Program-made: the position numbers and the translations under genes | Notes under the pieces: generated by a model | What the model was told of the DNA's origin: nothing | The model's database searches: none | What the model saw: the letters and a program-made list of their open reading frames with translations, nothing else | Source of the DNA: Methylogaea oryzae | GTDB lineage: Bacteria > Pseudomonadota > Gammaproteobacteria > Methylococcales > Methylococcaceae | Assembly: GCF_019669985.1 (NCBI RefSeq) | Contig: NZ_AP019782.1 | Span: forward strand, 798,501-862,500 | Direction of reading: 5' to 3' | Length of the DNA stretch: 64,000 nt | Shown here: one piece after another, positions 1 to 64,000 of the stretch | Layout of the letters: each line of letters opens with the position of its first letter | Numbering within the stretch: position 1 is the stretch's first letter

Positions 1-635
1 GTGACGACCAGGCTGAAGTTCGCCGGGGCTTGTAGCCGATTCCAGGCCTGCTCCGGATCGTCCGTGCCCAGCCAGCGGGCCAGTTCCGTGTGGTTGACGA
101 AGCCGATGTCCAGCCAGGGCAGCCAGTCTGTCGGCGGACCGAGGTCCAGGTCGCAGGAGGTGGTGGCGCCGCGGCTTTTGGCGAGGCGCAGCAGCGGGTG
201 GGCGATGCCGGCCAACGGCGTGGCGACGTGAAGATGCGTGCCGGGCGAGAACAGCTCGGCCGGCGCCTGGCCGGGGTCGAAGCAGGCGTTTGCCCCGCCG
301 GAGGTGACCATGCGCTTGCCGGCCGGCCCGGCGAACACGGCGGCAAGGCCGGTAGCCGCTTGCGTCGTGCGCTGGATGTGGCGGGTGTCCACGCCCACCG
401 CCGCCAGGGCGGCGACGGCTACACTACCGAAAGCGTCGTCACCCACACAGCCCAGCATCACGGTGGCGTGGCCCAGCCGGGCCAGCCAATGGGCGGTATT
501 GGCGGCCGAACCGCCCTGGGAGATGAGGGCACCATCGCAACGCAGTTTTTCGTGTTCTTCGGGCAGCCGCTCGACGGGGAACGTGATGTCCACGTTGAGG
601 CTGCCGACGCAGACGAAACGCTCCGGCTGTCGCAT
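1..635 (-). CDS. PfkB-family sugar kinase, 3' end beyond window
   Basis: The reading frame opens at an ATG at 635 and runs leftward off the window edge with no stop, so only about 211 N-terminal residues are visible. The start resembles the PfkB/ribokinase fold (VCVGSLNVDITFP, residues 8-20) and the family's first signature is present as GGSAANTA (residues 41-48), which normally lines the sugar pocket. Family members phosphorylate sugars, nucleosides or related small molecules with ATP in the cytosol. The C-terminal ATP and anion-hole signature lies outside, so the substrate cannot be named. No partner gene is evident, since the next genes in the same direction are small envelope proteins. 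Confidence 0.8.
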   Translation of the reverse strand, partial: MRQPERFVCVGSLNVDITFPVERLPEEHEKLRCDGALISQGGSAANTAHWLARLGHATVMLGCVGDDAFGSVAVAALAAVGVDTRHIQRTTQAATGLAAVFAGPAGKRMVTSGGANACFDPGQAPAELFSPGTHLHVATPLAGIAHPLLRLAKSRGATTSCDLDLGPPTDWLPWLDIGFVNHTELARWLGTDDPEQAWNRLQAPANFSLVV

Positions 636-667
636 GGCGAACGTTCGGGCCGGCTGGCGCTAAAGGT

Positions 668-892
668 TCAGGCCGTCGGCGGCTTTTTCGCCAGGCGCTC
701 GAACATTTCCGCGATATTTTTGCGGGTGGACGCCAGGTAGGCGCCGTTCAACCAGCCGACGGCGAAGGCCAGCAGCAGCACCGGCAATACGGACCACACC
801 ACCAGCAGGGCGCCGGCAACGCCGCCGGCGGCCACCAGGCCGACCGGATAAAACCACAGGGGGGTAGGACGGAGGTAGGGGAGCTTGTTCAT
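668..892 (-). CDS. Small two-helix inner membrane protein
   Basis: This is a 74-residue protein with two hydrophobic stretches (about residues 12-32 and 34-52) and a short charged C-terminal tail (RKNIAEMFERLAKK), as expected for a small integral membrane protein. I recognise no family. It sits between a lipoprotein gene and the sugar kinase, all on the same strand with short gaps, so the three could be co-transcribed. The function is unknown. Confidence 0.55.
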   Translation of the reverse strand: MNKLPYLRPTPLWFYPVGLVAAGGVAGALLVVWSVLPVLLLAFAVGWLNGAYLASTRKNIAEMFERLAKKPPTA

Positions 893-896
893 GGCT

Positions 897-1400
897 TTAG
901 CGCACCAGGGTCCACTTGCCGGTGGCCGGATCGGGGCAGGCCAAGCGGGTTTCTTTGATCGGCTGGCCGGCGACGTAATAGGTTTCTTCCAGTTCCTGGC
1001 AGTTCTGCTGGGTTTGTTGATCGACCACCTGGCGCAGCGGCGTCATGGCGATGGAGTTGCCGGTGGCCGGGTTGCTCCACTGTTGGGCTTGCAGCAGGTT
1101 GCCGCTTTGCAGCAGGTTGACCAGGGCCTGTTGGCGGAACGTTTGATCCAGCGGGGCCAGCTGCGAGCCGATGGCGCCGTTCCACACGTTCTGCGCGATG
1201 CTTTGCAGGATCATGGTGGCGGCCACGCCCAGCACGGCGTTCATCGTGCCCTGGGCGGTCGTCCCCATGGCGCCGGTGGCCGCCTGGGTGCCGTAACCGG
1301 CGGCGGCGCCGTAGGGATTGGCGTAAGGGTTGGTATAACCCGGCGCGCCGGCGCAGCCGGCGAGGGCCAAGGCGGCGGCGATGGGATAGCTGATTTTCAT
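897..1400 (-). CDS. Outer-membrane-type lipoprotein, surface-antigen-like
   Basis: This 167-residue protein starts with a lipoprotein signal peptide (MKISYPIAAALALAGC) whose lipobox LAGC predicts acylation at Cys16. A Gly/Ala/Tyr/Asn-rich stretch follows (residues 17-50), then a C-terminal domain of about 90 residues. That domain has paired cysteines and a pattern (NSIAMTPLRQVV, ETYYVAGQPIKET) resembling the RT0821/Lpp0805 surface protein domain found after glycine-zipper regions in 17-kDa antigens. The protein is probably exported and anchored in the envelope. The role is unknown and the family match is from memory. Confidence 0.6.
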   Translation of the reverse strand: MKISYPIAAALALAGCAGAPGYTNPYANPYGAAAGYGTQAATGAMGTTAQGTMNAVLGVAATMILQSIAQNVWNGAIGSQLAPLDQTFRQQALVNLLQSGNLLQAQQWSNPATGNSIAMTPLRQVVDQQTQQNCQELEETYYVAGQPIKETRLACPDPATGKWTLVR

Positions 1401-1566
1401 GGGGATGGATTCCGTTGGGGTGGGTGCGGGGCGAGGTCGGTACCGTTCCGGACGACGCCGATGATGGCGCGAATTTTCTCATAGGCCCGGGGACGGCGTC
1501 ATCCGGCCCGGCTTTTCTCCCTGTCGGTCTTGCTTGATGCCGGCCCCTGGCCAGGGGCCGCGAGCG

Positions 1567-2625
1567 TCAGCAAATGCGCGGCAGCTGTTCGCCGCTGAGC
1601 AGGTCGAGGATGCGCTGGCCGCCGTAGGCGTTGCGCAGGGAAACCCGGCCGGCGCCGGCCTGGATCACGCTGCCGATGCGGGCGGCGTCCCTACCCAAAG
1701 GATGGCCGCGCAGCAGGCCGAGGGTCGCTTCGGCTTGTTCCTGCGGCACGAACAGCACCATGCGGCCTTCGTTGGCGACGTAGAGGGGGTCGTAGCCGAG
1801 GATTTCGCAGGCGGCGCGCACTTCCTCGCATACCGGCACCGCGCCCTCTATCAGTTCCATGTCCAGCTTGGCGTCGCGGGCCAGCTCCAGCACGGCGGAA
1901 GCCAGGCCGCCGCGGGTAAGATCCCGCAGGCAGCGGATCTCGATGCCGGCGGCGATCAGCTCGCCCACCAGGCCCGACAAGTCGGCGCAGTCGCTTTCCA
2001 CGGTGGTGGCGAATCCCAAGCTCTCCCGCGCCGACAGGATGGCGACGCCGTGGCGGCCGATGTCGCCGCTCACCAGCACCGCATCGCCGGGACGGATGGC
2101 GGCGGGGCCGATGCTCAAGCCGTGTTCGACCAGGCCGATGCCGCTGGTGGTGATGTACAGGCCGTCGCCCTTGCCGTTTTCCACCACCTTGGTGTCGCCG
2201 GTAACCACGGCGGCGCCGGCCGCCTTGACGGCGGCGTTGAGGCTGTCCAGCACCGTGCGCAAGGTGTCGAAGGGAAAACCTTCTTCGATCACCAGGGCGG
2301 CGCTGAGGAACAGGGGCTTGGCGCCGCTCATGGCCAGGTCGTTCAACGTGCCGCAGGCGGCCAGCTTGCCGATGTCGCCGCCGGGAAACTGCAAGGGCTT
2401 CACCACGTAGGCGTCGGTGGTGAAAGCCAGCCGGGTGCCGCCGCAGTCCAGCACGGCGCTGTCGTGGCGCTGTTCCAGCCAGGGGTTGTCCAGGGCCGGC
2501 CGCACCAGTAGTTCCAGCAATTGCTGCATCAAGCGCCCGCCGCCGCCGTGGGCCATTACGGCGTGGGGGTATTGGCCGATGGGCAGCGGGCAGGCAGCGG
2601 AGAAGGTTTTGTCGGATTGGCTCAT
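1567..2625 (-). CDS. hypE: Hydrogenase maturation protein HypE
   Basis: HypE dehydrates the thiocarbamate made on its own C-terminal cysteine to a thiocyanate, supplying the CN ligands of the [NiFe] active-site iron. The 352-residue product has the glycine-rich N-terminal motif HGGGGRLMQQL, the AIR-synthase-like ATP-binding core (GDIGRHGVAILSARE, VTGDTKVVE) and ends exactly in PRIC, the C-terminal cysteine that is modified. The start is the ATG at 2625, two bases after the hypD stop. A longer upstream reading would run into hypD and is not needed. It is the last gene of the long hup-hyp transcript and presumably serves all three hydrogenases here. Confidence 0.97.
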   Translation of the reverse strand: MSQSDKTFSAACPLPIGQYPHAVMAHGGGGRLMQQLLELLVRPALDNPWLEQRHDSAVLDCGGTRLAFTTDAYVVKPLQFPGGDIGKLAACGTLNDLAMSGAKPLFLSAALVIEEGFPFDTLRTVLDSLNAAVKAAGAAVVTGDTKVVENGKGDGLYITTSGIGLVEHGLSIGPAAIRPGDAVLVSGDIGRHGVAILSARESLGFATTVESDCADLSGLVGELIAAGIEIRCLRDLTRGGLASAVLELARDAKLDMELIEGAVPVCEEVRAACEILGYDPLYVANEGRMVLFVPQEQAEATLGLLRGHPLGRDAARIGSVIQAGAGRVSLRNAYGGQRILDLLSGEQLPRIC

Positions 2626-2627
2626 GG

Positions 2628-3719
2628 TCAGGCGGCGTCTCGGCGATAACGGAAATAAGCGGCGCAAGCGCCTTCGGAGGACACCATGGTGGCGCCCAGG
2701 GGATGCTCCGGCGTGCAGTCCTTGCCGAAAGCCGGGCACTGGTGGGGCTTGATGCGGCCGGTCAGCACGTCGCCGCTGCGGCATTGTCCGGCCTCGTCCG
2801 CCGGTGCTGCGCCCAGACGGAAGCGCTCGGCGGCGTCGAAACGGCGGTAGTCGCCGCGCAGGGCCATGCCGCCGGCGGGAATCACGCCCATGCCGCGCCA
2901 GGCCATGTCCACCGGTTCGAAGATTTGCCCCAACAGCTGTTGGGCCACGGCGTTGCCGTCGCGCTTCACGGCGCGGCCGTAGCAGTTTTCCACTTCGCCG
3001 CGTCCCTGTTCCAGTTGCTCCACGCAGCCCAGCACGCCGCGCAGCACGTCCACCGGCTCGAAGCCGGTGACGACGATGGGGACGTTATGGGCGGCGGTGA
3101 TGGGCTCGTATTCCCAATAACCCATGACGGCGCAGACGTGGCCGGCGGCGAGGAAGCCCTGCACCCGGTTGTCGGGCGCCGCCAGCAGCGCTTCCAAGGC
3201 CGGCGGCACCCGCACGTGGGACACCAGCAGGGAAAAGTTGTCGATGCCTTCCGCTTCCGCCTGGCGCACCGCCATGGCGGTGGTGGGCGCGGTGGTTTCG
3301 AAGCCCACCGAGAAAAACACCACCTGCTGGTGGGGGTGGATTCGCGCCAGTTCCAGGGCGTCCAGGGGCGAGTACACCATGCGCACGTCGCCGCCTTGGG
3401 CTTTCACCGCCAACAGGTCGGTGCGGCTGCCGGGCACCCGCAGCATGTCGCCGAAGGAGCAGAAAATCACGTCCTTTTCGGCGGCGATTTCCAACGCCTG
3501 GTCGATGACGCCCTGGGGCGTGACGCACACCGGGCAGCCGGGGCCGTGGATCAGCTCCAGGCTGGCCGGCAGCAGCCGATCCAGGCCGTGCTTGACGATG
3601 GCGTGGGTCTGGCCGCCGCACACTTCCATCAGCACCCAGGGCCGGGTGACGGCGGCGGCGATGCGCTGCGCCAGGGTTTGGACGGTGGCGGCGTCGCGGT
3701 ATTCGCTGACGTATTTCAT
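2628..3719 (-). CDS. hypD: Hydrogenase maturation protein HypD
   Basis: HypD is the [4Fe-4S] protein that, with HypC, carries the Fe(CN)2CO unit while it is assembled. The 363-residue product has the conserved blocks [20 protein letters not shown] and [14 protein letters not shown], and a C-terminal cysteine cluster ([16 protein letters not shown]) for the iron-sulfur centre. The start at 3719 (MKYVSEY) overlaps the hypC stop as ATGA, which indicates translational coupling. All key cysteines are present. Confidence 0.97.
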
Positions 3720-3970
3720 GTCTGTTCTGCGCTTGCCTGCATCGCCGCCAACGCGGCGAATTCCCGCAAACTGGCCGCCGCTTCGTCTTCGTCCAAACGG
3801 CTGATGGCGAAACCGGCGTGGACGATGACATAGTCGTTGACTTGGGCTTCCGGCACATAGGCCAGGTTGGCTTCCTTCACCACCCCGTCGAAGCTGATGC
3901 GGCCTTTGCGCTGCAAAGGGTCGTCGGCCGAGTCGATGCTGAGGATTTGTCCGGGTAAGGCTAGGCACAT
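3716..3970 (-). CDS. hypC: Hydrogenase maturation chaperone HypC
   Basis: This 84-residue chaperone begins [10 protein letters not shown]. Cys2, exposed after methionine removal, is the residue that contacts the iron centre and the large-subunit precursor. The start is fixed at 3970 by this invariant N-terminus; upstream in-frame sequence overlaps hypF and is spurious. The gene lies 26 bases after hypF and overlaps hypD by four bases. A paralogue, hupF, is in the same operon at 11104-11412. Confidence 0.96.
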
Positions 3971-3996
3971 AAAGCGAATTCCTCTGGGGGATAGGT

Positions 3997-6483
3997 TCAG
4001 GCCGGCGCTTGCCGGCGGGCGGCCCATAGCTGGCCCAAGGCCAGGCCGCCGTCGTTGGGCGGTATCCGTTGCGGCCAATATACGTCGAAACCGGCGTGCC
4101 GCAAGCGTTCCACGCATAATTCCAGCAGCAGGCGGTTCTGGAAACAGCCGCCGCACAGCACCACGGTGGGAAGCGCCGCCAGGCGCGCCGCCGCCGGCGC
4201 AGCGTCGGCCAGGGCGGCGTGGAAAGAATAGGCCAAGGCGGCGCGGTCGGCATCGTCTACCGCCGGGTGTCGCAGCAGATTGCGCAGCCAGGGCCGCCAG
4301 TCGCAGCGGGGCAGGCCGGTGTCGTCTCGGACCAGGGGGATGGTTGCGGACGGTGCCGGATAGTCCGCCGCAGTGTTCCATACGAACGCGCCGGCCGCGG
4401 CTTCCAGCCGCATGGCGGCCTGGCCTTCGAATTGGTTCACCGGGCACAAGCCCAGTAGCGCGGACACGGCGTCGAACAGCCGGCCGACGCTGGAGCAGGG
4501 CGGTGTATTGAGGTTTTTCTCCAACATGGCCAGCAGCGCCGCCAACTCCGTGTCGCTAAACGCCGCCCGTAGCCCGGCTGGAACGCCGTGCAATCCGGGA
4601 TGGCCTTCCTCGGCGGCATTCGCGCCCGGTAAGCGCGCGCTATCGTACACCGCCGCCAATGCCGTTCGGCGCGGCTCCTTAACGGCTTTTTCGCCGCCGG
4701 GCAGGCGCAGGGGCACGAAGCTGGCGATGCGCCGGTGGCCTTGTTCGTCGATGCGCAGGAACTCGCCGCCCCAAAGGCCGCCGTCTTCGCCCAGGCCGAT
4801 GCCGTCCCAGGCCAGCGCCAGAAAAGGCGGCTCAAGGCCGTGTTCGGCGGCGCAGGCCATGGCATGGGCGAGGTGGTGGGGCACCGCCAGCAGCGGCAGG
4901 CCCATGGCTTCCGCCAAACGGCGGCTGGCGTAATCGGGGTGGGCGTCCACCGCCAGGCGGCGGGGGTTCCCGCCGAACAAGCGGGGCAGCTCTTGCAGTG
5001 CGGCGCCGCACTGCTGTTCGGTGAGAACGTCGTCCAGATCGCCCAAGTGCTGGCTGAGCAACGCCCGCCGCCCCAGCCCCAAGGCCACGGTGTTTTTCAG
5101 ATGGCCGCCGACCGCCAGCAGCGGCGGCAGCGGCTCGGCCAGCGGCACCGGCGCCGGGACGTAGCCGCGCGCCCGGCGCAAGGTCAGTGGCCGGTCCGCC
5201 GCGATGCGCAGCACGGAATCGTCCAGGGGGCGCAGCACCGACCTGTCGTGCACCAGGAACAGGTCGGCGATGCCGGCCAGCCGCGCCAAGGCTTCGTTCT
5301 CGTCCACGCAAATGGGCTCGCCGCCGCGGTTGCCGCTGGTGGCGACCAGTGGGCCGCCGAAATCGGCCAGCAGCAAATGGTGCAGGGGCGAGGCGGGCAG
5401 CATGAGGCCCAGCCAGGGGAGGTCGGGGGCGACTTGCGGCGCAATCTCCCTTCGGGCTCCCTCTCCCTCTGGGAGAGGGTTGGGGTGAGGGAGGTCCAAA
5501 TCATGGGTCTGAGCCGAAATAAATGTGCCGCGTTGAGCACCCCTCACCCTAGCCCTCTCCCGCAGGGAGAGGGGACCGGAATGGGTTGTGCCGACAATTT
5601 CCTCTTTTCGCCGCCGCAGCAGCACGATGGGCGCCGCCGGCTCCAGCAGCAGCGCTATCTCTTCTTCGGAGACCCGGCACAGCCGCTCGGCCATCGTCCT
5701 ATCCGCCAGCAGGGCGAAAGGCTTGGCGGGGCGGTGCTTGCGTGTCCGCAGCTGCTCCACCGCCGCCGAATTGCCGGCGTCCGCCAATAGCTGGAAGCCG
5801 CCCACCCCTTTCAACGCGACGATGGCGCCCTGCCGCAGCCGCTCCACCGCCAAGCGCAAGGCCCCATCGCCTTCGGCCAAGCTAATCCCTTGGCTATCCC
5901 ACAGCGCGAGCTGCGGTCCGCAGGCCGGGCAGCAGGTGGTTTGGGCGTGGAAGCGGCGGTCGGCCGGGTTTTCGTATTCCCGGCGGCAATCCGGGCAGAG
6001 GGCGAAGCCCGCCATGGCGGTGCGTTCCCGGTCGAACGGCAGGCTGCGGACGATGCTGTAGCGCGGCCCGCAGGCGGTGCAGCTGAGAAAGGGGTAGCGG
6101 TAGCGGCGGTCGGCGGGGTCGGACAGTTCCCGCAGGCAATCGGCACAGGGGGCCAGGTCCGGCGGTACGCAGGGTTCCGGCGCGCCGTCGTTGCGGCTGG
6201 GCACAACGCGGAAATCCGACTCCTGGCCGGTGGCAGCCAGTGGCATGGCGGAACATTCGTCGATGCGCGCCGGTGGCGGCGCTTCGTCGGTCAGCCGCCG
6301 GGCGAAGCGGGCGAGGGCAGCTTCGTTGCCTTCGGCTTCGATCACCACGCCTTCCGGGGTGTTGCTCACCCAGCCCGCAAGGTCCAGCTCCTGCGCCAAG
6401 CGGCACACAAAAGGCCGCATGCCCACGCCTTGCACTTGGCCGCGCAGCGACAGGCGTTGGCGTTGGATGGGGGACGTGGACAC
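3997..6483 (-). CDS. hypF: Carbamoyltransferase HypF with in-frame repeat insertion
   Basis: HypF converts carbamoyl phosphate to carbamoyl adenylate and transfers the carbamoyl group to HypE, the source of the cyanide ligands. In order it shows an acylphosphatase domain ([13 protein letters not shown]), two zinc-finger modules (four CxxC pairs, as in CADC and CTAC), a YrdC-like domain, and a Kae1-like carbamoyltransferase domain with [15 protein letters not shown]. At 828 residues it is longer than the usual 750 or so, because about 45 residues (roughly 301-345) come from a palindromic repeat at 5448-5580. The start is uncertain: no ATG precedes the acylphosphatase motif, so I chose the GTG at 6483, and a TTG two codons upstream is also possible. 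Confidence 0.93.
5448..5580. repeat. Dispersed palindromic element inserted within hypF
   Basis: Two GC-rich arms of about 35 bases in opposite orientation (5458-5492 and 5541-5575) each contain a CCCTCTCCC...GGGAGAGGG hairpin core followed or preceded by GGGGTGAGGG/CCCTCACCC. Together they form an imperfect inverted repeat of about 133 bp. The element is open in the hypF frame and encodes [11 protein letters not shown] and [11 protein letters not shown], peptides typical of this type of repeat. Confidence 0.8.
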
Positions 6484-6494
6484 CGGCAACAGGT

Positions 6495-7019
6495 TTACGG
6501 TTGGCCCAACAGTTGGTGTTTGAGTTCGGCGTCCACCGGATTGTCGCCCAGCCACACCAGCAGCAGGGCGTTGCGCAGGGCCGGGCCGGGAGCGGAAATC
6601 AGCGGCTGCTCGTCGAGCAGCACCGAGGTGGCGGCGCCGTCCCAGAGGATGCGCGCGGTGCTGCCCTGAGGGGGGCCGCCGGCCGCACGCAGGGCAGCGT
6701 AGAAGCGCTCCAGCGCTGCAAGCGCTTCCGCCGTGTCGCCGTGGTTTTCTTTGACGCCATGGGCGATGGCAGCGATAAAGCGTTCGGCCGGCGCGTCCCG
6801 CAGCATGTGCAACCGCACTTCCTGGGGCGCGCTGTCGGCCAGCACGTCCGCCGCGTCGTGCAAGGGGCGGGTGGTGCGCAGGGTGATTTCGTACACGTCG
6901 AACAACATGATGCGGCGGGTGCCGTGTCCGTTGTCCCGCAGGGGCGGCAACGGGGCCGACAGGGCGGCGGAAGCCGCCATCCAAAGGCCAAGGGCGAGGC
7001 ACAACGCCGTTTTCGCCAT
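6495..7019 (-). CDS. Secreted chalcone-isomerase-like protein
   Basis: This 174-residue protein has an N-terminal signal peptide (MAKTALCLALGLWMAASAALSA) followed by a domain resembling bacterial chalcone isomerase-like proteins (Chalcone_3). That family typically has a 'FDVY' strand, here IMLFDVYEITL, and a following 'LxxLRD' segment, here VRLHMLRDAPAERF. Bacterial members are mostly periplasmic and of unknown function; no isomerase activity should be assumed. The start at 7019 gives a clean signal peptide, so the 19-codon longer reading is rejected. The gene is sandwiched between hypB and hypF on the same strand, so it is expressed with hydrogenase maturation genes. The family call is from memory. 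Confidence 0.65.
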   Translation of the reverse strand: MAKTALCLALGLWMAASAALSAPLPPLRDNGHGTRRIMLFDVYEITLRTTRPLHDAADVLADSAPQEVRLHMLRDAPAERFIAAIAHGVKENHGDTAEALAALERFYAALRAAGGPPQGSTARILWDGAATSVLLDEQPLISAPGPALRNALLLVWLGDNPVDAELKHQLLGQP

Positions 7020-7023
7020 GGGA

Positions 7024-7329
7024 TCAGGCGCCCAGCGGCGTGCCGGTGTCGTCGAAGCGCAGCAGATTGGTTTCACCGTCGGCGTCGGTGATTTCCGCCT
7101 GCCGGAGCGTACCGTCGCCGTGGTACTGGTAGCGGTGCTCCAACTCCACTTCGCCGTAGATGACGCTCTGCAAGGCGGTGAGCCGGCCGTCCCCGTCGAA
7201 ATAGCCGCGGAAGTAGGTATTGCGGTTTTCCACCTCGCCCGGTTCCAGCGGGTTGACCAGCTTGAAAGGCAGTTTCACGCCGGTGTAAGTGACGAAGTAG
7301 CGGCATGCGCCAGCGGGTTGTTCGTTCAT
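7024..7329 (-). CDS. Small conserved protein, possibly DUF6156
   Basis: This is a 101-residue soluble protein with no signal peptide or membrane segment. It contains two strand-rich blocks (RYFVTYTGVKLPFKLVNPL and YFRGYFDGDGRLTALQSVIYG) that I associate with the small DUF6156 family, but I cannot confirm this. It ends five bases before the chalcone-isomerase-like gene and follows hypB by 40 bases, so the pair forms a two-gene insert in the hyp operon. The function is unknown. Confidence 0.6.
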   Translation of the reverse strand: MNEQPAGACRYFVTYTGVKLPFKLVNPLEPGEVENRNTYFRGYFDGDGRLTALQSVIYGEVELEHRYQYHGDGTLRQAEITDADGETNLLRFDDTGTPLGA

Positions 7330-7369
7330 ATGGGTGATGCGGATCGGTTGGAACTGAGGGGCGGTCGGG

Positions 7370-8284
7370 TCAGCTGGCCAAAGCTTCCTGCAAGGCGGCC
7401 ATTTCCGCTTGCAGTTTGGCGACCTGTTCGGTCAGCAAGGCTTTGCGGCGGCCGTCCAGCCAACCGTACCACTGTTCCATGCCCTCGCCGCCGGTGGCGG
7501 AGACTTGCAGGATTTCCGCCCGGGGATTCACTTGCTTGACGTAGTCCAGGCAGCGCGGCAAATCGAAGCGCAGATAGGGCAGCAGGTCGATTTTGTTGAT
7601 CAGCACCAGCTCGGCGCGGTGGAACATGTCGGGGTATTTGATGGGCTTGTCCTCGCCCTCGGTGACGGAGAGGATCGCCACTTTGGCCGCTTCGCCCAGG
7701 TCGAACAGGGCCGGACACACCAAGTTGCCGACGTTTTCGATGAACAGCACGCCCCGCTGCATGTCCGGCAGGCTTTGCAGGGCGCGGCCGACCATGTGGG
7801 CGTCCAGGTGGCAGCCCTTGCCGGTGTTGATCTGCACCGCCGCCACGCCGGTGGCGCGGATGCGGTCGGCGTCGTTCTGGGTCTGCTGGTCGCCTTCCAC
7901 CACCGCCAGGGGGTAGCGGCCCTGCAGGTCGCGCAGGCTGCGCTCCAGCAGGGTGGTTTTGCCGGAGCCGGGGCTGGACACCAGATTGAGGGCGAGGATG
8001 CCTCGTTGCTGGAAATGGCGGCGGTTGTGGGCGGCGTCCTGGTCGTTGCGCGCTAGGATGTCGTGCTCCAGCTGCACGATGCGCTCCTGGCTCATGCCGG
8101 TCACGTGCAGGCCGGCCGGGCCTTGGCCGTAGTGGTGGTGAGGCGGGTGCCGGTCTTCCGCAAGGGGGGTAAACCGGAGCGGGCCCGCGACGGCCTTGCC
8201 GTTGCGTTGGGGGGGCGCCAGACGGTTGTCGTGGCCATGGCCGCCGTGAACCTGGGAATCGCCGCAGCCGCATACGGTACACAT
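7370..8284 (-). CDS. hypB: Nickel-inserting GTPase HypB
   Basis: HypB works with HypA to deliver nickel to hydrogenase large subunits. The 304-residue product starts with the high-affinity nickel motif CTVCGCG and has a His-rich stretch before the GTPase core (HHHYGQG, plus scattered His). The G domain follows, with P-loop [11 protein letters not shown], the metal site loop [15 protein letters not shown] and the NKID base-recognition motif. It ends with a short leucine/alanine helix (residues 280-304). The start at 8284 lies one base after the hypA stop. All key residues are intact. Confidence 0.97.
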
Positions 8285-8285
8285 G

Positions 8286-8627
8286 TCATTCCACCTCGAG
8301 TTGCTTGATCTTCAGTTGCTCGCCGCCGTTCACTTGCAGCTTGTGGCCTTGGCAGCGGGGGCAGGGATCGTAGTATTGCTCCACCTGCACCGTGTCCTGG
8401 CAATCGAAACACCAGGCGCTGCCGGGAATCCGCACAATGTCCAGCACCGATCCGGCCGCCAGCGTGGCGGGACTGACCGCCTCCCAGCCGAAGCGCAGGG
8501 CTTCTTCATCCACCCCGCTCAAAGCGCCGATTTCCAGTTGCACGCTGCGTACGCGATGGAAGTTTTGTTTGCGGGATTCGGTTTCCAGGGTGTCGAGGAT
8601 GCCTTGGCAGAGGGATAGTTCGTGCAT
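8286..8627 (-). CDS. hypA: Nickel chaperone HypA
   Basis: HypA is a 113-residue nickel metallochaperone. Its N-terminal MHEL supplies the nickel ligand His2, and a structural zinc site is formed by two CxxC pairs (WCFDCQD and PCPRCQG). The start at 8627 is set by the invariant MHEL; the 12 extra upstream codons belong to the end of hupK. It partners with HypB immediately downstream. Confidence 0.97.
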
Positions 8628-8631
8628 GCAG

Positions 8632-9774
8632 CTAAGCGTGTTCCAGCCGCAGGCGAAAGTCAACGCAGGGATCGACGGCGCGCAGCAGGGCGTCGATGCG
8701 GGCCGCCAGCCGTTCGTCCGCCGGCGCGTTCAGCAACGCCTGGGGCAGCAGGCCTTGCGGATGGAAGTTCCATTCCGTCGGCGCCAGGATGCGATAGTCG
8801 CGGATACGGCCTTCGGCCAGCGCCACCCGGTGGATCAAGCGGCCGCGAGGGGCCTCGGTTTGCGCCGCGCCGACGCCGCCGTCGCGCGGCGGCGGGGGCA
8901 GGAGCGCCGGAAGCTCGCTGGGCAGCGCGGCGGCCAAGCCGCGAAACAGCGCCTTGAGCTCCGCCAGCCGGGCCAGGGCGCGGGTGTAGAGGCCGTTGCT
9001 GTGGCGGTCGCGGGCGGCGCGGATCAGCGCCGTATCCGCCCAGCGGGCGTAACTGCCGGTTTCGCGGGGTTGGCCCTGCCAAATCGGCGGCGATGCCTCG
9101 GCGTCGGCCGACGCCAGGTGACGGGGCAGTGCGTCGCTCGGCAATTCCGGCAGCCGCTGCACCGCGCAGCGGCCGAAATCCGCCCAGCCGGCTTGGGCGT
9201 AACGGTGCAGCAAGCGGGCGGCGGGCGAATCGCCGCCCGCTTGCCAGCGGTGGATGCTCCCCAGGTCGGCGTTCGGCGTGCGCCAGAATTCGCCGCACAG
9301 CTCCGCCAGCCCCTGTTCCAGTTCCGCCAGCCCTGCGCCGATGGCGGCGCGGTCGATGACCGGCGCCCCGTCCGTCGGCCAGTACAGCGCCGTGCCGCCC
9401 ATCGCTTGCGCCAGTTTATGGTGGGTGGCCAGCAGGCGCTGGGCCGGCGCGGGATCGGCCGGCGGTTGCTGGCGCAGCAGATACAGGCCGTTTTCCTTGA
9501 CGATCTCCAGCCTGCGCCGGCATTCCTGCCAAGCCCGCAGGGCCGGCGGCGGCTCTATGCCCAGGGCGTCCGCGATGGCTGCCGAGGCGGCGCAGCCGTG
9601 CGCCTCCGGGCACAGGGCGAATAGGTGGGCGAACAGCCGCAACGCTTCCGCCGGCGTGCGGCCGGGCAACAGCTTGGCCACCGGGTAGGGCCGGTGGGGC
9701 GTCAACTCCACCGCGGCGACGCGGCCGTGTTGCACGGTGCAGCGCAGCAGGATGCCGGCGGCGGACGGCGGCAT
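8632..9774 (-). CDS. hupK: Hydrogenase assembly scaffold HupK
   Basis: HupK (HoxV in Ralstonia) is a degenerate relative of the hydrogenase large subunit, thought to act as a scaffold for the Fe(CN)2CO unit before transfer to HupL. The 380-residue product ends with DPCVDFRLRLEH, a relic of the large-subunit DPCxxCxxH motif that lacks the second cysteine. Large-subunit-like text such as APRGRLIHRVALAEGRIRDYRILAPTEWN is still readable around residue 310. It lies four bases after the preceding gene and just upstream of hypA, the classical hupK-hypA order. Confidence 0.88.
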   Translation of the reverse strand: MPPSAAGILLRCTVQHGRVAAVELTPHRPYPVAKLLPGRTPAEALRLFAHLFALCPEAHGCAASAAIADALGIEPPPALRAWQECRRRLEIVKENGLYLLRQQPPADPAPAQRLLATHHKLAQAMGGTALYWPTDGAPVIDRAAIGAGLAELEQGLAELCGEFWRTPNADLGSIHRWQAGGDSPAARLLHRYAQAGWADFGRCAVQRLPELPSDALPRHLASADAEASPPIWQGQPRETGSYARWADTALIRAARDRHSNGLYTRALARLAELKALFRGLAAALPSELPALLPPPPRDGGVGAAQTEAPRGRLIHRVALAEGRIRDYRILAPTEWNFHPQGLLPQALLNAPADERLAARIDALLRAVDPCVDFRLRLEHA

Positions 9775-9777
9775 CGT

Positions 9778-10248
9778 TTAACGGCTCTCCTCGCTGCGCC
9801 AGCGTTGCACTTGCACCCGCCAGGCGCCGTCCGGCGTGCGCTTGAGCACGTGGTGCAGTAAGCCTTGGTAACGGTAGGTGATGACGTTGCCGGCCTTGCC
9901 CAGCGGGGCGGCGCCGATGAGTTCGGCGCGGCTGACCACCGTGTCGGCGTTCTCCCGCCGCGCCGTCAGCAGTTTGAGGCGGTAGTGGCCGTTGCGCATG
10001 GCCATCAGGCTTTCCCAAAAACGGCGGATGGAGTCGCCGCCGTGGGAGGCACCGCCGTCCGGTGCGATCAGCATGGCGTCGCCGGTCAGCAGACTGGGGA
10101 TATCGTCCGGCCGCCCCCGGGACATGGCGCTGTTCCAGCCCGCCAAGTCCGCCTCGGCGATGCGCTGGGCCGGCTCCTCTGCGTCAGCCGGCGTTGCGGC
10201 CAGTAAAGCGACGGCACAGGCGAGGCAACGAATCGGGCGGCGGTTCAT
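9778..10248 (-). CDS. Exported SnoaL/DUF4440-like (NTF2-fold) protein
   Basis: This is a 156-residue protein with a signal peptide (MNRRPIRCLACAVALLAATPADA) followed by an NTF2-like domain. It shows a helix with W-N-S-AMSRGRPDDIPSLLTGDAMLIAPDG and a terminal strand ending VQRWRSEESR, the usual layout of SnoaL-like or DUF4440 proteins. Such proteins bind or turn over small molecules, and no specific role can be given. It is placed between hupH and hupK with small gaps, so it is co-transcribed with the uptake hydrogenase, but it is not a standard hup gene that I know. Confidence 0.65.
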   Translation of the reverse strand: MNRRPIRCLACAVALLAATPADAEEPAQRIAEADLAGWNSAMSRGRPDDIPSLLTGDAMLIAPDGGASHGGDSIRRFWESLMAMRNGHYRLKLLTARRENADTVVSRAELIGAAPLGKAGNVITYRYQGLLHHVLKRTPDGAWRVQVQRWRSEESR

Positions 10249-10267
10249 GGCGTTTCTCCGGGGTATG

Positions 10268-11107
10268 TCATCGATCCAGTTCGGCCAGGGTTTCCGCCAG
10301 CCGGGCGGCGGAGTCGGCCAGGTCCTCCGCGGCCGCCAGGGCCACCGACGGCATGCGGGTGATTTCCAGGGTGTTGAGGATCATCTGGCCGGGCGAATTG
10401 AAATACTGCACCCACCACACCCCGGGCAGCCGGGTGAGATGGATGCGGCAGTCGCCGTAGCCCTTGGACACCAGGGACAGGCCGGCCAGGCCCAGGGTAT
10501 CGCTCAGCACGGCCACGTCTTCCGGCGTCATGGGCAGCAGGGACAGGTTGACGACGCTTTCCCGGCCGGGGCTATATTTCTGCGATTTGCCGGCGATTTC
10601 CGCCAGCACCGCCGGGGCGTTCATGACGCCGGCCGGGTAGTGCTGCGGCAGGGACGGTGGCTGGCCGGCGGTGAGGCGTTCGGCCCAGTGGAGCACCGCG
10701 GCCGGCAGGGGGCCGGTTTCCAGGTAGTCCTGCACCGTGCCGTCCTCGCCCAGGGCGCGGATTTGCCACAGGCCGGCGAACACCGATTCCTCCATTTCCA
10801 GGCGCCGGCGGTCGGCGGCGATGCGTATGCCGATTTCGCCCCGGCCCAGCACTTCGCCGACGAAGCGGCGGCTGGGGGCGTCCAGCGCGGCGAGGTCCCA
10901 GCGGCCTTCCGGCTCGGCGCCGGCCATATGCCGGGCGATTTCCGCCAGCAACGTGCGTCCGCCGGCGGCGGCTTGCGGGTCGCAGCCGTGCAGGTTCGGC
11001 GCCCGGTAGGTGTGCATGCCCTGCGGCAGGGGCGGGTAGTCGCAATCCGCGGCATCGGCACAGCCGGGCAGGGGGGATTCGGCAAAGAGGGGCAGGGCGT
11101 TATTCAT
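10268..11107 (-). CDS. hupH: Hydrogenase accessory protein HupH
   Basis: This is a 279-residue member of the HupH/HyaF family, which assists maturation of the small subunit of O2-tolerant group 1 hydrogenases. Recognisable family blocks are residues 85-110 (GEIGIRIAADRRRLEMEESV) and the C-terminal segment VVNLSLLPMTPEDV through WWVQYFNSPGQMILNTLEI. The start at 11107 overlaps the hupF stop as ATGA. A neighbouring hupG is absent, and no rubredoxin gene (hupI) accompanies it. Confidence 0.85.
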   Translation of the reverse strand: MNNALPLFAESPLPGCADAADCDYPPLPQGMHTYRAPNLHGCDPQAAAGGRTLLAEIARHMAGAEPEGRWDLAALDAPSRRFVGEVLGRGEIGIRIAADRRRLEMEESVFAGLWQIRALGEDGTVQDYLETGPLPAAVLHWAERLTAGQPPSLPQHYPAGVMNAPAVLAEIAGKSQKYSPGRESVVNLSLLPMTPEDVAVLSDTLGLAGLSLVSKGYGDCRIHLTRLPGVWWVQYFNSPGQMILNTLEITRMPSVALAAAEDLADSAARLAETLAELDR

Positions 11108-11412
11108 GGGCGGGTCGGCGGCTGGAGGAAATCGGGCAATTGCGGTTCCCGTCCGGCCAGGTCGGGAAACCAGCGGTCCAGGTCGGCGTCGCCGGCCATG
11201 GCCTGTTGCAGGGCCAGCAAGGCGTCCTGGATTTGCTGCGCCCGCTGGGCGTCGATCACTTCGCGGGCCGCGTGCATGAACACCAGCAGCCAGGCGCCGG
11301 CGGGGGGCTGGCCCACCAAACGAGTGTCGACGATGCGGGGGCCGTCGGGACCCTGGCACAGGGCGTTGTGCTCGCCGCTTTCCAGTATTTGCATGGGGAT
11401 GCCGATGCACAC
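11104..11412 (-). CDS. hupF: HypC-like hydrogenase chaperone HupF
   Basis: This is a 102-residue HypC paralogue beginning (M)CIGIPMQILESGE. Cys2 is the metal-handling residue, and the longer C-terminal tail compared with HypC is typical of HupF/HoxL, which protects the HupL precursor under oxygen. It uses a GTG start at 11412, chosen because it places Cys at position 2. It sits two bases after hupD and overlaps hupH by four bases. Confidence 0.9.
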   Translation of the reverse strand: MCIGIPMQILESGEHNALCQGPDGPRIVDTRLVGQPPAGAWLLVFMHAAREVIDAQRAQQIQDALLALQQAMAGDADLDRWFPDLAGREPQLPDFLQPPTRP

Positions 11413-11414
11413 GG

Positions 11415-12008
11415 CTAGCGGCTCCCGTCGAGCAAGCGGGCGTCGCCGATGCGGCAGGCCTGTTGGGCGCTGGGGCGCAGCCGTTCGTAGACGTCCATGT
11501 CCAGGGCCGCGTCGGAAGGGCTTTCGTCCCGTGGGCCGGCGGCGATGCCCAGCGATTGCAGGTAGGCGAGGATGCGCGCCATGGCCGGCTCCAGTTGTGC
11601 CTTGACCTGGGGCGTCAGGCTGCCGCCATAGTCCTCCAGCAGCACCGGCTGCACGCCGACCACGCACAGCCGGCTGGGGCCTTGGCCCATCAGCCGGCAC
11701 AAGGCCAGGACTTCCTGGAAACTGACCTGGTGCAGGCTCAGCTTGCCCGAGGACAAGTACTGCGGTACCTCGTCGTCCACTGCTTGCAGCAAGCTGCCGG
11801 GCTCTTGGCGGAAGTCCACCGCGTCGGCGATCACCAGGGTATCGCAGGCCTGCACGTAGGGAATCAGGCCCAAGCCCTGGGTGCCGCCGTCCAACAGGGT
11901 GACGTTCGGCGGAAACGCGTAGCGCCGCTCCAGGGCCTGCACCACGCGCACGCCGAAGCCTTCGTCGGCCCACAGCAGATTGCCTATGCCCAGGATCAGG
12001 ACGCGCAT
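11415..12008 (-). CDS. hupD: Hydrogenase-1 maturation protease HupD
   Basis: This is a 197-residue endopeptidase of the HybD/HyaD family that removes the C-terminal tail of HupL after nickel insertion. The three expected nickel-sensing ligands are present: Glu in GNLLWADEGFG, Asp in IADAVDFRQ and His in LHQVSFQEV. The start at 12008 (MRVLILGIGN) fits the family; upstream in-frame codons run through a palindromic repeat and are rejected. It is one of three hydrogenase proteases in the window, each next to its own large subunit. Confidence 0.94.
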   Translation of the reverse strand: MRVLILGIGNLLWADEGFGVRVVQALERRYAFPPNVTLLDGGTQGLGLIPYVQACDTLVIADAVDFRQEPGSLLQAVDDEVPQYLSSGKLSLHQVSFQEVLALCRLMGQGPSRLCVVGVQPVLLEDYGGSLTPQVKAQLEPAMARILAYLQSLGIAAGPRDESPSDAALDMDVYERLRPSAQQACRIGDARLLDGSR

Positions 12009-12039
12009 GGCCGAGTCGAAATCCGCAGCAACTTTGGTT

Positions 12040-12061
12040 TCCCTCCCCCTTGGGGAGAGGG
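12040..12061. repeat. Short palindromic repeat, CCCTCCCC/GGGGAGAGGG type
   Basis: A single hairpin arm lies between hupC and hupD. It has the same core as the larger elements at 5448-5580 and 13557-13655, and is probably a partial copy. Confidence 0.6.
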
Positions 12062-12111
12062 CCATGACGAGCACGCTTTTGGTTGTATCGGAAACATGGC
12101 AGCCATGGCCG

Positions 12112-12792
12112 TCAGGGCCTGTCGTCCTTCCACACCCGCCAGCCGTCGACCATGGTGCTGGCGACGGTTTGCCGCGACAGATGCTGTTCGCGCACGGCCA
12201 CGTAGATGTGGGTGAGGGTGAACACCAGCAAATACCACATGCCCAGATGGTGCAGGCTGTGCACCTGCTGGCTGCCGCCCAGGGCCGGCAGCAGCCAGCC
12301 GAAAGCCGTTGCCGCCCAGCCGCCGGCGCCTTCGCCGTAGAGGGCGAAGCCGCTGGCGATCATGAACAGGCCGCCCAACACGTAGAAGAGGAACATGGCC
12401 AAGCCCGCCAGGGGATTGTGGCCGGCGTGCTTGCGCGGCTCCTGCACCAGGAACGCATACCAAAGCAGCTCGTGCCACAGTCCGCTCCACCAACGGGGAT
12501 CGTGCACGGCCGGGGCGAACAATTCGCGGGCGTAGCGGTTGCCTACTAGCGCCCAATAGGCACGGCCGATCAAGCCTATCGCCAGGATGTAGCCGGCGGA
12601 AAAATGCGCAAAGCGGATATAGCCCATGAGGAAGTGGCCGCTGGCCTCGCCGCCGCCGGCTAGCGGCGGGTGGGCGATCAGCCAGCCGGTCGCCATTAGC
12701 GCGACGATGGCGGCGGCGTTGAGCCAGTGCCACAGACGCACCGGCTTTTCGTAGACGTAAATGCGGTCGGGCAGGGATAACACGTTGGACAT
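12112..12792 (-). CDS. hupC: Hydrogenase b-type cytochrome subunit HupC
   Basis: This is a 226-residue integral membrane di-heme cytochrome b that anchors HupSL and passes electrons to the quinone pool. Four hydrophobic helices are visible, and the expected heme histidines occur in LWHWLNAAAIV (helix 1), HFSAGYILAIGLIGR (helix 2) and the pair in HHLGMWYLLVFTLTHIYVA (helix 4). The start at 12792 (MSNVLSLPD) is preferred to an earlier in-frame ATG 12 codons upstream because family members begin close to this point. It lies downstream of hupE rather than directly after hupL. Confidence 0.93.
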   Translation of the reverse strand: MSNVLSLPDRIYVYEKPVRLWHWLNAAAIVALMATGWLIAHPPLAGGGEASGHFLMGYIRFAHFSAGYILAIGLIGRAYWALVGNRYARELFAPAVHDPRWWSGLWHELLWYAFLVQEPRKHAGHNPLAGLAMFLFYVLGGLFMIASGFALYGEGAGGWAATAFGWLLPALGGSQQVHSLHHLGMWYLLVFTLTHIYVAVREQHLSRQTVASTMVDGWRVWKDDRP

Positions 12793-12883
12793 GGCAATAC
12801 CTTCAAATTGTCGGCCGGGGTGACGCAAGGAACCCCAGCATCGGCCTGTGGTTGTGCGCTGGGGTTCGCGGACTCATCGCACC

Positions 12884-13456
12884 CTACGCAAACAACAGGA
12901 ATGTGCCCCAGGCGCCCATCAGTCCGCCCAGGCCGCGATACAGCACGGGCACGCGCAGCAGCGACCAGCCCAGCGCGATGCCGGCGATGTGCAGCAACGC
13001 GGTGGCCGCGGCGAAACCCGCGGCATAGGCCGAAAAATCGGCCCCCGCCGCCATTTCCGCGCCATGGGCGTGGCCGTGGAACAACGCGAACAAACCCACC
13101 AGCAGGGCGGCATGGCCGATGCCCAAGCGCGCCATGCTCGCCATCAGCAGGCCCAGCAACAGCACGGAAGCGGCGATGCCGGTTTCCTCGCCCGCCAAGG
13201 GCAAACCGGCCACCGCCAAACCGGCACCCGCCGCCATCACCGCCACGAACACCAGCGGCAGCAGCCAAGCCCGGCGCGGCGCCACGGCCGCCGCCCACAG
13301 GCCGACGCCGAGCATGGCCAGCAGATGGTCGAGGCCGGCAAAGGGGTGGGTGAAGCCAGCCAGGAATCCGTCCAGCGGATGGACGCCGGTGTGGGCCAGG
13401 GCGGCGGGTGCGGCCAGCACTGCCAGGCCGGCTAGGAACGCAGTAGTCAAACGCAT
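12884..13456 (-). CDS. hupE: HupE/UreJ-family membrane protein
   Basis: This 190-residue protein has a signal-like first helix (MRLTTAFLAGLAVLAAPAALAH) and further transmembrane segments. The HupE/UreJ signature is HTGVHPLDGFLAGFTHPFAGLDHLLAMLGVG, rich in potential metal-binding His/Asp, with a second His cluster in FALFHGHAHGAE. Family members are nickel permeases linked to hydrogenase or urease genes. Here the placement between hupL and hupC indicates nickel supply for hydrogenase. Confidence 0.92.
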   Translation of the reverse strand: MRLTTAFLAGLAVLAAPAALAHTGVHPLDGFLAGFTHPFAGLDHLLAMLGVGLWAAAVAPRRAWLLPLVFVAVMAAGAGLAVAGLPLAGEETGIAASVLLLGLLMASMARLGIGHAALLVGLFALFHGHAHGAEMAAGADFSAYAAGFAAATALLHIAGIALGWSLLRVPVLYRGLGGLMGAWGTFLLFA

Positions 13457-13556
13457 AAATACCTCATCTTTAGCTTGCTCGCTCCCAAGCTGGAGTTTGG
13501 GAACGGCTATCGGGATGCTCTACAGTCACTGTCATCGGTTGAGCTTGCCGTTCGGT

Positions 13557-13655
13557 TTCCCTCTCCCTCAGGGAGAGGGCAGGGTGAGGGGAATTAAAGG
13601 CCGTGGCTTTTTATCCCCCCCCTCACCCCAACCCTCTCCCGCTGGAGAGGGAGCC
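13557..13655. repeat. Dispersed palindromic element between hupL and hupE
   Basis: Two arms in opposite orientation (13558-13591 and 13615-13652) contain CCCTCTCCC/GGGAGAGGG cores and CCCTCACCCC/GGGTGAGGGG flanks. The structure matches the copy inside hypF. The transcript between hupL and hupE would carry a strong compound hairpin here, which could stabilise the upstream hupSL message or lower downstream expression. Confidence 0.8.
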
Positions 13656-13707
13656 GGCAGCGCCGCCTTAGTTAGGCAGTGGCGCCCCGCGCGGGAATAC
13701 AGCCAAC

Positions 13708-15495
13708 CTATCGCACCTTCACCTGCAACAACTCCTTGCCGTCCTGGTCCATCACGTGGGTGGAGCAGGCCAGGCAGGGATCGAAGCTGTGCAGGGTGCG
13801 GAGAATTTCCAAGGGCTCTTCCGGCTTGGCCACCTGGGTGTTCATCAGCGCGGCTTCGAAAGCGCCGATATTGCCTTTCGGGTCGCGCGGCGAGCCGTTC
13901 CACGTGGTGGGCACGATGCACTGGTAGTTGTCGATCTTGCCGTCCTTGATCTTGATCCAGTGGCCCAGGGCGCCGCGCGGCGCTTCCGTGGTGCCCACGC
14001 CCTGGGCTTCCTTGGGCCAGGTGCTGGGATCCCAACGGCTCACGTTGGCGGTGGTCAAGTCGCCGGCCTTGATGTTTTTCACCAGCTTGTCCTGGAAGTG
14101 CCTCATCTGGTGGGCGCAGTACTGCGCTTCCAAGCCGCGGGCGGCGGTGCGGCCCAGGGTGGAGAACAGCGCCGTCACCGGCAGGCCCAATTCGCCCAAG
14201 AGCTGGTCCACCGGCTCCTTTATGGCCGGCATCCCCTGGGCGTAGCCGATGATGTAGCGGGCCAACGGGCCCACTTCCATGGCGTGGCCTTTCCAGCGCG
14301 GCGCCTTGATCCAGGAATACTTGGCGCTTTCGTCCAGGTTTTCGATGTGGGTCTTGGTGCCTTTGGTTTTATGGCCCAGGGCGAAGTGCGGCTCGGTGAC
14401 GCCGTCGAAAGGATGCAGGCCCTGGTCGTCGTTGCTGTAGCGGTACCAGGAATGGGTGACGAATTCCTGGATTTGCGCCGGGTCCTTCAGGTCTACCTCG
14501 TGCACTTCCTTGAGGTTGCCGCCGATGATGGCGCCGCGCGGCAGGATCAAATTGCCCGCCGAGCGGTCGTTGGCCTTTTCCGGAATGTCGCCGTAGCTGA
14601 GCACGTTGGTGGCCGACAGGCCGCCGCCGTATTGCCAATCCTTGTAGAAGGAAGCGATGGCTTTCAGGTCGGGCAGATACACCTGCTCAATAAACTCAAT
14701 TGTTCGGTCGATGATGGACGACACCAGATTCAACCGTTCCATGTTCACCGCGCCGCCGGCCCCGTCCACATTGATGGCGCAGGGCACGCCGCCCACCAGC
14801 CAGTTGGGGTGGGGGTTTTTGCCGCCGTAGACGGCGTGGATCTTGACGATGTCCTTCTGGAAATCCAGCGCTTCCAGGTAATGAGCCACGGCCATCAGGT
14901 TGGCTTCCGGCGGCAGCTTGTAGGCCGGGTTGCCCCAGTAGCCGTTGCTGAACGGCCCCAACTGGCCGCTTTCCACGAACTTCTTCAACCGGCTGGCGAT
15001 GTCCTGGAAATAGCCGGGCGAGGAATTGGGCCAGGGCGATATGCTCTGGGCCAGGGCGGAAGTCGCCTTGGGATCGGCCTTGAGGGCGCTGACCACGTCC
15101 ACCCAGTCCAGGGCGTGCAAATGGTAGAAATGCACCAAGTGGTCGTGGGCCTGCAGCGTCAACTGCATGATGTTGCGGATGCTGTTGGCGTTTTCCGGTA
15201 TCTGTATGCCCAGCGCGTCTTCCACCGCCCGCACCGAGGTGAGGGCGTGGGTGCCGGTGCAGACGCCGCAGATCCTTTCGGTGAAGGCCCAGGCGTCGCG
15301 CGGATCGCGGCCCTTGAGGATGATTTCCAGGCCGCGCCACATGGTGCCGCTGGATACGGCGTTGCGGATGACGTTGTTCTCGTCGATGTTGACCTCGCAA
15401 CGCAGGTGGCCTTCGATGCGGGTCACCGGGTCCACCACGATGCGTGTGCCTTCGTCGTTGAGGGTGTAGCCGTTGGGGGTTTGGATGACGGTCAT
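13708..15495 (-). CDS. hupL: Uptake [NiFe] hydrogenase large subunit HupL (group 1d)
   Basis: This 595-residue subunit carries the NiFe active site that oxidises H2 on the periplasmic face of the inner membrane. The N-terminal metal motif [10 protein letters not shown] (about residue 74) and the C-terminal DPCLACSTH supply the four nickel cysteines. After that His a 15-residue tail ([15 protein letters not shown]) remains, to be cut by HupD. The length and sequence fit the O2-tolerant group 1 enzymes, in agreement with the six-cysteine signature in HupS. The start at 15495 follows hupS by 88 bases that contain a short palindromic repeat. Confidence 0.97.
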
Positions 15496-15539
15496 GGGTT
15501 GTTCTCTTCGTTATTCATTATTATTTGTCGCCCCTTTCC

Positions 15540-15567
15540 GGTCCCCTCTCCTTTCGGGAGAGGGAGC
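15540..15567. repeat. Short palindromic repeat between hupS and hupL
   Basis: A single CCCTCTCC...GGGAGAGGG hairpin lies in the gap between hupS and hupL. It belongs to the same repeat family as the elements at 5448, 12040 and 13557. Confidence 0.65.
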
Positions 15568-15583
15568 CGGAAGAGTGGCGCAA

Positions 15584-16654
15584 CTACAGCGATTTCTCCG
15601 GCTTCTTCAGCACCGAAGCCGCCGCGTGCGCCGCTATGGCCGCGCCCATGGCGCCGGCCGCCGCCAAACCCACTTGGTCGGCGTTGCTTTCCACGCCGAA
15701 CAGGTTGAGGTCGGTGACGCGGTCGTAGAACGAGCCCTTGTCCCAGAAGTTTTCTTCGGAACAGCCCAGGCAGCCGTGGCCGGATTGGATGGGGTAGGAG
15801 GTGCCTTCGTTCCAGCGCACCGTGGAGCAGGCGTTGTAGGTGGTCGGTCCCTTGCAGCCGACTTTGTACAAGCAGTGGCCCTGGCGCGCCGCGTCGTCGT
15901 CCCAGTGTTCGACGAACTGGCCGGCGTCGAAGTGGGGCCGGCGGTAGCATTTGTCGTGGATGCGCTGGCCGTAGAACATCTTCGGCCGGCCCTGGGCGTC
16001 CAGTTCCGGCAGCTTGTCGAAAGTCAGCAGATAGGTGATGACGCCGGTCATCACTTCGGCGATGGGCGGGCAGCCCGGCACCTTGACGATGGGCTTGTCG
16101 GTGATGACTTTGTGGATGGGCGTGGCCTGGGTGGGATTGGGCTTGGCCGCCTGCACGCAGCCGTTGGAGGCGCAGGAGCCCCAGGCGATCACCGCCATGG
16201 CGTCCTTGGCGGCGTAGCGCAGCTGTTCCACGAAGGGCTTGCCGCCGACGATGCAGAACATGCCGTCCTCGTTGAGGGGCGGGTTGCCTTCCACCGCCAG
16301 GATGTAGCGGCCCTTGTACTTCCGGATGGTGTTTTCCAGCGCCGCTTCCGCCTGGTGGCCGGCGGCGGCCATCAGGGTGTCGTCGTAGTCCAGGGACAGC
16401 ATGGACAGTACCACGTCCTTGGCCAGGGGATGGGCGGAACGGATGAAGGATTCCGAGCAGCAGGTGCATTCCAGCCCGTGCAGCCACAGCACCGGCGTGC
16501 GCGGCTTGGTTTCCATGGCATGGGCGATTTGCCCGACGAATTGCGGCCCCAAGGCCATGGCCGAGGCGGTGAGACTGCAATATTTGAGGAAACTGCGCCG
16601 GGTGATGCCCTGGCGGCGCATCACGGCATAAAAACTGTCCTGCTGGTCGCTCAT
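15584..16654 (-). CDS. hupS: Uptake [NiFe] hydrogenase small subunit HupS (group 1d)
   Basis: The 356-residue precursor has a Tat signal ([13 protein letters not shown], residues 19-31) and iron-sulfur ligands for three clusters. A C-terminal hydrophobic anchor (residues 325-348) fits docking to HupC. The motif [10 protein letters not shown] carries the extra cysteine of the six-Cys proximal cluster, and the second one is in [14 protein letters not shown]; both mark O2-tolerant group 1d enzymes. The start at 16654 (MSDQQDS) follows a G-rich Shine-Dalgarno (AGGGGGGAGA) and places the Tat motif at the usual distance, so an upstream start adding 28 codons is rejected. It is the first gene of the hup-hyp operon, with a sigma-54-like site upstream. 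Confidence 0.96.
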
Positions 16655-16972
16655 TCTCCCCCCTGGGTTATTGCTGTTTTTGTCGTCGCGGCGGCCGGCT
16701 TGAACCGGTTGGTGGCGAGTGAACAAAGAACGTGCCATGCCAATTCCTTGCGGTTTATGCGGGATTGGCGGGGGAGGGCGGTGTCTGGACTGTTACAAAA
16801 TGGTGTCGTTGGTCATACATGCTACAGTTGGTCTTACCCCGGAAAATCAGTGCCATACGCCTGGGCGGCTTGTTCGGGGCGCGGGGAAAGAGCGGCATCG
16901 GTGCAAACTTCTTTCCAATACCTCGCGATTTGCACTAAAGTGAATTTCCTATAAAACCTGATGGGAATAGCG
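16655..16972. other. Divergent intergenic region between two hydrogenase operons
   Basis: These 318 bases separate hupS from the second hydrogenase operon. They hold the candidate sigma-54 site near hupS and a lower-G+C stretch just before the rightward operon (TATAAA at 16950-16955, too close to the start to be a convincing -10). I see no gene, repeat or clear operator. Both operons must be controlled from here. Confidence 0.6.
16722..16737 (-). promoter_or_regulatory. Candidate sigma-54 promoter for hupS
   Basis: Read leftward, TGGCACG (16737-16731), four bases, then TTGTT (16726-16722) matches the -24/-12 consensus TGGCACG-N4-TTGCW except for the C of the -12 GC. It lies about 68 bases before the hupS start, which is a plausible leader. 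Sigma-54 control of hup operons through HupR/HoxA-type activators is known in other proteobacteria, but no such activator gene is in the window. Confidence 0.4.
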
Positions 16973-17914
16973 ATGACCTCCCTGTTGTGGCTGCAAACCG
17001 GCGCTTGCGGTGGAGACACCATGGCTTTGTTGTGCGCTGACAGCCCTTCGGTGGAGCAGTTGGCCACCGATTACGGCATCGAGTTGCTGTGGCATCCGTC
17101 CTTGTCGGCGCAACCGGCCGGGCATTTGGACCGGGTGTTGCGGCGCATATTCGACGGCGAGCTGGCGCTGGATATCCTGTGTGTCGAAGGCAGCATCATG
17201 ACCGGACCCAACGGTTCCGGCATGTACGATCCCTACGGCGATCGTTCCAAAATGAGCCTGGTGCGCGAGTTGGCGGACCAAGCCGGCTTCGTCGCCGCCA
17301 TGGGCACTTGCGCCGCTTTCGGCGGAGTGCACGCCGCGCCGCCCAATCCGACCGACTGTCTGGGATTGCAATACGACGGCCAAGCGCCGGGGGGGCTGTT
17401 GCCGCCGGAGTGGCGCTCCGGCCGCGGCCTGCCGGTCATCAACGTGGCCGGCTGTCCCGCCCATCCCAATGCCATGACCAAGACGCTGGCCATGCTGGCT
17501 TCCGGCCTGCCGCTGGAGTTGGACGCCCTCAACCGGCCGAAGGCGTTTTTCAGCAGCCTGGTGCACCAGGGCTGTACTCGCAACGAGTACCACGAATACG
17601 ACGTGGAGGACACCGAGTTCGGCGAGCGCGGCTGCTTGTTCTTCAACCTGGGCTGTCGCGGCCCGTCCACCCTGGCGGTATGCAATACCGAGCTGTGGAA
17701 CGGCAGCAACAGCAAAACCCGCGCCGGCGTGCCCTGTTTCGGTTGCACTTCGCCGGATTTCCCCCGCAGCCACGATTTGTTTCGCACGGAGAAAATCGGC
17801 GCCATTCCGCTGGATCTGCCCTTGGACGTGCAGCGCGCCGGCTACATGGCCTACAAGAGCCTGGCTCACGAAGCGGCGCCGCAACGGGTGCTGGACAAGG
17901 CCATGGAGCCCTGA
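16973..17914 (+). CDS. Cytosolic [NiFe] hydrogenase small subunit, group 2-like
   Basis: This 313-residue electron-transfer subunit has no Tat signal or membrane anchor, so it is cytosolic. It starts MTSLLWLQTGAC, closely resembling cyanobacterial HupS and actinobacterial-type small subunits. The proximal cluster motif is C12-G-G-D15 where standard enzymes have CxxC. Remaining cluster ligands are visible in GTCAAFGG, VAGCPAHPN, HQGCTRN, GCRGPST and VPCFGCTSPDF. I chose the ATG at 16973 because GGGAA sits correctly upstream and the protein then begins like its relatives; an ATG four codons earlier lacks a ribosome site. It is the first gene of a four-gene operon. Group 2a, 2c or 1h membership needs a tree. 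Confidence 0.92.
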   Translation: MTSLLWLQTGACGGDTMALLCADSPSVEQLATDYGIELLWHPSLSAQPAGHLDRVLRRIFDGELALDILCVEGSIMTGPNGSGMYDPYGDRSKMSLVRELADQAGFVAAMGTCAAFGGVHAAPPNPTDCLGLQYDGQAPGGLLPPEWRSGRGLPVINVAGCPAHPNAMTKTLAMLASGLPLELDALNRPKAFFSSLVHQGCTRNEYHEYDVEDTEFGERGCLFFNLGCRGPSTLAVCNTELWNGSNSKTRAGVPCFGCTSPDFPRSHDLFRTEKIGAIPLDLPLDVQRAGYMAYKSLAHEAAPQRVLDKAMEP

Positions 17915-17915
17915 C

Positions 17916-19442
17916 ATGTCGCGCCGGATCGTGAACATCGACTTGAACCGGGTGGAAGGCGACCTGGAATTCCAACTGGAGCTGGAAGGCAGCACCGTGG
18001 CGGATGCCCGCTGCATCGGCACGATGTACCGGGGGTTCGAGCAGATCATGATCGGCCGCGCGCCGAAAGACTCCCTGGTTATCACGCCGCGCATCTGCGG
18101 CATTTGCGGCACGGCGCATTTGTATGCGGCGGTGCTGGCCCTGGAGCAGATCGGCAAGATCGCGGTGCCGCCCAACGCCAGCCGCATCCGCAACCTGTGT
18201 TTGATGGCGGAGACGGTGCAAAGCGACCTGCGCCAGTCGTTTTTGTTCTTCACCGCCGATTTTTGCCACGCCCGTTACGCCGGCCACCCGCTTTATTCCC
18301 AGGCGCTGGAAGCCTTCCAACCGTTCCAGGGCTGGGCGCACCGGGGCACGCTGGAGCATTCGCGCCACATGGTCAAGATCGTCGCCATCTTCGGCGGCCA
18401 GTGGCCGCATTCGTCCTACATGTTGCCCGGCGGTGTCACGACGCCGCCTACCGCCAAGCGCATCGTCGATTGCCAAGCGGTGCTCAACCCGTTGACCCGC
18501 TGGTTCGAGGACAAAATCATCGGCGGCGATTTGGACGACTGGCTGGCGCTGGCGACGGCGGACGAGCTGTGGCGCTGGCTGGAGCGGAGCAAAGCCGCCG
18601 ACGCCGCCGTCGGCTTGCTGACGCGCCTGGCGCGGTCCCTCGACTTGCACCGGCAGGCGCCGGGGACGCCCCATATGCTCAGCTACGGCGCCTATTGCGA
18701 CCCGCAGCATTGGCAGGAAGACGGCCGGCAGTTATGGCGTTCCGGTTTTCTCGACGGCAACGTCGGCGAAGTGGTGCCCTTCGACCAGCAGGCCATTGCC
18801 GAACACGTGGCGTATTCCTGGTTTTTGCCGTACGCGGGCGGGCGCCATCCCTGGCAGGGACAGACCGTGCCCGACTATCAGCCCCATTCCGGCCGTTATA
18901 CCTGGGCCAAGGCACCGCGGTACCGCGACCATGTGGTGCAAACCGGACCCTTGGCGGAACTGCTGGTCGACGGCGAGCCGCTGGTCAGCGCCCTGTATCG
19001 GGACGAAGGCGGCAGCACTTGGCTGCGGCAGTTCGCCCGCCTGCGGCGCACCGGTATATTGCTGGGGCAAATGCGCGAAACCCTGCGGGAATTGGCGGCA
19101 GCGCTGGACCAGCCCCATTATTTGGCGCCGCCCGACGCCTCTTTGCCCGACGGCGAAGGGTACGGCCTGGTGACCGCCGCCCGCGGCGGCTTGGGCCATT
19201 GGCTGCGGGTGGAGGACGGGGTCATCGCCCAGTATCAGGTGGTGACGCCGACGGCGTGGAACGCGTCTCCCAAGGACAGCGCCGGCCGCCACGGGCACTG
19301 GGAGCAAAGCCTGTTGGGCGTTACCCTGCAGGATCCGGACGATCCTTTGGAAATCGGCCACATCATCCGCTCTCACGACCCTTGCCTGGTGTGCACGGTG
19401 CACGTTCTGGGTTCGGATCGCCGCCTGTCCCTGCGGCCTTAG
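17916..19442 (+). CDS. Cytosolic [NiFe] hydrogenase large subunit, group 2-like
   Basis: This 508-residue NiFe-site subunit begins one base after the small-subunit stop. The N-terminal metal motif is RICGICGTAH (about residue 62) and the C-terminal motif is DPCLVCTVH. Twelve residues follow the final His (VLGSDRRLSLRP), the type of tail removed by a maturation protease, and a protease gene comes next. The best-studied H2 sensors (HupV/HoxC, group 2b) have no such tail, so this enzyme is processed like a catalytic hydrogenase. Its genetic link to a cyclic-di-GMP enzyme nevertheless suggests a sensory role; this is inference. Confidence 0.92.
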   Translation: MSRRIVNIDLNRVEGDLEFQLELEGSTVADARCIGTMYRGFEQIMIGRAPKDSLVITPRICGICGTAHLYAAVLALEQIGKIAVPPNASRIRNLCLMAETVQSDLRQSFLFFTADFCHARYAGHPLYSQALEAFQPFQGWAHRGTLEHSRHMVKIVAIFGGQWPHSSYMLPGGVTTPPTAKRIVDCQAVLNPLTRWFEDKIIGGDLDDWLALATADELWRWLERSKAADAAVGLLTRLARSLDLHRQAPGTPHMLSYGAYCDPQHWQEDGRQLWRSGFLDGNVGEVVPFDQQAIAEHVAYSWFLPYAGGRHPWQGQTVPDYQPHSGRYTWAKAPRYRDHVVQTGPLAELLVDGEPLVSALYRDEGGSTWLRQFARLRRTGILLGQMRETLRELAAALDQPHYLAPPDASLPDGEGYGLVTAARGGLGHWLRVEDGVIAQYQVVTPTAWNASPKDSAGRHGHWEQSLLGVTLQDPDDPLEIGHIIRSHDPCLVCTVHVLGSDRRLSLRP

Positions 19443-19446
19443 TTCT

Positions 19447-19911
19447 ATGCCCGCCGGCCGACATATCATCTGCTTCGGCAACGCGCTGCACGGCGACGAC
19501 GGTTTCGGGCCGTACGTTTACGAGCGCTTGCGGGAGCACGCCTGGCCGGACGATGTGCGTTTGTTCAATGCCGCCGTCGCCGGCCTGGATGCGTTGCCCT
19601 GGCTGGAAGACTGCCGCGTGGCGATTCTGGTGGACGCCCTGGCCGGCGGCGGCCGTCCCGGCACGGTGCGCCTGTTCCGGCCGGAACAAATCGACAGTCC
19701 GCAAGCGGATTTGTCCGGACACGCCGCCGGCGTGCCTTATTTGCTGAGGGCCGCCGCCGCCCTGCACGGCACGGCCCCGGAGATCCTGGTGGTCGGCGCC
19801 GAGGTCGAGGCGGTCACGCCTTTCGCTCCCGGATTGACGCCGGCTCTGAGGCGGGCGGCCGAGCGCGTGGCGCGGCTGATCCGGCGGCGCTTGATCGGGG
19901 TGGGGCCGTGA
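19447..19911 (+). CDS. Hydrogenase maturation protease for the group 2-like enzyme
   Basis: This 154-residue protein of the HyaD/HybD/HoxW endopeptidase family probably cleaves the C-terminal tail of the large subunit encoded four bases upstream. Family motifs are FGNALHGDDGFGPYV (metal-binding acidic residue), LVDALAGGG (Asp) and SGHAAGVPYLLRAA (His). Its stop overlaps the start of the next gene (GTGA), coupling it to the Rieske-GGDEF-EAL protein. Confidence 0.88.
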   Translation: MPAGRHIICFGNALHGDDGFGPYVYERLREHAWPDDVRLFNAAVAGLDALPWLEDCRVAILVDALAGGGRPGTVRLFRPEQIDSPQADLSGHAAGVPYLLRAAAALHGTAPEILVVGAEVEAVTPFAPGLTPALRRAAERVARLIRRRLIGVGP

Positions 19912-22526
19912 GGGACACCGTCAGCCGGGTGCGCGTCGAAGGCTTGGCTTTTCTGCAGGACGCCGATCCGCCCCGTTGGTCGGGACATGTGTCGTTGTTG
20001 GGGCAGGCGCGTCCGCTGCACTTGTTGATTTTCGCCACCGCCCAAGGTTACGCGGCGGTGGCCGCCGCCTGTCCCCACGAGGGTTACAACCTCGCCCAAT
20101 GCCCTTTGCAAGGCGACGATACCTTGGTTTGTCCTGCTCACGGCATGCGCGTCGGCCTGCAAGCGAGGGGATTTCCGGTTGATCGGCAAGGGGAGGCGTT
20201 TTTCGTCGCGGCCTCGGCTTTGCCGTCGCCCCTATGCGAAATCGCCGAGCATTCGAACTCCGATTCGGCGGCGGGCACCATCGCGCAGCTCGACAATGAA
20301 ATCGGCCAATTGACCCTGGCCAATTTCAAAAAGGAAAAGCAGATTCTCGCCATCAGCCGCACCATGGAGGCGATGCTGGAGGAGGCTGAGCGGCAGAAGC
20401 TCCAACTCAAGGACGTGGCGTCCAAACAGCAAGCCTTGGCCCGTTTCGTCAATCGGGTTATGGACGGCATGGACGATGTGCTGCTGGTGATCGACACCGA
20501 GGGGCGCATCAAGCAAGCCAACACCGCCGCCCTGCGCGAGCTGGATTTTACGGCGGAAGAATTGCTGGAATCGCCGTTCGACGATTTGCTTTCCGCCGCC
20601 GACCGGGAAAAGCTCTCGCTCCGTTTGCCGGCCCTGCCGTGGGCGGTACGATCCGTGGCGCTGGAAACCGTTCGCTTGGGTAACGGCTATGCCGCCGAGC
20701 ACAGCCTGCACGGCCGGGGCGGGACGATGGCGGGGATTTATCTGCTCAAGGGCAATTTGCTCCATTCCGAGCAAGGCAAGCTGGAAGGCGCCGTTATCAC
20801 CGCCAGCAATATCAGCTTGCTCAAAGATCGCGAAATGAAGCTGCGTTTGAGCGCCAAGGTATTCGAAAACAGCGGCGAAGCCATATTCATCACCGACGCC
20901 CAAGCCAATATCCTCGACGTCAACACCGCGTTTACCACCATCACGGGGTATGAAAAAGGCGAGGCCCGCGGCCGCAACGTGCGTTTTTTGAAATCGGGCC
21001 GCCACGACCACGATTTTTATGTGCGCATGTGGCAGGAGCTGGTTGCCAAGGGCAATTGGCGCGGCGAAATTTGGGATAGGCGCAAAAACGGCCAGGCTTT
21101 CCCTATCCTGCTGACCATCAACGCGCTGATGGACGACGAGGGCTTGGTGAGCCACTACGTCGCCATTTTTTCCGACATCAGCAGCCTCAAGCAAACCGAG
21201 CAGAAGCTGGAGCAGTTGGCTTATTACGATGCCCTGACATCGCTGCCCAACCGCTTTCTGTTCAAGGACCGTTTGGAACACGAATGCCTGCTGGCGCAGC
21301 GCAATCACACCCGCCTGGCGGTGTTCTTCATCGATCTGGACCGTTTCAAGAACGTTAACGATACCCTCGGCCATTGGGCCGGCGACCGCTTGCTGCAGGA
21401 GGTGGCGGGGCGGATCAAGGTCTGCGTGCGCCAGTCCGACACGGTGGCGCGCTTGGGCGGCGACGAGTTCACCGTCATTCTGTCGGGCATCGAGGAGGCC
21501 GGCGACGCGGCGGATGTCGCGCAAAAAATCATTCGTGCCTTGGAAGTGCCGTTGGACATCAATCGCCAGCAAATCTACATCAGCGCCAGCATCGGCATCG
21601 CCCTGGCGCCGGAAGACGGCACCGATTTCACCACGCTGACCAAACACGCCGATGCCGCCATGTACGCCGCCAAGGCGAAAGGCAAGGGCACGTTCCAATA
21701 TTTCGAAGCGCACATGAACGTCGAGGCGCAGCGGCGCATCGAGTTGGAAACCAAGCTGCGCCGCGCTTTGGAAAACGGGGAGTTCGTGCTGTGTTATCAG
21801 CCGAAAGCCGATGTCGGCTTGTCGGGCATCACCGGAGCCGAGGCCTTGGTGCGCTGGCGGCATCCCGCCGACGGCATGATCGCGCCGGATCGGTTCATTC
21901 CCGTCGCGGAGGAAACCGGGCTGATTTATCCCTTGGGCAACTGGATACTGCGTACCGCCTTTTTACAGGCCAAGGCCTGGGCCGCGCGCTTTCCGGGATT
22001 CCGCCTGGCGATCAATCTGTCGGCCCGGCAGTTGTTGGCGGACGAATTTATCGCCGACCTGGCCGACATTCTGCGGGAAACCGGCGTATCGCCCCAATCC
22101 ATCGAGCTGGAAATCACCGAAAGCCTGGTCATGCACGACATCGATACGGCGACGCGACGCTTGCGGTCCATCACCGCACAGGGCATCCGCATCGCCATGG
22201 ACGATTTCGGCACCGGATATTCGTCGTTGTCTTATTTGCAGAAGCTTCCCATCGACATCCTCAAGATCGACCGTTCCTTCATCCAGGAATACACCGGTCC
22301 GCAGGATGTGGAGCGCGCCGCGCTGATCAAGGCGATCATCGCCATGGGGCGCAGCCTCAATATGCGGGTGGTGGCGGAAGGCGTGGAAACGGCGCAGCAG
22401 TTGGAGCTATTGAGCCGCCATGCGTGCGACGAAATCCAAGGGTATCTGCTGTCGCCGGCCATCTCGGCGGAGCAACTGGAATGCTACTGCGCGGATTTCC
22501 CGCAGCGGTCCAAGGCCGTGTCTTAA
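19908..22526 (+). CDS. Rieske-PAS-PAS-GGDEF-EAL cyclic-di-GMP enzyme linked to hydrogenase
   Basis: This 872-residue multidomain protein is translationally coupled to the protease gene (GTG start, GTGA overlap). Its order is a Rieske [2Fe-2S] domain (1-105; ligands C55-P-H57 and C75-P-A-H78), a helical probably coiled-coil linker (125-180), PAS 1 (182-300), PAS 2 (315-428), GGDEF (436-600) and EAL (610-865). The cyclase motif GGDEF (517-521) and the inhibitory RxxD site (R508-D511) are intact. The phosphodiesterase motifs are also intact (EAL 645-647, INLSARQ, LEITES, DDFGTGYSS, EGVET), so both making and degrading c-di-GMP are possible. No membrane segment is seen. Free-standing Rieske proteins accompany some group 1h and 2a hydrogenases as electron acceptors; here that module is fused to a signalling output, which suggests H2-derived electrons set the enzyme's state. 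Confidence 0.9.
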   Translation: MRDTVSRVRVEGLAFLQDADPPRWSGHVSLLGQARPLHLLIFATAQGYAAVAAACPHEGYNLAQCPLQGDDTLVCPAHGMRVGLQARGFPVDRQGEAFFVAASALPSPLCEIAEHSNSDSAAGTIAQLDNEIGQLTLANFKKEKQILAISRTMEAMLEEAERQKLQLKDVASKQQALARFVNRVMDGMDDVLLVIDTEGRIKQANTAALRELDFTAEELLESPFDDLLSAADREKLSLRLPALPWAVRSVALETVRLGNGYAAEHSLHGRGGTMAGIYLLKGNLLHSEQGKLEGAVITASNISLLKDREMKLRLSAKVFENSGEAIFITDAQANILDVNTAFTTITGYEKGEARGRNVRFLKSGRHDHDFYVRMWQELVAKGNWRGEIWDRRKNGQAFPILLTINALMDDEGLVSHYVAIFSDISSLKQTEQKLEQLAYYDALTSLPNRFLFKDRLEHECLLAQRNHTRLAVFFIDLDRFKNVNDTLGHWAGDRLLQEVAGRIKVCVRQSDTVARLGGDEFTVILSGIEEAGDAADVAQKIIRALEVPLDINRQQIYISASIGIALAPEDGTDFTTLTKHADAAMYAAKAKGKGTFQYFEAHMNVEAQRRIELETKLRRALENGEFVLCYQPKADVGLSGITGAEALVRWRHPADGMIAPDRFIPVAEETGLIYPLGNWILRTAFLQAKAWAARFPGFRLAINLSARQLLADEFIADLADILRETGVSPQSIELEITESLVMHDIDTATRRLRSITAQGIRIAMDDFGTGYSSLSYLQKLPIDILKIDRSFIQEYTGPQDVERAALIKAIIAMGRSLNMRVVAEGVETAQQLELLSRHACDEIQGYLLSPAISAEQLECYCADFPQRSKAVS

Positions 22527-22542
22527 AAGCCGGGGCGTTGCC

Positions 22543-23037
22543 TTAGGGCATGCCCGCCAGTGCGTCCCACGACTCGACGGTGGCATTTGCCAGTAACCGC
22601 TCGGTAAACGCCAGCGCCGCCTCGTAATGGCGGCGGGCTTGCGGCGAAACCTCCTCGCCCAGCTCAAACCTCTCTCCCCGTATGCAAAGCACGTAAGCCG
22701 GCGGCGGCGGGCGATGCAGGACTTGCTCGAATACCGGCAGCAGCGCTTCCGGCGGCAGGGCGTGGGTGCTGTGGCCGATGGCCTGGGGTTGGGGACGGTA
22801 GAAATTGAAGGGCGCCGGCGTGCCGTGGCCGGCGTCGATGAACAGCACCAGCTGCCGCTCGGCCATGTCCAGCACGTTTTCCACTTGCAGCTGGAAATCT
22901 TCGATCAGCTCGTAGCGGTCGGAGGCGGCGCCCGCTTCCAGGCGGCGGGCGATTTCCCGCAGCAGCAAGGGGCCTAAGGCATCGTCGCCGCGGCTTTCGT
23001 TGCCGACGGCGAAGATGAGACAAGGAGCGTGGGGCAT
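22543..23037 (-). CDS. hoxW: HoxH maturation protease HoxW
   Basis: This is a 164-residue endopeptidase for the C-terminal tail of HoxH. Motifs are FAVGNESRGDDALGPLLL, LFIDAGHGT and HSTHALPPEALL, giving the acidic and His ligands of the family; GxxxRGDDxLG is typical of HoxW-type proteases. The start at 23037 (MPHAPCL) is preferred because upstream in-frame sequence antiparallels hoxH. It is the last gene of the hox operon and ends 16 bases from the convergent Rieske-GGDEF-EAL gene. Confidence 0.9.
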   Translation of the reverse strand: MPHAPCLIFAVGNESRGDDALGPLLLREIARRLEAGAASDRYELIEDFQLQVENVLDMAERQLVLFIDAGHGTPAPFNFYRPQPQAIGHSTHALPPEALLPVFEQVLHRPPPPAYVLCIRGERFELGEEVSPQARRHYEAALAFTERLLANATVESWDALAGMP

Positions 23038-23108
23038 GGCGGGTGGGCGGTCCCGGCTTTCGAGAAGGCTGATATTTTCCGCCTGGCGGCGGTCGGTTCC
23101 TGAGCGGG

Positions 23109-24575
23109 TTACAAGCCGCGCGACAGTTCGTGTACCTGTTGGCCGGCGGCATCCACCAGTTCCACCTTGAGCGGCATTTTGCCCAGGGCGTGGGTGGCGC
23201 AGGACAGGCAGGGATCGAAAGCGCGGATCGCCACTTCGATGTGGTTGAGCAAGCCTTCGGTGATTTCGTGGCCGTGCAGATAGCGCTTGGCCACGTGGCG
23301 GATGGCTTCGTTCATGGCCTGGTTGTTGTTGGTGGTGGAAACGATCAGGTTGCACATGGTGACCAGGTCGTCATCGTCCACCCGGTAGTGGTGGAACAGG
23401 GTGCCGCGCGGCGCTTCGATGACGCCGATGCCTTCCCGCTTGCGTTCGCCGGTGGCCATGAGCTCGGTGCCGAGGATGTCGTCGTCGTGCAGCAGTTCCT
23501 TGATGCCTTCCACGGCGTGGAGCATTTCGATCATGCGCGTCCAGTGGAAGGCGAGGGAGGCGTGGATCGGGCTGCCGCCGGCGTAGTCCATGAAATCGCG
23601 CCGTTCGTGGTCGGCGAAAGCGGTGGGGATGCTGTCGCAGTTTTGCACGCGGGCCAGCGGCCCCACTTTGTACCAGCCGTCTTCCTTGCCCAGCGCTTTG
23701 ATGAAGGGGAACTTCATGTAGCTCCAAGGACGCACTTCTTCTTCGATGGTCTGGTAGTAGTTGTTGCAGTCCACCCCGTCGAAAATCAGCTTGCCGTCGG
23801 CGTCGCGGGCGCGCAGCTTGCCGTCGTACAAATCCATGGCGCCTTCGTGGCCGACGATGGACAGCATGTTGGAACGGCATAGCCCGAAGCTGTTGTAGAG
23901 GGCGGGGTTGGCGTCGTGCAGTTTTTTCACCAGGTGCACCGCGTCGCGGCTCCAGGCGATCATGGTGTAAACGTCTTTCAGCAGCTCGTCGCGCTCGGCG
24001 ACGGTCAGGGATTTGTTGACGCCGCCGGGGATGGCGCCGGTGCCGTGGATGCGCTTGCCGGCGGTCATGCGGATCACTTCCTGGCCGAACTTGCGCAGCA
24101 GCACGCCCTGCTTGGCGGTTTCCGGGTGGGCTTCCGCCACGCCGACGATGTTGCGCTTGGCCACGTCCGAGTCGAAGCCGAACAGCAAATCCGGCGAGCA
24201 CAGGTGGAAGAAGTGCAGGGCGTGGGATTGCATGATCTGGCCGAAGTGCATCAGCCGGCGGATTTTTTCCGCGGTGGGCGTCAGGTGGTGGGCGCCGACG
24301 ATGGGGTCCATGGCCTTGGAGGCCGCCAGGTGGTGGGACACCGGGCAGATGCCGCACAAACGCTGCACCATCACCGGCACCTCCCAGTAGGGGCGGCCCT
24401 GGATGAAGCGTTCGAAGCCGCGGAATTCCACGATGTGCAAGCGCACCTGGTGGATTTTGTTGTCCTCGTCCAGCAGCAGGGTGACCTTGCCGTGGCCTTC
24501 CACCCGAGAAACGGGGTCGATGGCGACGCGGCGCAGGGTTTCGGGGTGTTCGGCGGTTTCCAGGTGGTAAGTCAT
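23109..24575 (-). CDS. hoxH: NAD-linked [NiFe] hydrogenase large subunit HoxH
   Basis: This is the 488-residue catalytic subunit of the soluble bidirectional group 3d hydrogenase. The nickel motifs are RLCGICPVSHH (about residue 63) and DPCLSCATH. A tail of 26 residues after that His (ALGKMPLKVELVDAAG and on) is removed by HoxW. No export signal is present. With HoxFUY it couples H2 to NAD(H) in the cytoplasm, oxidising H2 under aerobic conditions or releasing it when reductant is in excess. Confidence 0.97.
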   Translation of the reverse strand: MTYHLETAEHPETLRRVAIDPVSRVEGHGKVTLLLDEDNKIHQVRLHIVEFRGFERFIQGRPYWEVPVMVQRLCGICPVSHHLAASKAMDPIVGAHHLTPTAEKIRRLMHFGQIMQSHALHFFHLCSPDLLFGFDSDVAKRNIVGVAEAHPETAKQGVLLRKFGQEVIRMTAGKRIHGTGAIPGGVNKSLTVAERDELLKDVYTMIAWSRDAVHLVKKLHDANPALYNSFGLCRSNMLSIVGHEGAMDLYDGKLRARDADGKLIFDGVDCNNYYQTIEEEVRPWSYMKFPFIKALGKEDGWYKVGPLARVQNCDSIPTAFADHERRDFMDYAGGSPIHASLAFHWTRMIEMLHAVEGIKELLHDDDILGTELMATGERKREGIGVIEAPRGTLFHHYRVDDDDLVTMCNLIVSTTNNNQAMNEAIRHVAKRYLHGHEITEGLLNHIEVAIRAFDPCLSCATHALGKMPLKVELVDAAGQQVHELSRGL

Positions 24576-24603
24576 GGCAGTGGTCCGACTAATACGTTAA
24601 CGG

Positions 24604-24660
24604 GTAGGAGCGGGTTTTCCCGCGATGCTTAGACTGGTCGCGGGCAAGGCCTGCTCCTAC
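24604..24660. repeat. REP-like palindrome between hoxY and hoxH
   Basis: An imperfect inverted repeat starts GTAGGAGCGGG and ends CCTGCTCCTAC, with an inner CCCGCGA...TCGCGGG stem. This is a common REP-type sequence in gammaproteobacteria. It lies in the 105-base gap between hoxY and hoxH and would form a stable RNA hairpin within the operon transcript. Confidence 0.75.
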
Positions 24661-24680
24661 AGGGAATTTAAAGGGAAACC

Positions 24681-25232
24681 TCAGTCATAGTGCAGCAGTT
24701 CGTGGGGCAGGTTGGGTTCCTTGCCGGCCAGAAGGTCCGTCAGCACTTTCCAAATGGTGTCGCCGGAGGGCGGGCAGCCGGGCATGAAGTAATCGACCTT
24801 TACCACTTCGTGGATGGGGTGCACCTTGTCCAGCGGCAGGGGTAATTCCGGGTCGTTGGGAATCAGGCCGTTATGCAGGCCGGGGCTGGTGTGGTAGACC
24901 TCTTCCAGGATCATGGGCAGCGACAACGGGTTTCTTTGCGCCGGCAGGCCGCCGTTGATGGCGCAGGCGCCCACGGCGATGAGGATGTCGCACTGCTGGC
25001 GGAATTCCCGCAGCACGTGGACGTTTTCCGCGTTGCACAAACCGCCTTCGATGAGGCCGATGTCGCACTTGCCGGCATGCTTGATGTCGGTGAGGGGCGA
25101 GCGGTCGAATTCCACCAGTTCCACCAGGTCGAACAGCCGTTCGTCGATGTCCAGGAAGGACATATGGCAGCCGAAACAGCCGGCCAGGGAGGTGGTGGCG
25201 ACTTTGAGCTTTTTCTTTTCCGGTGCGTTCAC
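24681..25232 (-). CDS. hoxY: NAD-linked hydrogenase small subunit HoxY
   Basis: This is a 183-residue small subunit carrying a single proximal [4Fe-4S] cluster. Ligands are in LAGCFGCHMSF, AVGACAINGG and FMPGCPPSGD. It lacks the second half found in group 1 and 2 small subunits, as is usual for group 3d. It starts one base after the hoxU stop and passes electrons to HoxU/HoxF. Confidence 0.96.
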   Translation of the reverse strand: MNAPEKKKLKVATTSLAGCFGCHMSFLDIDERLFDLVELVEFDRSPLTDIKHAGKCDIGLIEGGLCNAENVHVLREFRQQCDILIAVGACAINGGLPAQRNPLSLPMILEEVYHTSPGLHNGLIPNDPELPLPLDKVHPIHEVVKVDYFMPGCPPSGDTIWKVLTDLLAGKEPNLPHELLHYD

Positions 25233-25233
25233 G

Positions 25234-25950
25234 TCAGTCCTCCTTGGCGGGCAGGCGGGAATCGACGTAATCGGCCGCCGGTTTCTTGTCGAACGTCCGC
25301 TGGCCGATGGGCACGGCGAAGCCGACCCGCTTTTTCAGGATCACCCCCACGGGGCATACCTTAGCGGCCATGTCGTCGGCGGAGAAGTCCGTGTCGGCCA
25401 GGCGATGGGAGGCGGCGTTGACCGTGAGGTGGGTGCCGATGCCGCGTCCGCCCAGGGCGAACACGTTCTTGCCGTCCACGTCGCGGCTGGCGCGTACGCA
25501 CAGCGAGCAGAGGATGCAGCGGTTGAACTCCAGCAAATAGTCCGGGTGCGAGGCGTCCACCGGCCGGTTGGGGAAAAAGTGGTCGTAGTGGGGCGTCAGC
25601 ATGTGCAGCTGGTAGGCAGTGGCCTGCAGCTGGCAGTCGCCGCTCTTCTCGCAGGAGGGGCAGAAATGGTTGCCTTCCACGAACAGCATTTGCGTCAAGG
25701 AGCGCCGCTCGTCGTTCAGCTCCTGGGTATCGCTTTCCACCGTCATGCCGGCTTCGGCGCGGCGGGTGCAGGAAGCGGTTTGCCGGCCGTCGATTTTCAC
25801 CGTGCACAGCTTGCAGGAGCCGCTGGGCGGGAACTCCGGATGGTGGCACAGATGCGGAATGTAAGCGCCGGCGTCCAGGGCCGCCTGGATGACGGTTTGG
25901 CCGTCCTCGAAAGGAATTTCCTTGCCGTCCAGAGTGAAGGTTTTGCTCAT
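25234..25950 (-). CDS. hoxU: Diaphorase iron-sulfur subunit HoxU
   Basis: This 238-residue NuoG-like subunit relays electrons between HoxY and HoxF. It has an N-terminal plant-type [2Fe-2S] domain (HHPEFPPSGSCKLC, then ASCTRR), a His/Cys-liganded cluster (NHFCPSCEKSGDCQL) and a [4Fe-4S] motif (RCILCSLCVRASR, with a further Cys in KVCPVG). It overlaps hoxF by four bases. Confidence 0.96.
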   Translation of the reverse strand: MSKTFTLDGKEIPFEDGQTVIQAALDAGAYIPHLCHHPEFPPSGSCKLCTVKIDGRQTASCTRRAEAGMTVESDTQELNDERRSLTQMLFVEGNHFCPSCEKSGDCQLQATAYQLHMLTPHYDHFFPNRPVDASHPDYLLEFNRCILCSLCVRASRDVDGKNVFALGGRGIGTHLTVNAASHRLADTDFSADDMAAKVCPVGVILKKRVGFAVPIGQRTFDKKPAADYVDSRLPAKED

Positions 25951-27743
25951 GGGGTTTCTCCGGTGGCTTCTTCCTTGAAGTGGGCGCCGCTGTCGTCGCG
26001 GCCGGTCATGCGCCGCGCCGGTCCCAAGGCCCAGTCCAGGTTGAAGGCGGGGGTGAAGTCTTTATGCTGCAAGCGTTTTTCGTAAGCCGCCGGGAACTTG
26101 GCGATGGTGTCCAACACCGGGTTGCAGGCGGTGTGGCCCAGGCCGCAGTGGCTCATGGACAACAGCAGCTGGTTGAGCTTTTTGATTTCCTCGAAGTCGT
26201 AGGGCGAGCCGTGGCCGTTGTGCAGCTTGTCCATCAGGTTGCTCTGCAGGGACGTTCCGACCCGGCAGGGCGTGCAGAAGCCGCAACTTTCGTGGGCGAA
26301 GAAATGGGCGAAGTTGCGCGCCACTTCGAACATGTCCCGGCTCTGGTCGAACACCATGAAGGCGCCGGCGGTGGGGATGTCCTCGAAAGCGATGCGCCGG
26401 CCGAATTCGGCGGAGGAAATGCACACCCCGGAAGGTCCGCTCACCTGGGCAGCCTGGGTATCCCGCGCGCCGCAATCTTCCAGCACCTGGGCCACCGTCA
26501 CGCCGAAGGGGTATTCGTAAATGCCGGGCCGCTCGCAATCGCCGGATACCGACAGCAGCTTGGTGCCGGCGGATTTTTCCGTGCCGATGGCTTGGTACCA
26601 GGCGCCGCCGTGCAGGGCGATCAAGGTGGTGGCGGCGAAAGTCTCCACGTTGTTGACCACCGTCGGCTGCTGCAAATAGCCGTGGGTGACGGGGAAAGGC
26701 GGGCGGTTGCGCGGGTTGCCGCGCTTGCCTTCCAGGGATTCGATCAGGGCCGACTCCTCGCCGCAGATGTAGGCGCCGGCGCCCAGGTGGATTTCGATGT
26801 CGAAATCGAAGCCGGCTTTGCCGAGGATGCCGCTGCCCAGCAGATTGGCGTTGCGGCGGCGCTGCAGGATTTCGTTGAGCGGATCCAGCAGATAGCGGTA
26901 CTCGCCGCGCAAATACAGCATGCCCAGCTTGGCGCCGATGGCGTAGCCGCACAGGGTCATGCCTTCGAATACCTTGTCGGCATAGGAGGTGAGCAGCACC
27001 CGATCCTTGAAAGTGCCGGGCTCGCCTTCGTCGGCGTTACACACCACGTAATGGGCTTCGCCCGGGGCGTTGCGGCAGGCTTCCCACTTCAGGCCGGTGG
27101 TGAAGCCGGCGCCGCCGCGGCCGCGCAGGTTGGAGGCTTTGACCTCTTCCACCAGCGCTTCGGGGGGCTTGCTCAGGGCCGCGCGCAGGGCCTCGCCCGG
27201 TTGCAGCTCGCTGCCCAGCAGCTTGTCCTTGCGGCGGATGTTGTCTTCCACCTGGAAAAATTCGGCCGGCCATTGGGCCAGCGGCGTTTGGTTCTTCACC
27301 AGCTCGGCGATGGCGTCCACTCGTTCCGCCGTCAGGCGGGTGGCGGCGCGGTTGTTGACCAGCAGCGCCGGCCCCTGGTCGCACATGCCGGTGCAGGAGG
27401 TGGTGTCCACGCTCACCAAGCCGTCTTCGGAAACCTTGCCGCGCTCGATCCACAACTGGCGGCACAACCGCTCCAGCAAGTCCATATTGCCCAGCATGCG
27501 GTCGGTGATGTTGTCGGAGAACAGGATGCGGTAGCGGCCTACCGGCTCCAGGTAGAAAAACGAGTAGAAGGTTGCCGTGCTTTCGATTTGGGCGCGGGTG
27601 ATGCCTAGCTTGGCCGCCAGATGGTCGATGGCGTCGGCGTGGATATGGCCGAAATGCTCCTGCGTTTCGCGCAGTATCTGCATCAGCTTGGTGGGATTGT
27701 GCCCGTAACGCTCAAGGATCGGGTCGATGTATTCGCTGTGCAT
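25947..27743 (-). CDS. hoxF: Diaphorase NAD/FMN subunit HoxF
   Basis: This is a 598-residue flavoprotein that exchanges electrons with NAD. The N-terminal 160 residues form a NuoE-like thioredoxin fold with a reduced set of cysteines (SCTGMCDQGP), replacing a separate hoxE. A NuoF-like part follows, with GRGGAGFTTGLKWE (FMN), GEESALIESLEGKRG (NADH) and a C-terminal [4Fe-4S] motif (ESCGFCTPCRVGT, plus Cys near ACNPVLD). It is the first gene of hoxFUYHW. The 194 bases upstream separate it from a deacetylase gene in the same direction, and no clear promoter is recognised there. Confidence 0.97.
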   Translation of the reverse strand: MHSEYIDPILERYGHNPTKLMQILRETQEHFGHIHADAIDHLAAKLGITRAQIESTATFYSFFYLEPVGRYRILFSDNITDRMLGNMDLLERLCRQLWIERGKVSEDGLVSVDTTSCTGMCDQGPALLVNNRAATRLTAERVDAIAELVKNQTPLAQWPAEFFQVEDNIRRKDKLLGSELQPGEALRAALSKPPEALVEEVKASNLRGRGGAGFTTGLKWEACRNAPGEAHYVVCNADEGEPGTFKDRVLLTSYADKVFEGMTLCGYAIGAKLGMLYLRGEYRYLLDPLNEILQRRRNANLLGSGILGKAGFDFDIEIHLGAGAYICGEESALIESLEGKRGNPRNRPPFPVTHGYLQQPTVVNNVETFAATTLIALHGGAWYQAIGTEKSAGTKLLSVSGDCERPGIYEYPFGVTVAQVLEDCGARDTQAAQVSGPSGVCISSAEFGRRIAFEDIPTAGAFMVFDQSRDMFEVARNFAHFFAHESCGFCTPCRVGTSLQSNLMDKLHNGHGSPYDFEEIKKLNQLLLSMSHCGLGHTACNPVLDTIAKFPAAYEKRLQHKDFTPAFNLDWALGPARRMTGRDDSGAHFKEEATGETP

Positions 27744-27937
27744 AGGCGTCCTTATTTGGGTCGGCTGGACAAACGAGGGAAAACGCCGGTTCTTCCGGCT
27801 TCCGGCCGCCTGATCGGACCGGCGGCTCGATGCCTGGCGGGATGATAAACCCGGCGGCGGCGTGTTTCCAAATGAAGGTTAGGTTACCGGGCGATTGTTT
27901 GCCAGACGGATTGCGACAGGATCGGCTCGGCGATGCG

Positions 27938-28858
27938 TTAGGCGAGCAACTCGCCGATGTGCGCGGCGGCGCTGGCGCCGAGCGCGTCCAGGTCGTAGCC
28001 GCCTTCCAGCACCGAGACGATGCGGCCGCCGGCGTGTTCGGCGGCGACGGCTTTGATGGCGCGGGTGATCCAGACGTAGTCGTCCTCCACCCATTCCAAC
28101 ATGGCCATGTCGTCGTCGCGGTGGGCGTCGAAACCGGCGGAAACCAACAGCAATTGCGGTTGGAAGCGTCGCAGCGCCGGCAGCCAGCAGCGCTCCACCG
28201 CGGCGCGGAAGACGGTTCCGTCGCTGTGGGCCGCCAGCGGCACGTTGATGATGTGGTCGTTGCCCGAGTCCGCGCCTTTGTTCGGATAAAACGGGTGCTG
28301 GAAAGTGGAGCAGAGCATGACGCGGGGGTCGTTGCGGAAGATGTCTTCCGTGCCGTTGCCGTGGTGTACATCGAAATCGACGACGGCGACCCTTTGCAGG
28401 CCGTGGCGGGCCAGGGCGTGGGCCGCGCCCACCGCCACGTTGTCGAAAAAGCAAAAGCCCATGGCGACGGCGTGTTCGGCATGGTGGCCGGGCGGGCGAA
28501 CGCTGCAAAAGGCGTTGTCCACCTCGCCGGCCATCACCATATCCACCGCCAGGACCACGGCGCCGGCGGCCCGCAGCGCGGCTGGCCAGGTGTGGGGATT
28601 CATGGCGGTGTCCGGATCCAGGTATGCCAGTCCTTCCTCGGGAGCCGAGGCTTCCACGCGGTCGATGTAGCCGGCGTCGTGCACCCGTTGCAATTGCTCG
28701 CGCGTGGCCAAGGGCGCTTCATAGCGCCGAACCAGCCGATCCAGGCCCGCGGCCTGCAAGCCCGCCATGACGGCGTCCAAGCGTTCGGGACACTCGGGGT
28801 GCGCCGCGCCCATGGCGTGGAGCCGGCAGTCGGGATGGCTGATGAACGCGGTGGTCAT
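27938..28858 (-). CDS. Histone-deacetylase-family (acetoin-utilisation-like) deacylase
   Basis: This is a 306-residue zinc hydrolase of the class II HDAC-like superfamily. The charge-relay pair and zinc site are complete: RPPGHHAEH, MGFCFFDN, VVDFDVHHGNGT and SAGFDAHRDD, with the transition-state Tyr in LEGGYDL. Bacterial members remove acyl groups from protein lysines, polyamines or other small substrates. It is divergent from an acetyltransferase of the Pat type 129 bases away, suggesting opposing acylation activities. It could also read through toward hoxF. Confidence 0.9.
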   Translation of the reverse strand: MTTAFISHPDCRLHAMGAAHPECPERLDAVMAGLQAAGLDRLVRRYEAPLATREQLQRVHDAGYIDRVEASAPEEGLAYLDPDTAMNPHTWPAALRAAGAVVLAVDMVMAGEVDNAFCSVRPPGHHAEHAVAMGFCFFDNVAVGAAHALARHGLQRVAVVDFDVHHGNGTEDIFRNDPRVMLCSTFQHPFYPNKGADSGNDHIINVPLAAHSDGTVFRAAVERCWLPALRRFQPQLLLVSAGFDAHRDDDMAMLEWVEDDYVWITRAIKAVAAEHAGGRIVSVLEGGYDLDALGASAAAHIGELLA

Positions 28859-28987
28859 GGGCGCGGGGAAAATTCAGCGAATGGTGGCGGCTAGTCTAGA
28901 ATCTGTCACAATCCAACGCTAGAGTTAGGGCCGCCGCCCCTCGCCGCTCGCGGTAGCCGCGACGTTCAGTGATAGAGCTTCGGAAGA

Positions 28988-31669
28988 ATGAGTCAACACT
29001 ACCTAAGCATGTTGTTTTCGCCCAAGTCGGTGGCCGTCTTCGGGGCTAGCGGCCGACCCGAGGCGGTGGGCGGCATCATCTTCCGGAATCTCTTGGCGGG
29101 GTTTCAGGGGGAAGTGTACGGCATCAATCCCAAGCGGCCGGAAATCGACGGCCGCTCCACTTACGCGTCCATCGATGAAATCGGCCGGCCAGTTGAGTTG
29201 GCGGTCATCGCCACCCCGGCCGAGTCCGTCGCCGCCGTCATCGAAAGCTGCGGCAAATGCGGCGTGAAAGCGGCGGTGGTGCTGTCCGCCGGCTTCAGCG
29301 AAACCGGCCCCAAGGGCGCGGCGCTGCAAAAAGCCGTGGTCGATACCGCCAAGCTGTTCGGCGTGCGCCTGCTCGGCCCCAACTGTCTGGGCATCATGCG
29401 CCCCGGCACCGGACTCAACGCCACTTTCTACCGGGGCGATGCGCGGCCGGGCAATCTGGCCCTCGTGTCCCAGTCGGGCGCGTTGTGCGCCGCCATCCTG
29501 GATTGGGCCCACGCGGCGGGAGTCGGGTTTTCCAGCGTAGTGTCGGTGGGCACCTCGGCCGACATCGACTTCGGCGAAATTCTCGATTACCTGGTGTCCG
29601 ATCCCAAGACGGACAGCATCCTGCTCTATGTCGAAGGCATCCGCGATTCGCGCAGCTTCGTGTCGGCCTTGCGCGCCGCCTCGCGGGTCAAACCGGTCAT
29701 CGGCGTCAAGGTGGGACGCCATTTGGCCGGCTCCAAAGCGGCCGTGTCCCACACCGGCGCCCTGGTGGGCGCGGACGACGTGTTCGATGCGGCCTTGCGG
29801 CGCGCGGGCGTGGTGCGGGTGAAGACCATCGCGCAAATGTTCACGGCGGCGCAGGCCTTGGCTTACCGCCACCGGCCCGCCGGCAACCGCCTGGCCATCA
29901 TCACCAACGGCGGCGGTCCCGGCGCCATGGCGGCCGACCAGGTGGCGGATCTGGGCATTCCCTTGGCGGAGTTCGCGCCGGAAACCTTGGCCAAGCTGGA
30001 CGGCTTCCTGCCTTCCACCTGGTCCCACGGCAATCCGGCCGACATCATCGGCGACGCGCCGCCGGAGCGTTACCGCCAGGCGGTGGACGCCTGCATGGCG
30101 GACCCCAATGTGGACGGCGTGCTGGTGATCCTTACGCCGCAGGCCATGACCCAGCCACTGGCGGTGGCCGAAGCGGTGGTGTCCGTGGCCGCCCAGCACC
30201 CCAAGCCGCTGCTCGCCTGCTGGATGGGCGACGCGCAGATTCGCGACGGCCGGCAAGCCTTCGCCCTAGCGGGCATACCCACCTTCCGCACGCCGGAGCC
30301 GGCGGTGGACGCGTTTTCCTACATCGCCGCTTACCACCAGAACCAGAAACTGCTGTTGCAAACGCCGGGGCCTTTGTCCCAGCGGATCGAGCCCGACGTG
30401 GAAGGCGCCCGCATGCTGATCGAATCGGCGCTGGCCGATCGCCGCCACGTGCTTAACGAAGTGGAGTCCAAGGCGTTGCTGTCGGCCTTCCACATACCCG
30501 TGGCTCACACCATGATCGCCCGCAGCCCCAACGAGGCGCTGTTGCTGGCGGAGCAGTTCGGTTTTCCCGTGGCGCTCAAGGTCAATTCGCCGGACATCAC
30601 CCATAAAACCGATGCGGGCGGCGTCAAGCTGGGCCTGGACAACGCCCATGCCGTGCGCGCGGGCTACAACGACATGCTGGCGGAGGTCAGGAAAAACCGC
30701 CCCAATGCGCGCATCGACGGCATCGCCGTGGAACCCATGATCCGCAAGCCCAACGGCCGGGAGTTGATGATCGGCGTGACCAACGACCCGATTTTCGGCC
30801 CGATCATCACTTTCGGCGCCGGCGGCATCATGGTGGAGGTGATGGGGGATCGGGCCGTGGCTTTGCCGCCGCTCAACGCTTATTTGGCGCGCAGCCTCAT
30901 CGACCGTACCCGCGTGGCCAAACTGTTGGGCCAATTCCGCCATATGCCGCCGGTGGACCGCGAGGCATTGGAAAACGTCTTGCTGCGCGTGTCGGAAATG
31001 GTTTGCGAGCTGCCTTGGCTCAAGGAAATGGACATCAACCCGCTGATCGTCGACGAGCACGGCGCGCTGGCGGTGGATGCCCGCGTGGTGGTCGATTATG
31101 TGTCCGCCTCCAGCGTGCCCTACGACCACATGGCGATTCATCCTTATCCCTCCCATCTCATCAGCCAGTGGCAGTTGCCCGACGGCACCGATGTGACCAT
31201 CCGCCCCATTCGTCCGGAAGACGCCGATTTGGAGCAGGAGTTCGTGCGCGGCTTGTCCGAGGAAGCCAAGTTTTTCCGTTTCCTCAGCGCCTTGCAGGAG
31301 CTGTCGCCGGCCATGCTGGCCCGTTTCACCCAGATCGATTACGACCGGGAAATGGCCCTGATCGCGGTCACGGTGCAGAACGGCAAGGAGCTGGAGCTGG
31401 GGGTGTGCCGCTACGCCATCAATCCCGACGGCGAGACTTGCGAATTCGCCTTGGTGGTCAGCGACGCCTGGCAGGGCAGGGGGATCGGTTCGCGGCTGAT
31501 GGGCGGCTTGATCGGTGCGGCGCGCGCGCGCGGATTGAGGCTGATGGAGGGCGAGGTGCTCGCCAGCAACAAGAATATGCTGAAGTTGATGGACATCCTG
31601 GGGTTCAATGTTACCGTCAGTAGCGACGATCCCAATATCCGGCGCGCAGCGAAAATGTTGAAAAGCTGA
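28988..31669 (+). CDS. Pat-type protein lysine acyltransferase (ADP-forming acyl-CoA synthetase-like fused to GNAT)
   Basis: This is an 893-residue protein. The domains are CoA-binding Rossmann (1-130; VAVFGASGRPEAVGG), succinyl-CoA-ligase-like (150-450; LVSQSGALCAAILDW), ATP-grasp (480-690; VALKVNSPDITHKTDAGGVKLG) and a C-terminal GNAT domain (about 730-890; VTIRPIRPEDADLEQEF, AWQGRGIGSRLM). This is the layout of PatZ/YfiQ-type enzymes that acetylate protein lysines, often on acetyl-CoA synthetase, with the synthetase part acting as regulatory sensor. A true ADP-forming acyl-CoA synthetase activity is less likely but not excluded. The start at 28988 follows GGAAG. Confidence 0.88.
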   Translation: MSQHYLSMLFSPKSVAVFGASGRPEAVGGIIFRNLLAGFQGEVYGINPKRPEIDGRSTYASIDEIGRPVELAVIATPAESVAAVIESCGKCGVKAAVVLSAGFSETGPKGAALQKAVVDTAKLFGVRLLGPNCLGIMRPGTGLNATFYRGDARPGNLALVSQSGALCAAILDWAHAAGVGFSSVVSVGTSADIDFGEILDYLVSDPKTDSILLYVEGIRDSRSFVSALRAASRVKPVIGVKVGRHLAGSKAAVSHTGALVGADDVFDAALRRAGVVRVKTIAQMFTAAQALAYRHRPAGNRLAIITNGGGPGAMAADQVADLGIPLAEFAPETLAKLDGFLPSTWSHGNPADIIGDAPPERYRQAVDACMADPNVDGVLVILTPQAMTQPLAVAEAVVSVAAQHPKPLLACWMGDAQIRDGRQAFALAGIPTFRTPEPAVDAFSYIAAYHQNQKLLLQTPGPLSQRIEPDVEGARMLIESALADRRHVLNEVESKALLSAFHIPVAHTMIARSPNEALLLAEQFGFPVALKVNSPDITHKTDAGGVKLGLDNAHAVRAGYNDMLAEVRKNRPNARIDGIAVEPMIRKPNGRELMIGVTNDPIFGPIITFGAGGIMVEVMGDRAVALPPLNAYLARSLIDRTRVAKLLGQFRHMPPVDREALENVLLRVSEMVCELPWLKEMDINPLIVDEHGALAVDARVVVDYVSASSVPYDHMAIHPYPSHLISQWQLPDGTDVTIRPIRPEDADLEQEFVRGLSEEAKFFRFLSALQELSPAMLARFTQIDYDREMALIAVTVQNGKELELGVCRYAINPDGETCEFALVVSDAWQGRGIGSRLMGGLIGAARARGLRLMEGEVLASNKNMLKLMDILGFNVTVSSDDPNIRRAAKMLKS

Positions 31670-31793
31670 AGCGGTGCTTGACCGCAACGGCGGAAAAGTC
31701 GGTAACAATAGCGCACGGCTCGCGCCGTGGGCGCATGGGTTTAAACGGCCGGTTAATAACAACTAAGGGTTTCCCAATAAGGGGGTAGAAAGT

Positions 31794-33944
<2,151 letters not shown>

Positions 33945-33961
33945 TCAGTCGTGTCGAACCG

Positions 33962-33988
33962 CCCGCCCCGCGCCGTCGGGGCGGGTTT
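33962..33988 (+). terminator. Terminator-like hairpin after hppA
   Basis: A nine-base-pair GC stem (CCCGCCCCG/CGGGGCGGG) with a six-base loop is followed by a short TTT. It lies 17 bases past the hppA stop. The T run is weak, so termination may be partial. Confidence 0.55.
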
Positions 33989-34132
33989 CGCGCCCAAGTC
34001 CGACCGTTGGGCCATCGCGCCCAGCGACTATCGGGGACACCGGTCGGCAGCGTAGTTACCCCGAAGAATTTGCAGACACCCCGTCCGGGGCGCCTATCCG
34101 TACTCGAGTAATCAGCCTAGGAGATCACAGCC

Positions 34133-36853
34133 ATGAGCAAGCAATACGTATTCGCCTTCGACGAGGGCGACGGCAAGAACAAGCACTTGCTGGGCGGCAA
34201 GGGCGCCAATCTATGCGAAATGACCCAGATCGGCTTGAACGTGCCGCCGGGATTCGTCATCAGCACCGAGGCTTGTTTGGAGTACCAGGACCTGAAGGGA
34301 TTGCCGCCGGGCCTGATGGACACCGTGCGGGAGTATGTGCGGCGTTTGGAGGGCAAAGCCCGCAAGGGTTTCGGCGACGCCTCCAATCCCTTGCTGGTGT
34401 CGGTGCGTTCCGGTTCCGCCATGTCCATGCCGGGCATGATGGACACCATCCTCAATCTGGGCCTCAACCAACAGACCTTGCAAGGCCTGATCGCGCAAAC
34501 CGGCAACGAACGCTTCGGCTATGACGCTTATCGGCGCTTCATCCAGTTGTTCGGCAAAGTCGCCCTGGGCGTGCCGGACGAACCGTTCGACGAGGCTTTC
34601 GACGAGATCAAGCGGGATGCCGGCGTGAAAGCCGACGTGGCGTTGAACGCGGAACATCTGAAAGAAGCCAGCCGTCGTTTCCTCGACGTGGTGCTCCAGC
34701 ACACCGGCAAGCCGTTCCCGGAAGACGTCTACGAACAGCTGGAAATCGCCATCAAGGCGGTGTTCAACTCATGGATGGGCAAGCGGGCGGTGGACTACCG
34801 GCGCGAATTCCACATCACCCCGGACATGGCCAACGGCACCGCCGTCAACGTGGTGGCCATGGTGTTCGGCAATATGGGCAACGATTGCGCCACCGGCGTG
34901 GGTTTCACCCGCAACCCCGGCACCGGCGAAAACGAAATGTTCGGCGAATATCTGGTCAACGCCCAGGGCGAGGACGTGGTGGCCGGCATCCGCACCCCCA
35001 AGCCGGTGCAGGAGATGGAAAAGGAGATGCCGGACCTATACCGGCAGTTGGTGGACCTGCGCAACAAGCTGGAAGGGCATTACCAGGAAGTGCAGGATTA
35101 CGAGTACACCATTGAAAAAGGCGTGTTGTACTGCCTGCAAACCCGCAACGGCAAAATGAACGCCGCCGCCATGGTGCGCAGTTCGGTGGAAATGTTCGAG
35201 GAAGGCCTGATCAGCAAGGAGCAAGCCCTGCTGCGCGTCAATCCGGAACAGTTGGAACAATTGCTGCACCCGGGCTTGGACCCCAAGCACAAGCAAGCGC
35301 CGTTGGCCCAGGGCCTGCCGGCCTCGCCCGGTGCCGCCAGCGGCCGTTGCGTATTCGACGCGGATCAGGCGGTGATCCTCGGCCGTGCCGGCACCAAAGT
35401 CATCCTGGTGCGCGAGGAAACCAAGCCGGAAGACATCCATGGCTTTTTCGCCTCTGAAGGCGTGCTGACCAGCCGCGGCGGCAAGACCTCCCACGCGGCG
35501 GTGGTCGCCCGCGGCATGGGTAAAGCCTGCGTGGCCGGCGCGGAAGGCATCCAGGTGGACGCGCGGGCGCGCTTGGCCACGGTGGGCGACGTGGTGCTGC
35601 GGGAAGGCGACGTCATCACCATCGACGGCAGCAACGGCAACGTTTACCTGGGAGAAATCCCCACCATCAAGCCGGAGTTCTCCCGGGAGCTGAGGACCTT
35701 GTTGGGCTGGGCCGACGAAGTCGCCACGCTCAAAGTGATGGCCAACGCCGACACTCCGGCTACCGCCAAAGTGGCCCTGGATTACGGTGCCATGGGCATC
35801 GGCCTGTGCCGCACCGAACGCATGTTCAACGCTGTCGAACGGTTGCCCATCGTGGTGGAGATGATCCTGGCGCACACGGTTGAAGAGCGGCAAGCCGCTT
35901 TGGATAAGTTGCTGCCTATTCAGCGCCAGGACTTCAAGGACATCTTCACCATCATGGCGCCGCGCCCGGTGACGGTGCGACTGCTCGATCCGCCCATGCA
36001 CGAGTTCCTGCCCAGCGAGCACCAGTTGGAAGACGAGTTGCAAGCCCTGGAGCAATACCGCATGTCGGTGCGGGGGCGCACGGCGGCGGTGGCCGCCATG
36101 CGTTTGGACCACGCGCCGGACAGCATCACCGAGGACCAGGTGTCCGCCATCATCGCCCGCAAGGAGCGCATGCTGCGCAAAGTGCGCGAACTGTACGAGG
36201 TGAATCCCATGCTGGGCCATCGCGGCGTGCGCTTGGGGATCACCTATCCGGAAATCTACGACATGCAGATCCGCGCCATTCTGGAGGCCGCCGCCGAATG
36301 CCGCCAGGCGGGCACTCCGGTGACGCCGGAAATCATGATCCCGCAGGTGATCACGTCCCAGGAGCTGACTTTCATGCATCGGGAAGTGAACCGCATCCAG
36401 GCGGAAGTGGAGAGCCAGACGGGCGTGAAGCTGGAATTCAAGTTCGGCAGCATGGTGGAAACGGTACGGGCTTGCACCCGCGCCGGCGAGCTGGCCAAAG
36501 TCGCCGAGTTCTTCTCCTTCGGCACCAACGACCTGACGCAGGCGACCTTCTCCTTCTCCCGGGAGGACGCGGAGAACAAGTTCCTGCCGCTGTATACCGA
36601 CAACGGCATCCTGCACGACAATCCGTTCGAAGTGCTGGACGTCAATGGCGTCGGGATGTTGATGCAAATGACCGTGGAACAGGGCCGCAAGACCAACCCG
36701 GCTTTGAAAGTGGGCATCTGCGGCGAGCAGGGCGGCCACCCCGCCTCCATCAACTTCTGCCACAAAATCGGCTTGAGCTACGTGTCCTGCTCCGCACCCC
36801 GCGTGCCTGTGGCGCGTTTGGCGGCGGCTCATGCCAAGTTGAAGGCCAAGTAA
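34133..36853 (+). CDS. ppdK: Pyruvate, phosphate dikinase
   Basis: This 906-residue enzyme interconverts pyruvate, ATP and Pi with phosphoenolpyruvate, AMP and PPi. It has an N-terminal ATP-grasp domain (LLGGKGANLCEMTQIGLNVP), the phosphohistidine swivelling domain (TSRGGKTSHAAVVARGMG) and a C-terminal PEP-binding barrel (GLCRTERMF, EQGGHPASINF). The length is typical for bacterial PPDK and no insertion is seen. The start at 34133 follows AGGAG. Paired with the PPi-driven pump upstream and the pyruvate:ferredoxin oxidoreductase downstream, it places PPi and pyruvate at the centre of this region. Confidence 0.97.
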   Translation: MSKQYVFAFDEGDGKNKHLLGGKGANLCEMTQIGLNVPPGFVISTEACLEYQDLKGLPPGLMDTVREYVRRLEGKARKGFGDASNPLLVSVRSGSAMSMPGMMDTILNLGLNQQTLQGLIAQTGNERFGYDAYRRFIQLFGKVALGVPDEPFDEAFDEIKRDAGVKADVALNAEHLKEASRRFLDVVLQHTGKPFPEDVYEQLEIAIKAVFNSWMGKRAVDYRREFHITPDMANGTAVNVVAMVFGNMGNDCATGVGFTRNPGTGENEMFGEYLVNAQGEDVVAGIRTPKPVQEMEKEMPDLYRQLVDLRNKLEGHYQEVQDYEYTIEKGVLYCLQTRNGKMNAAAMVRSSVEMFEEGLISKEQALLRVNPEQLEQLLHPGLDPKHKQAPLAQGLPASPGAASGRCVFDADQAVILGRAGTKVILVREETKPEDIHGFFASEGVLTSRGGKTSHAAVVARGMGKACVAGAEGIQVDARARLATVGDVVLREGDVITIDGSNGNVYLGEIPTIKPEFSRELRTLLGWADEVATLKVMANADTPATAKVALDYGAMGIGLCRTERMFNAVERLPIVVEMILAHTVEERQAALDKLLPIQRQDFKDIFTIMAPRPVTVRLLDPPMHEFLPSEHQLEDELQALEQYRMSVRGRTAAVAAMRLDHAPDSITEDQVSAIIARKERMLRKVRELYEVNPMLGHRGVRLGITYPEIYDMQIRAILEAAAECRQAGTPVTPEIMIPQVITSQELTFMHREVNRIQAEVESQTGVKLEFKFGSMVETVRACTRAGELAKVAEFFSFGTNDLTQATFSFSREDAENKFLPLYTDNGILHDNPFEVLDVNGVGMLMQMTVEQGRKTNPALKVGICGEQGGHPASINFCHKIGLSYVSCSAPRVPVARLAAAHAKLKAK

Positions 36854-36872
36854 GGGCTAGCCTGCGGAAAAC

Positions 36873-36901
36873 GGCGCTAAAACCGCACAGGTTTTAGCGC
36901 C
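36873..36901. terminator. Perfect 12-bp inverted repeat after ppdK
   Basis: GGCGCTAAAACC, five bases, then GGTTTTAGCGCC form a perfect hairpin starting 20 bases past the ppdK stop. There is no T tract directly after it, so it may be an RNA-stabilising hairpin or a bidirectional stop rather than a classical terminator. Confidence 0.5.
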
Positions 36902-36944
36902 GGCGGGAAGACCAGGGGAGGGGCGTTTCCGGTGTCCGGGCGGC

Positions 36945-36970
36945 ACGGGGAATCGCCCCGTCCCCTTTTT
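36945..36970 (+). terminator. Rho-independent-like terminator after ppdK
   Basis: The stem ACGGGG/CCCCGT with a five-base loop is followed by CCCC and TTTTT. It lies between the ppdK stop and the end of the convergent response-regulator gene, and fits termination of the ppdK transcript. Confidence 0.6.
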
Positions 36971-36978
36971 CTTTGCGC

Positions 36979-38223
36979 CTAGGGGGCCGCCGTTTCGCCG
37001 AGGATGTAGCGATCGCCTTCCTGCGGGCAGAGGCAGACGACGTTGCTGTCGAGGTCCCGCAAATGCTGGGTGGCCTGCGCCAGCTTGCGGTCGATGGCTT
37101 CGTCGTCCTGGCCCGGGTCGTGGTGGAATAAATGGAGCGCGCGCACGTTGGCGCTGTGCGCCAGCTGCGCGACTTCGCGGGTGCAGGAGTGGCCCCAGCC
37201 TATCTTGTCCGGGTATTCCTCGTCCAAGTAGGTGCAGTCCGTAATCAATATGTCCGTGTCGCGCACGAAATCGATCAGCCGTTTTTGCAGCTCGGCGTTG
37301 TAATAGGCATTGTCCGCCGGATAAATTTCGTTATCGGTGATGTAGCAAACGGACTGCCCCCTGTAATTGACGCGGTAGCCCAGGCAGGCGCCCGGGTGGT
37401 TGAGCAGCATGCTTTTGATTTCGAAGTGGCCCACATTCATGGTTTCCTCGCGCATGTCGCGGAAGTAGACCCGTGCGCCGAATTCACGGATCGTTACCGG
37501 AAAGTAGACGTCGTCCATCTGCGCGGAAACGATTTCCCGGAAGCTGGTGTGGCCGTGGGCGGGACCGATGATCTCCACTTCGTTGCCCTTGACATAGAGC
37601 GGGGTAAAAAACGGAATGGCGTTGATGTGGTCCCAATGGGGGTGGGAAATCAGCAATTTGGCGGTGACTCTCGCCGTGGGGCGGGCCATCAAATGTTTGG
37701 CCAGGCTGGTGATGCCGGTGCCCGCGTCGAAAATGATCAGCGGCTCGTTGTCCACCGCCAGGGAAACGCAGAGGGTATTGCCGCCGTAACGTATGGTTTG
37801 CTCGCCGGGAACCGGCAAAGTTCCCCGGGTGCCCCAGTAGGCCAATTCGGCGTTTTTGGACATGACGGCGAATATTTCTTTGAGGAATTGGTCCAGGTTC
37901 GACAAGAGCTCTTGCTTGACCAGGAACGCGTCCGCGCCCACCGCTCTCGCCCTCCGCTTGTCGAACTCGTAGGTTTTTGCCGTGAGGATGATGATTTTGG
38001 TGTCTTTCAGCTCGGCGAGCTTGCGCAAACGCACGCACAACTCGAAGCCGTCGATGACCGGCATCATCAGGTCCAATAGGATGGCATCCGGCTGGAAAGC
38101 GAGCACCGCATCCACCGCGTTCTGCGGAGCAAGGGTGGATTGCACCTCATGTCCCGCCGCCTGGAGCGCATGAGTAACGAGAGCTACGATGGTCTCGTTA
38201 TCGTCAATGACAAAAAAACGCAC
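36979..38223 (-). CDS. Response regulator receiver fused to metallo-beta-lactamase-fold hydrolase
   Basis: This is a 414-residue two-domain protein. The receiver domain (1-130) has the acidic pair D7-D8, phosphorylation site D51 in LLDLMMP, the switch Thr in IILTAKT and the Lys in FLVKQ. The MBL domain (about 140-414) has the metal motif HPHWDH and resembles cyclic-nucleotide phosphodiesterase or RNase-Z-like enzymes (YWGTRGTLPVPG, ITDCTYLDEEY). A phosphorelay could therefore control a hydrolase that acts on a small molecule, possibly a cyclic nucleotide; the substrate is unknown. I chose the GTG at 38223 because GGAGG lies six bases upstream; a further upstream ATG adds residues that do not fit the receiver. 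No histidine kinase is adjacent. Confidence 0.88.
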   Translation of the reverse strand: MRFFVIDDNETIVALVTHALQAAGHEVQSTLAPQNAVDAVLAFQPDAILLDLMMPVIDGFELCVRLRKLAELKDTKIIILTAKTYEFDKRRARAVGADAFLVKQELLSNLDQFLKEIFAVMSKNAELAYWGTRGTLPVPGEQTIRYGGNTLCVSLAVDNEPLIIFDAGTGITSLAKHLMARPTARVTAKLLISHPHWDHINAIPFFTPLYVKGNEVEIIGPAHGHTSFREIVSAQMDDVYFPVTIREFGARVYFRDMREETMNVGHFEIKSMLLNHPGACLGYRVNYRGQSVCYITDNEIYPADNAYYNAELQKRLIDFVRDTDILITDCTYLDEEYPDKIGWGHSCTREVAQLAHSANVRALHLFHHDPGQDDEAIDRKLAQATQHLRDLDSNVVCLCPQEGDRYILGETAAP

Positions 38224-38476
38224 GTAAATCCTCCGGCAAAACGCGTTTCGTGGCAGCAATCATAGCGCGCCATCCCAGTTAGTATCGGATAAACGCGGAA
38301 ATTGTTGGCATATTTTTTAATTATGGATGTTCGCTGGAGGACTGTATCGACCATCCGCGGCCCGTTCTTTAGACGGGATCGAATTGCCGGCTCCATGTCG
38401 CTTCGCCATCATGCGCAGCGTGAATCAGGTGCTAACATGAATAGCCAATTTCCCTACAGCGAGGACGGAGCTTCCC

Positions 38477-40117
38477 ATGACCAGTCCCAAGCCCCATGAC
38501 ATGACCCATCCGGCCGACCTGGCGCGGCACGGCCAAGGTACCGGCCCGGTGCGCAGCCGGCGGCCGGTGTACGTGGATCAGTTGCCGCCCTGCAACAACG
38601 CTTGCCCGGCCGGCGAGAACATCCAGGCGTGGCTGGCTTTGGCCCAAGCCGGCGCATACGAGAAAGCCTGGCGGGCGCTGGTGCGGGACAACCCGATGCC
38701 GTCGGTGCATGGACGGGTGTGTTACCACCCTTGCGAAAATAGCTGCAACCGGGGACAGGTGGACAGTCCGGTGAGCATCCACGCGGTGGAGCGTTTCCTC
38801 GGCGACATGGCCTTGCGCGAGGGGTGGCAGGTGCAGCCCGACGCGCCGGCCAGCGGCAAGCGGGTGTTGGTGGTGGGCGCCGGGCCTAGCGGCTTGTCGG
38901 CCGCTTACCATTTGGCGCGGCTGGGCCATGCGGTGGAAATCCACGAGGCGGGCCCGGTGGCCGGCGGCATGATGCACTTCGGCATTCCCGCCTATCGCTT
39001 GCCGCGCGACGAACTGGCCCAGGAGGTGGCGCGCATCGAAGCCATGGGCGTGACCATCGTGCTCAACCGCAAGGTGGACGACCTGTTGGCGGCCAAACAA
39101 GCGGGCGACTTCGACGCGGTGTTCGTGGCCGTGGGCGCGCACCTCAGCAAGCGGGTGGAGATACCCGCCCGCGACGCCGGCAAGATCCTCGACGCGGTGA
39201 GCTTCCTGCGCCAGGCCGCTTCCGGCGAGCCGCCGGTCCTGGGCCGGCGCGTTGCCATCTACGGCGGCGGCAACACCGCCATGGACGCGGCCCGCGTTGC
39301 CAAACGCCTGGGGGCGGAGGAAGCGCTGATTATCTACCGGCGCGACGCCGAGCACATGCCGGCCCACCGTTTCGAAGCCGACGAGGCGATGGAGGAAGGG
39401 GTCAAGATCAACTGGCTGCGCACCATCAAGGAAATCGACCAGACCCACATCCAGGTCGAAGTGATGGAGATCGACGATCAGGGGTATCCAAAGCCCACCG
39501 GACGCTTCGAAACCCTGGAAGCCGATGCGCTGATCCTGGCCTTGGGCCAGGACACCGACAGCGGCTTCCTCAAGGCTATTCCCGACATCCAATTCAAGTC
39601 CGACGGCACGGTGATGGTCGATGCCAACATGATGACCGGCCACGCCGGCATTTTCGCCGGCGGCGACATGGTGCCCAGCGAGCGCACGGTGACGGTGGCC
39701 GTGGGCCACGGCAAAAAGGCCGCCCGCTGCATCGACGCTTATCTAAGCGGCACGCAGTACGTCAAGCCGCCCAAGCACGACATCGTCGGCTACGAAAAGC
39801 TGCACACGTGGTACCTCACCGAGGCCGAGCAGCGTCATCAAAGCTCCGTGGAGGCGGAGCAGCGCGCCTACGGCTTTGCCGAAGTGGTGCATGGCCTGAG
39901 CCAGGCCGAGGCCACTTACGAAGCCAAACGCTGCTTTTCCTGCGGCAACTGCTTCGAGTGCGACGGCTGTTACGGTTCCTGCCCGGAACAGGCCATCGTC
40001 AAGCTGGGGCCGGGGCTGCGTTACCGTTACGACTACAGCTTGTGCACCGGCTGCGCCGTGTGTTACGAGCAATGCCCTTGCCACGCCATCGAAATGATCC
40101 CGGAAGCTGGAGCCTAA
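38477..40117 (+). CDS. GltD-like FAD/NAD(P) oxidoreductase with C-terminal ferredoxin domain
   Basis: This is a 546-residue protein. The N-terminal part has the [4Fe-4S] helical domain of glutamate synthase small subunit and its relatives (PPCNNACPAGENI, CYHPCENSCNRGQ). Two nucleotide-binding folds follow, for FAD (VVGAGPSGLSAAYHLARLG) and NAD(P) (VAIYGGGNTAMDAARVAKRLG), with a GGD motif near residue 395. The C-terminal 70 residues carry two [4Fe-4S] motifs (CFSCGNCFECDGC, CTGCAVCYEQCP). It probably shuttles electrons between ferredoxin and NAD(P)H for the NifJ enzyme encoded three bases downstream. It is not a biosynthetic glutamate synthase by itself, as gltB is absent. Confidence 0.88.
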   Translation: MTSPKPHDMTHPADLARHGQGTGPVRSRRPVYVDQLPPCNNACPAGENIQAWLALAQAGAYEKAWRALVRDNPMPSVHGRVCYHPCENSCNRGQVDSPVSIHAVERFLGDMALREGWQVQPDAPASGKRVLVVGAGPSGLSAAYHLARLGHAVEIHEAGPVAGGMMHFGIPAYRLPRDELAQEVARIEAMGVTIVLNRKVDDLLAAKQAGDFDAVFVAVGAHLSKRVEIPARDAGKILDAVSFLRQAASGEPPVLGRRVAIYGGGNTAMDAARVAKRLGAEEALIIYRRDAEHMPAHRFEADEAMEEGVKINWLRTIKEIDQTHIQVEVMEIDDQGYPKPTGRFETLEADALILALGQDTDSGFLKAIPDIQFKSDGTVMVDANMMTGHAGIFAGGDMVPSERTVTVAVGHGKKAARCIDAYLSGTQYVKPPKHDIVGYEKLHTWYLTEAEQRHQSSVEAEQRAYGFAEVVHGLSQAEATYEAKRCFSCGNCFECDGCYGSCPEQAIVKLGPGLRYRYDYSLCTGCAVCYEQCPCHAIEMIPEAGA

Positions 40118-40120
40118 GCC

Positions 40121-43100
40121 ATGAATTCCCCGCAGGTAACGACCCTGGAAGGCAACGAGGCGGTGGCTTACATCGCCTACCGCGTCAACGAAGTCTGTGC
40201 CATCTACCCCATCACCCCGTCTTCCACCATGGCGGAACTGGCCGACCAGTGGGCGGCGGAGAGTGTGCCCAACATCTGGGGCAACATCCCCACCATCGTG
40301 GAAATGCAGAGCGAGGCCGGCGCCGCCGGCACGGTGCACGGCGCCCTGCAGACCGGCGCCTTGACCACGACGTTCACCGCGTCGCAAGGCCTGCTGTTGA
40401 TGATTCCCAATATGTACAAGATCGCCGGCGAACTGACCCCAGCGGTGTTCCACGTGGCGGCGCGCTCCCTGGCCGCCCAGGGGTTGTCCATTTTCGGCGA
40501 CCATTCCGACGTGGCGGCGGTGCGCGGCACCGGTTTCGCCCAGCTGGCGGCGGGCGGCGTGCAGGAGGCCCACGACATGGCGCTGATCGCCCAGGCGGCC
40601 AGCCTGGCTTCGCGCATTCCTTTCGTGCACTTTTTCGACGGCTTCCGCACTTCCCACGAAGTGAACAAGCTGGAGCTGATCGCCGACGAACACATCCGCG
40701 CCATGATTCCCGACGAACTGGTGCGCGCCCATCGCGGCCGGGGATTGAACCCGGACAATCCCTTCATCCGCGGCACGGCGCAGAACCCGGACGTGTATTT
40801 CCAAGCGCGGGAAACCGTCAACCCGTTTTACGAGCGCCTGCCCGCCATTGTGCAGGAGGCCATGGACCGCTTCGCCGGCCTCACCGGCCGGCACTACCGC
40901 TTGTTCGACTACTACGGCCATCCGGAAGCGGAGCGGGTGGCGGTGGTGATGGGCTCCGGCGCCGCCACTCTCAAGCAGACGGTGGCTAGTCTGCAGAAGC
41001 AGGGCGAAAAAGTCGGCGTGATCCAGGTGCGTTTGGCCCTGCCGTTTTCCGCCGAGCACTTCCTGCAAGTGCTGCCCGCCACCACCAAAGCCATCGCCGT
41101 GCTGGACCGGGTCAAGCTGCCGGGCGCCACCGGCGAGCCCTTGTACAACGACGTGGTGACGACCTTGATGGAGGCTTTTGCGGGCGGACGGCTGCCTTCG
41201 GCCCCGACCGCGCTGGCGGGAGAGGGGGGGCAGAAGCCCTCGCTGCTGGGGTGGTGGCGCGGCGAGCAGGGCGCGGGCGATTGGCCGCAGCAGGCGACCA
41301 TGCCGCGCATCGTCGGCGGACGCTACGGCTTGTCGTCCAAGGAGTTCACCCCGGCCATGGCCAAGGCGGTGCTGGACGAGCTGTCCAAACCCCAGCCGAA
41401 AAACCACTTCACCGTGGGCATCCAGGACGACGTCAGCTTTACCAGCCTGGACTACGATGCGAGCTTCGACATCGAGCCGGACAGCGTGGTGCGCGCCCTG
41501 TTCCTCGGCCTGGGGGCCGACGGCACGGTGGGCGCCAACAAGAACAGCATCAAGATCATCGGCGAGTCCACGCCCTTGTACGCCCAGGGCTATTTCGTCT
41601 ACGACTCGAAGAAATCCGGTTCGCGCACGGTGTCCCATGTGCGCTTCGGACCCGATCCCATCGACTCGCCCTATCTGATCCAGTCGGCCGGCTTCATCGG
41701 CTGCCACCAGTTCGGCTTCATCGAAAAAATCGACGTGCTGGAAAACGCCAAGGCCGGCGCCACCCTGTTGCTCAACAGCCCTTACGGGCCGGACGAGGTG
41801 TGGCGCAACCTGCCGCGTTCGGTGCAGGAGCAGCTCATCGCGAAAAACATCGCCCTGTACGTCATCGACGCGGCCAAAGTGGCGCAAGACACCGGCATGG
41901 GCAACCGCACCAACACCATCATGCAGACCTGCTTCTTCGCCATTTCCGGCGTGCTGCCGCGCGAGGAGGCCATCGAAAAGATCAAGGCGGCCATCAAGAA
42001 GACCTACGGCAAGAAAGGCGAGGAGGCGGTGCAGAAGAACTTCGCCGCCGTGGACCACACCTTGGCCCATCTGTACCCCGTCGCGTTGCCGAAGGTCGCC
42101 GACAGCGCCATCACCATTCCGCCGGTGGTGCCGCCCGCCGCGCCGGAGTTCGTGCAGAAGGTGACGGCCAGGATGATGGCCGGCCAGGGCGACAGCCTGC
42201 CGGTGTCCATGTTGCCCATCGACGGGACTTATCCTTCGGGGACGACCCAGTGGGAAAAACGCAACATTTCCGCTTTCGTGCCGGAGTGGGAACCGGATAT
42301 CTGCATCCAGTGCGGCAATTGCAGTTTCGTCTGCCCGCACAGCGTGATCCGTTCCAAGTTCTACCCGGAAACCCGGCTACAGGCGGCGCCGCGAGGCTTC
42401 AAGTCGGCGCCCATTTCCGCGCGGGGCTTTCCGGAAACCCGCTATACCTTGCAGGTTTACGTGGAAGACTGCACCGGCTGCGGTTTGTGCGTGGAGGTCT
42501 GTCCGGCCAAGAGCTTGCAGGAAAGCGGGGTGAAGGCCATCAACATGAAGTCCAAGGAGCCTATCCTCGAGCAAGCCCAGGCCAACATCGGCTTCTTCGA
42601 GACGCTGCCGGTCAACGACCGCTCGCGGGTGGATTTCTCCTCGGTGCGCGGCGCCCAGTTCCTGCAACCCTTGTTCGAGTTCTCCGGCGCTTGCGCCGGC
42701 TGCGGCGAGACGCCCTATGTGCGGCTGTTGTCGCAGCTGTTCGGCGACCGTTTGCTGATGGCCAACGCCACAGGTTGCTCGTCCATCTACGGCGGCAACC
42801 TGCCCACCACGCCCTGGACCAAAAACGACGAAGGGCGCGGGCCGGCCTGGGCCAATTCGCTGTTCGAGGACAACGCCGAATTCGGCTTGGGCTTCCGCTT
42901 GAGCGCCGACAAGCATTTGGACCTCGCCAAGCAATTGGCGCTGGAGTTGAAAGGCCAGTTGAATGCCGAACTGGTGGACGAAATCATCGCCGCGCCTCAG
43001 CTCAGCGAATCGGAAATCCGCCGCCAGCGCATCCGCGTCGCCGAATTGAAAGCCGCCCTCATCCAGCTGGGTACGGACAAGGCCCGCGACCTGTTGTCGG

Positions 43101-43801
43101 TGGTGGATCATTTCGTGCGGCGCAGCGTGTGGATCATGGGCGGCGACGGCTGGGCCTACGACATCGGCTCCGGCGGCGTGGACCACGTGCTGGCCAGCGG
43201 CCGCGACATCAACGTGCTGGTGCTGGACACCGAGGTGTACTCCAACACCGGCGGGCAGATGTCCAAGTCCACGCCCCTGGGCGCGGTGGCCAAGTTCGCC
43301 GCCGCCGGCAAGCAGGTGGGCAAGAAGGACTTGGCGTTGCAGGCCATCTCCTACGGCAACGTCTACGTCGCCCGCATCGCCATGGGCGCCAACCCGCAGC
43401 AGACCCTGCTGGCCCTGCGCGAAGCGGAGGCCTACCCGGGACCGTCCCTGGTGCTGGCCTACAGCCACTGCATCGCCCACGGCATCAACATGCAGCACGG
43501 CTTGAAGCAGCAGGACCTGGCGGTGGCCAGCGGCCACTGGCCGCTGCTGCGCTACAACCCGGCGCTGCGCCAGTCGGACAAAAATCCCTTCGTGCTGGAT
43601 TCGCCGCGGCCGCATATGAAATTGAAGGATTACGCTTTCAACGAGCTGCGCTACAAAATGCTGGCCCGCGCCCACCCGGAAGAAAGCGAGCACCTGATGG
43701 CCATGGCGCAGCAGGTGGTATTACAGAAATGGGATGTCTACGAAGACATGGCCAGCCGCAGCGGCAGCCATTTCCATCCCGATGTCGCGGTTAAATCTTG
43801 A
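40121..43801 (+). CDS. nifJ: Pyruvate:ferredoxin (flavodoxin) oxidoreductase
   Basis: This is a 1226-residue single-chain enzyme converting pyruvate and CoA to acetyl-CoA and CO2 with reduction of ferredoxin or flavodoxin. The order is a pyrimidine-binding domain (YPITPSSTMAE), a transketolase-like middle (GGRYGLSSKEFTP), gamma domain, two [4Fe-4S] motifs (CIQCGNCSFVCPH, CTGCGLCVEVCPAKS) and a TPP-binding domain (GACAGCGETPYVRLL, GDGWAYDIGSGG). About 35 Gly/Pro/Trp-containing residues around 357-392 look like an insertion relative to family members that I recall. An oxygen-sensitive enzyme of this kind in a probable aerobe suggests low-oxygen or fermentative metabolism. Confidence 0.95.
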   Translation: MNSPQVTTLEGNEAVAYIAYRVNEVCAIYPITPSSTMAELADQWAAESVPNIWGNIPTIVEMQSEAGAAGTVHGALQTGALTTTFTASQGLLLMIPNMYKIAGELTPAVFHVAARSLAAQGLSIFGDHSDVAAVRGTGFAQLAAGGVQEAHDMALIAQAASLASRIPFVHFFDGFRTSHEVNKLELIADEHIRAMIPDELVRAHRGRGLNPDNPFIRGTAQNPDVYFQARETVNPFYERLPAIVQEAMDRFAGLTGRHYRLFDYYGHPEAERVAVVMGSGAATLKQTVASLQKQGEKVGVIQVRLALPFSAEHFLQVLPATTKAIAVLDRVKLPGATGEPLYNDVVTTLMEAFAGGRLPSAPTALAGEGGQKPSLLGWWRGEQGAGDWPQQATMPRIVGGRYGLSSKEFTPAMAKAVLDELSKPQPKNHFTVGIQDDVSFTSLDYDASFDIEPDSVVRALFLGLGADGTVGANKNSIKIIGESTPLYAQGYFVYDSKKSGSRTVSHVRFGPDPIDSPYLIQSAGFIGCHQFGFIEKIDVLENAKAGATLLLNSPYGPDEVWRNLPRSVQEQLIAKNIALYVIDAAKVAQDTGMGNRTNTIMQTCFFAISGVLPREEAIEKIKAAIKKTYGKKGEEAVQKNFAAVDHTLAHLYPVALPKVADSAITIPPVVPPAAPEFVQKVTARMMAGQGDSLPVSMLPIDGTYPSGTTQWEKRNISAFVPEWEPDICIQCGNCSFVCPHSVIRSKFYPETRLQAAPRGFKSAPISARGFPETRYTLQVYVEDCTGCGLCVEVCPAKSLQESGVKAINMKSKEPILEQAQANIGFFETLPVNDRSRVDFSSVRGAQFLQPLFEFSGACAGCGETPYVRLLSQLFGDRLLMANATGCSSIYGGNLPTTPWTKNDEGRGPAWANSLFEDNAEFGLGFRLSADKHLDLAKQLALELKGQLNAELVDEIIAAPQLSESEIRRQRIRVAELKAALIQLGTDKARDLLSVVDHFVRRSVWIMGGDGWAYDIGSGGVDHVLASGRDINVLVLDTEVYSNTGGQMSKSTPLGAVAKFAAAGKQVGKKDLALQAISYGNVYVARIAMGANPQQTLLALREAEAYPGPSLVLAYSHCIAHGINMQHGLKQQDLAVASGHWPLLRYNPALRQSDKNPFVLDSPRPHMKLKDYAFNELRYKMLARAHPEESEHLMAMAQQVVLQKWDVYEDMASRSGSHFHPDVAVKS

Positions 43802-43812
43802 GGGGGAAGACC

Positions 43813-44820
43813 ATGGATCTGAGCACGAAATACATGGGGTTGGCGCTGAGCAATCCGCTGGTTGCGTCCGCCGGGCCGCTGTCGGGCACCCTGGACGGCA
43901 TCAAACGCCTCGAGGACGGCGGGGTGGCGGCGGTGGTGATGTTTTCCCTGTTCGAGGAGCAAATCCGCCACGAAAACGCGGCGTTCTCCCATTTGATGGA
44001 ATTGGGCAGCGACAGCTTCGCCGAGTCCTTGAGTTATTTCCCTGAAATGGGCGCCTACCAAATCGGGCCGGAAAGCTACCTGGATTTGATTCGCCGGGCC
44101 ACCGAGACGGTGGATATTCCCGTGATCGCCAGCCTCAATTGCGTCAGCGACCGGGGCTGGGCCGATTATGCCAAGCAGATGCAGCAGGCCGGCGCTCACG
44201 GATTGGAATTGAACGTTTATTCCGTGGCCGCCGACCTGGACATGGACGGGGCCGCCGTGGAGCAGCGCTACCTGGACATACTGTTGGCGGTGAAAGGGGC
44301 GGTGAGCATACCGGTGTCGCTGAAACTCAGCCCGTTTTTCAGCGCCATGGGGCACATGGCCAAGCGCTTGGATTGGGCCGGAGCCGACGCGCTGGTGCTG
44401 TTCAATCGCTTCTACCAGCCGGATATCGACATCCAGGCTTTGGAGGTGGCGCCGACGCTGCAATTAAGCTCGCCCGGCGAAATTCGTCTGCCCTTGCTGT
44501 GGATCGCGCTGTTGCACGGAAAATTGCGGGCGTCCCTTGCCGCTACCCGGGGAGTGGATACGGCGGACGAGGTCGTCAAATATTTGTTGGCCGGCGCCGA
44601 TGTGGTGATGACCACTTCCGCCCTGTTGCGCCACGGTCCCGCCTACGCGGCGACTTTGCTGGACGGGGTAAAGCATTGGATGGAGGGACGCGGGTTTGGC
44701 TGCATCGAGCAAATGCGCGGAATCATGAGCCACGGGCGCGCCGCAAATCCGGCCGCTTTCGAGCGGGCCAACTACATACGGGTTTTGGAGAGTTATCAAA
44801 GTCCCTACGCGTCCACTTGA
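43813..44820 (+). CDS. Dihydroorotate-dehydrogenase-like flavoprotein
   Basis: This is a 335-residue TIM-barrel FMN protein related to PyrD (MDLSTKYMGLALSNPLVASAGPLS, LELNVYS, VSLKLSPFF, LLAGADVVMTTSALLRHGP). It is the subfamily commonly annotated 'dihydroorotate dehydrogenase-like' and found beside nifJ, probably not the pyrimidine enzyme. The start at 43813 follows AGGGGGA; an earlier in-frame ATG at 43798 lacks a site. It closes the three-gene operon and may be another flavin-based electron acceptor. The actual reaction is unknown. Confidence 0.85.
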   Translation: MDLSTKYMGLALSNPLVASAGPLSGTLDGIKRLEDGGVAAVVMFSLFEEQIRHENAAFSHLMELGSDSFAESLSYFPEMGAYQIGPESYLDLIRRATETVDIPVIASLNCVSDRGWADYAKQMQQAGAHGLELNVYSVAADLDMDGAAVEQRYLDILLAVKGAVSIPVSLKLSPFFSAMGHMAKRLDWAGADALVLFNRFYQPDIDIQALEVAPTLQLSSPGEIRLPLLWIALLHGKLRASLAATRGVDTADEVVKYLLAGADVVMTTSALLRHGPAYAATLLDGVKHWMEGRGFGCIEQMRGIMSHGRAANPAAFERANYIRVLESYQSPYAST

Positions 44821-45003
44821 CGCGCGAGAGGCGGAGGTGCCGGCCGCGCAACGCATGGCTTTACGGCGTTTCGCTCGCCATGTATTTTGTTTCTGCCGGG
44901 ATTAATACCGGCTTTCGGACATCGGAAGTGACCCAAGGGTTACGCCGCGGTCGTACGGGACATCCGGCCGTCGCCGCGTTTCCAGTTGTTTGTGCTGTTT
45001 GCA

Positions 45004-46023
45004 ATGCATATACGAAAAAGAAGTGCATTTTTAATTTTTTGCCTAGTCGCCATCGCCGCCTTCGTTCTCGGCAGCGCAACCTCCGAGCGTTTCCCCATCG
45101 TTTCCGGCGTGTTGAAGCTGGTTACCCCCTGGGATAGCCCCGAAATCGCGGAGTATCCCAAGGGATTCCGCCGCATCGCCTTTGTCAGCTCCAACGACGG
45201 CACCAAGCAACCGGCGTTTTTTCGCCCCAGCACCGGCGATAAAAAGCGTCCTTTGCTGGTTTCCCTGCACACTTGGTCGGGTACCTACGAGCAAGCCGAT
45301 CCGTTGGCGTTGAAAGCGCAGGAAAACAACTGGAACTATATCCATCCCGACTTTCGCGGTCCGAACTGGACGAAAGAGGCCTGCCTGAGCGACAAGGTCA
45401 TCGCCGACATCGACGACGCCATCAGTTTTGCGATCCAGGACGGTTCTGTCGACAAGGACAATATTTTCGTCGTGGGCGTCTCCGGCGGCGGCTATACGGC
45501 GCTCGGCGTGTCGCAGCGCACCAGCCACCGCTTGAAGGCGGTTTTGGTATGGGTGCCGATCAGCGATTTGAATTCGTGGTACAAGCAGTCCCGCCAGCGC
45601 GAGGACGATTACGCCGACAGCATTTTGCGCTGCACTTCCAGCGGGGCGGTGCTGGACGAGGCCGAGGCGGCCAAGCGTTCGCCCATCAATTGGATTTCCT
45701 CCCGTCCCAGCGAGGCGATAGTCGAAATATACGCGGGCATCAACGACGGTTATTCCGGGGCGGTGCCGATCACCCACGCGTTATTGTTTTTCAACAAAAT
45801 CGCCAGAATGCAGGGCAAGAAGGAAGACATCATTTCCGAGAGCCAGATGATGCGCTTGCTGTCCAAGGAGATCGACGTGCCGAAGGGGGCGTTGCAAGGG
45901 GACGGGCGCATTATTTTCACCAAGTCTTCCGGCAAAACCGCCATCAATATTTTCGAGGGCGGGCACGAAATGCTGACGGATTACTGCGCCCAAAGGATCA
46001 AGGAGTTGGCCGCCACGCCGTAG
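45004..46023 (+). CDS. Membrane-anchored or secreted alpha/beta hydrolase
   Basis: This is a 339-residue protein with an N-terminal hydrophobic segment (residues 7-25, FLIFCLVAIAAFVLGSA) acting as signal anchor, then an alpha/beta-hydrolase fold of prolyl-oligopeptidase/dipeptidyl-peptidase type. The nucleophile elbow is GVSGGGYT, a loop GPNWTKEACLSDKVIADIDDA precedes it, and a His in EGGHEML fits the catalytic His. The substrate is unknown, possibly a peptide or ester outside the cytoplasm. I chose the ATG at 45004; an upstream TTG is less likely. It stands alone and converges with the next gene. Confidence 0.75.
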   Translation: MHIRKRSAFLIFCLVAIAAFVLGSATSERFPIVSGVLKLVTPWDSPEIAEYPKGFRRIAFVSSNDGTKQPAFFRPSTGDKKRPLLVSLHTWSGTYEQADPLALKAQENNWNYIHPDFRGPNWTKEACLSDKVIADIDDAISFAIQDGSVDKDNIFVVGVSGGGYTALGVSQRTSHRLKAVLVWVPISDLNSWYKQSRQREDDYADSILRCTSSGAVLDEAEAAKRSPINWISSRPSEAIVEIYAGINDGYSGAVPITHALLFFNKIARMQGKKEDIISESQMMRLLSKEIDVPKGALQGDGRIIFTKSSGKTAINIFEGGHEMLTDYCAQRIKELAATP

Positions 46024-46077
46024 GCGGCGGGGCGGGGGAAGCCAGAGTGGAGCGGGAAACCGGAACGGGTGCCGGTA

Positions 46078-46111
46078 AGCCGTTCGCCGGGGCTGTCCCC
46101 GGGGAACGGCT
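46078..46111. terminator. Bidirectional hairpin between convergent genes
   Basis: AGCCGTTC and GAACGGCT enclose an inner CCGGGG/CCCCGG stem. The hairpin lies in the 103-base gap between the ends of the hydrolase and acyltransferase genes. It has no T tract, so its terminator role is inferred from position. Confidence 0.45.
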
Positions 46112-46126
46112 GGAGGCGCGGGGTGC

Positions 46127-47332
46127 TTAAGTGGTTTGCGGTACCGGCTTGAAAATGCTGTTCCAGCCGGGAATGCCGTTGCGCAAATAGCGGCGGATAG
46201 GGCATTCCACGTAATGGTGGCTGGCGAAGCTCAGCGCGAGCAACAGGCCCATGAAGCACAGCAGGGCTAGATCGGTGTAATAAAACGATTTGTCCCAGCC
46301 CATGGCGGCAACCCCGTAAGCGAAGAACAGCTGCAAGGGAAAATGGGTGAGATACAGGGAATAGCTGAGGTCTCCCAGGGGAGAGAGTGTTTTCCCCATG
46401 GCGCCCCGGGCCGTTTCATTGGTCACCAGGGTCAACAAGGCCACGGGAAACAGCCAGCCGGTAACCAGCAGCCAGGCGATGCGTCCTCCCATGGCTGTGT
46501 CGTAGCCATAACCCGCCGGCGCCAGCACGGCTTCCATCAGTTGGTTGATGGCCGGCGTGACGAAGCCCAGTTTGATGTCCAATACGGCGACGGCGAAGCC
46601 GGCGATCGTGGCTGCGCTCAATGGCGTTTTCCAGCGTTGGCACAGGCCCTGGGCCGCCATTTTGGCGTAGAGGTAGTAGACGAATCCGCCCGCAAAAAAC
46701 GAAAACAGGCCGCGGCCAAGGTCGGAATTGCGTCCGCTGAGCACCATCAGCGTCAGGACGCCGATAGCCGCCCAACACCAGTGGAAGACGTTTTTCCGGC
46801 ATATCAGGAAAAACAGCGAGTACAACAGCACTTCGACGGAAATGGACCACACCGGCAGATTATAGGACGCGGCTCTCTGCAGCCCCCAGCCGGTGGCGAG
46901 AAATACGTTCAACGCGAAATGATAGGCGTCGTTGCCGGGGTTGACGAAAAAGTCGCCGGTTTTACTGAGCATCAACTGCTGGCCCAGCAGCACGGCGATC
47001 AGCATGCACAGATGCACCGGATACAGCTTGGTGAAGCGCAGCCAGAAAAACTCCTTCATGCTGATTTCCAGGCGGCTGATGCGCGTCCCGTAAAGCCAGA
47101 AAAACAGGAATCCGGACAAGCAGAAGAAAAAGTCCACGGCGAGGTAGCCTTTTTCGTAGAACGGGAACAATACCGCATAGAACGGCTGGGCTTTGGCGTC
47201 GAAGACGCCCGGCGTGGTGCCGTTGTAGAACAGGTTCTTCCAATGCCACATCACGACTGCGAGGGAGCAAAAGCCTCGCGTGGCGTCCAGCGAGTAAAAC
47301 CGCTGCGGGACGGAATTAGCTGAAAGGGTCAT
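46127..47332 (-). CDS. Acyltransferase-3 family membrane protein
   Basis: This is a 401-residue protein with about ten hydrophobic helices and the OafA/YrhL-type start RFYSLDATRGFCSLAVVMWHW, with the conserved R and catalytic-type His. A typical block FFFCLSGFLFFWLYG follows. Family members O-acylate extracellular polysaccharides or lipids using acyl donors from inside the cell. No polysaccharide gene is adjacent, so the acceptor is unknown. Confidence 0.88.
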   Translation of the reverse strand: MTLSANSVPQRFYSLDATRGFCSLAVVMWHWKNLFYNGTTPGVFDAKAQPFYAVLFPFYEKGYLAVDFFFCLSGFLFFWLYGTRISRLEISMKEFFWLRFTKLYPVHLCMLIAVLLGQQLMLSKTGDFFVNPGNDAYHFALNVFLATGWGLQRAASYNLPVWSISVEVLLYSLFFLICRKNVFHWCWAAIGVLTLMVLSGRNSDLGRGLFSFFAGGFVYYLYAKMAAQGLCQRWKTPLSAATIAGFAVAVLDIKLGFVTPAINQLMEAVLAPAGYGYDTAMGGRIAWLLVTGWLFPVALLTLVTNETARGAMGKTLSPLGDLSYSLYLTHFPLQLFFAYGVAAMGWDKSFYYTDLALLCFMGLLLALSFASHHYVECPIRRYLRNGIPGWNSIFKPVPQTT

Positions 47333-47552
47333 GGCAATTCTCCTTCAACATGCTGCTCGGATAATGGCTGAGTTGATTACCGCCGATGGCTAGTGGGTGT
47401 CGTACTGGTGTTGTAAGAAGAGCAAAATAGGAACGATTCCGCTAGAAGTCAAGATCGTCTTTCGTGCGTTCGACCGATGGAGCGCCGGAAGCGTTCCATC
47501 CGTTTCCCTTGGCTATACTCAAAAGCTTTGAACCTCCATCGGAGAACGCTAC

Positions 47553-48575
47553 ATGACCGAAAACAAACGCGGCCGGCAGGTTTCCTCGCCACTTCCTCAA
47601 GAACCAGCAGCCGCTGCCGACGGTGGCGCCGATGCGGCCGAAACCGCCCCGCAGGCATCGGTGGCTTATCCCAATCCCGCCGCCGCGGCGGAGATACAAG
47701 CCGTCAGCCACGAACCCGCCGCCATGGCCGTTGCCAAGGCGCGGCACGGTTCGGCGGAGGACAGCGATTACGCCAAGCTGCCGGCCAATTACCCGTACCG
47801 TACGCGATTGCGCAACAGCGATTACGAGGCGCAGAAAGCCAAGCTGCAAATCGAGCTGCTCAAGGTGCAAAGCTGGGTCAAGGAGTCGGGGCAGAAGATC
47901 GTCGTCTTGTTCGAAGGGCGGGACGCCGCCGGCAAGGGCGGAACCATCAAGCGCTACATGGAGCACTTGAATCCCCGCAGCGCGCGGGTGGTCGCCTTGG
48001 AAAAACCGTCAGACCGCGAGCGCGGCGAGTGGTATTTCCAGCGTTATATCCAACACCTGCCGACCGCGGGCGAAATGGTGTTCTTCGACCGCTCCTGGTA
48101 CAACCGCGCCGGGGTGGAGCGCGTGATGGGCTTCTGCACGCCCCTGGAATATCTGGAGTTCATGCGCCAAACGCCGCAACTGGAGCGCATGCTGGTGAAC
48201 AGCGGCATTCGGCTGTTCAAATATTGGTTCTCGGTGAGCCGGGAGGAGCAGCTACGGCGTTTCGTTTCGCGCCGCGACGACCCGCTCAAGCACTGGAAGC
48301 TGTCGCCCATCGACATCAAGTCGCTGGACATGTGGGACGATTACACGGAAGCGAAAAACGCCATGTTTTTCCACACCGACACCGCCGACGCGCCGTGGGT
48401 GGTGATCAAGTCGGACGACAAGAAGCGCGCGCGCCTCAACTGCATGCGCCATTTCCTGCATCAATTGCCCTATCCCAACAAGGACGAGCACGTCGCCGTT
48501 CCGCCGGACCCTCTGCTGGTGGGGGCCGCCGCGGAAGTCCTCGCCAACGAGGAGACGGCTGTGACCCACTATTGA
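47553..48575 (+). CDS. ppk2: Polyphosphate kinase 2 family protein
   Basis: This is a 340-residue P-loop kinase transferring phosphate between polyphosphate and nucleotides. Walker A is GRDAAGKGG and Walker B/lid region FFDRSWYNRAGVERVMGF, then YFQRYIQHLP and SRRDDPLKHWKLSPIDIKS, all typical of PPK2. The first 90 or so residues are an Ala/Pro/Glu-rich low-complexity extension not needed for the fold and probably disordered. It diverges from the acyltransferase gene across 220 bases in which I see no clear operator. Confidence 0.93.
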   Translation: MTENKRGRQVSSPLPQEPAAAADGGADAAETAPQASVAYPNPAAAAEIQAVSHEPAAMAVAKARHGSAEDSDYAKLPANYPYRTRLRNSDYEAQKAKLQIELLKVQSWVKESGQKIVVLFEGRDAAGKGGTIKRYMEHLNPRSARVVALEKPSDRERGEWYFQRYIQHLPTAGEMVFFDRSWYNRAGVERVMGFCTPLEYLEFMRQTPQLERMLVNSGIRLFKYWFSVSREEQLRRFVSRRDDPLKHWKLSPIDIKSLDMWDDYTEAKNAMFFHTDTADAPWVVIKSDDKKRARLNCMRHFLHQLPYPNKDEHVAVPPDPLLVGAAAEVLANEETAVTHY

Positions 48576-48590
48576 CCGTCGGGGCGGCGC

Positions 48591-50261
48591 TTACGCCACC
48601 CAGCCCAGCATTTCCCTGGCATGAGCCAGGGTTTGCTCGGTGATGCGGATGCCGCCCAGCATGCGGGCGGTTTCCTGGACGCGTTCGTCCGGTTCCAACT
48701 GGCGCACGTTGGATTGGGTCACGTCGCCCTGCTGGGACTTTTCCACCAATAGGTGCTGATGGCCGTGGGCGGCCACCTGGGGCAGGTGGGTGACGCACAG
48801 CACTTGCTTGGTTTGGCCCAAGGCGCGCAGCTTCTGTCCGACGATTTCCGCCACCCGGCCGCCGATGCCGCTGTCCACTTCGTCGAAGATCAGCGTGGGC
48901 GTGGTTTTGCCGTCGATGACGGCCACCTGGATGGCTAGGCTGATGCGCGACAGCTCGCCGCCGGAGGCGCATTTGTTCAGCGGCCGGGGCGGCAGGCCGG
49001 GATTGGCGCTGACCAGGAACTCCACTTGATCGAGGCCGTGGGGGCGCGGTTCGCCGTCGTCCAGCGGGGCGATCTCCACCACGAAGTTGCCTTGCGGCAT
49101 GCCCAGTTCGCGGATGGTGGCGGAAATTTGTTCCTGCAGGCCCTGCGCCTTGTCCTTGCGTTGTTGCGACAAGGCCTGGGCGGCGCGGCGGTAATCGTTC
49201 TCCACTTGTCCCAGCTCCTGGGCCAGCTTTTCCAGCCGTTCGCCGCCGCTTTCCAGGCCCGCCAGTTCGCTGCGCAGGGCCTGCAGATGGTCGGCCAGGT
49301 GCTCCGGCCGCACTTGGTGCTTGCGCGCCAGGTCGTGCAGGCTGCCCAGCTGCTGTTCCAGTTTTTCCATATGGGCCGGATCGGCCTCCAGGCTGTCCAG
49401 GTGGCGGCGCAAGCCGTGGCCGGCTTCTTTCACCTGGATGTGCGCTTCCTGCAATAGGGCGACGGTTTCCTCGAAGGCCGGGTCCACCCGGCTCAGGTCG
49501 GTCAGCGCTTGCACGGCGTGCTTGAGCAGGGCGTCGGCGGATTGGCGGTCGTCGTCCACCAGGCATTCCAGTTGCGCCTGGCCCACTTCGAGGATTTTGC
49601 CCAGGTTGGCCTGGCGCGTGTGTTCCTCGCTCAGGGCTTGGTAATCCAGGCTTTCCACCTGGGCCGATTCCAACTCGTCCACCTGGTAGCGCAGCAGCTC
49701 TTCGCGGGCGCCGCGGTCGCGGCCGGCGGCGCTGGCTTGTTCCAGCTCCGTGCGCAGCTTGTGCCAGCGTTTGTACAGTGCTTCCGTTTCTTGCAGCAAC
49801 GCGCCGTTGCCGGCCGCTTCATCGAGCAAGCGGCGCTGTTCCTTGCTTTGCAACAGTTTGACGTGGGCGTGTTGGCCGTGGATTTCCACCAGGTTGGCGG
49901 CGAATTCCTGCAAGGCCTGCAAAGTGACGGGGCGGTCGTTGATGTAGGCCTTGGAGCGGCCGTCGCTGGTCACGGTGCGGCGAATCAGGCAGGTGTCGTC
50001 GCTTTCCAATTCGTTGTCGGCCAGCCAATGGCGCAGCTCGTCGGCGTTGCCCAGCTGGAATTCGGCGCATACCTCCGCCCTTTGGCTGCCGGGCCGCACG
50101 AAGCCGGAATCGGCCCGCCCGCCCAGGGCCAGCCCCAAGGCGGTGAGCAGAATGGATTTGCCGGCCCCGGTTTCGCCGGTGAGCACGGTGAGGCCGCCGT
50201 TCAGGTCCAGATCCAGGGCTGCGACCACGGCTAGGTCGCGGATTTGCAGGGTGGTTAGCAT
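48591..50261 (-). CDS. recN: DNA repair ATPase RecN
   Basis: This is a 556-residue SMC-like protein for double-strand break repair. It has an N-terminal Walker A (GETGAGKSILLTALGLALGG), central helical coiled-coil (about 160-375), and C-terminal ABC signature and Walker B (SGGELSRISLAIQV, TLIFDEVDSGIGG). The length is normal. It lies downstream of nadK, the same order as in E. coli. No LexA box was identified upstream. Confidence 0.96.
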   Translation of the reverse strand: MLTTLQIRDLAVVAALDLDLNGGLTVLTGETGAGKSILLTALGLALGGRADSGFVRPGSQRAEVCAEFQLGNADELRHWLADNELESDDTCLIRRTVTSDGRSKAYINDRPVTLQALQEFAANLVEIHGQHAHVKLLQSKEQRRLLDEAAGNGALLQETEALYKRWHKLRTELEQASAAGRDRGAREELLRYQVDELESAQVESLDYQALSEEHTRQANLGKILEVGQAQLECLVDDDRQSADALLKHAVQALTDLSRVDPAFEETVALLQEAHIQVKEAGHGLRRHLDSLEADPAHMEKLEQQLGSLHDLARKHQVRPEHLADHLQALRSELAGLESGGERLEKLAQELGQVENDYRRAAQALSQQRKDKAQGLQEQISATIRELGMPQGNFVVEIAPLDDGEPRPHGLDQVEFLVSANPGLPPRPLNKCASGGELSRISLAIQVAVIDGKTTPTLIFDEVDSGIGGRVAEIVGQKLRALGQTKQVLCVTHLPQVAAHGHQHLLVEKSQQGDVTQSNVRQLEPDERVQETARMLGGIRITEQTLAHAREMLGWVA

Positions 50262-50315
50262 GGGGAATGTTCAGGTTCGCTTTTTATCGTTGCCGGGCTC
50301 GACGGGGCGTGTGAT

Positions 50316-51206
50316 TTAGCCGCTGCTCCATCCCAGCTTGGCCCGCAAAATCTGCGAAAAATCGTAACCCATGGGGTGCAGGATGGTCACCGGTTTCGGG
50401 TCTTTGCGGATGCGGATGCAATCGCCCAGCCGCACGTCGTTGATGGCGACCGTGTCGAAGCTGAGTTGGGCGTTGACTTCCTTGCCGCCGCTGAAGGTGA
50501 TTTCCAGCTGGCTGGCATCGTCCAGCACGATGGGGCGGTTGGTGAGGGTGTACGGGTTGATGGGCACCAGCGCCATGGCCGCCAGGCGCGGGTGCAGGAT
50601 AGGGCCGCCGCCGGACAGGGCGTAAGCCGTCGAGCCGGTCGGCGTGGCGACGATGAGGCCGTCGCAGCGCTGAGTGTTGAGGAACACGCCGTCGATGGTG
50701 GTGCACAGCTCGATCATGCTGGCGCTGACCCAGCGGTGCACCACCACTTCGTTTAGCGCGCTGTGTTCGTGCAGGGCCCGGCCGTCGCGCAGCAGGGTGG
50801 CGCGCAATTGGGTGCGCGGTTCCGCCTCGTAGCGGCCGTCGAGGATTTCCTCGATTTTCGCCAGGGCCTCCTCGGCGCCGATGTCCACCAGGAAGCCGAC
50901 CCGGCCCAAGTTGACGCCGATCAGCGGCACGTCGTGGGTGGCCATGGCAGTGGCCGTCGCGAGAAAAGTGCCGTCGCCGCCTACGACGATGGCTAGGTCG
51001 CAACGCGCCGCCAGTTCCTCCATGGGGAGCGTTTCCACGCCGGACAAGAGGTCTCGGCAGCCTTGTTCCAACAGCACTTGGCAGCCCCGCCGCCGCAGCA
51101 GCCGGTGCAAGTCCGCCAGCATGGAGGGCACCCGTTCGTGTTGCGGTTTGCCGATAAGGGCGGCGGCGCGGACGCGCGGGGCGCCGCCGCTGAAGGACTG
51201 ATCCAT
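50316..51206 (-). CDS. nadK: NAD kinase
   Basis: This is a 296-residue enzyme phosphorylating NAD to NADP. The motifs are VVGGDGTFLATA (the GGDG motif with catalytic Asp), GVNLGRVGFLVDI and SGSTAYALSGGGP-like TPTGSTAYALSGGGPILHP. It starts 16 bases after bfr and is probably co-transcribed with bfr and recN. Confidence 0.96.
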   Translation of the reverse strand: MDQSFSGGAPRVRAAALIGKPQHERVPSMLADLHRLLRRRGCQVLLEQGCRDLLSGVETLPMEELAARCDLAIVVGGDGTFLATATAMATHDVPLIGVNLGRVGFLVDIGAEEALAKIEEILDGRYEAEPRTQLRATLLRDGRALHEHSALNEVVVHRWVSASMIELCTTIDGVFLNTQRCDGLIVATPTGSTAYALSGGGPILHPRLAAMALVPINPYTLTNRPIVLDDASQLEITFSGGKEVNAQLSFDTVAINDVRLGDCIRIRKDPKPVTILHPMGYDFSQILRAKLGWSSG

Positions 51207-51222
51207 GGAAACGGGCGGGTGG

Positions 51223-51687
51223 CTACACCTGCGATTGCAGGTAATTTTGGCGGCCGAGTTTGCCGATGAGTTCTTGCTGGGTTTCCAGCCAGTCCACGTG
51301 TTCTTCCTCGTCGGAAAGCACGTCTTCCAAAAGCTCGCGGGAAACGTAATCGCCCACCGTTTCGCAATAAGCGATGGCGTCCTTGAGGACGGTGATGGAC
51401 TGTAGTGCCAGGGTCAGGTCGCAGCCCAGCATTTCTTCGGGATTCTCGCCGATGTGCAGCTTGCCCAGCTTTTGCACGTTGGGCAGGCCTTCCAGGAACA
51501 GGATGCGCTCGATGAGCTTGTCGGCGTCTTTCATGGCGTGGATGGACTCCTTGTATTCGTGGGAGTCCAACTGTCCAAAGCCCCAGTTTTTGTACATACG
51601 GGCATGGAGAAAGTACTGGTTGATGGCGATCAGCTCGTTGGCCAGCGCGTGGTTGAGATGATCGATGACTTTTTCGTCGCCTTTCAT
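51223..51687 (-). CDS. bfr: Bacterioferritin, beta-type (heme ligand kept, ferroxidase site degenerate)
   Basis: This is a 154-residue heme ferritin of the normal length. Met52, the heme ligand, is present (HAMKDAD). Of the E. coli diiron ligands E18, E51, H54, E94, E127 and H130, only E18, E127 and H130 are kept; positions 51, 54 and 94 are Ala, Asp and Ala. This is the pattern described for beta subunits that co-assemble with an alpha subunit having an intact ferroxidase centre. No alpha gene is in the window. Iron storage in the cytoplasm is expected only with such a partner. It is the first gene of bfr-nadK-recN. Confidence 0.92.
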
Positions 51688-51740
51688 GGTGTGCCTCGGG
51701 GTAGGGTCTGTGGCACTAATTTATAGGAGTGGGGGGGATT

Positions 51741-51930
51741 TGTCATGGCGGGCATCCTGCCCGCCACCCTACGGGCGGCTTCGCCGTGCAAACCGGCTTT
51801 CCTGCCGGTTTGTCATGGCGGGATACCTGTCCGCCGTCTTTCGGGCGGCTTTGCCGTACAAATTGGCTTTCCTACCGGTTTGTCATGGCGGGAGTCCAGT
51901 CCGCCGTCGTTCGGGCGGCTTCGCCATGTC
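51741..51930. repeat. 70-bp tandem repeat, 2.7 copies
   Basis: Copies start at 51741, 51811 and 51881 with TGTCATGGCGGG; the third is cut at about 50 bases. Each unit contains a hairpin AACCGGC...GCCGGTT-like segment and a CGGGCGGCTT(C/T)GCCG palindrome. Copies differ at several positions, so this is not a recent duplication. It fills most of the 331-base gap (51688-52018) between bfr and the diguanylate cyclase gene; the rest of the gap shows nothing recognisable. Confidence 0.85.
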
Positions 51931-52018
51931 CGTTGAGCGTTTGAGGCGCCACGTGTGCGCAATTTCGCCGGGGGCGAATTGGAACGGGGAGCGCCGGCCG
52001 AAGGCGCGTCCGAGGGAG

Positions 52019-52918
52019 TTATTTCGCCAGCACGACCCGGTTGCGGCCTTCGTTCTTGGCTTGGTACAGGGCTTGGTCGGCGCGGGCGACCAGGTGGCGT
52101 TCCGATTCGCCCGAGGCCAAGGTGGCCACGCCGACGCTCACGGTAACGTTCACGTCGCCCTGTTCGGTGGGGCAGGGCATGATTTCCACTTGGTGGCGGA
52201 TGCGTTCGGCCAGCGTGGCGGCGCCCTCCGTGGCGGTGTCGGGCGCCAGTATCATGAATTCTTCTCCGCCGTAGCGATAGACGAGATCGCTGCCGCGCAC
52301 GACGTGTTTGATGCATTGGGTGACGGTGATCAATACCTGGTCGCCGCAGGGATGGCCGTGGGCGTCGTTGACCTGCTTGAAGTGGTCCAGGTCCACGGCG
52401 ATCAGGGACAGCGGCGCGAATTGGCGGCAGGCGACTTTCCATTCCCGCGCCAGACCCGATTGCAGCGCCGCGCGGTTGCCGACGCCGGTGAGGGAGTCGG
52501 TATGGGCGTCCACCAGCGCTTGGTGGTATAGCAGGGTGTTGCGCAAGGGATAGATCAGCTGGGTCAGCAGCCCTTCCAGCTGTTTGAGTTCGAAGTCGGC
52601 ATGGGGATACTGCCGCGAGGCGGTAAATTCGCCCAGCGATTCCCCTTCCAGCAGCAGGTTGTAACTGGCCCGGTAGGTGCCGGCATGGCCGCCGGATAGC
52701 CGCATGTTCAGGCGCGGTAAGCTGTATTCGAAGCCGTCCAGCAAGCCGATGGGAGCGACCAAGTCGAAAAACAGCGGCACCAACTGGTCGGTAATCAGCG
52801 TGGTTTGCAAGGCGCTGGACAGGTCTACCGGCGTCGCCGCTTTCGCCGGTGTCGGCGTGAGTTCGGCATACTTGCTGCGTCGGGGGAATGACACGATATT
52901 TCCATATTGCTGGTTCAT
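52019..52918 (-). CDS. Diguanylate cyclase (GGEEF)
   Basis: This is a 299-residue cytosolic protein. The N-terminal 130 residues have no family I recognise, and no membrane segment is seen; a C-terminal GGDEF domain follows (about 135-299). The active-site motif is YRYGGEEFMIL and an inhibitory RxxD (R-G-S-D) lies five residues before it, so a feedback-inhibited c-di-GMP synthase is expected. The start at 52918 (MNQQYGN) is a guess among several in-frame candidates; upstream sequence is arginine/proline-rich and unlikely to be coding. No EAL partner is adjacent. Confidence 0.88.
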   Translation of the reverse strand: MNQQYGNIVSFPRRSKYAELTPTPAKAATPVDLSSALQTTLITDQLVPLFFDLVAPIGLLDGFEYSLPRLNMRLSGGHAGTYRASYNLLLEGESLGEFTASRQYPHADFELKQLEGLLTQLIYPLRNTLLYHQALVDAHTDSLTGVGNRAALQSGLAREWKVACRQFAPLSLIAVDLDHFKQVNDAHGHPCGDQVLITVTQCIKHVVRGSDLVYRYGGEEFMILAPDTATEGAATLAERIRHQVEIMPCPTEQGDVNVTVSVGVATLASGESERHLVARADQALYQAKNEGRNRVVLAK

Positions 52919-53118
52919 TGCGACTGCCTTCAGCTTGCTTAACGCGAGTTGCCTTGCTGTTAGCCAATATCGTGCCATTTTGTTTTGCCGGGCGGTGTTT
53001 CCCGGCGCCGTCGCGTTGCCGGGGGATAGGACGGCGTTTTTCTGCGCGCTTGTATGCGGCGAGCGGCAAGGATTTGCCGTGCTTAGGCGGCAAGCGGCGG
53101 CCGAAGCCGCCGGCGCGG

Positions 53119-53730
53119 TCAGCGGGAAGAGGGAAGGGTAAAACGGCCGCGATAGGCGAAGGTCCGCCCGAACCACGGGTGGACGATGTCAAAATCCAGA
53201 CGCAACTCCCCGTCGGAAAGCGCGCGTTCGACGATGACGGCATCGCCCAGCAACGCCCAGTTGGGGATGCCGATAATATGCGGGCCGATTTTCCAGCAGT
53301 GGTCGCGGGCGGTGAACACCAGCGCGCCGTCCCGTTCGGCCACCGCCATGCGGATGCCCACGCCGAAACGCAGCAGCTCGACGATTTCCCCCGGCCGGCC
53401 GGGTTCCATGCGCGAGGAAAAGAGGGCGGTGCGGCCGTCGGCGAAGCGGAAAGTGCGGTGCCAGAACAAGTTGTCCGGCTGGGCGGGATCGGTGCGGTTC
53501 ACCACCTCCACCGGCACGTCGCGCCCGGCATAAGGCACCAGCGCGTCGAAGAATCGCGCCAGGAGCAGCCAGGGTTTGATCCAGGGCGCGTGGTACACCT
53601 CCTCCATCACGCCGTGCAGGATTTGCGTCGCGGCGACGGTGGGCGGCATGTCGTAGTGGCGCCGTATCGCCGGCGCCAATCGGTGCCAGGCGTCTTCGCC
53701 GAGGACGAGTCGGAACAAGGGCTGATTCAT
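53119..53730 (-). CDS. DUF4166-type conserved protein
   Basis: This is a 203-residue soluble protein with a run of beta-strand segments, an F-x-x-G-R-T pattern (FRFADGRTALFSSR) and a C-terminal 'HPWFGRTFAYRGRF' motif. I associate this with DUF4166, proteins often next to SDR or saccharopine-dehydrogenase-like genes. The function is unknown. It is the last gene of the operon regulated by the GbsR-like protein. Confidence 0.7.
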   Translation of the reverse strand: MNQPLFRLVLGEDAWHRLAPAIRRHYDMPPTVAATQILHGVMEEVYHAPWIKPWLLLARFFDALVPYAGRDVPVEVVNRTDPAQPDNLFWHRTFRFADGRTALFSSRMEPGRPGEIVELLRFGVGIRMAVAERDGALVFTARDHCWKIGPHIIGIPNWALLGDAVIVERALSDGELRLDFDIVHPWFGRTFAYRGRFTLPSSR

Positions 53731-53742
53731 GGTGCGTTCTCC

Positions 53743-54216
53743 TCAAAAATCCAGGGCGGGCTTGGCCACCATCAGGAACAGCACGGCGACCATGGCGAGG
53801 AAGGCGGGCACGCCCAGCCAGAACCAGGCGCGGGCGTCGCGCCAATAGCGCGGGTCGAGGGGTTGGCCGCTGTTGAGTGCGGCGGCGCAATCGTCGCGCA
53901 TGCGGATTTGCAGGTAAACCACCGGCAGCCAGCACAGCCCGGCCAATAGGTAGAGCGCAAAAGACGCCACCAGCCAGGGCGAGCTCCAGGGATAGCCGTA
54001 CAGATGCATCAAGGCGAAACCGGACAACGGCTGGATGACGACGGTGGGCGTGGTGAACAGCCAATCGGCCAGCACCACGCGGCGGTTGGTGTCCGCCATT
54101 ACATGCACATCGCGCCCCAGGTCGGCGGTGAACTTGAAAAAAGCCGTGCCGAGTCCCGTGCCGAACAGCAGCATGGAGCTGCACACGTGCAGCCATTTGA
54201 GTATCGGGATTTCCAT
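53743..54216 (-). CDS. DUF2269-family integral membrane protein
   Basis: This is a 157-residue protein with four hydrophobic helices and N-terminus MEIPILKWLHVCSSMLLFGTGLGTAFFKF, the DUF2269 pattern with a conserved His in helix 1. A role in redox or metal handling is sometimes guessed for such proteins but is not established. The start overlaps the stop of the SDR-DoxX gene (ATGA). Confidence 0.8.
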   Translation of the reverse strand: MEIPILKWLHVCSSMLLFGTGLGTAFFKFTADLGRDVHVMADTNRRVVLADWLFTTPTVVIQPLSGFALMHLYGYPWSSPWLVASFALYLLAGLCWLPVVYLQIRMRDDCAAALNSGQPLDPRYWRDARAWFWLGVPAFLAMVAVLFLMVAKPALDF

Positions 54217-55496
54217 CAGGTGTCCTCCGTAGCCAAAATCATGCAGGTCGCCGCCATCAGCGGCAGGTTTTTCACTAGCGGTGCGAAAGGGTGGATGAGG
54301 AATTCCGGCAGGCACCAGCCGATGACCAGGGAATACACCAGCGTCATGCCCAGCTGCAGCAGCCCCGCCGTTTTCACCCGGTAATTGCACAGGAACGCCA
54401 GCCCCAGCAGCCCGTCCAGCAAGGACGCGCCGTACAGCGCCCAGGGCGCCGCCGCGTCGGCGATGCCGACGCCGGCCAGCAGGGCGTAGCTGCCCGCTTG
54501 CGGGTAGAGAAAAGCCGAAGTAAAGCCGGACCAGAGCCACATGAAACCCAGCGCGCAGCGCAAAGCCGGCAGCAGGAAAAACAGCCCGGCGTACCGACGC
54601 TCCGCCTGCCGCGCCGGCCTGTCCGCCAAGGCTTGTTCCAGGCTGCGCGGCGGCCGGCCGAGCAGGGCGGCCAAACCGGATGCGTCGCCGGTATTGCCGC
54701 GCTGCAACATGCGCAGGGCGTCGCCATTGAGGGGCGATGCTGCCAGCCGGCCGATGATTTCGCCCATGGCCACCACCAAGCCGAACGGTGCGGATAGCGT
54801 CGGCGCCGCTCGCTTGCCCAGCCAGCGGCGCAAGGCGGCCAGCATTTCCGCCATGGTCACAGGCCGTGGCCCTACCACCACCAGGCGCAGCCGGGTCGGC
54901 GCGTCCTTATGCAGCAGCCGCAGCACCGTTTCCACCAGATCGTCTACGCATACCGGTTGCAAGGGCTGCCGGCCATCGCCGATCAACGGCGTCAGCGGCA
55001 GCGCCGCCATAGCGCTGAACAGCGCCAGGCTGGCGCCGCCGGGCCCGTACACCAGGGACGGTTGCAGGATGGCCCAATCGAGATGGGTGCCGGCGAGATA
55101 ATCGTCGGCGGCCTTCTTGCTCAAGTGATAACGGCTGAATGCGGTTTCGTCCGCCCCCAGGGCGGAAATTTGCACCACCTTCTCGATGCCGGCCTGGACG
55201 CAAGCCTGGAACAAAGCGACGGGCGCCCGCCGGTGCAGGTCGTCGAAGCGGTTGCGCTTGTCCTCGGCGATGATGCCCACGCAATTGACCACGGCATCCA
55301 CGCCTTGCAGGTGGGGCAGCCATCGCTCCGGTTCGGTATGTTTGGCGAAGTCCAAGGCGAGTGGCGTGCAGCCGGGCAGGCCAATGAGCGCCTCGGGACG
55401 GCGGGTAGCCGCCACGACTTCATGCCCTTGCCGCAACAGGGCGCGGAGCACATGCCCGCCGATGAAACCGGACGCGCCGGTAATCAGTATGCGCAT
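54216..55496 (-). CDS. Atypical SDR (NAD(P)-binding) fused to DoxX-like membrane domain
   Basis: This is a 426-residue fusion. The N-terminal 285 residues are an extended/atypical short-chain dehydrogenase domain (ITGASGFIGGHVL dinucleotide motif, VVNCVGIIAED, SRYHLSKKAADDYL). The C-terminal 140 residues hold four hydrophobic helices resembling DoxX (LGFMWLWSGFTSAFLYPQ). The substrate is unknown; NmrA/complex-I-assembly-like SDRs are a comparison. The start at 55496 (MRILITG) overlaps the end of the next gene upstream by 13 bases. Confidence 0.85.
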   Translation of the reverse strand: MRILITGASGFIGGHVLRALLRQGHEVVAATRRPEALIGLPGCTPLALDFAKHTEPERWLPHLQGVDAVVNCVGIIAEDKRNRFDDLHRRAPVALFQACVQAGIEKVVQISALGADETAFSRYHLSKKAADDYLAGTHLDWAILQPSLVYGPGGASLALFSAMAALPLTPLIGDGRQPLQPVCVDDLVETVLRLLHKDAPTRLRLVVVGPRPVTMAEMLAALRRWLGKRAAPTLSAPFGLVVAMGEIIGRLAASPLNGDALRMLQRGNTGDASGLAALLGRPPRSLEQALADRPARQAERRYAGLFFLLPALRCALGFMWLWSGFTSAFLYPQAGSYALLAGVGIADAAAPWALYGASLLDGLLGLAFLCNYRVKTAGLLQLGMTLVYSLVIGWCLPEFLIHPFAPLVKNLPLMAATCMILATEDT

Positions 55497-56020
55497 GGCA
55501 TGTCCTCCGTTTCGGCCGCGGCGGGTTGCTTTGGGGTGTGCAGGCCGCTCCACAAGTCGCGCAGTCCCCAAACGAACACGCCGACTCCCATGAGGCTGAG
55601 CAGCCAGGATTGCCAGCCGAAGTCTGCCCCCGCCAAGGCCGTGGGTTGAGCGCGCCACACCAGCCAATGGGGAAACAGCAGCGCCAGATAAGCGCCGCCG
55701 TTGATGCTCAGGATCAAATGAGTGACCCGCTCCGACGGACGCAAGCGGCGGCTCCGGTCTTCCTCGACGAAATCCCAGGCGGTGAGCGCGACTTCCAGCG
55801 CGATAACGGCGGCCAGTAGCCAAGCGTACCAGCCGTGCCAGGCACACCAGGCCAAGCCGAGGAAAACCACCGCGTAAAACAGTTCACGTGCACCGTGGAT
55901 TTTTTGCTCCAGCTTGGCATTGGCCCGTGTGGGCAGTCGCTCCTGCCACTCGTGATGCCAGAACACGTCGAAGGCGCCCAGCAGCCCTTGGACGATCAGT
56001 AAGTCGATGACCCATTGCAT
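55484..56020 (-). CDS. Polytopic membrane protein of unknown function
   Basis: This is a 178-residue protein with about four hydrophobic segments and a polar loop in the middle (EEDRSRRLRPSERVTH). The N-terminus MQWVIDLLIVQGLLGAFDVFWHHEW carries conserved-looking His residues. I do not recognise the family. It is the first gene of the four-gene operon (membrane protein, SDR-DoxX, DUF2269, DUF4166), with a probable operator 41-60 bases upstream. Confidence 0.7.
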   Translation of the reverse strand: MQWVIDLLIVQGLLGAFDVFWHHEWQERLPTRANAKLEQKIHGARELFYAVVFLGLAWCAWHGWYAWLLAAVIALEVALTAWDFVEEDRSRRLRPSERVTHLILSINGGAYLALLFPHWLVWRAQPTALAGADFGWQSWLLSLMGVGVFVWGLRDLWSGLHTPKQPAAAETEDMPCAY

Positions 56021-56060
56021 GGCGGTTACTACTCGGTTTGTTGTTTACAAAACTGCGGAT

Positions 56061-56080
56061 ATTTCTGTAGCAAGAGAAAT
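56061..56080. promoter_or_regulatory. Candidate operator ATTTCT-N8-AGAAAT upstream of the membrane/redox operon
   Basis: A perfect 6+6 inverted repeat with an eight-base spacer lies 41 to 60 bases before the start of the operon at 56020. The same sequence with the same spacer occurs before the GbsR-like gene (56764-56783). Two identical sites flanking one regulator suggest it is that regulator's operator. Confidence 0.6.
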
Positions 56081-56216
56081 CATCGGGCAAAAAATTCCCT
56101 CCTATAGGATGCGGTGAGCCGGCGAGTCGCATCAAAGCCGCCGCGTCCTCGCGGAAATACTCGGGCTGCTTGAATCGCGAACGGTGCGGTTGGCCGACTC
56201 ACCACACCCTACCTTC

Positions 56217-56747
56217 TCAGCGCCCCGGTTTCAGCAACTGCTCCACCTTGGCACCGAGCTCGAGGATCTTGATCAACGCCGGCTGCGGCAAGCGCCGCAT
56301 TTGGCCGTACCAGTTGAGCAGCCGCTCCAGGAATTGCGCCACGGCTTCGATGCGGCGCTTGGTTTCGGCGCCGGTGTCCTGGTCCGCCTCGCACTCCAGG
56401 CAGCAGTCCCGCAGCACGGTCAGGGTGGGATCCAACTCGCGCCGCTTGCGGTTCTCTGCGATGGCGAAAAAAGTGTCCCACAAATCTGCCAACGCCTCGA
56501 AATGATCGCGCCGATCCCCCTTAACGTGCAGCAGTTTCACCAAGCCCCAGCTTTGCAGTTCCTTCAGGCTGGTGCTGACGTTGGAACGCGCCACGCCCAG
56601 GGTTTCGGCGATTTCCTCCGCCGTCATGGGCCGCGCGGCCAGGTACAGCAGGCTGTGGATTTGCGCCACGGTGCGGTTGACGCCCCAGCGGGTACCCATT
56701 TCGCCCCAGTGGAGGATGTATTTTTCCATGACCGGCGTTAACTTCAT
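56217..56747 (-). CDS. GbsR/MarR-family transcriptional regulator
   Basis: This is a 176-residue DNA-binding protein. It has a winged helix-turn-helix at about 30-95 (QIHSLLYLAARPMTAEEIAETL, GVARSNVSTSLKELQSWG), a typical 'VKGDRRDHFEA' wing, and a C-terminal helical half for dimerisation. It resembles GbsR-type repressors, which often sense choline or other small ligands; the ligand here is unknown. I chose the ATG at 56747, because the longer reading would place the operator inside the coding region. It probably represses itself and the four-gene operon downstream. Confidence 0.88.
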   Translation of the reverse strand: MKLTPVMEKYILHWGEMGTRWGVNRTVAQIHSLLYLAARPMTAEEIAETLGVARSNVSTSLKELQSWGLVKLLHVKGDRRDHFEALADLWDTFFAIAENRKRRELDPTLTVLRDCCLECEADQDTGAETKRRIEAVAQFLERLLNWYGQMRRLPQPALIKILELGAKVEQLLKPGR

Positions 56748-56756
56748 GATGTTGTA

Positions 56757-56790
56757 TTCCGTAATTTCTGTTGATGAAGAAATAGCGGAA
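56757..56790. promoter_or_regulatory. Candidate autoregulatory operator upstream of the GbsR-like gene
   Basis: The inverted repeat TTCCGTAATTTCT, eight bases, AGAAATAGCGGAA has 11 of 13 paired positions. Its core ATTTCT-N8-AGAAAT (56764-56783) is identical to the site at 56061-56080. It ends ten bases before the chosen start codon, a position where repressor binding would block transcription. Confidence 0.6.
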
Positions 56791-56959
56791 GTCTCGGAAA
56801 GTGTCAAGCCGCATCGCCAAAAGCGTGCAACCGCCGGGGTGTGGATCAGATCATTGAATGGTTATGATAAGTCTTGCCTTATGAATCTGGCCGGACGCCG
56901 TCGCTTCGCACCAGCAATGCGCGCGATTTGTGACGATGTGGGGCAACGCTTGGCTCCCG

Positions 56960-56990
56960 CGCCCAGGGGATGCGCTGGGCGTTTTCTATT
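56960..56990 (+). terminator. Rho-independent-like terminator without an assigned gene
   Basis: CGCCCAG and CTGGGCG form a hairpin with an eight-base loop followed by TTTTCTATT. It sits in the 396-base region 56748-57143 between the regulator and the chemoreceptor. No convincing protein gene precedes it on this strand, so it may end a short RNA transcript. Apart from this and the operator, the region shows nothing I recognise. Confidence 0.5.
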
Positions 56991-57143
56991 AAATGCATTT
57001 AAAACAATGGCATAGCGCCGTTTGGTGGCGATGCGCCGCAGCGTCGGCAATCCTAAAGTTAAATTGGAACAGTTGCTGCTATACCGCATTCGTGGCGATC
57101 GCCGCCCCCTCTCTTTCTGTTGCTAAAAGGTAAGGAGCCATTG

Positions 57144-59303
57144 ATGCTGAAAAGCGGTTTAATGCAGTTGTCCGACGCCGAACGCCGTTGGCTGCCCTGG
57201 TTCGGCAAAACCGGCAAATTCGCCATGGCTTGGGCCTGTTACATCAACCGCCGCCGTTATCCGGTGCTGGAGCAGACTTTCGAAGGCATCGCCGCCACCC
57301 GGGTGAAAATCCTGACCGGCTGGGCCGGGCAGCAATGGGCTTTTCTGGCCGGCTTGGCGGAGGAGCTGGCGCGGGACTTTCCCCGCATCGACGCCACCGC
57401 GCTGCAAAACAAGCGGGCCTTGGCCAGGGATTTTTCCGAATTGTTCGTGGTCGGCAGCGACGGCCGGGTGATCGCGTCCACCCACGCCGCCCGCAAAGGA
57501 GCGGCCTGCGTGTCGCCGCAAGCCCTGGCATTCGGCCTTAAACAGCGCTTCCTGCACGGGCCATATACCGATTCCGTCACCTTGCAGATCGGGCCTTCCA
57601 CCTCCCGCTTCCACGATCAGGTGACGCTGATGTTCTACCTGCCGTTGCAGCGCGGCGGCGAAACCGTCGGCTGCCTGTGCGGTCGGGTGCCCAACGACGT
57701 CCTCGGCGACTTGATCCAGCGCGAGGCGGGACACGTGTTTATCGAGTCGGGGGACAACTATTTGTTCATGGTGGACTCCGTGTTCGATCCCGCCATCCAA
57801 CCGGGCATCGCCTTGTCCCGTTCCCGCTTCGAGGACACTACCTTCAGCCTGGGCGACAACCTCAAGCAAGGCGTGCGCACCGACTGGGGCGTGGTGAAGG
57901 TGAAACACCACACGGAGTTGGAGCTGATGTTCACCGACCCCGCCACCGGACGGCTGCACCCCGGCGTGCGGGAAACCATCCGCCACGGCAGCAACCTATT
58001 CGTTACCTATCCCGGCTATTCCGACTACCGCCATATCCCGGTGATCGGCAAGGGCGTGACGTTCAGCATGCCCGGCTCCCTGGATACCTGGGGCATGATG
58101 TGCGAGGGCGACCTAGAGGAGGCCTACCGCTTCCGTTCGGTGAACTACCGCATGATGAGCTTTTACCTGTGGCTGGCGTTGTCCATCTGGGCGATCGGCG
58201 TGGCCGGCGAACGGTTGCTGGCGCTGCCCGGCGAGGCGCTGGATCTGCTCAACCTGGGGCTGCTGCTGGCCGGCGGCGCGGTGTTCTACCGCCGCGGGCT
58301 GAATCCCATGACCCAGCGCTTGCGCATCATGGCGCGGGTCATCCGTTCCCTGGCTGAAGGCGGCGGCAACCTGGCGCAACGCTTCGAACGCACCGAAGCC
58401 GCGGTGGACGAGCCTTCCGTGATGGCGCAGTGGGTCAACAGCTTCATCGACAACCTGGACGGCACGGTGAGCCGGGTCATCCTGGCGGCGGAGGAAATGC
58501 AGGACAACCACGCCGACATGCTGGGGCGCAATCAGGAAGCCAGCCTGGCCACCGGCCAGGTGCTGGACGCGGTGCAGGACATCCTGGAGTCGTTGACCAA
58601 GCAGATGGCCGACATCGACAGCGCCACCCAAACCACGGCGGAAATCCGCGCCGCCATGCACCAGGCGGTGGACAGCGCCCGTCAGCAGTTCAGCCTGGTG
58701 CAGGAGCGCACCCAGGATATCCGCGTCTCCATCGACGCCTCGTCCCAGACCATCCGCCGCCTGGGCGAGAGCACCGACCAGATCGGCAAGATCGTCAACG
58801 TCATCAACGGCATCGCCGAGCAGACCAACCTGCTGGCCCTCAACGCCGCCATCGAAGCGGCCCGCGCCGGCGAAGCGGGACGCGGTTTTTCCGTGGTGGC
58901 GGACGAAGTGCGCAAACTGGCCGAACGCACCGCCGAGGCGACCAAGGAAATCAGTCAAATGATCGCCACCGTGCAAGGCCAGGCGCGGGAAGCGGTAACC
59001 ATCATGGAAACCGGCGCGGTGGGCATGGAGGAAGGCCTGCGCCTGGCGGAAGAGGCGGCGTCTGACAACAGCGGCATGCAGGAAATCCTCGAACGCATGT
59101 TCGTGCTGATCCAGGAAATCGCCCAAAGCGCCTACAGCTACGGCGACCGGGTGCGAGGCGTGGCCGACGTGACCGAATCCATGCGCAGCGCCCTGGACGA
59201 GCTGAACTTCAGCGTGGCCCAGGCGCGGCAGACCTCGGAAAAACTGCGGCGCTTGGCAGGGCAGTTCCAGGTGACGCAGATGCAGGGCAATCCGGCTTTC
59301 TGA
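57144..59303 (+). CDS. Methyl-accepting chemotaxis protein
   Basis: This is a 719-residue chemoreceptor. The first 330 residues form a sensory region with no obvious N-terminal membrane helix. Two hydrophobic segments follow (about 335-355 and 363-383), then a HAMP-like stretch and a long signalling domain. The highly conserved hairpin tip reads [22 protein letters not shown], followed by [20 protein letters not shown]. It would signal through CheW/CheA encoded elsewhere. I chose the ATG at 57144 because AAGGAG lies six bases upstream. The stimulus is unknown. No che gene is adjacent. Confidence 0.93.
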
Positions 59304-59357
59304 CGGGGAACGGCAGCCGTCCGGTTGGGGCATTGGTTCCACGGCCGGCGGTGCCGT

Positions 59358-59440
59358 AGCCAGGTAGGGTGGGCGAGCGCTAGCTTGCCCACCGTTTGCC
59401 AAGTGTGCACTATCGCGCTGCGGTGGGCAGCCTACCTCTC
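59358..59440. repeat. REP-type repeat, copy 1
   Basis: About 83 bases beginning AGCCAGGTAGGGTGGGCGAG contain GGTGGGC/GCCCACC palindromic motifs. A near-identical copy in the same orientation is at 60728-60826, which has 16 extra bases near its end. The two flank the integron relic as direct repeats. Confidence 0.8.
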
Positions 59441-59859
59441 TACGCTGCCGAACAGCTCCTTGTTCGAAGCCGACAAGCGAACGAATCCGGCATTCCTTTG
59501 TCCGCAGCGGCCTTTGCCGATTGCCGAGGCTTCCGCATCACCGTGGGATGTTCGGGCTCCAGCGTCCGCGCCGAACTCAGCCAGTAGTCCCAATCGAACC
59601 GCGGGCACCATTCCGGTTTAACGATGCCAAACAGATTTCGTATAGCAACGATTACCTGGCGGTGCCGCCAGGCCGCCAAATCCCCCTGTTTCTCCGGCGC
59701 TTCCAGGTAGCCGAATACCGTCTCCGCTGTTTGATCGGCCAAGCGCAACCCCGAAAAGGCGTCGATGTACCGCTCCGCCCAAACCACATGCCAGCGGTCC
59801 GATGGCCGCCTAATGCCCTGATCGTTCCAAACTTTTATATAGCGATTCCAAAACCGCGG
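59440..59859 (-). pseudogene. Truncated integron-type tyrosine recombinase (intI fragment)
   Basis: The open frame reads PRFWNRYIKVWNDQGIRRPS at its upstream end, then WHVVWAERYIDAFSGLRLAD, WRHRQVIVAIRNLFGIV and FDWDYWLSSARTLEPEHPT. This matches the N-terminal extension and SAM-like region that I recall from long environmental integron integrases. A TAG stop (59862-59860) removes the start, and the frame runs into REP copy 1, so the catalytic C-terminal domain (R...HxxR...Y) is missing. It is oriented away from the cassette, as intI is in integrons. The family match is from memory, but the attI/attC context supports it. Confidence 0.6.
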
Positions 59860-59939
59860 CTACATGCTCCATGTTTGCCCCTTTACTCATGTCCAGCTTC
59901 CAGCTACTGTCCTTATGAACGCACACGCCTATGCCACGG

Positions 59940-60007
59940 CAAAACGCCGGCCCAATGTACCGGGCCGGTGTCGTGCTATACGGATTCCGTTTAATCAACT
60001 GTTAGGT
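59940..60007 (+). other. Putative attI with core site GTTAGGT
   Basis: The seven bases at 60001-60007 fit the GTTRRRY core cut by integron integrases, and they lie at the junction between the integrase fragment and the first cassette. The left end of attI is not defined by anything I can see; the interval is approximate. Confidence 0.45.
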
Positions 60008-60029
60008 TCTCAGGGGGGTAACTAACATC

Positions 60030-60626
60030 ATGAATAAAAATGGGAAAGATGACTTCGGCTGTAGCGACTATGACGACTACAAGATGGCATGGTGCGAGAG
60101 CGAAAGGTTGAGACAGGAGAATTCCATTAATGGATGGATATATATCGGTCTTGATACTCGCTTTAACAACATGGCCAAAATTGGACTCACGACAGGACGG
60201 CTAGGCACAAGAGCAAGCGGAAGTCAAAACCCTTTTTATGTTTTGCTTTGTGCCTTCAAAATTAAAGAAGGAGTAACACCTGAAAAAGTAGCTGAAATTG
60301 AAGGTGCCGTTATTAATTTATTGAGTCAACGCTACGAACGCATACCTCATAAAACCTCCGGCCGGCTTTCGGAGTGGTTTTATGCTAATCCCCTTGGCAT
60401 GAGGGAACTTGTACATGAATTTCTCTATGATGAATATAGCTGGGATATGTATAGCTATCACTGCTCTGAGAGAGGTGTGGGTGTCATATATTCATGGGAG
60501 AACGAGCAATTTTTGCATGGTACTTCCCGCAGCCCATATCAAGCAAGTGATTTAAGTTCTCCTCCTGTTGATCCAGCCTGTTATATGCCTGGAGGGTGTG
60601 GTGCAGATTGCGATTGCTGGGATTAA
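60030..60626 (+). CDS. Cassette-encoded GIY-YIG/T5orf172-like protein
   Basis: This is a 198-residue protein encoded by DNA clearly richer in A+T than its neighbours. Residues 36-75 (GWIYIGLDTRFNNMAKIGLT, then GRLGTRASGSQNPFY) match the GIY-YIG-like T5orf172/MUG113 pattern, and the Glu in VAEIEGAVINLL would fit the conserved metal-site Glu. The C-terminus is Cys/Pro/Gly-rich (CYMPGGCGADCDCWD). It may be a nuclease or a nuclease-fold DNA-binding protein; activity is uncertain. It stands alone in an integron cassette and is oriented like cassette genes. Confidence 0.7.
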   Translation: MNKNGKDDFGCSDYDDYKMAWCESERLRQENSINGWIYIGLDTRFNNMAKIGLTTGRLGTRASGSQNPFYVLLCAFKIKEGVTPEKVAEIEGAVINLLSQRYERIPHKTSGRLSEWFYANPLGMRELVHEFLYDEYSWDMYSYHCSERGVGVIYSWENEQFLHGTSRSPYQASDLSSPPVDPACYMPGGCGADCDCWD

Positions 60627-60649
60627 CATGGCTTATGAAAAAATTCACA

Positions 60650-60711
60650 ACCTAACATACGCATCCAGCGGACGCGCCAAAGACGCGCGCCGCTGATGCT
60701 TGGCGTTAGGG
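60650..60711 (+). other. Integron attC recombination site
   Basis: The site starts with R'' ACCTAAC (60650-60656) and ends with R' GTTAGGG (60705-60711). Between them lies an imperfect palindrome: GCATC pairs with GATGC and AGCGG with CCGCT, with an unpaired C at 60666 and a short central loop AAAG. The length of 62 bases, flanking cores and an extrahelical base are typical of attC sites. Confidence 0.7.
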
Positions 60712-60727
60712 CTTACGGATGCATACC

Positions 60728-60826
60728 AGCCAAGTAGGGTGGGCGAGCGTTAGCTTGCCCACCATTCGCCAAGTGTGCACTATAGCGCTGCGGTGGGCAG
60801 CCTATCGGCCGCCCACCCTACCTCTC
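60728..60826. repeat. REP-type repeat, copy 2
   Basis: This is a near-copy of 59358-59440 beginning AGCCAAGTAGGGTGGGCGAG. It carries an additional CGGCCGCCCACCCTAC segment that makes a second palindrome with the GTAGGGTGGGCG at its start. It lies directly before the REP-associated transposase gene. Confidence 0.8.
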
Positions 60827-60859
60827 GCCGCGCTCGCATCCACGTCAAGGAACGACAGC

Positions 60860-61408
60860 ATGCCTGACTATCTGCGATCCCGCCGAGCCGGCGGCTTGTT
60901 TTTCTTCACGGTGGTCACGCATCGCCGCCGCCCCATTCTGACCCTGCCGGAGAGCCGCGCTTCGTTGCGCTTGGCGATCCAAACGGCGCGGCGTGCTGCG
61001 CCGTTCGACATCGAAGCGTGGGTGTTGCTGCCGGACCATTTGCATTGCCTCTGGTCCCTGCCGGAAGGTGATGGGGATTATCCGCGCCGCTGGAACGTCA
61101 TCAAGGCTACGTTTTCGCGCCTGATGAAACATCGGCTGCACGATCCGGACGCGTTGCGCGCATCGCGGAGGCGGCATCGGGAGCTTGCTATTTGGCAACG
61201 CCGTTATTGGGAACACCAAATCCGCGATGAGGAAGATCTGCGCCGGCATGTGGATTACATCCATTTCAACCCGGCCAAACACGGGCTGGTATCACAGGTC
61301 GCGGATTGGCCGCATTCCACGTTTCACCGGTTTGTGGCCGAAGGGATTTATCCCGCGAATTGGGGCGGAGCCGTGGAATGTGCGGAAAACGGCGTGTTCG
61401 GTGAATAG
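60860..61408 (+). CDS. REP-associated tyrosine transposase (RAYT)
   Basis: This is a 182-residue single-strand-DNA transposase of the Y1/IS200-like superfamily. The HUH-type motif is LLPDHLHCLW and the catalytic Tyr is in HVDYIHFNPAKHGLV. Family members act on the REP palindromes that flank their own gene, and REP copies lie on both sides here (60728-60826 and 61418-61449). The start at 60860 follows AAGGA. All motifs are intact, so it may be active. Confidence 0.9.
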   Translation: MPDYLRSRRAGGLFFFTVVTHRRRPILTLPESRASLRLAIQTARRAAPFDIEAWVLLPDHLHCLWSLPEGDGDYPRRWNVIKATFSRLMKHRLHDPDALRASRRRHRELAIWQRRYWEHQIRDEEDLRRHVDYIHFNPAKHGLVSQVADWPHSTFHRFVAEGIYPANWGGAVECAENGVFGE

Positions 61409-61417
61409 GGAAGGAAT

Positions 61418-61449
61418 GGTGGGCAACCTACCGGTCGCCCACCCTACGG
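61418..61449. repeat. REP-type repeat, 3' of the RAYT gene
   Basis: GGTGGGCAACCTACCGGTCG and the following CCCACCCTACGG contain the same GGTGGGC/GCCCACC hairpin halves as the two longer copies upstream. It lies ten bases past the transposase stop. Confidence 0.7.
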
Positions 61450-61521
61450 TTCTCGGCGAACCCGTCGAGCATACCCGGTTTTGTCAAAGGTGCGCCATGC
61501 GCACCCTACGGCAATTTTGGG

Positions 61522-62082
61522 TTACAACATCCCCAATTCCAGCTTGGCCGCTTCGGACATCATGTCCCGCGACCAGGGCGGGTCGAACACCACTTCCACG
61601 TTCACTTGGCGGATGCCGGGCAGTTGGCGGATGGCGCGCTCGGCGTCGAATTGCAGCACCGGGCCCATGCCGCAGCCGGGGGCGGTGAGGGTCATGACCA
61701 CGTGCACGTCGTTGCGGCCGTCGCCGTCGTCCACCGGCGTGACTTCGCAGCGGTAGACCAGGCCCAGTTCGACGATGTTCACCGGGATTTCCGGGTCGTA
61801 GATGGTCTTGAGCACTTCCCAGACGTTTTTCTCCACGCTGGCGGCGTCGGTGTCGTCGCTGAGGTTGTCCAGCGTTTCCGGTTCCTTGCCCAGGGCGTCG
61901 GCGTCGCCGGCGGCGATGCGCGCCATGCGGCCGCTGCCGGAGGCGATGACGGTGTAGCTGCCGCCGAGGGCCTGGTACATCTGCACCACCTCGCCTTGGG
62001 GCAGGGTGCCGGATGTGCCGTCCGGCACGTAGATGACGTCGACGTCCCGTTGCAGAATGAGGGTTTCACGAGTGCCGTGCAT
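61522..62082 (-). CDS. sufT: Iron-sulfur assembly factor SufT (DUF59/PaaD-like)
   Basis: This is a 186-residue protein. A SufT-specific N-terminal half (residues 1-75) is followed by a DUF59/MIP18-like domain with the motif YDPEIPVNIVELGLVYRCEV and the conserved cysteine in MTLTAPGCGMGP. Such proteins help deliver Fe-S clusters. The start at 62082 (MHGTRET) fits the family. No suf operon is adjacent. It follows yciK by eight bases, so it may belong to the ubiG-mupP-yciK transcript. In a genome with three [NiFe] hydrogenases and NifJ, Fe-S demand is high. Confidence 0.88.
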   Translation of the reverse strand: MHGTRETLILQRDVDVIYVPDGTSGTLPQGEVVQMYQALGGSYTVIASGSGRMARIAAGDADALGKEPETLDNLSDDTDAASVEKNVWEVLKTIYDPEIPVNIVELGLVYRCEVTPVDDGDGRNDVHVVMTLTAPGCGMGPVLQFDAERAIRQLPGIRQVNVEVVFDPPWSRDMMSEAAKLELGML

Positions 62083-62090
62083 GGAGCGGA

Positions 62091-62840
62091 TTACCTGTTT
62101 TGAGTCTTGGAAGCGATGTCGGCAGGGCCGAAGCATCGTGCTGTGAGGGTCCTTCCTTCGGGAGTTAACCAGTGGGCGATGAAGGCGGCGATGGGTTCCG
62201 CTCCCGGCAGTTGCGCCGGGTTCTCGCCGGGGAAGATGCGGCTGCGCAGGGCCGAGCGGAACGGTGCCGGCGCCACGGTGGCGACGCGCAAGCGGCCGCC
62301 GGCGTCCCATTCCTCGGCCAGGGTCTGGGCCATTTGCCTCAAGCCGGCCTTGGCGACGCCGTAGGCGCCCCAATACGCCTTGCTGTGGCTGGCCGGGTCG
62401 TCGACGAACAGGACGCCGGCGTCGTCGCTACGGGCCAGGGCCGGCAGCAGCGCTTGGGTGAGCAGGAACGGCGCGGTCAGGTTGAGGTGCAGCAGCCGCT
62501 GCCAATCCTTGCCTGGCAGGTCGGCCAGCGGCATCAGCGGGCCGGTGTCGGCGGCGCAGTGCACCAAGCCGTGGAGCGCGCCGAATTGCTGTTCCACCGC
62601 CTGGGCCAGGGCTTGCGCCTGGGCTTCGTCCAATTGCGCCAAGTCGCAGGGGAACAGGTGGGGCAGGGTAAAGCCGGCGGCGGCGATGCGGTCGTAAATG
62701 GCTTCCAGCGGCTGCTGGCGGCGGCCGAGCAGGATCAGTTCGGCGCCTTGTGCGGCGCAGGCCAGGGCCACGGCGGAGCCCAGGAAGCCGCCGGCGCCGG
62801 TGACGAGGAGGGTGCGCTTCGGCGCGGGCGTAGACGTCAT
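62091..62840 (-). CDS. yciK: YciK-like short-chain dehydrogenase
   Basis: This is a 249-residue classical SDR with the dinucleotide motif TGAGGFLGSAVALACA and an active-site region in which the usual YxxxK appears as YGVAK (GAYGVAKAGLRQMAQ). The Ser region reads VDDPASHSKAYW. The substrate is unknown. Its overlap with the phosphatase gene and position after ubiG reproduce the ubiG-mupP-yciK order known in Pseudomonas, which supports the name. Confidence 0.85.
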   Translation of the reverse strand: MTSTPAPKRTLLVTGAGGFLGSAVALACAAQGAELILLGRRQQPLEAIYDRIAAAGFTLPHLFPCDLAQLDEAQAQALAQAVEQQFGALHGLVHCAADTGPLMPLADLPGKDWQRLLHLNLTAPFLLTQALLPALARSDDAGVLFVDDPASHSKAYWGAYGVAKAGLRQMAQTLAEEWDAGGRLRVATVAPAPFRSALRSRIFPGENPAQLPGAEPIAAFIAHWLTPEGRTLTARCFGPADIASKTQNR

Positions 62841-63514
62841 GCCGTTGCTCCGTGACGTTCCAGCCAGGCCAAGAGGTCCAGCGGCGAATGCAGCAGGGCG
62901 TCGGCGCCCCAGTCGTTGGGATCGTCGCCTTCCGGCACATAGCCGTAGGCGGCGGCCAGGGTCTTCATGCCGGCGGCGCGGCCGGCCGCGATGTCCCGAT
63001 CGGCGTCGCCCACGTAGACGCAGCATTCCGGCCGGCTGTTGATACGGCGGCAGGCTTCCAGCATGGGCATGGGGTGAGGCTTTTTCTCCGCCACCGTGTC
63101 GCCGCTGACGATGCAGCCGCTGCGCTGGGCCAGTTGCAGGGCTTCCATCAAAGGCTCGGTGAGCCAGGCCGGCTTGTTGGTGACCACGCCCCAGGGACGG
63201 CCGAGGGCTTCCAGCCGCTCCAGCACCTGGGCCATGCCGTCGAACAAGCGAGTGTGTTGGGCGATGTTGTTGCGGTAGAAGTCCAGCATCAGCCGCAGGC
63301 GCTGTTGGAACAGGGTTTCGTCCTGGTCGTTGCCGAAGGCGCGCACCAGCATGGCCGACGCTCCCGCCGAGACCACCGGACGCAGGTATTCCAGCGGCAG
63401 GGCATCGCGGCCTTCTTCCCGCAACACGCGGTTGACGGCCGCCGCCAGGTCGGGCGCCGTGTCCAGCAGGGTGCCGTCCAGGTCGAAGAGTACCGTCGTG
63501 ACGGTGCGCGGCAC
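62837..63514 (-). CDS. mupP: HAD-family phosphatase, MupP/Gph type
   Basis: This is a 225-residue HAD hydrolase with FDLDGTLLDTAPDLA (nucleophile Asp), VVTNKP, and KKPHPMP plus GDADRDI (metal site). The cap segment LRPVVSAGASAMLVRAF and the ubiG-yciK context point to N-acetylmuramic acid 6-phosphate phosphatase (MupP) of the peptidoglycan recycling route, rather than phosphoglycolate phosphatase (Gph). Assignment between the two is inference from context. It overlaps yciK by four bases. Confidence 0.82.
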   Translation of the reverse strand: MPRTVTTVLFDLDGTLLDTAPDLAAAVNRVLREEGRDALPLEYLRPVVSAGASAMLVRAFGNDQDETLFQQRLRLMLDFYRNNIAQHTRLFDGMAQVLERLEALGRPWGVVTNKPAWLTEPLMEALQLAQRSGCIVSGDTVAEKKPHPMPMLEACRRINSRPECCVYVGDADRDIAAGRAAGMKTLAAAYGYVPEGDDPNDWGADALLHSPLDLLAWLERHGATA

Positions 63515-63518
63515 GGGA

Positions 63519-64000
63519 TTAAGCCTCCGGCTTGCGGAACGCCGCCAGGTAGTTGATGCCCACGTCGTCCCCCAGGAAGAACCCTTGGGTCAGCGGGTTG
63601 TAGCCGATGCCGGCCATGCTCACCAGCTCCAGGCCGGCGTGGCGCGCCCAGCCTTCCAGTTGCGAAGGGCGGATGAAGGTGTCGTAGTCGTGGGTGCCCT
63701 TGGGGATCATGCGCAGCAGGTATTCCGCCGCCACCACCGCCAGCAAATAGGCCTTCAGGGTTTTGTTGAGGGTGGAGAAGAACACCATGCCGCCCGGCTT
63801 GGCCAGGTTGGCGCAGGCGCGCACCACCGATTCCGGATTGGGCACGTGCTCCAGCATTTCCATGCAGGTGACCACGTCGAAGGCCCCCGGCATTTCCGCC
63901 GCCAGGCTTTCGGCGCTGATTTTGCGGTAGCTAACCTTTACGCCGGATTCCAGGCCGTGCAAATCAGCCACGTCCAACAGCTCCGCCGCCAGGTCGATGC
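63519..64000 (-). CDS. ubiG: Ubiquinone methyltransferase UbiG, 5' end beyond window
   Basis: The frame runs to the right window edge, so the N-terminus with the first part of the SAM site (GCGGG) is missing. The visible 160 residues contain the family segments FDVVTCMEMLEHVPNPESVV, GGMVFFSTLNKTLKAYLLAV, GTHDYDTFIRPSQL and the C-terminal GIGYNPLTQGFFLGDDVGIN. UbiG performs both O-methylations in ubiquinone synthesis. The gene ends four bases before the phosphatase gene. Confidence 0.95.
   Translation of the reverse strand, partial: IDLAAELLDVADLHGLESGVKVSYRKISAESLAAEMPGAFDVVTCMEMLEHVPNPESVVRACANLAKPGGMVFFSTLNKTLKAYLLAVVAAEYLLRMIPKGTHDYDTFIRPSQLEGWARHAGLELVSMAGIGYNPLTQGFFLGDDVGINYLAAFRKPEA

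Follow-up and report, generated by a model that had tools for sequence, protein, structure and literature searches.

The window analysed here, 64,000 nucleotides of the genome of the methane-oxidising bacterium Methylogaea oryzae, contains four plus-strand open reading frames at 16973-22526. The frame of the small hydrogenase subunit opens with an ATG at 16961, and the ATG at 16973 agrees with the start of its relatives; the gene (16973-17914) is followed by those for a large subunit (17916-19442; Pfam NiFeSe_Hases), a maturation protease of the HycI/HupD type (19447-19911; Pfam HycI) and an 872-residue output protein with a GTG start (19908-22526), in which a Rieske domain, a long helix, two PAS domains, a GGDEF domain and an EAL domain follow one another. 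The reading frames, separated by gaps of 1, 4 and -4 nucleotides, and their Pfam matches confirm the four coupled genes reported in a first-pass annotation, which also described a divergent uptake hydrogenase and convergent hox genes. Both are present on the minus strand, the former at 13708-16738 and the latter at approximately 22543-27743, with HoxH identified by family search and its neighbours named by eye. A single-pattern search of the DNA that separates hup from the sensor operon found no sigma-54 sites, and scans for sigma-70-like promoters and terminators gave no more matches than in shuffled sequence.

The small subunit has the Pfam domains Oxidored_q6 and NiFe_hyd_SSU_C and begins at its first cluster motif, which leaves no room for a signal peptide and bears out its earlier description as cytosolic. 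At the proximal-cluster ligand position Cys is replaced by Asp15 (17015-17017). The large subunit contains the NiFe ligand motifs CGIC and DPCLVC, the latter within an L2 motif, SHDPCLVCTVH, that is followed by a 12-residue C-terminal extension, and the protease would mature this subunit.

A tree of hydrogenase subunits groups the window hydrogenase with a locus of Methylobacter tundripaludum (L035) at a support of 1.0, within a clade B (Methylococcales, Rhodocyclaceae, Vibrionaceae, SAR324 and others) that joins a clade A at 0.993; the loci taken as groups 2a and 2b stand apart. The named loci are the best 80 among a larger number of matches in a scan of genome contigs, and clade B counts refer to 50 distinct rows except where stated, L174 having been entered twice; loci without a usable subunit (L042, L063, L076, L102, L110, L169, L171 and L173) and duplicates (L143, L145-L147, L150, L151, L165 and L166) were left out of the tree. 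Identity with group 2b is rejected, as the hydrogenase does not cluster with HoxBC/HupUV and its extension of 12 residues compares with 0 in 3/3 group 2b rows; so is identity with group 2a (Huc), which is apart in the tree and has Asn in place of the Asp in 25/25 rows. Sequence comparison thus supports a hydrogenase of the group 2c kind, sub-clade B, in line with the affinity first proposed. The 2c label rests on PMC4853749 and PMC12810054. The M. tundripaludum enzyme is taken as 2c in the former, which gives the group 2c L2 consensus as SFDxCLVCTVH; the SHDPCLVCTVH of the window, found in all 51 clade B rows (one locus twice) among the matches listed, is one position off, with SHD instead of SFD, like a Thiomargarita sequence that the same paper puts in 2c. 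HydDB names group 2c 'diguanylate cyclase-linked (putative)' and proposes for it a role in H2 sensing and c-di-GMP change (PMC5037454). The defining link to a diguanylate cyclase or phosphodiesterase gene is present here with active-site residues intact; the window system differs in having a Rieske domain fused before the PAS domains, and in the wider clade kinases are also a frequent partner.

The Rieske-type [2Fe-2S] domain of the output protein (19908-20216; residues 1-103) has a Pfam match over the cut-off (E 1e-5) and the motif CPH...CPAH; its ligands, of the C-x-H and C-x-x-H kind (Cys55, His57, Cys75 and His78), lie in a modelled Rieske fold. A 444-residue model matched mostly PAS proteins in Foldseek, and the Rieske domain was therefore modelled and searched separately; the 50 listed rows were all Rieske ferredoxins or Rieske oxygenases, at a best E of only 0.008. 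The four ligands are invariant in 20 aligned members, each of which has a Pfam Rieske match, and 14 of 15 loci among the matches listed retain all four. A single predicted helix of 66 residues (20271-20468; residues 122-187), probably a coiled coil, lies between the Rieske domain and the first PAS domain and was absent from the first-pass annotation. With PAS1 (20478-20810; residues 191-301) it forms a module common to the clade B outputs, and it is followed by PAS2 (20859-21179; residues 318-424), a GGDEF domain (21219-21686; residues 438-593) with GGDEF motif and RxxD I-site intact, and an EAL domain (21753-22457; residues 616-850) with its catalytic residues intact. With ligands and active-site residues all in place, the earlier observation that a Rieske domain and a c-di-GMP enzyme share one polypeptide stands. 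The top Foldseek match of the 444-residue model is DosP, which has the same PAS-PAS-GGDEF-EAL order and responds to O2 through heme, whereas the putative input here is a hydrogenase with a Rieske domain. In two of the 21 Rieske-GGDEF-EAL proteins the motif reads SGDEF with the EAL residues still in place, which slightly favours hydrolysis as the main activity. We found no Rieske domain fused to a hydrogenase-linked GGDEF-EAL protein in searches of an open-licence library of papers; PMC12727194 lists separate clusters of PAS-GGDEF-EAL and of NifU-Rieske genes in the vicinity of [NiFe] hydrogenases.

The linkage is conserved. Wherever a genome of the order encodes a large subunit with 59% identity or more, which is the case in 33, a protease and a GGDEF-EAL gene lie 3' of it, the GGDEF-EAL protein carrying a Rieske domain in 21 and none in 12; a lack of conserved linkage, named beforehand as grounds for refutation, is thus not what the genome survey found. 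A profile of the helix-PAS module (E<=1e-22) matches 33 of 251 genomes, and these are exactly the ones that carry the sensor hydrogenase. Among the matches listed, a signalling output is present in all readable loci of clade B (49/49) and clade A (26/26), and no signalling gene lies within 3 kb downstream in 23 group 2a loci with 1.5-10 kb of downstream DNA. The clade A outputs, again among the matches listed, are 21 kinases versus five GGDEF proteins, with L060 and L068 left undecided (19-bit GGDEF matches, no GGDEF motif, contig ends). In clade B the partner of the helix-PAS module is either GGDEF-EAL or a histidine kinase, and genome G072 has a second helix-PAS kinase (L180). The first-pass annotation overlooked both this module and the relatives in which the same hydrogenase is coupled to histidine kinases. 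The helix alone gave no match above 4.2 bits in clade A outputs, so we claim the shared module for clade B only.

The position of the operon between hup and hox had been seen as fitting a regulator of both, and as a general account this is rejected. Among the matches listed, the window is the only one of 19 clade B loci flanked on each side by 8 kb or more to have another hydrogenase large subunit nearby, in a neighbour search that distant large-subunit types may escape (the window HoxH scored only 35 bits). Moreover, a group-1-type large subunit (>750 bits) is present in only 18 of the 33 genomes with the sensor.

We favour, at a probability of roughly 0.6, an H2 sensor in which a group 2c hydrogenase is coupled to an enzyme that both makes and degrades c-di-GMP. 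H2 would be oxidised by the cytosolic NiFe dimer, and electrons would cross the small-subunit clusters, with Asp at the proximal one, to the N-terminal Rieske [2Fe-2S] centre of an output protein that would use its Rieske and helix-PAS portions to dock on the hydrogenase. The redox change, perhaps relayed to PAS2, would reshape the long helix and the PAS dimer and so shift the balance between synthesis by GGDEF and hydrolysis by EAL. We infer H2 as the input, together with this docking, electron transfer and conformational switch, and likewise a sign and targets of the response. A precedent is the Rieske-bearing HucE, on which group 2a Huc depends for its activity (PMC6883350).

The strongest competing account, which we consider improbable though deserving of attention, is a sensor in the style of HoxBC-HoxJ (group 2b), in which H2 binding would alter the conformation of the hydrogenase for the helix-PAS module to read, and the Rieske domain would lie outside the signal path, serving structure or assembly or acting as a brake. 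The Rieske domain appears dispensable for the basic signal, since the 12 order genomes without it retain the remaining parts and three Vibrionaceae loci also have the sensor without Rieske. The part common to clade B outputs is the helix-PAS module, which resembles the PAS domain of HoxJ (hhalign against the HoxJ N terminus, 98.5%), and both systems have a dimer whose distal cluster is His-ligated, together with a signalling partner. The best match of the helix-PAS profile in G034, pHG1 and pEP1 is a HoxJ-like kinase, at 63.4 bits in G034, 45.6 for the pEP1 kinase and 40.4 for Cupriavidus necator HoxJ; the best unrelated PAS domains score 40.5 bits in the window's genome and 49.1 in G021, so that the likeness is firm only for G034. 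Group 2b enzymes end at the L2 motif, have Cys at the proximal position and signal to HoxJ, whereas the extension with its protease, the Asp and the c-di-GMP output belong to the window system. The Rieske ligands, constant in the 20 aligned members and nearly so among the listed loci, argue against this account, as structure alone would not require them. Furthermore, the Rieske domain of clade B is fused to GGDEF-EAL, fused to kinases (three loci), encoded separately or absent, and in SAR324 (L044) it stays as a gene of its own between protease and kinase. As the deep nodes within clade B are weak (0.35, 0.38 and 0.65), a single gain of Rieske with losses is indistinguishable from several gains. 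An assembly role would have a precedent in HucE, a Rieske-bearing protein whose own function may lie in assembly instead of electron transport (PMC6883350).

We regard as unlikely an ordinary uptake enzyme that passes electrons to metabolism through the Rieske domain, the c-di-GMP domains tuning behaviour to flux or being incidental. Its extension and protease are like those of catalytic enzymes. The closest solved relative of the hydrogenase subunits is 7utd/7uur, which we take to be the uptake hydrogenase Huc of group 2a, where a Rieske protein also partners the hydrogenase. That Rieske domain is on the NifU protein HucE, required for Huc activity (PMC6883350), and not on a signalling enzyme; group 2a neighbourhoods include NifU-Rieske proteins, and NifU is present in the L177 and L178 proteins, whereas Pfam finds no NifU domain in the 872-residue protein. 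Group 2a further differs in its proximal position, which is Asn, and in having Gln in place of the distal His; no signalling gene was seen downstream. Against an uptake role, the tree places the hydrogenase with kinase- and GGDEF-linked ones and away from 2a, signalling outputs are universal among readable clade B loci listed, and the operon has no cytochrome, quinone or NAD module.

Slightly less probable still is an O2 or general redox sensor in which the output would be set by the Rieske domain together with a flavin PAS2, the hydrogenase merely supplying the electrons to keep both reduced. Among solved structures PAS2 is nearest to the FAD-PAS redox sensors MmoS and NifL, and the FAD-determining Trp is kept in 35 of 36 PAS2 sequences. 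Binding of FAD in PAS domains of the NifL/MmoS/Aer type goes with a Trp in F-alpha together with His, Asn or both (PMC10468136), but only one of the three residues is present here (Trp375), with Asn replaced by Asp390 (Asp in 33 of 36) and His absent, and the Rieske-kinase relatives carry a second PAS different from PAS2. The system also differs from MmoS and NifL in its GGDEF-EAL output. Coincidental proximity of a hydrogenase to one of many GGDEF genes (61 GGDEF matches in the genome) is refuted by the same gene order in 33/33 genomes and the matching presence among 251.

Within the preferred reading of an H2 sensor wired to c-di-GMP, a fuller scheme can be put forward only tentatively, and we would not bet on it at even odds: electrons from H2 oxidation would act through the fused Rieske domain and a flavin PAS to set the c-di-GMP enzyme, the Rieske-helix-PAS input would be exchanged between c-di-GMP enzymes and histidine kinases, and a single hydrogenase family would supply various outputs with a plug-in H2 input. 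Group 2c was listed with an 'undetermined role' in the 2016 hydrogenase classification, and a presumed electron acceptor and output enzyme in one protein make the locus a compact, testable case of this group, in which single changes of Rieske ligands would separate electron transfer from conformational sensing. The family also shows the hydrogenase as an input common to c-di-GMP enzymes and kinases, and it would let H2, which nitrogen fixation and fermentation release as a by-product, bear on the lifestyle decisions of methane oxidisers.

The four operon genes lie where the first-pass annotation placed them in the window (16973-22526, + strand), with gaps of 1, 4 and -4 bases reproduced, and Pfam identifies their products as hydrogenase small subunit, large subunit, HycI-type protease and an 872-aa Rieske/PAS/GGDEF/EAL protein. 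The window covers 64 kb of a genome assembled as one contig of 4.02 Mb. The large subunit is matched in 41 of 251 Methylococcales genomes at E <= 1e-60, of which 33 have the window's type (59-100% identical) and eight have other types (34-49% identical), including G001 and G212 (clade A, described below) and G034 (group 2b); the closest named relatives, among the matches listed, are Methylobacter. Conservation of the four-gene linkage in related genomes had been set beforehand as a test, and it holds up in the DNA of all 33 genomes, window included: protease and GGDEF-EAL genes follow the large subunit in 33/33, and the small subunit is found in 32, the contig of the other (G158) starting inside the large subunit. 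The GGDEF-EAL protein carries a Rieske domain in 21 of the 33 and lacks it in 12; in G107 the Rieske-bearing protein is broken into two frames. A scan of named genomes yields at least 80 loci, drawn from several phyla.

A FastTree phylogeny of joined small and large subunits (113 rows) bears out the proposed group 2c affinity, with group 2a (25 rows) and group 2b (3 rows) standing apart from a superclade (0.993) composed of clade B, which includes the window's enzyme (50 distinct rows, support 1.0), and its sister clade A (32 rows; Desulfobacterota, Acidobacteria and others). A signalling gene is present in 49/49 readable clade-B loci and 26/26 decided clade-A loci, and none was found within 3 kb downstream in 23 non-reference group-2a loci (available downstream sequence 1.5 to 10 kb), one of which, L111, has a NifU-Rieske gene. 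The clade-B outputs are Rieske-GGDEF-EAL (22, one split), GGDEF-EAL (15), kinase (4), protease fused to kinase (3), Rieske-kinase (3, plus one degenerate), separate Rieske and kinase (1), and one that is cut; those of clade A are kinase (21), GGDEF (4), GGDEF-EAL (1) and undecided (6). Loci L047:11226-14630, L049:11511-14633 and L058:8381-11542 encode the maturation protease as the N-terminal part of a PAS-histidine kinase (by Pfam in L049 only), such that one polypeptide would both mature and read the hydrogenase. We note that in G001, the second genome of the window's genus, the enzyme belongs to clade A and the kinase gene behind it is interrupted by the contig end (L031:1-3266); the presence of this enzyme in place of the window's type suggests replacement or horizontal gain.

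The best solved relatives of the small subunit (7uur/7utd, E 6e-85) and large subunit (7uus/7utd, E 1.5e-96) are structures that we take to be Huc, of group 2a. The small subunit has the first cluster motif at its N terminus, and all cluster ligands are present save the fourth proximal ligand, which is Asp. In the alignment this position is Asp in 32/32 clade-A rows, Asp in 44 and Glu in 7 of 51 clade-B rows (one locus appearing twice), Asn in 25/25 group-2a rows, and Cys in the 2/2 group-2b rows with letters there; HofK, presumably group 1h, also has Asp. The distal His is retained in clades A and B and in group 2b, and its position is Gln in 24 of 25 group-2a rows. The large subunit ends in SHDPCLVCTVH followed by 12 residues, an extension that fits the presence of a protease in the operon and that group-2b large subunits lack (3/3 rows).

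An AlphaFold2 model of residues 1-444 of the output protein (mean pLDDT 86.5; pTM 0.44, making the domain arrangement uncertain) contains a beta domain (residues 7-101) and a single 66-residue helix (122-187), followed by PAS1, a linker helix and PAS2. Modelled by itself (pLDDT 91.4), the first domain has Rieske ferredoxins and Rieske oxygenases among the best 50 PDB matches listed (best E 0.008, TM ~0.5); a profile from 20 such domains retrieves Rieske proteins by sequence (best 4.8e-6), and Pfam Rieske matches 20/20 of them. Ligands Cys55, His57, Cys75 and His78 are invariant across these 20 aligned domains, a set that omits L055, whose Rieske-kinase (L055:11971-14058) has lost the second ligand pair and is the sole exception among the 15 loci first found. 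An extra Cys65 (window 20100-20102) lies within the ligand loop and is retained in at least 90% of the 20 members. For PAS2 the nearest solved relatives are the FAD-PAS domains of MmoS (2.7e-22) and NifL (2.2e-15). A PAS survey names a Trp as the main FAD determinant (PMC10468136), its position being taken from PMC9668731; in 36 clade-B outputs this Trp is conserved in 35, Asn is replaced by Asp in 33 and His is present in none, leaving a flavin in PAS2 possible. The I-site is conserved in 36/36 clade-B GGDEF-EAL outputs and the GGDEF motif in 34/36, with the first Gly replaced by Ser (SGDEF) in L144:1461-4394 and L149:1408-4032 where the EAL residues are retained; hydrolysis may be the conserved activity. 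Across the set the catalytic residues of EAL are conserved, apart from isolated losses of one residue in members that lack the Rieske and a single row truncated by its contig end.

Residues 126-312 (helix plus PAS1, the helix-PAS module) match clade-B outputs irrespective of output domain and, next, group 2b HoxJ-like kinases. The helix-PAS profile gives the window protein 238.7 bits and the next PAS of that genome 40.5, and in G034, with its group-2b enzyme, the HoxJ-like kinase is best (63.4 bits; next 34.6). HoxJ is also best in the C. necator megaplasmid (40.4 bits; next 30.5), a score no higher than background PAS domains of larger genomes (40.5 in the window's genome, 49.1 in G021); the hhalign comparison with the N termini of three HoxJ proteins reaches 98.5% over columns 18-183. 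The module is present at E <= 1e-22 in 33/251 genomes, the same 33 that have the hydrogenase, a match to be read as co-occurrence rather than unbiased discovery because we chose the threshold, proteins of this kind went into the profile, the genomes share ancestry and both searches are presumed to cover the same 251. Two of these genomes have a second copy distant from the hydrogenase, G044 (G044:C76:160840-161397) and G072 (L180:3731-6742, - strand), the latter on a 1003-aa ORF resembling, by eye, a hybrid kinase with receivers; such a protein is possibly a further output of the same H2 sensor. Also at L180 (7868-9810), a reverse-transcriptase-like ORF beside a 331-aa ORF resembles, by eye, a retron-type defence pair. 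In clade A, the short N-terminal stretch of one GGDEF output (L092:3405-4205) matches parts of kinases L061, L071, L075 and L084 at 17-25 bits, upstream of the kinase domain, a hint that clade-A outputs share a receiver module of their own.

On the simplest reading the system would be an H2 sensor: the hydrogenase would dock on the Rieske-helix-PAS part of the output protein, H2 electrons would reduce the Rieske, and the change would be relayed to switch the GGDEF-EAL pair. A Rieske partner is supported by the NifU-Rieske protein HucE, required for Huc activity in M. smegmatis according to PMC6883350, which leaves an assembly role open; NifU-Rieske genes also adjoin group-2a enzymes among the loci compared. 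In SAR324 (L044:815-6692) a stand-alone 112-aa Rieske gene lies between protease and kinase, an unfused form of the window's arrangement, and the helix-PAS tree pairs this kinase with the Rieske-GGDEF-EAL proteins as sister lineages (0.994), as expected if adjacent genes fused and the output was swapped. Rieske-kinases fall separately, among other kinases. The 12 of 33 genomes without a Rieske count against it as the sole path.

This kind of hydrogenase is already known: HydDB enters group 2c under the label 'diguanylate cyclase-linked (putative)' and gives its role as undetermined (PMC5037454), PMC4853749 assigns it mostly to sulfate reducers and methylotrophs of aquatic habitats and names M. 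tundripaludum as the best match of its sequence, and PMC12810054 reports it in Methylobacter. In the open-licence literature searched, we found neither the Rieske fusion nor the shared helix-PAS module nor the output exchange with kinases described.

The position between the divergent uptake hydrogenase (hup) and the convergent hox cluster had suggested a regulator of both, an argument that does not carry over to relatives: of the 19 clade-B loci that have 8 kb or more on each side, the window alone has another large subunit nearby (1/19), and only 18 of the 33 sensor genomes have a group-1-type large subunit above 750 bits. We note in the hox cluster a 598-aa ORF resembling, by eye, a HoxE-HoxF fusion (window 25947-27743, - strand), and elsewhere in the window a further GGDEF domain gene (about 52037-52507, - strand; G000:C1:850537-851007). 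The host is very probably a methane oxidiser, as the methane/ammonia monooxygenase A family is matched twice in its genome. There, hup and hox are candidate targets of the sensor and not more; GGDEF matches in this genome number 61, so that the c-di-GMP output may be global or local.
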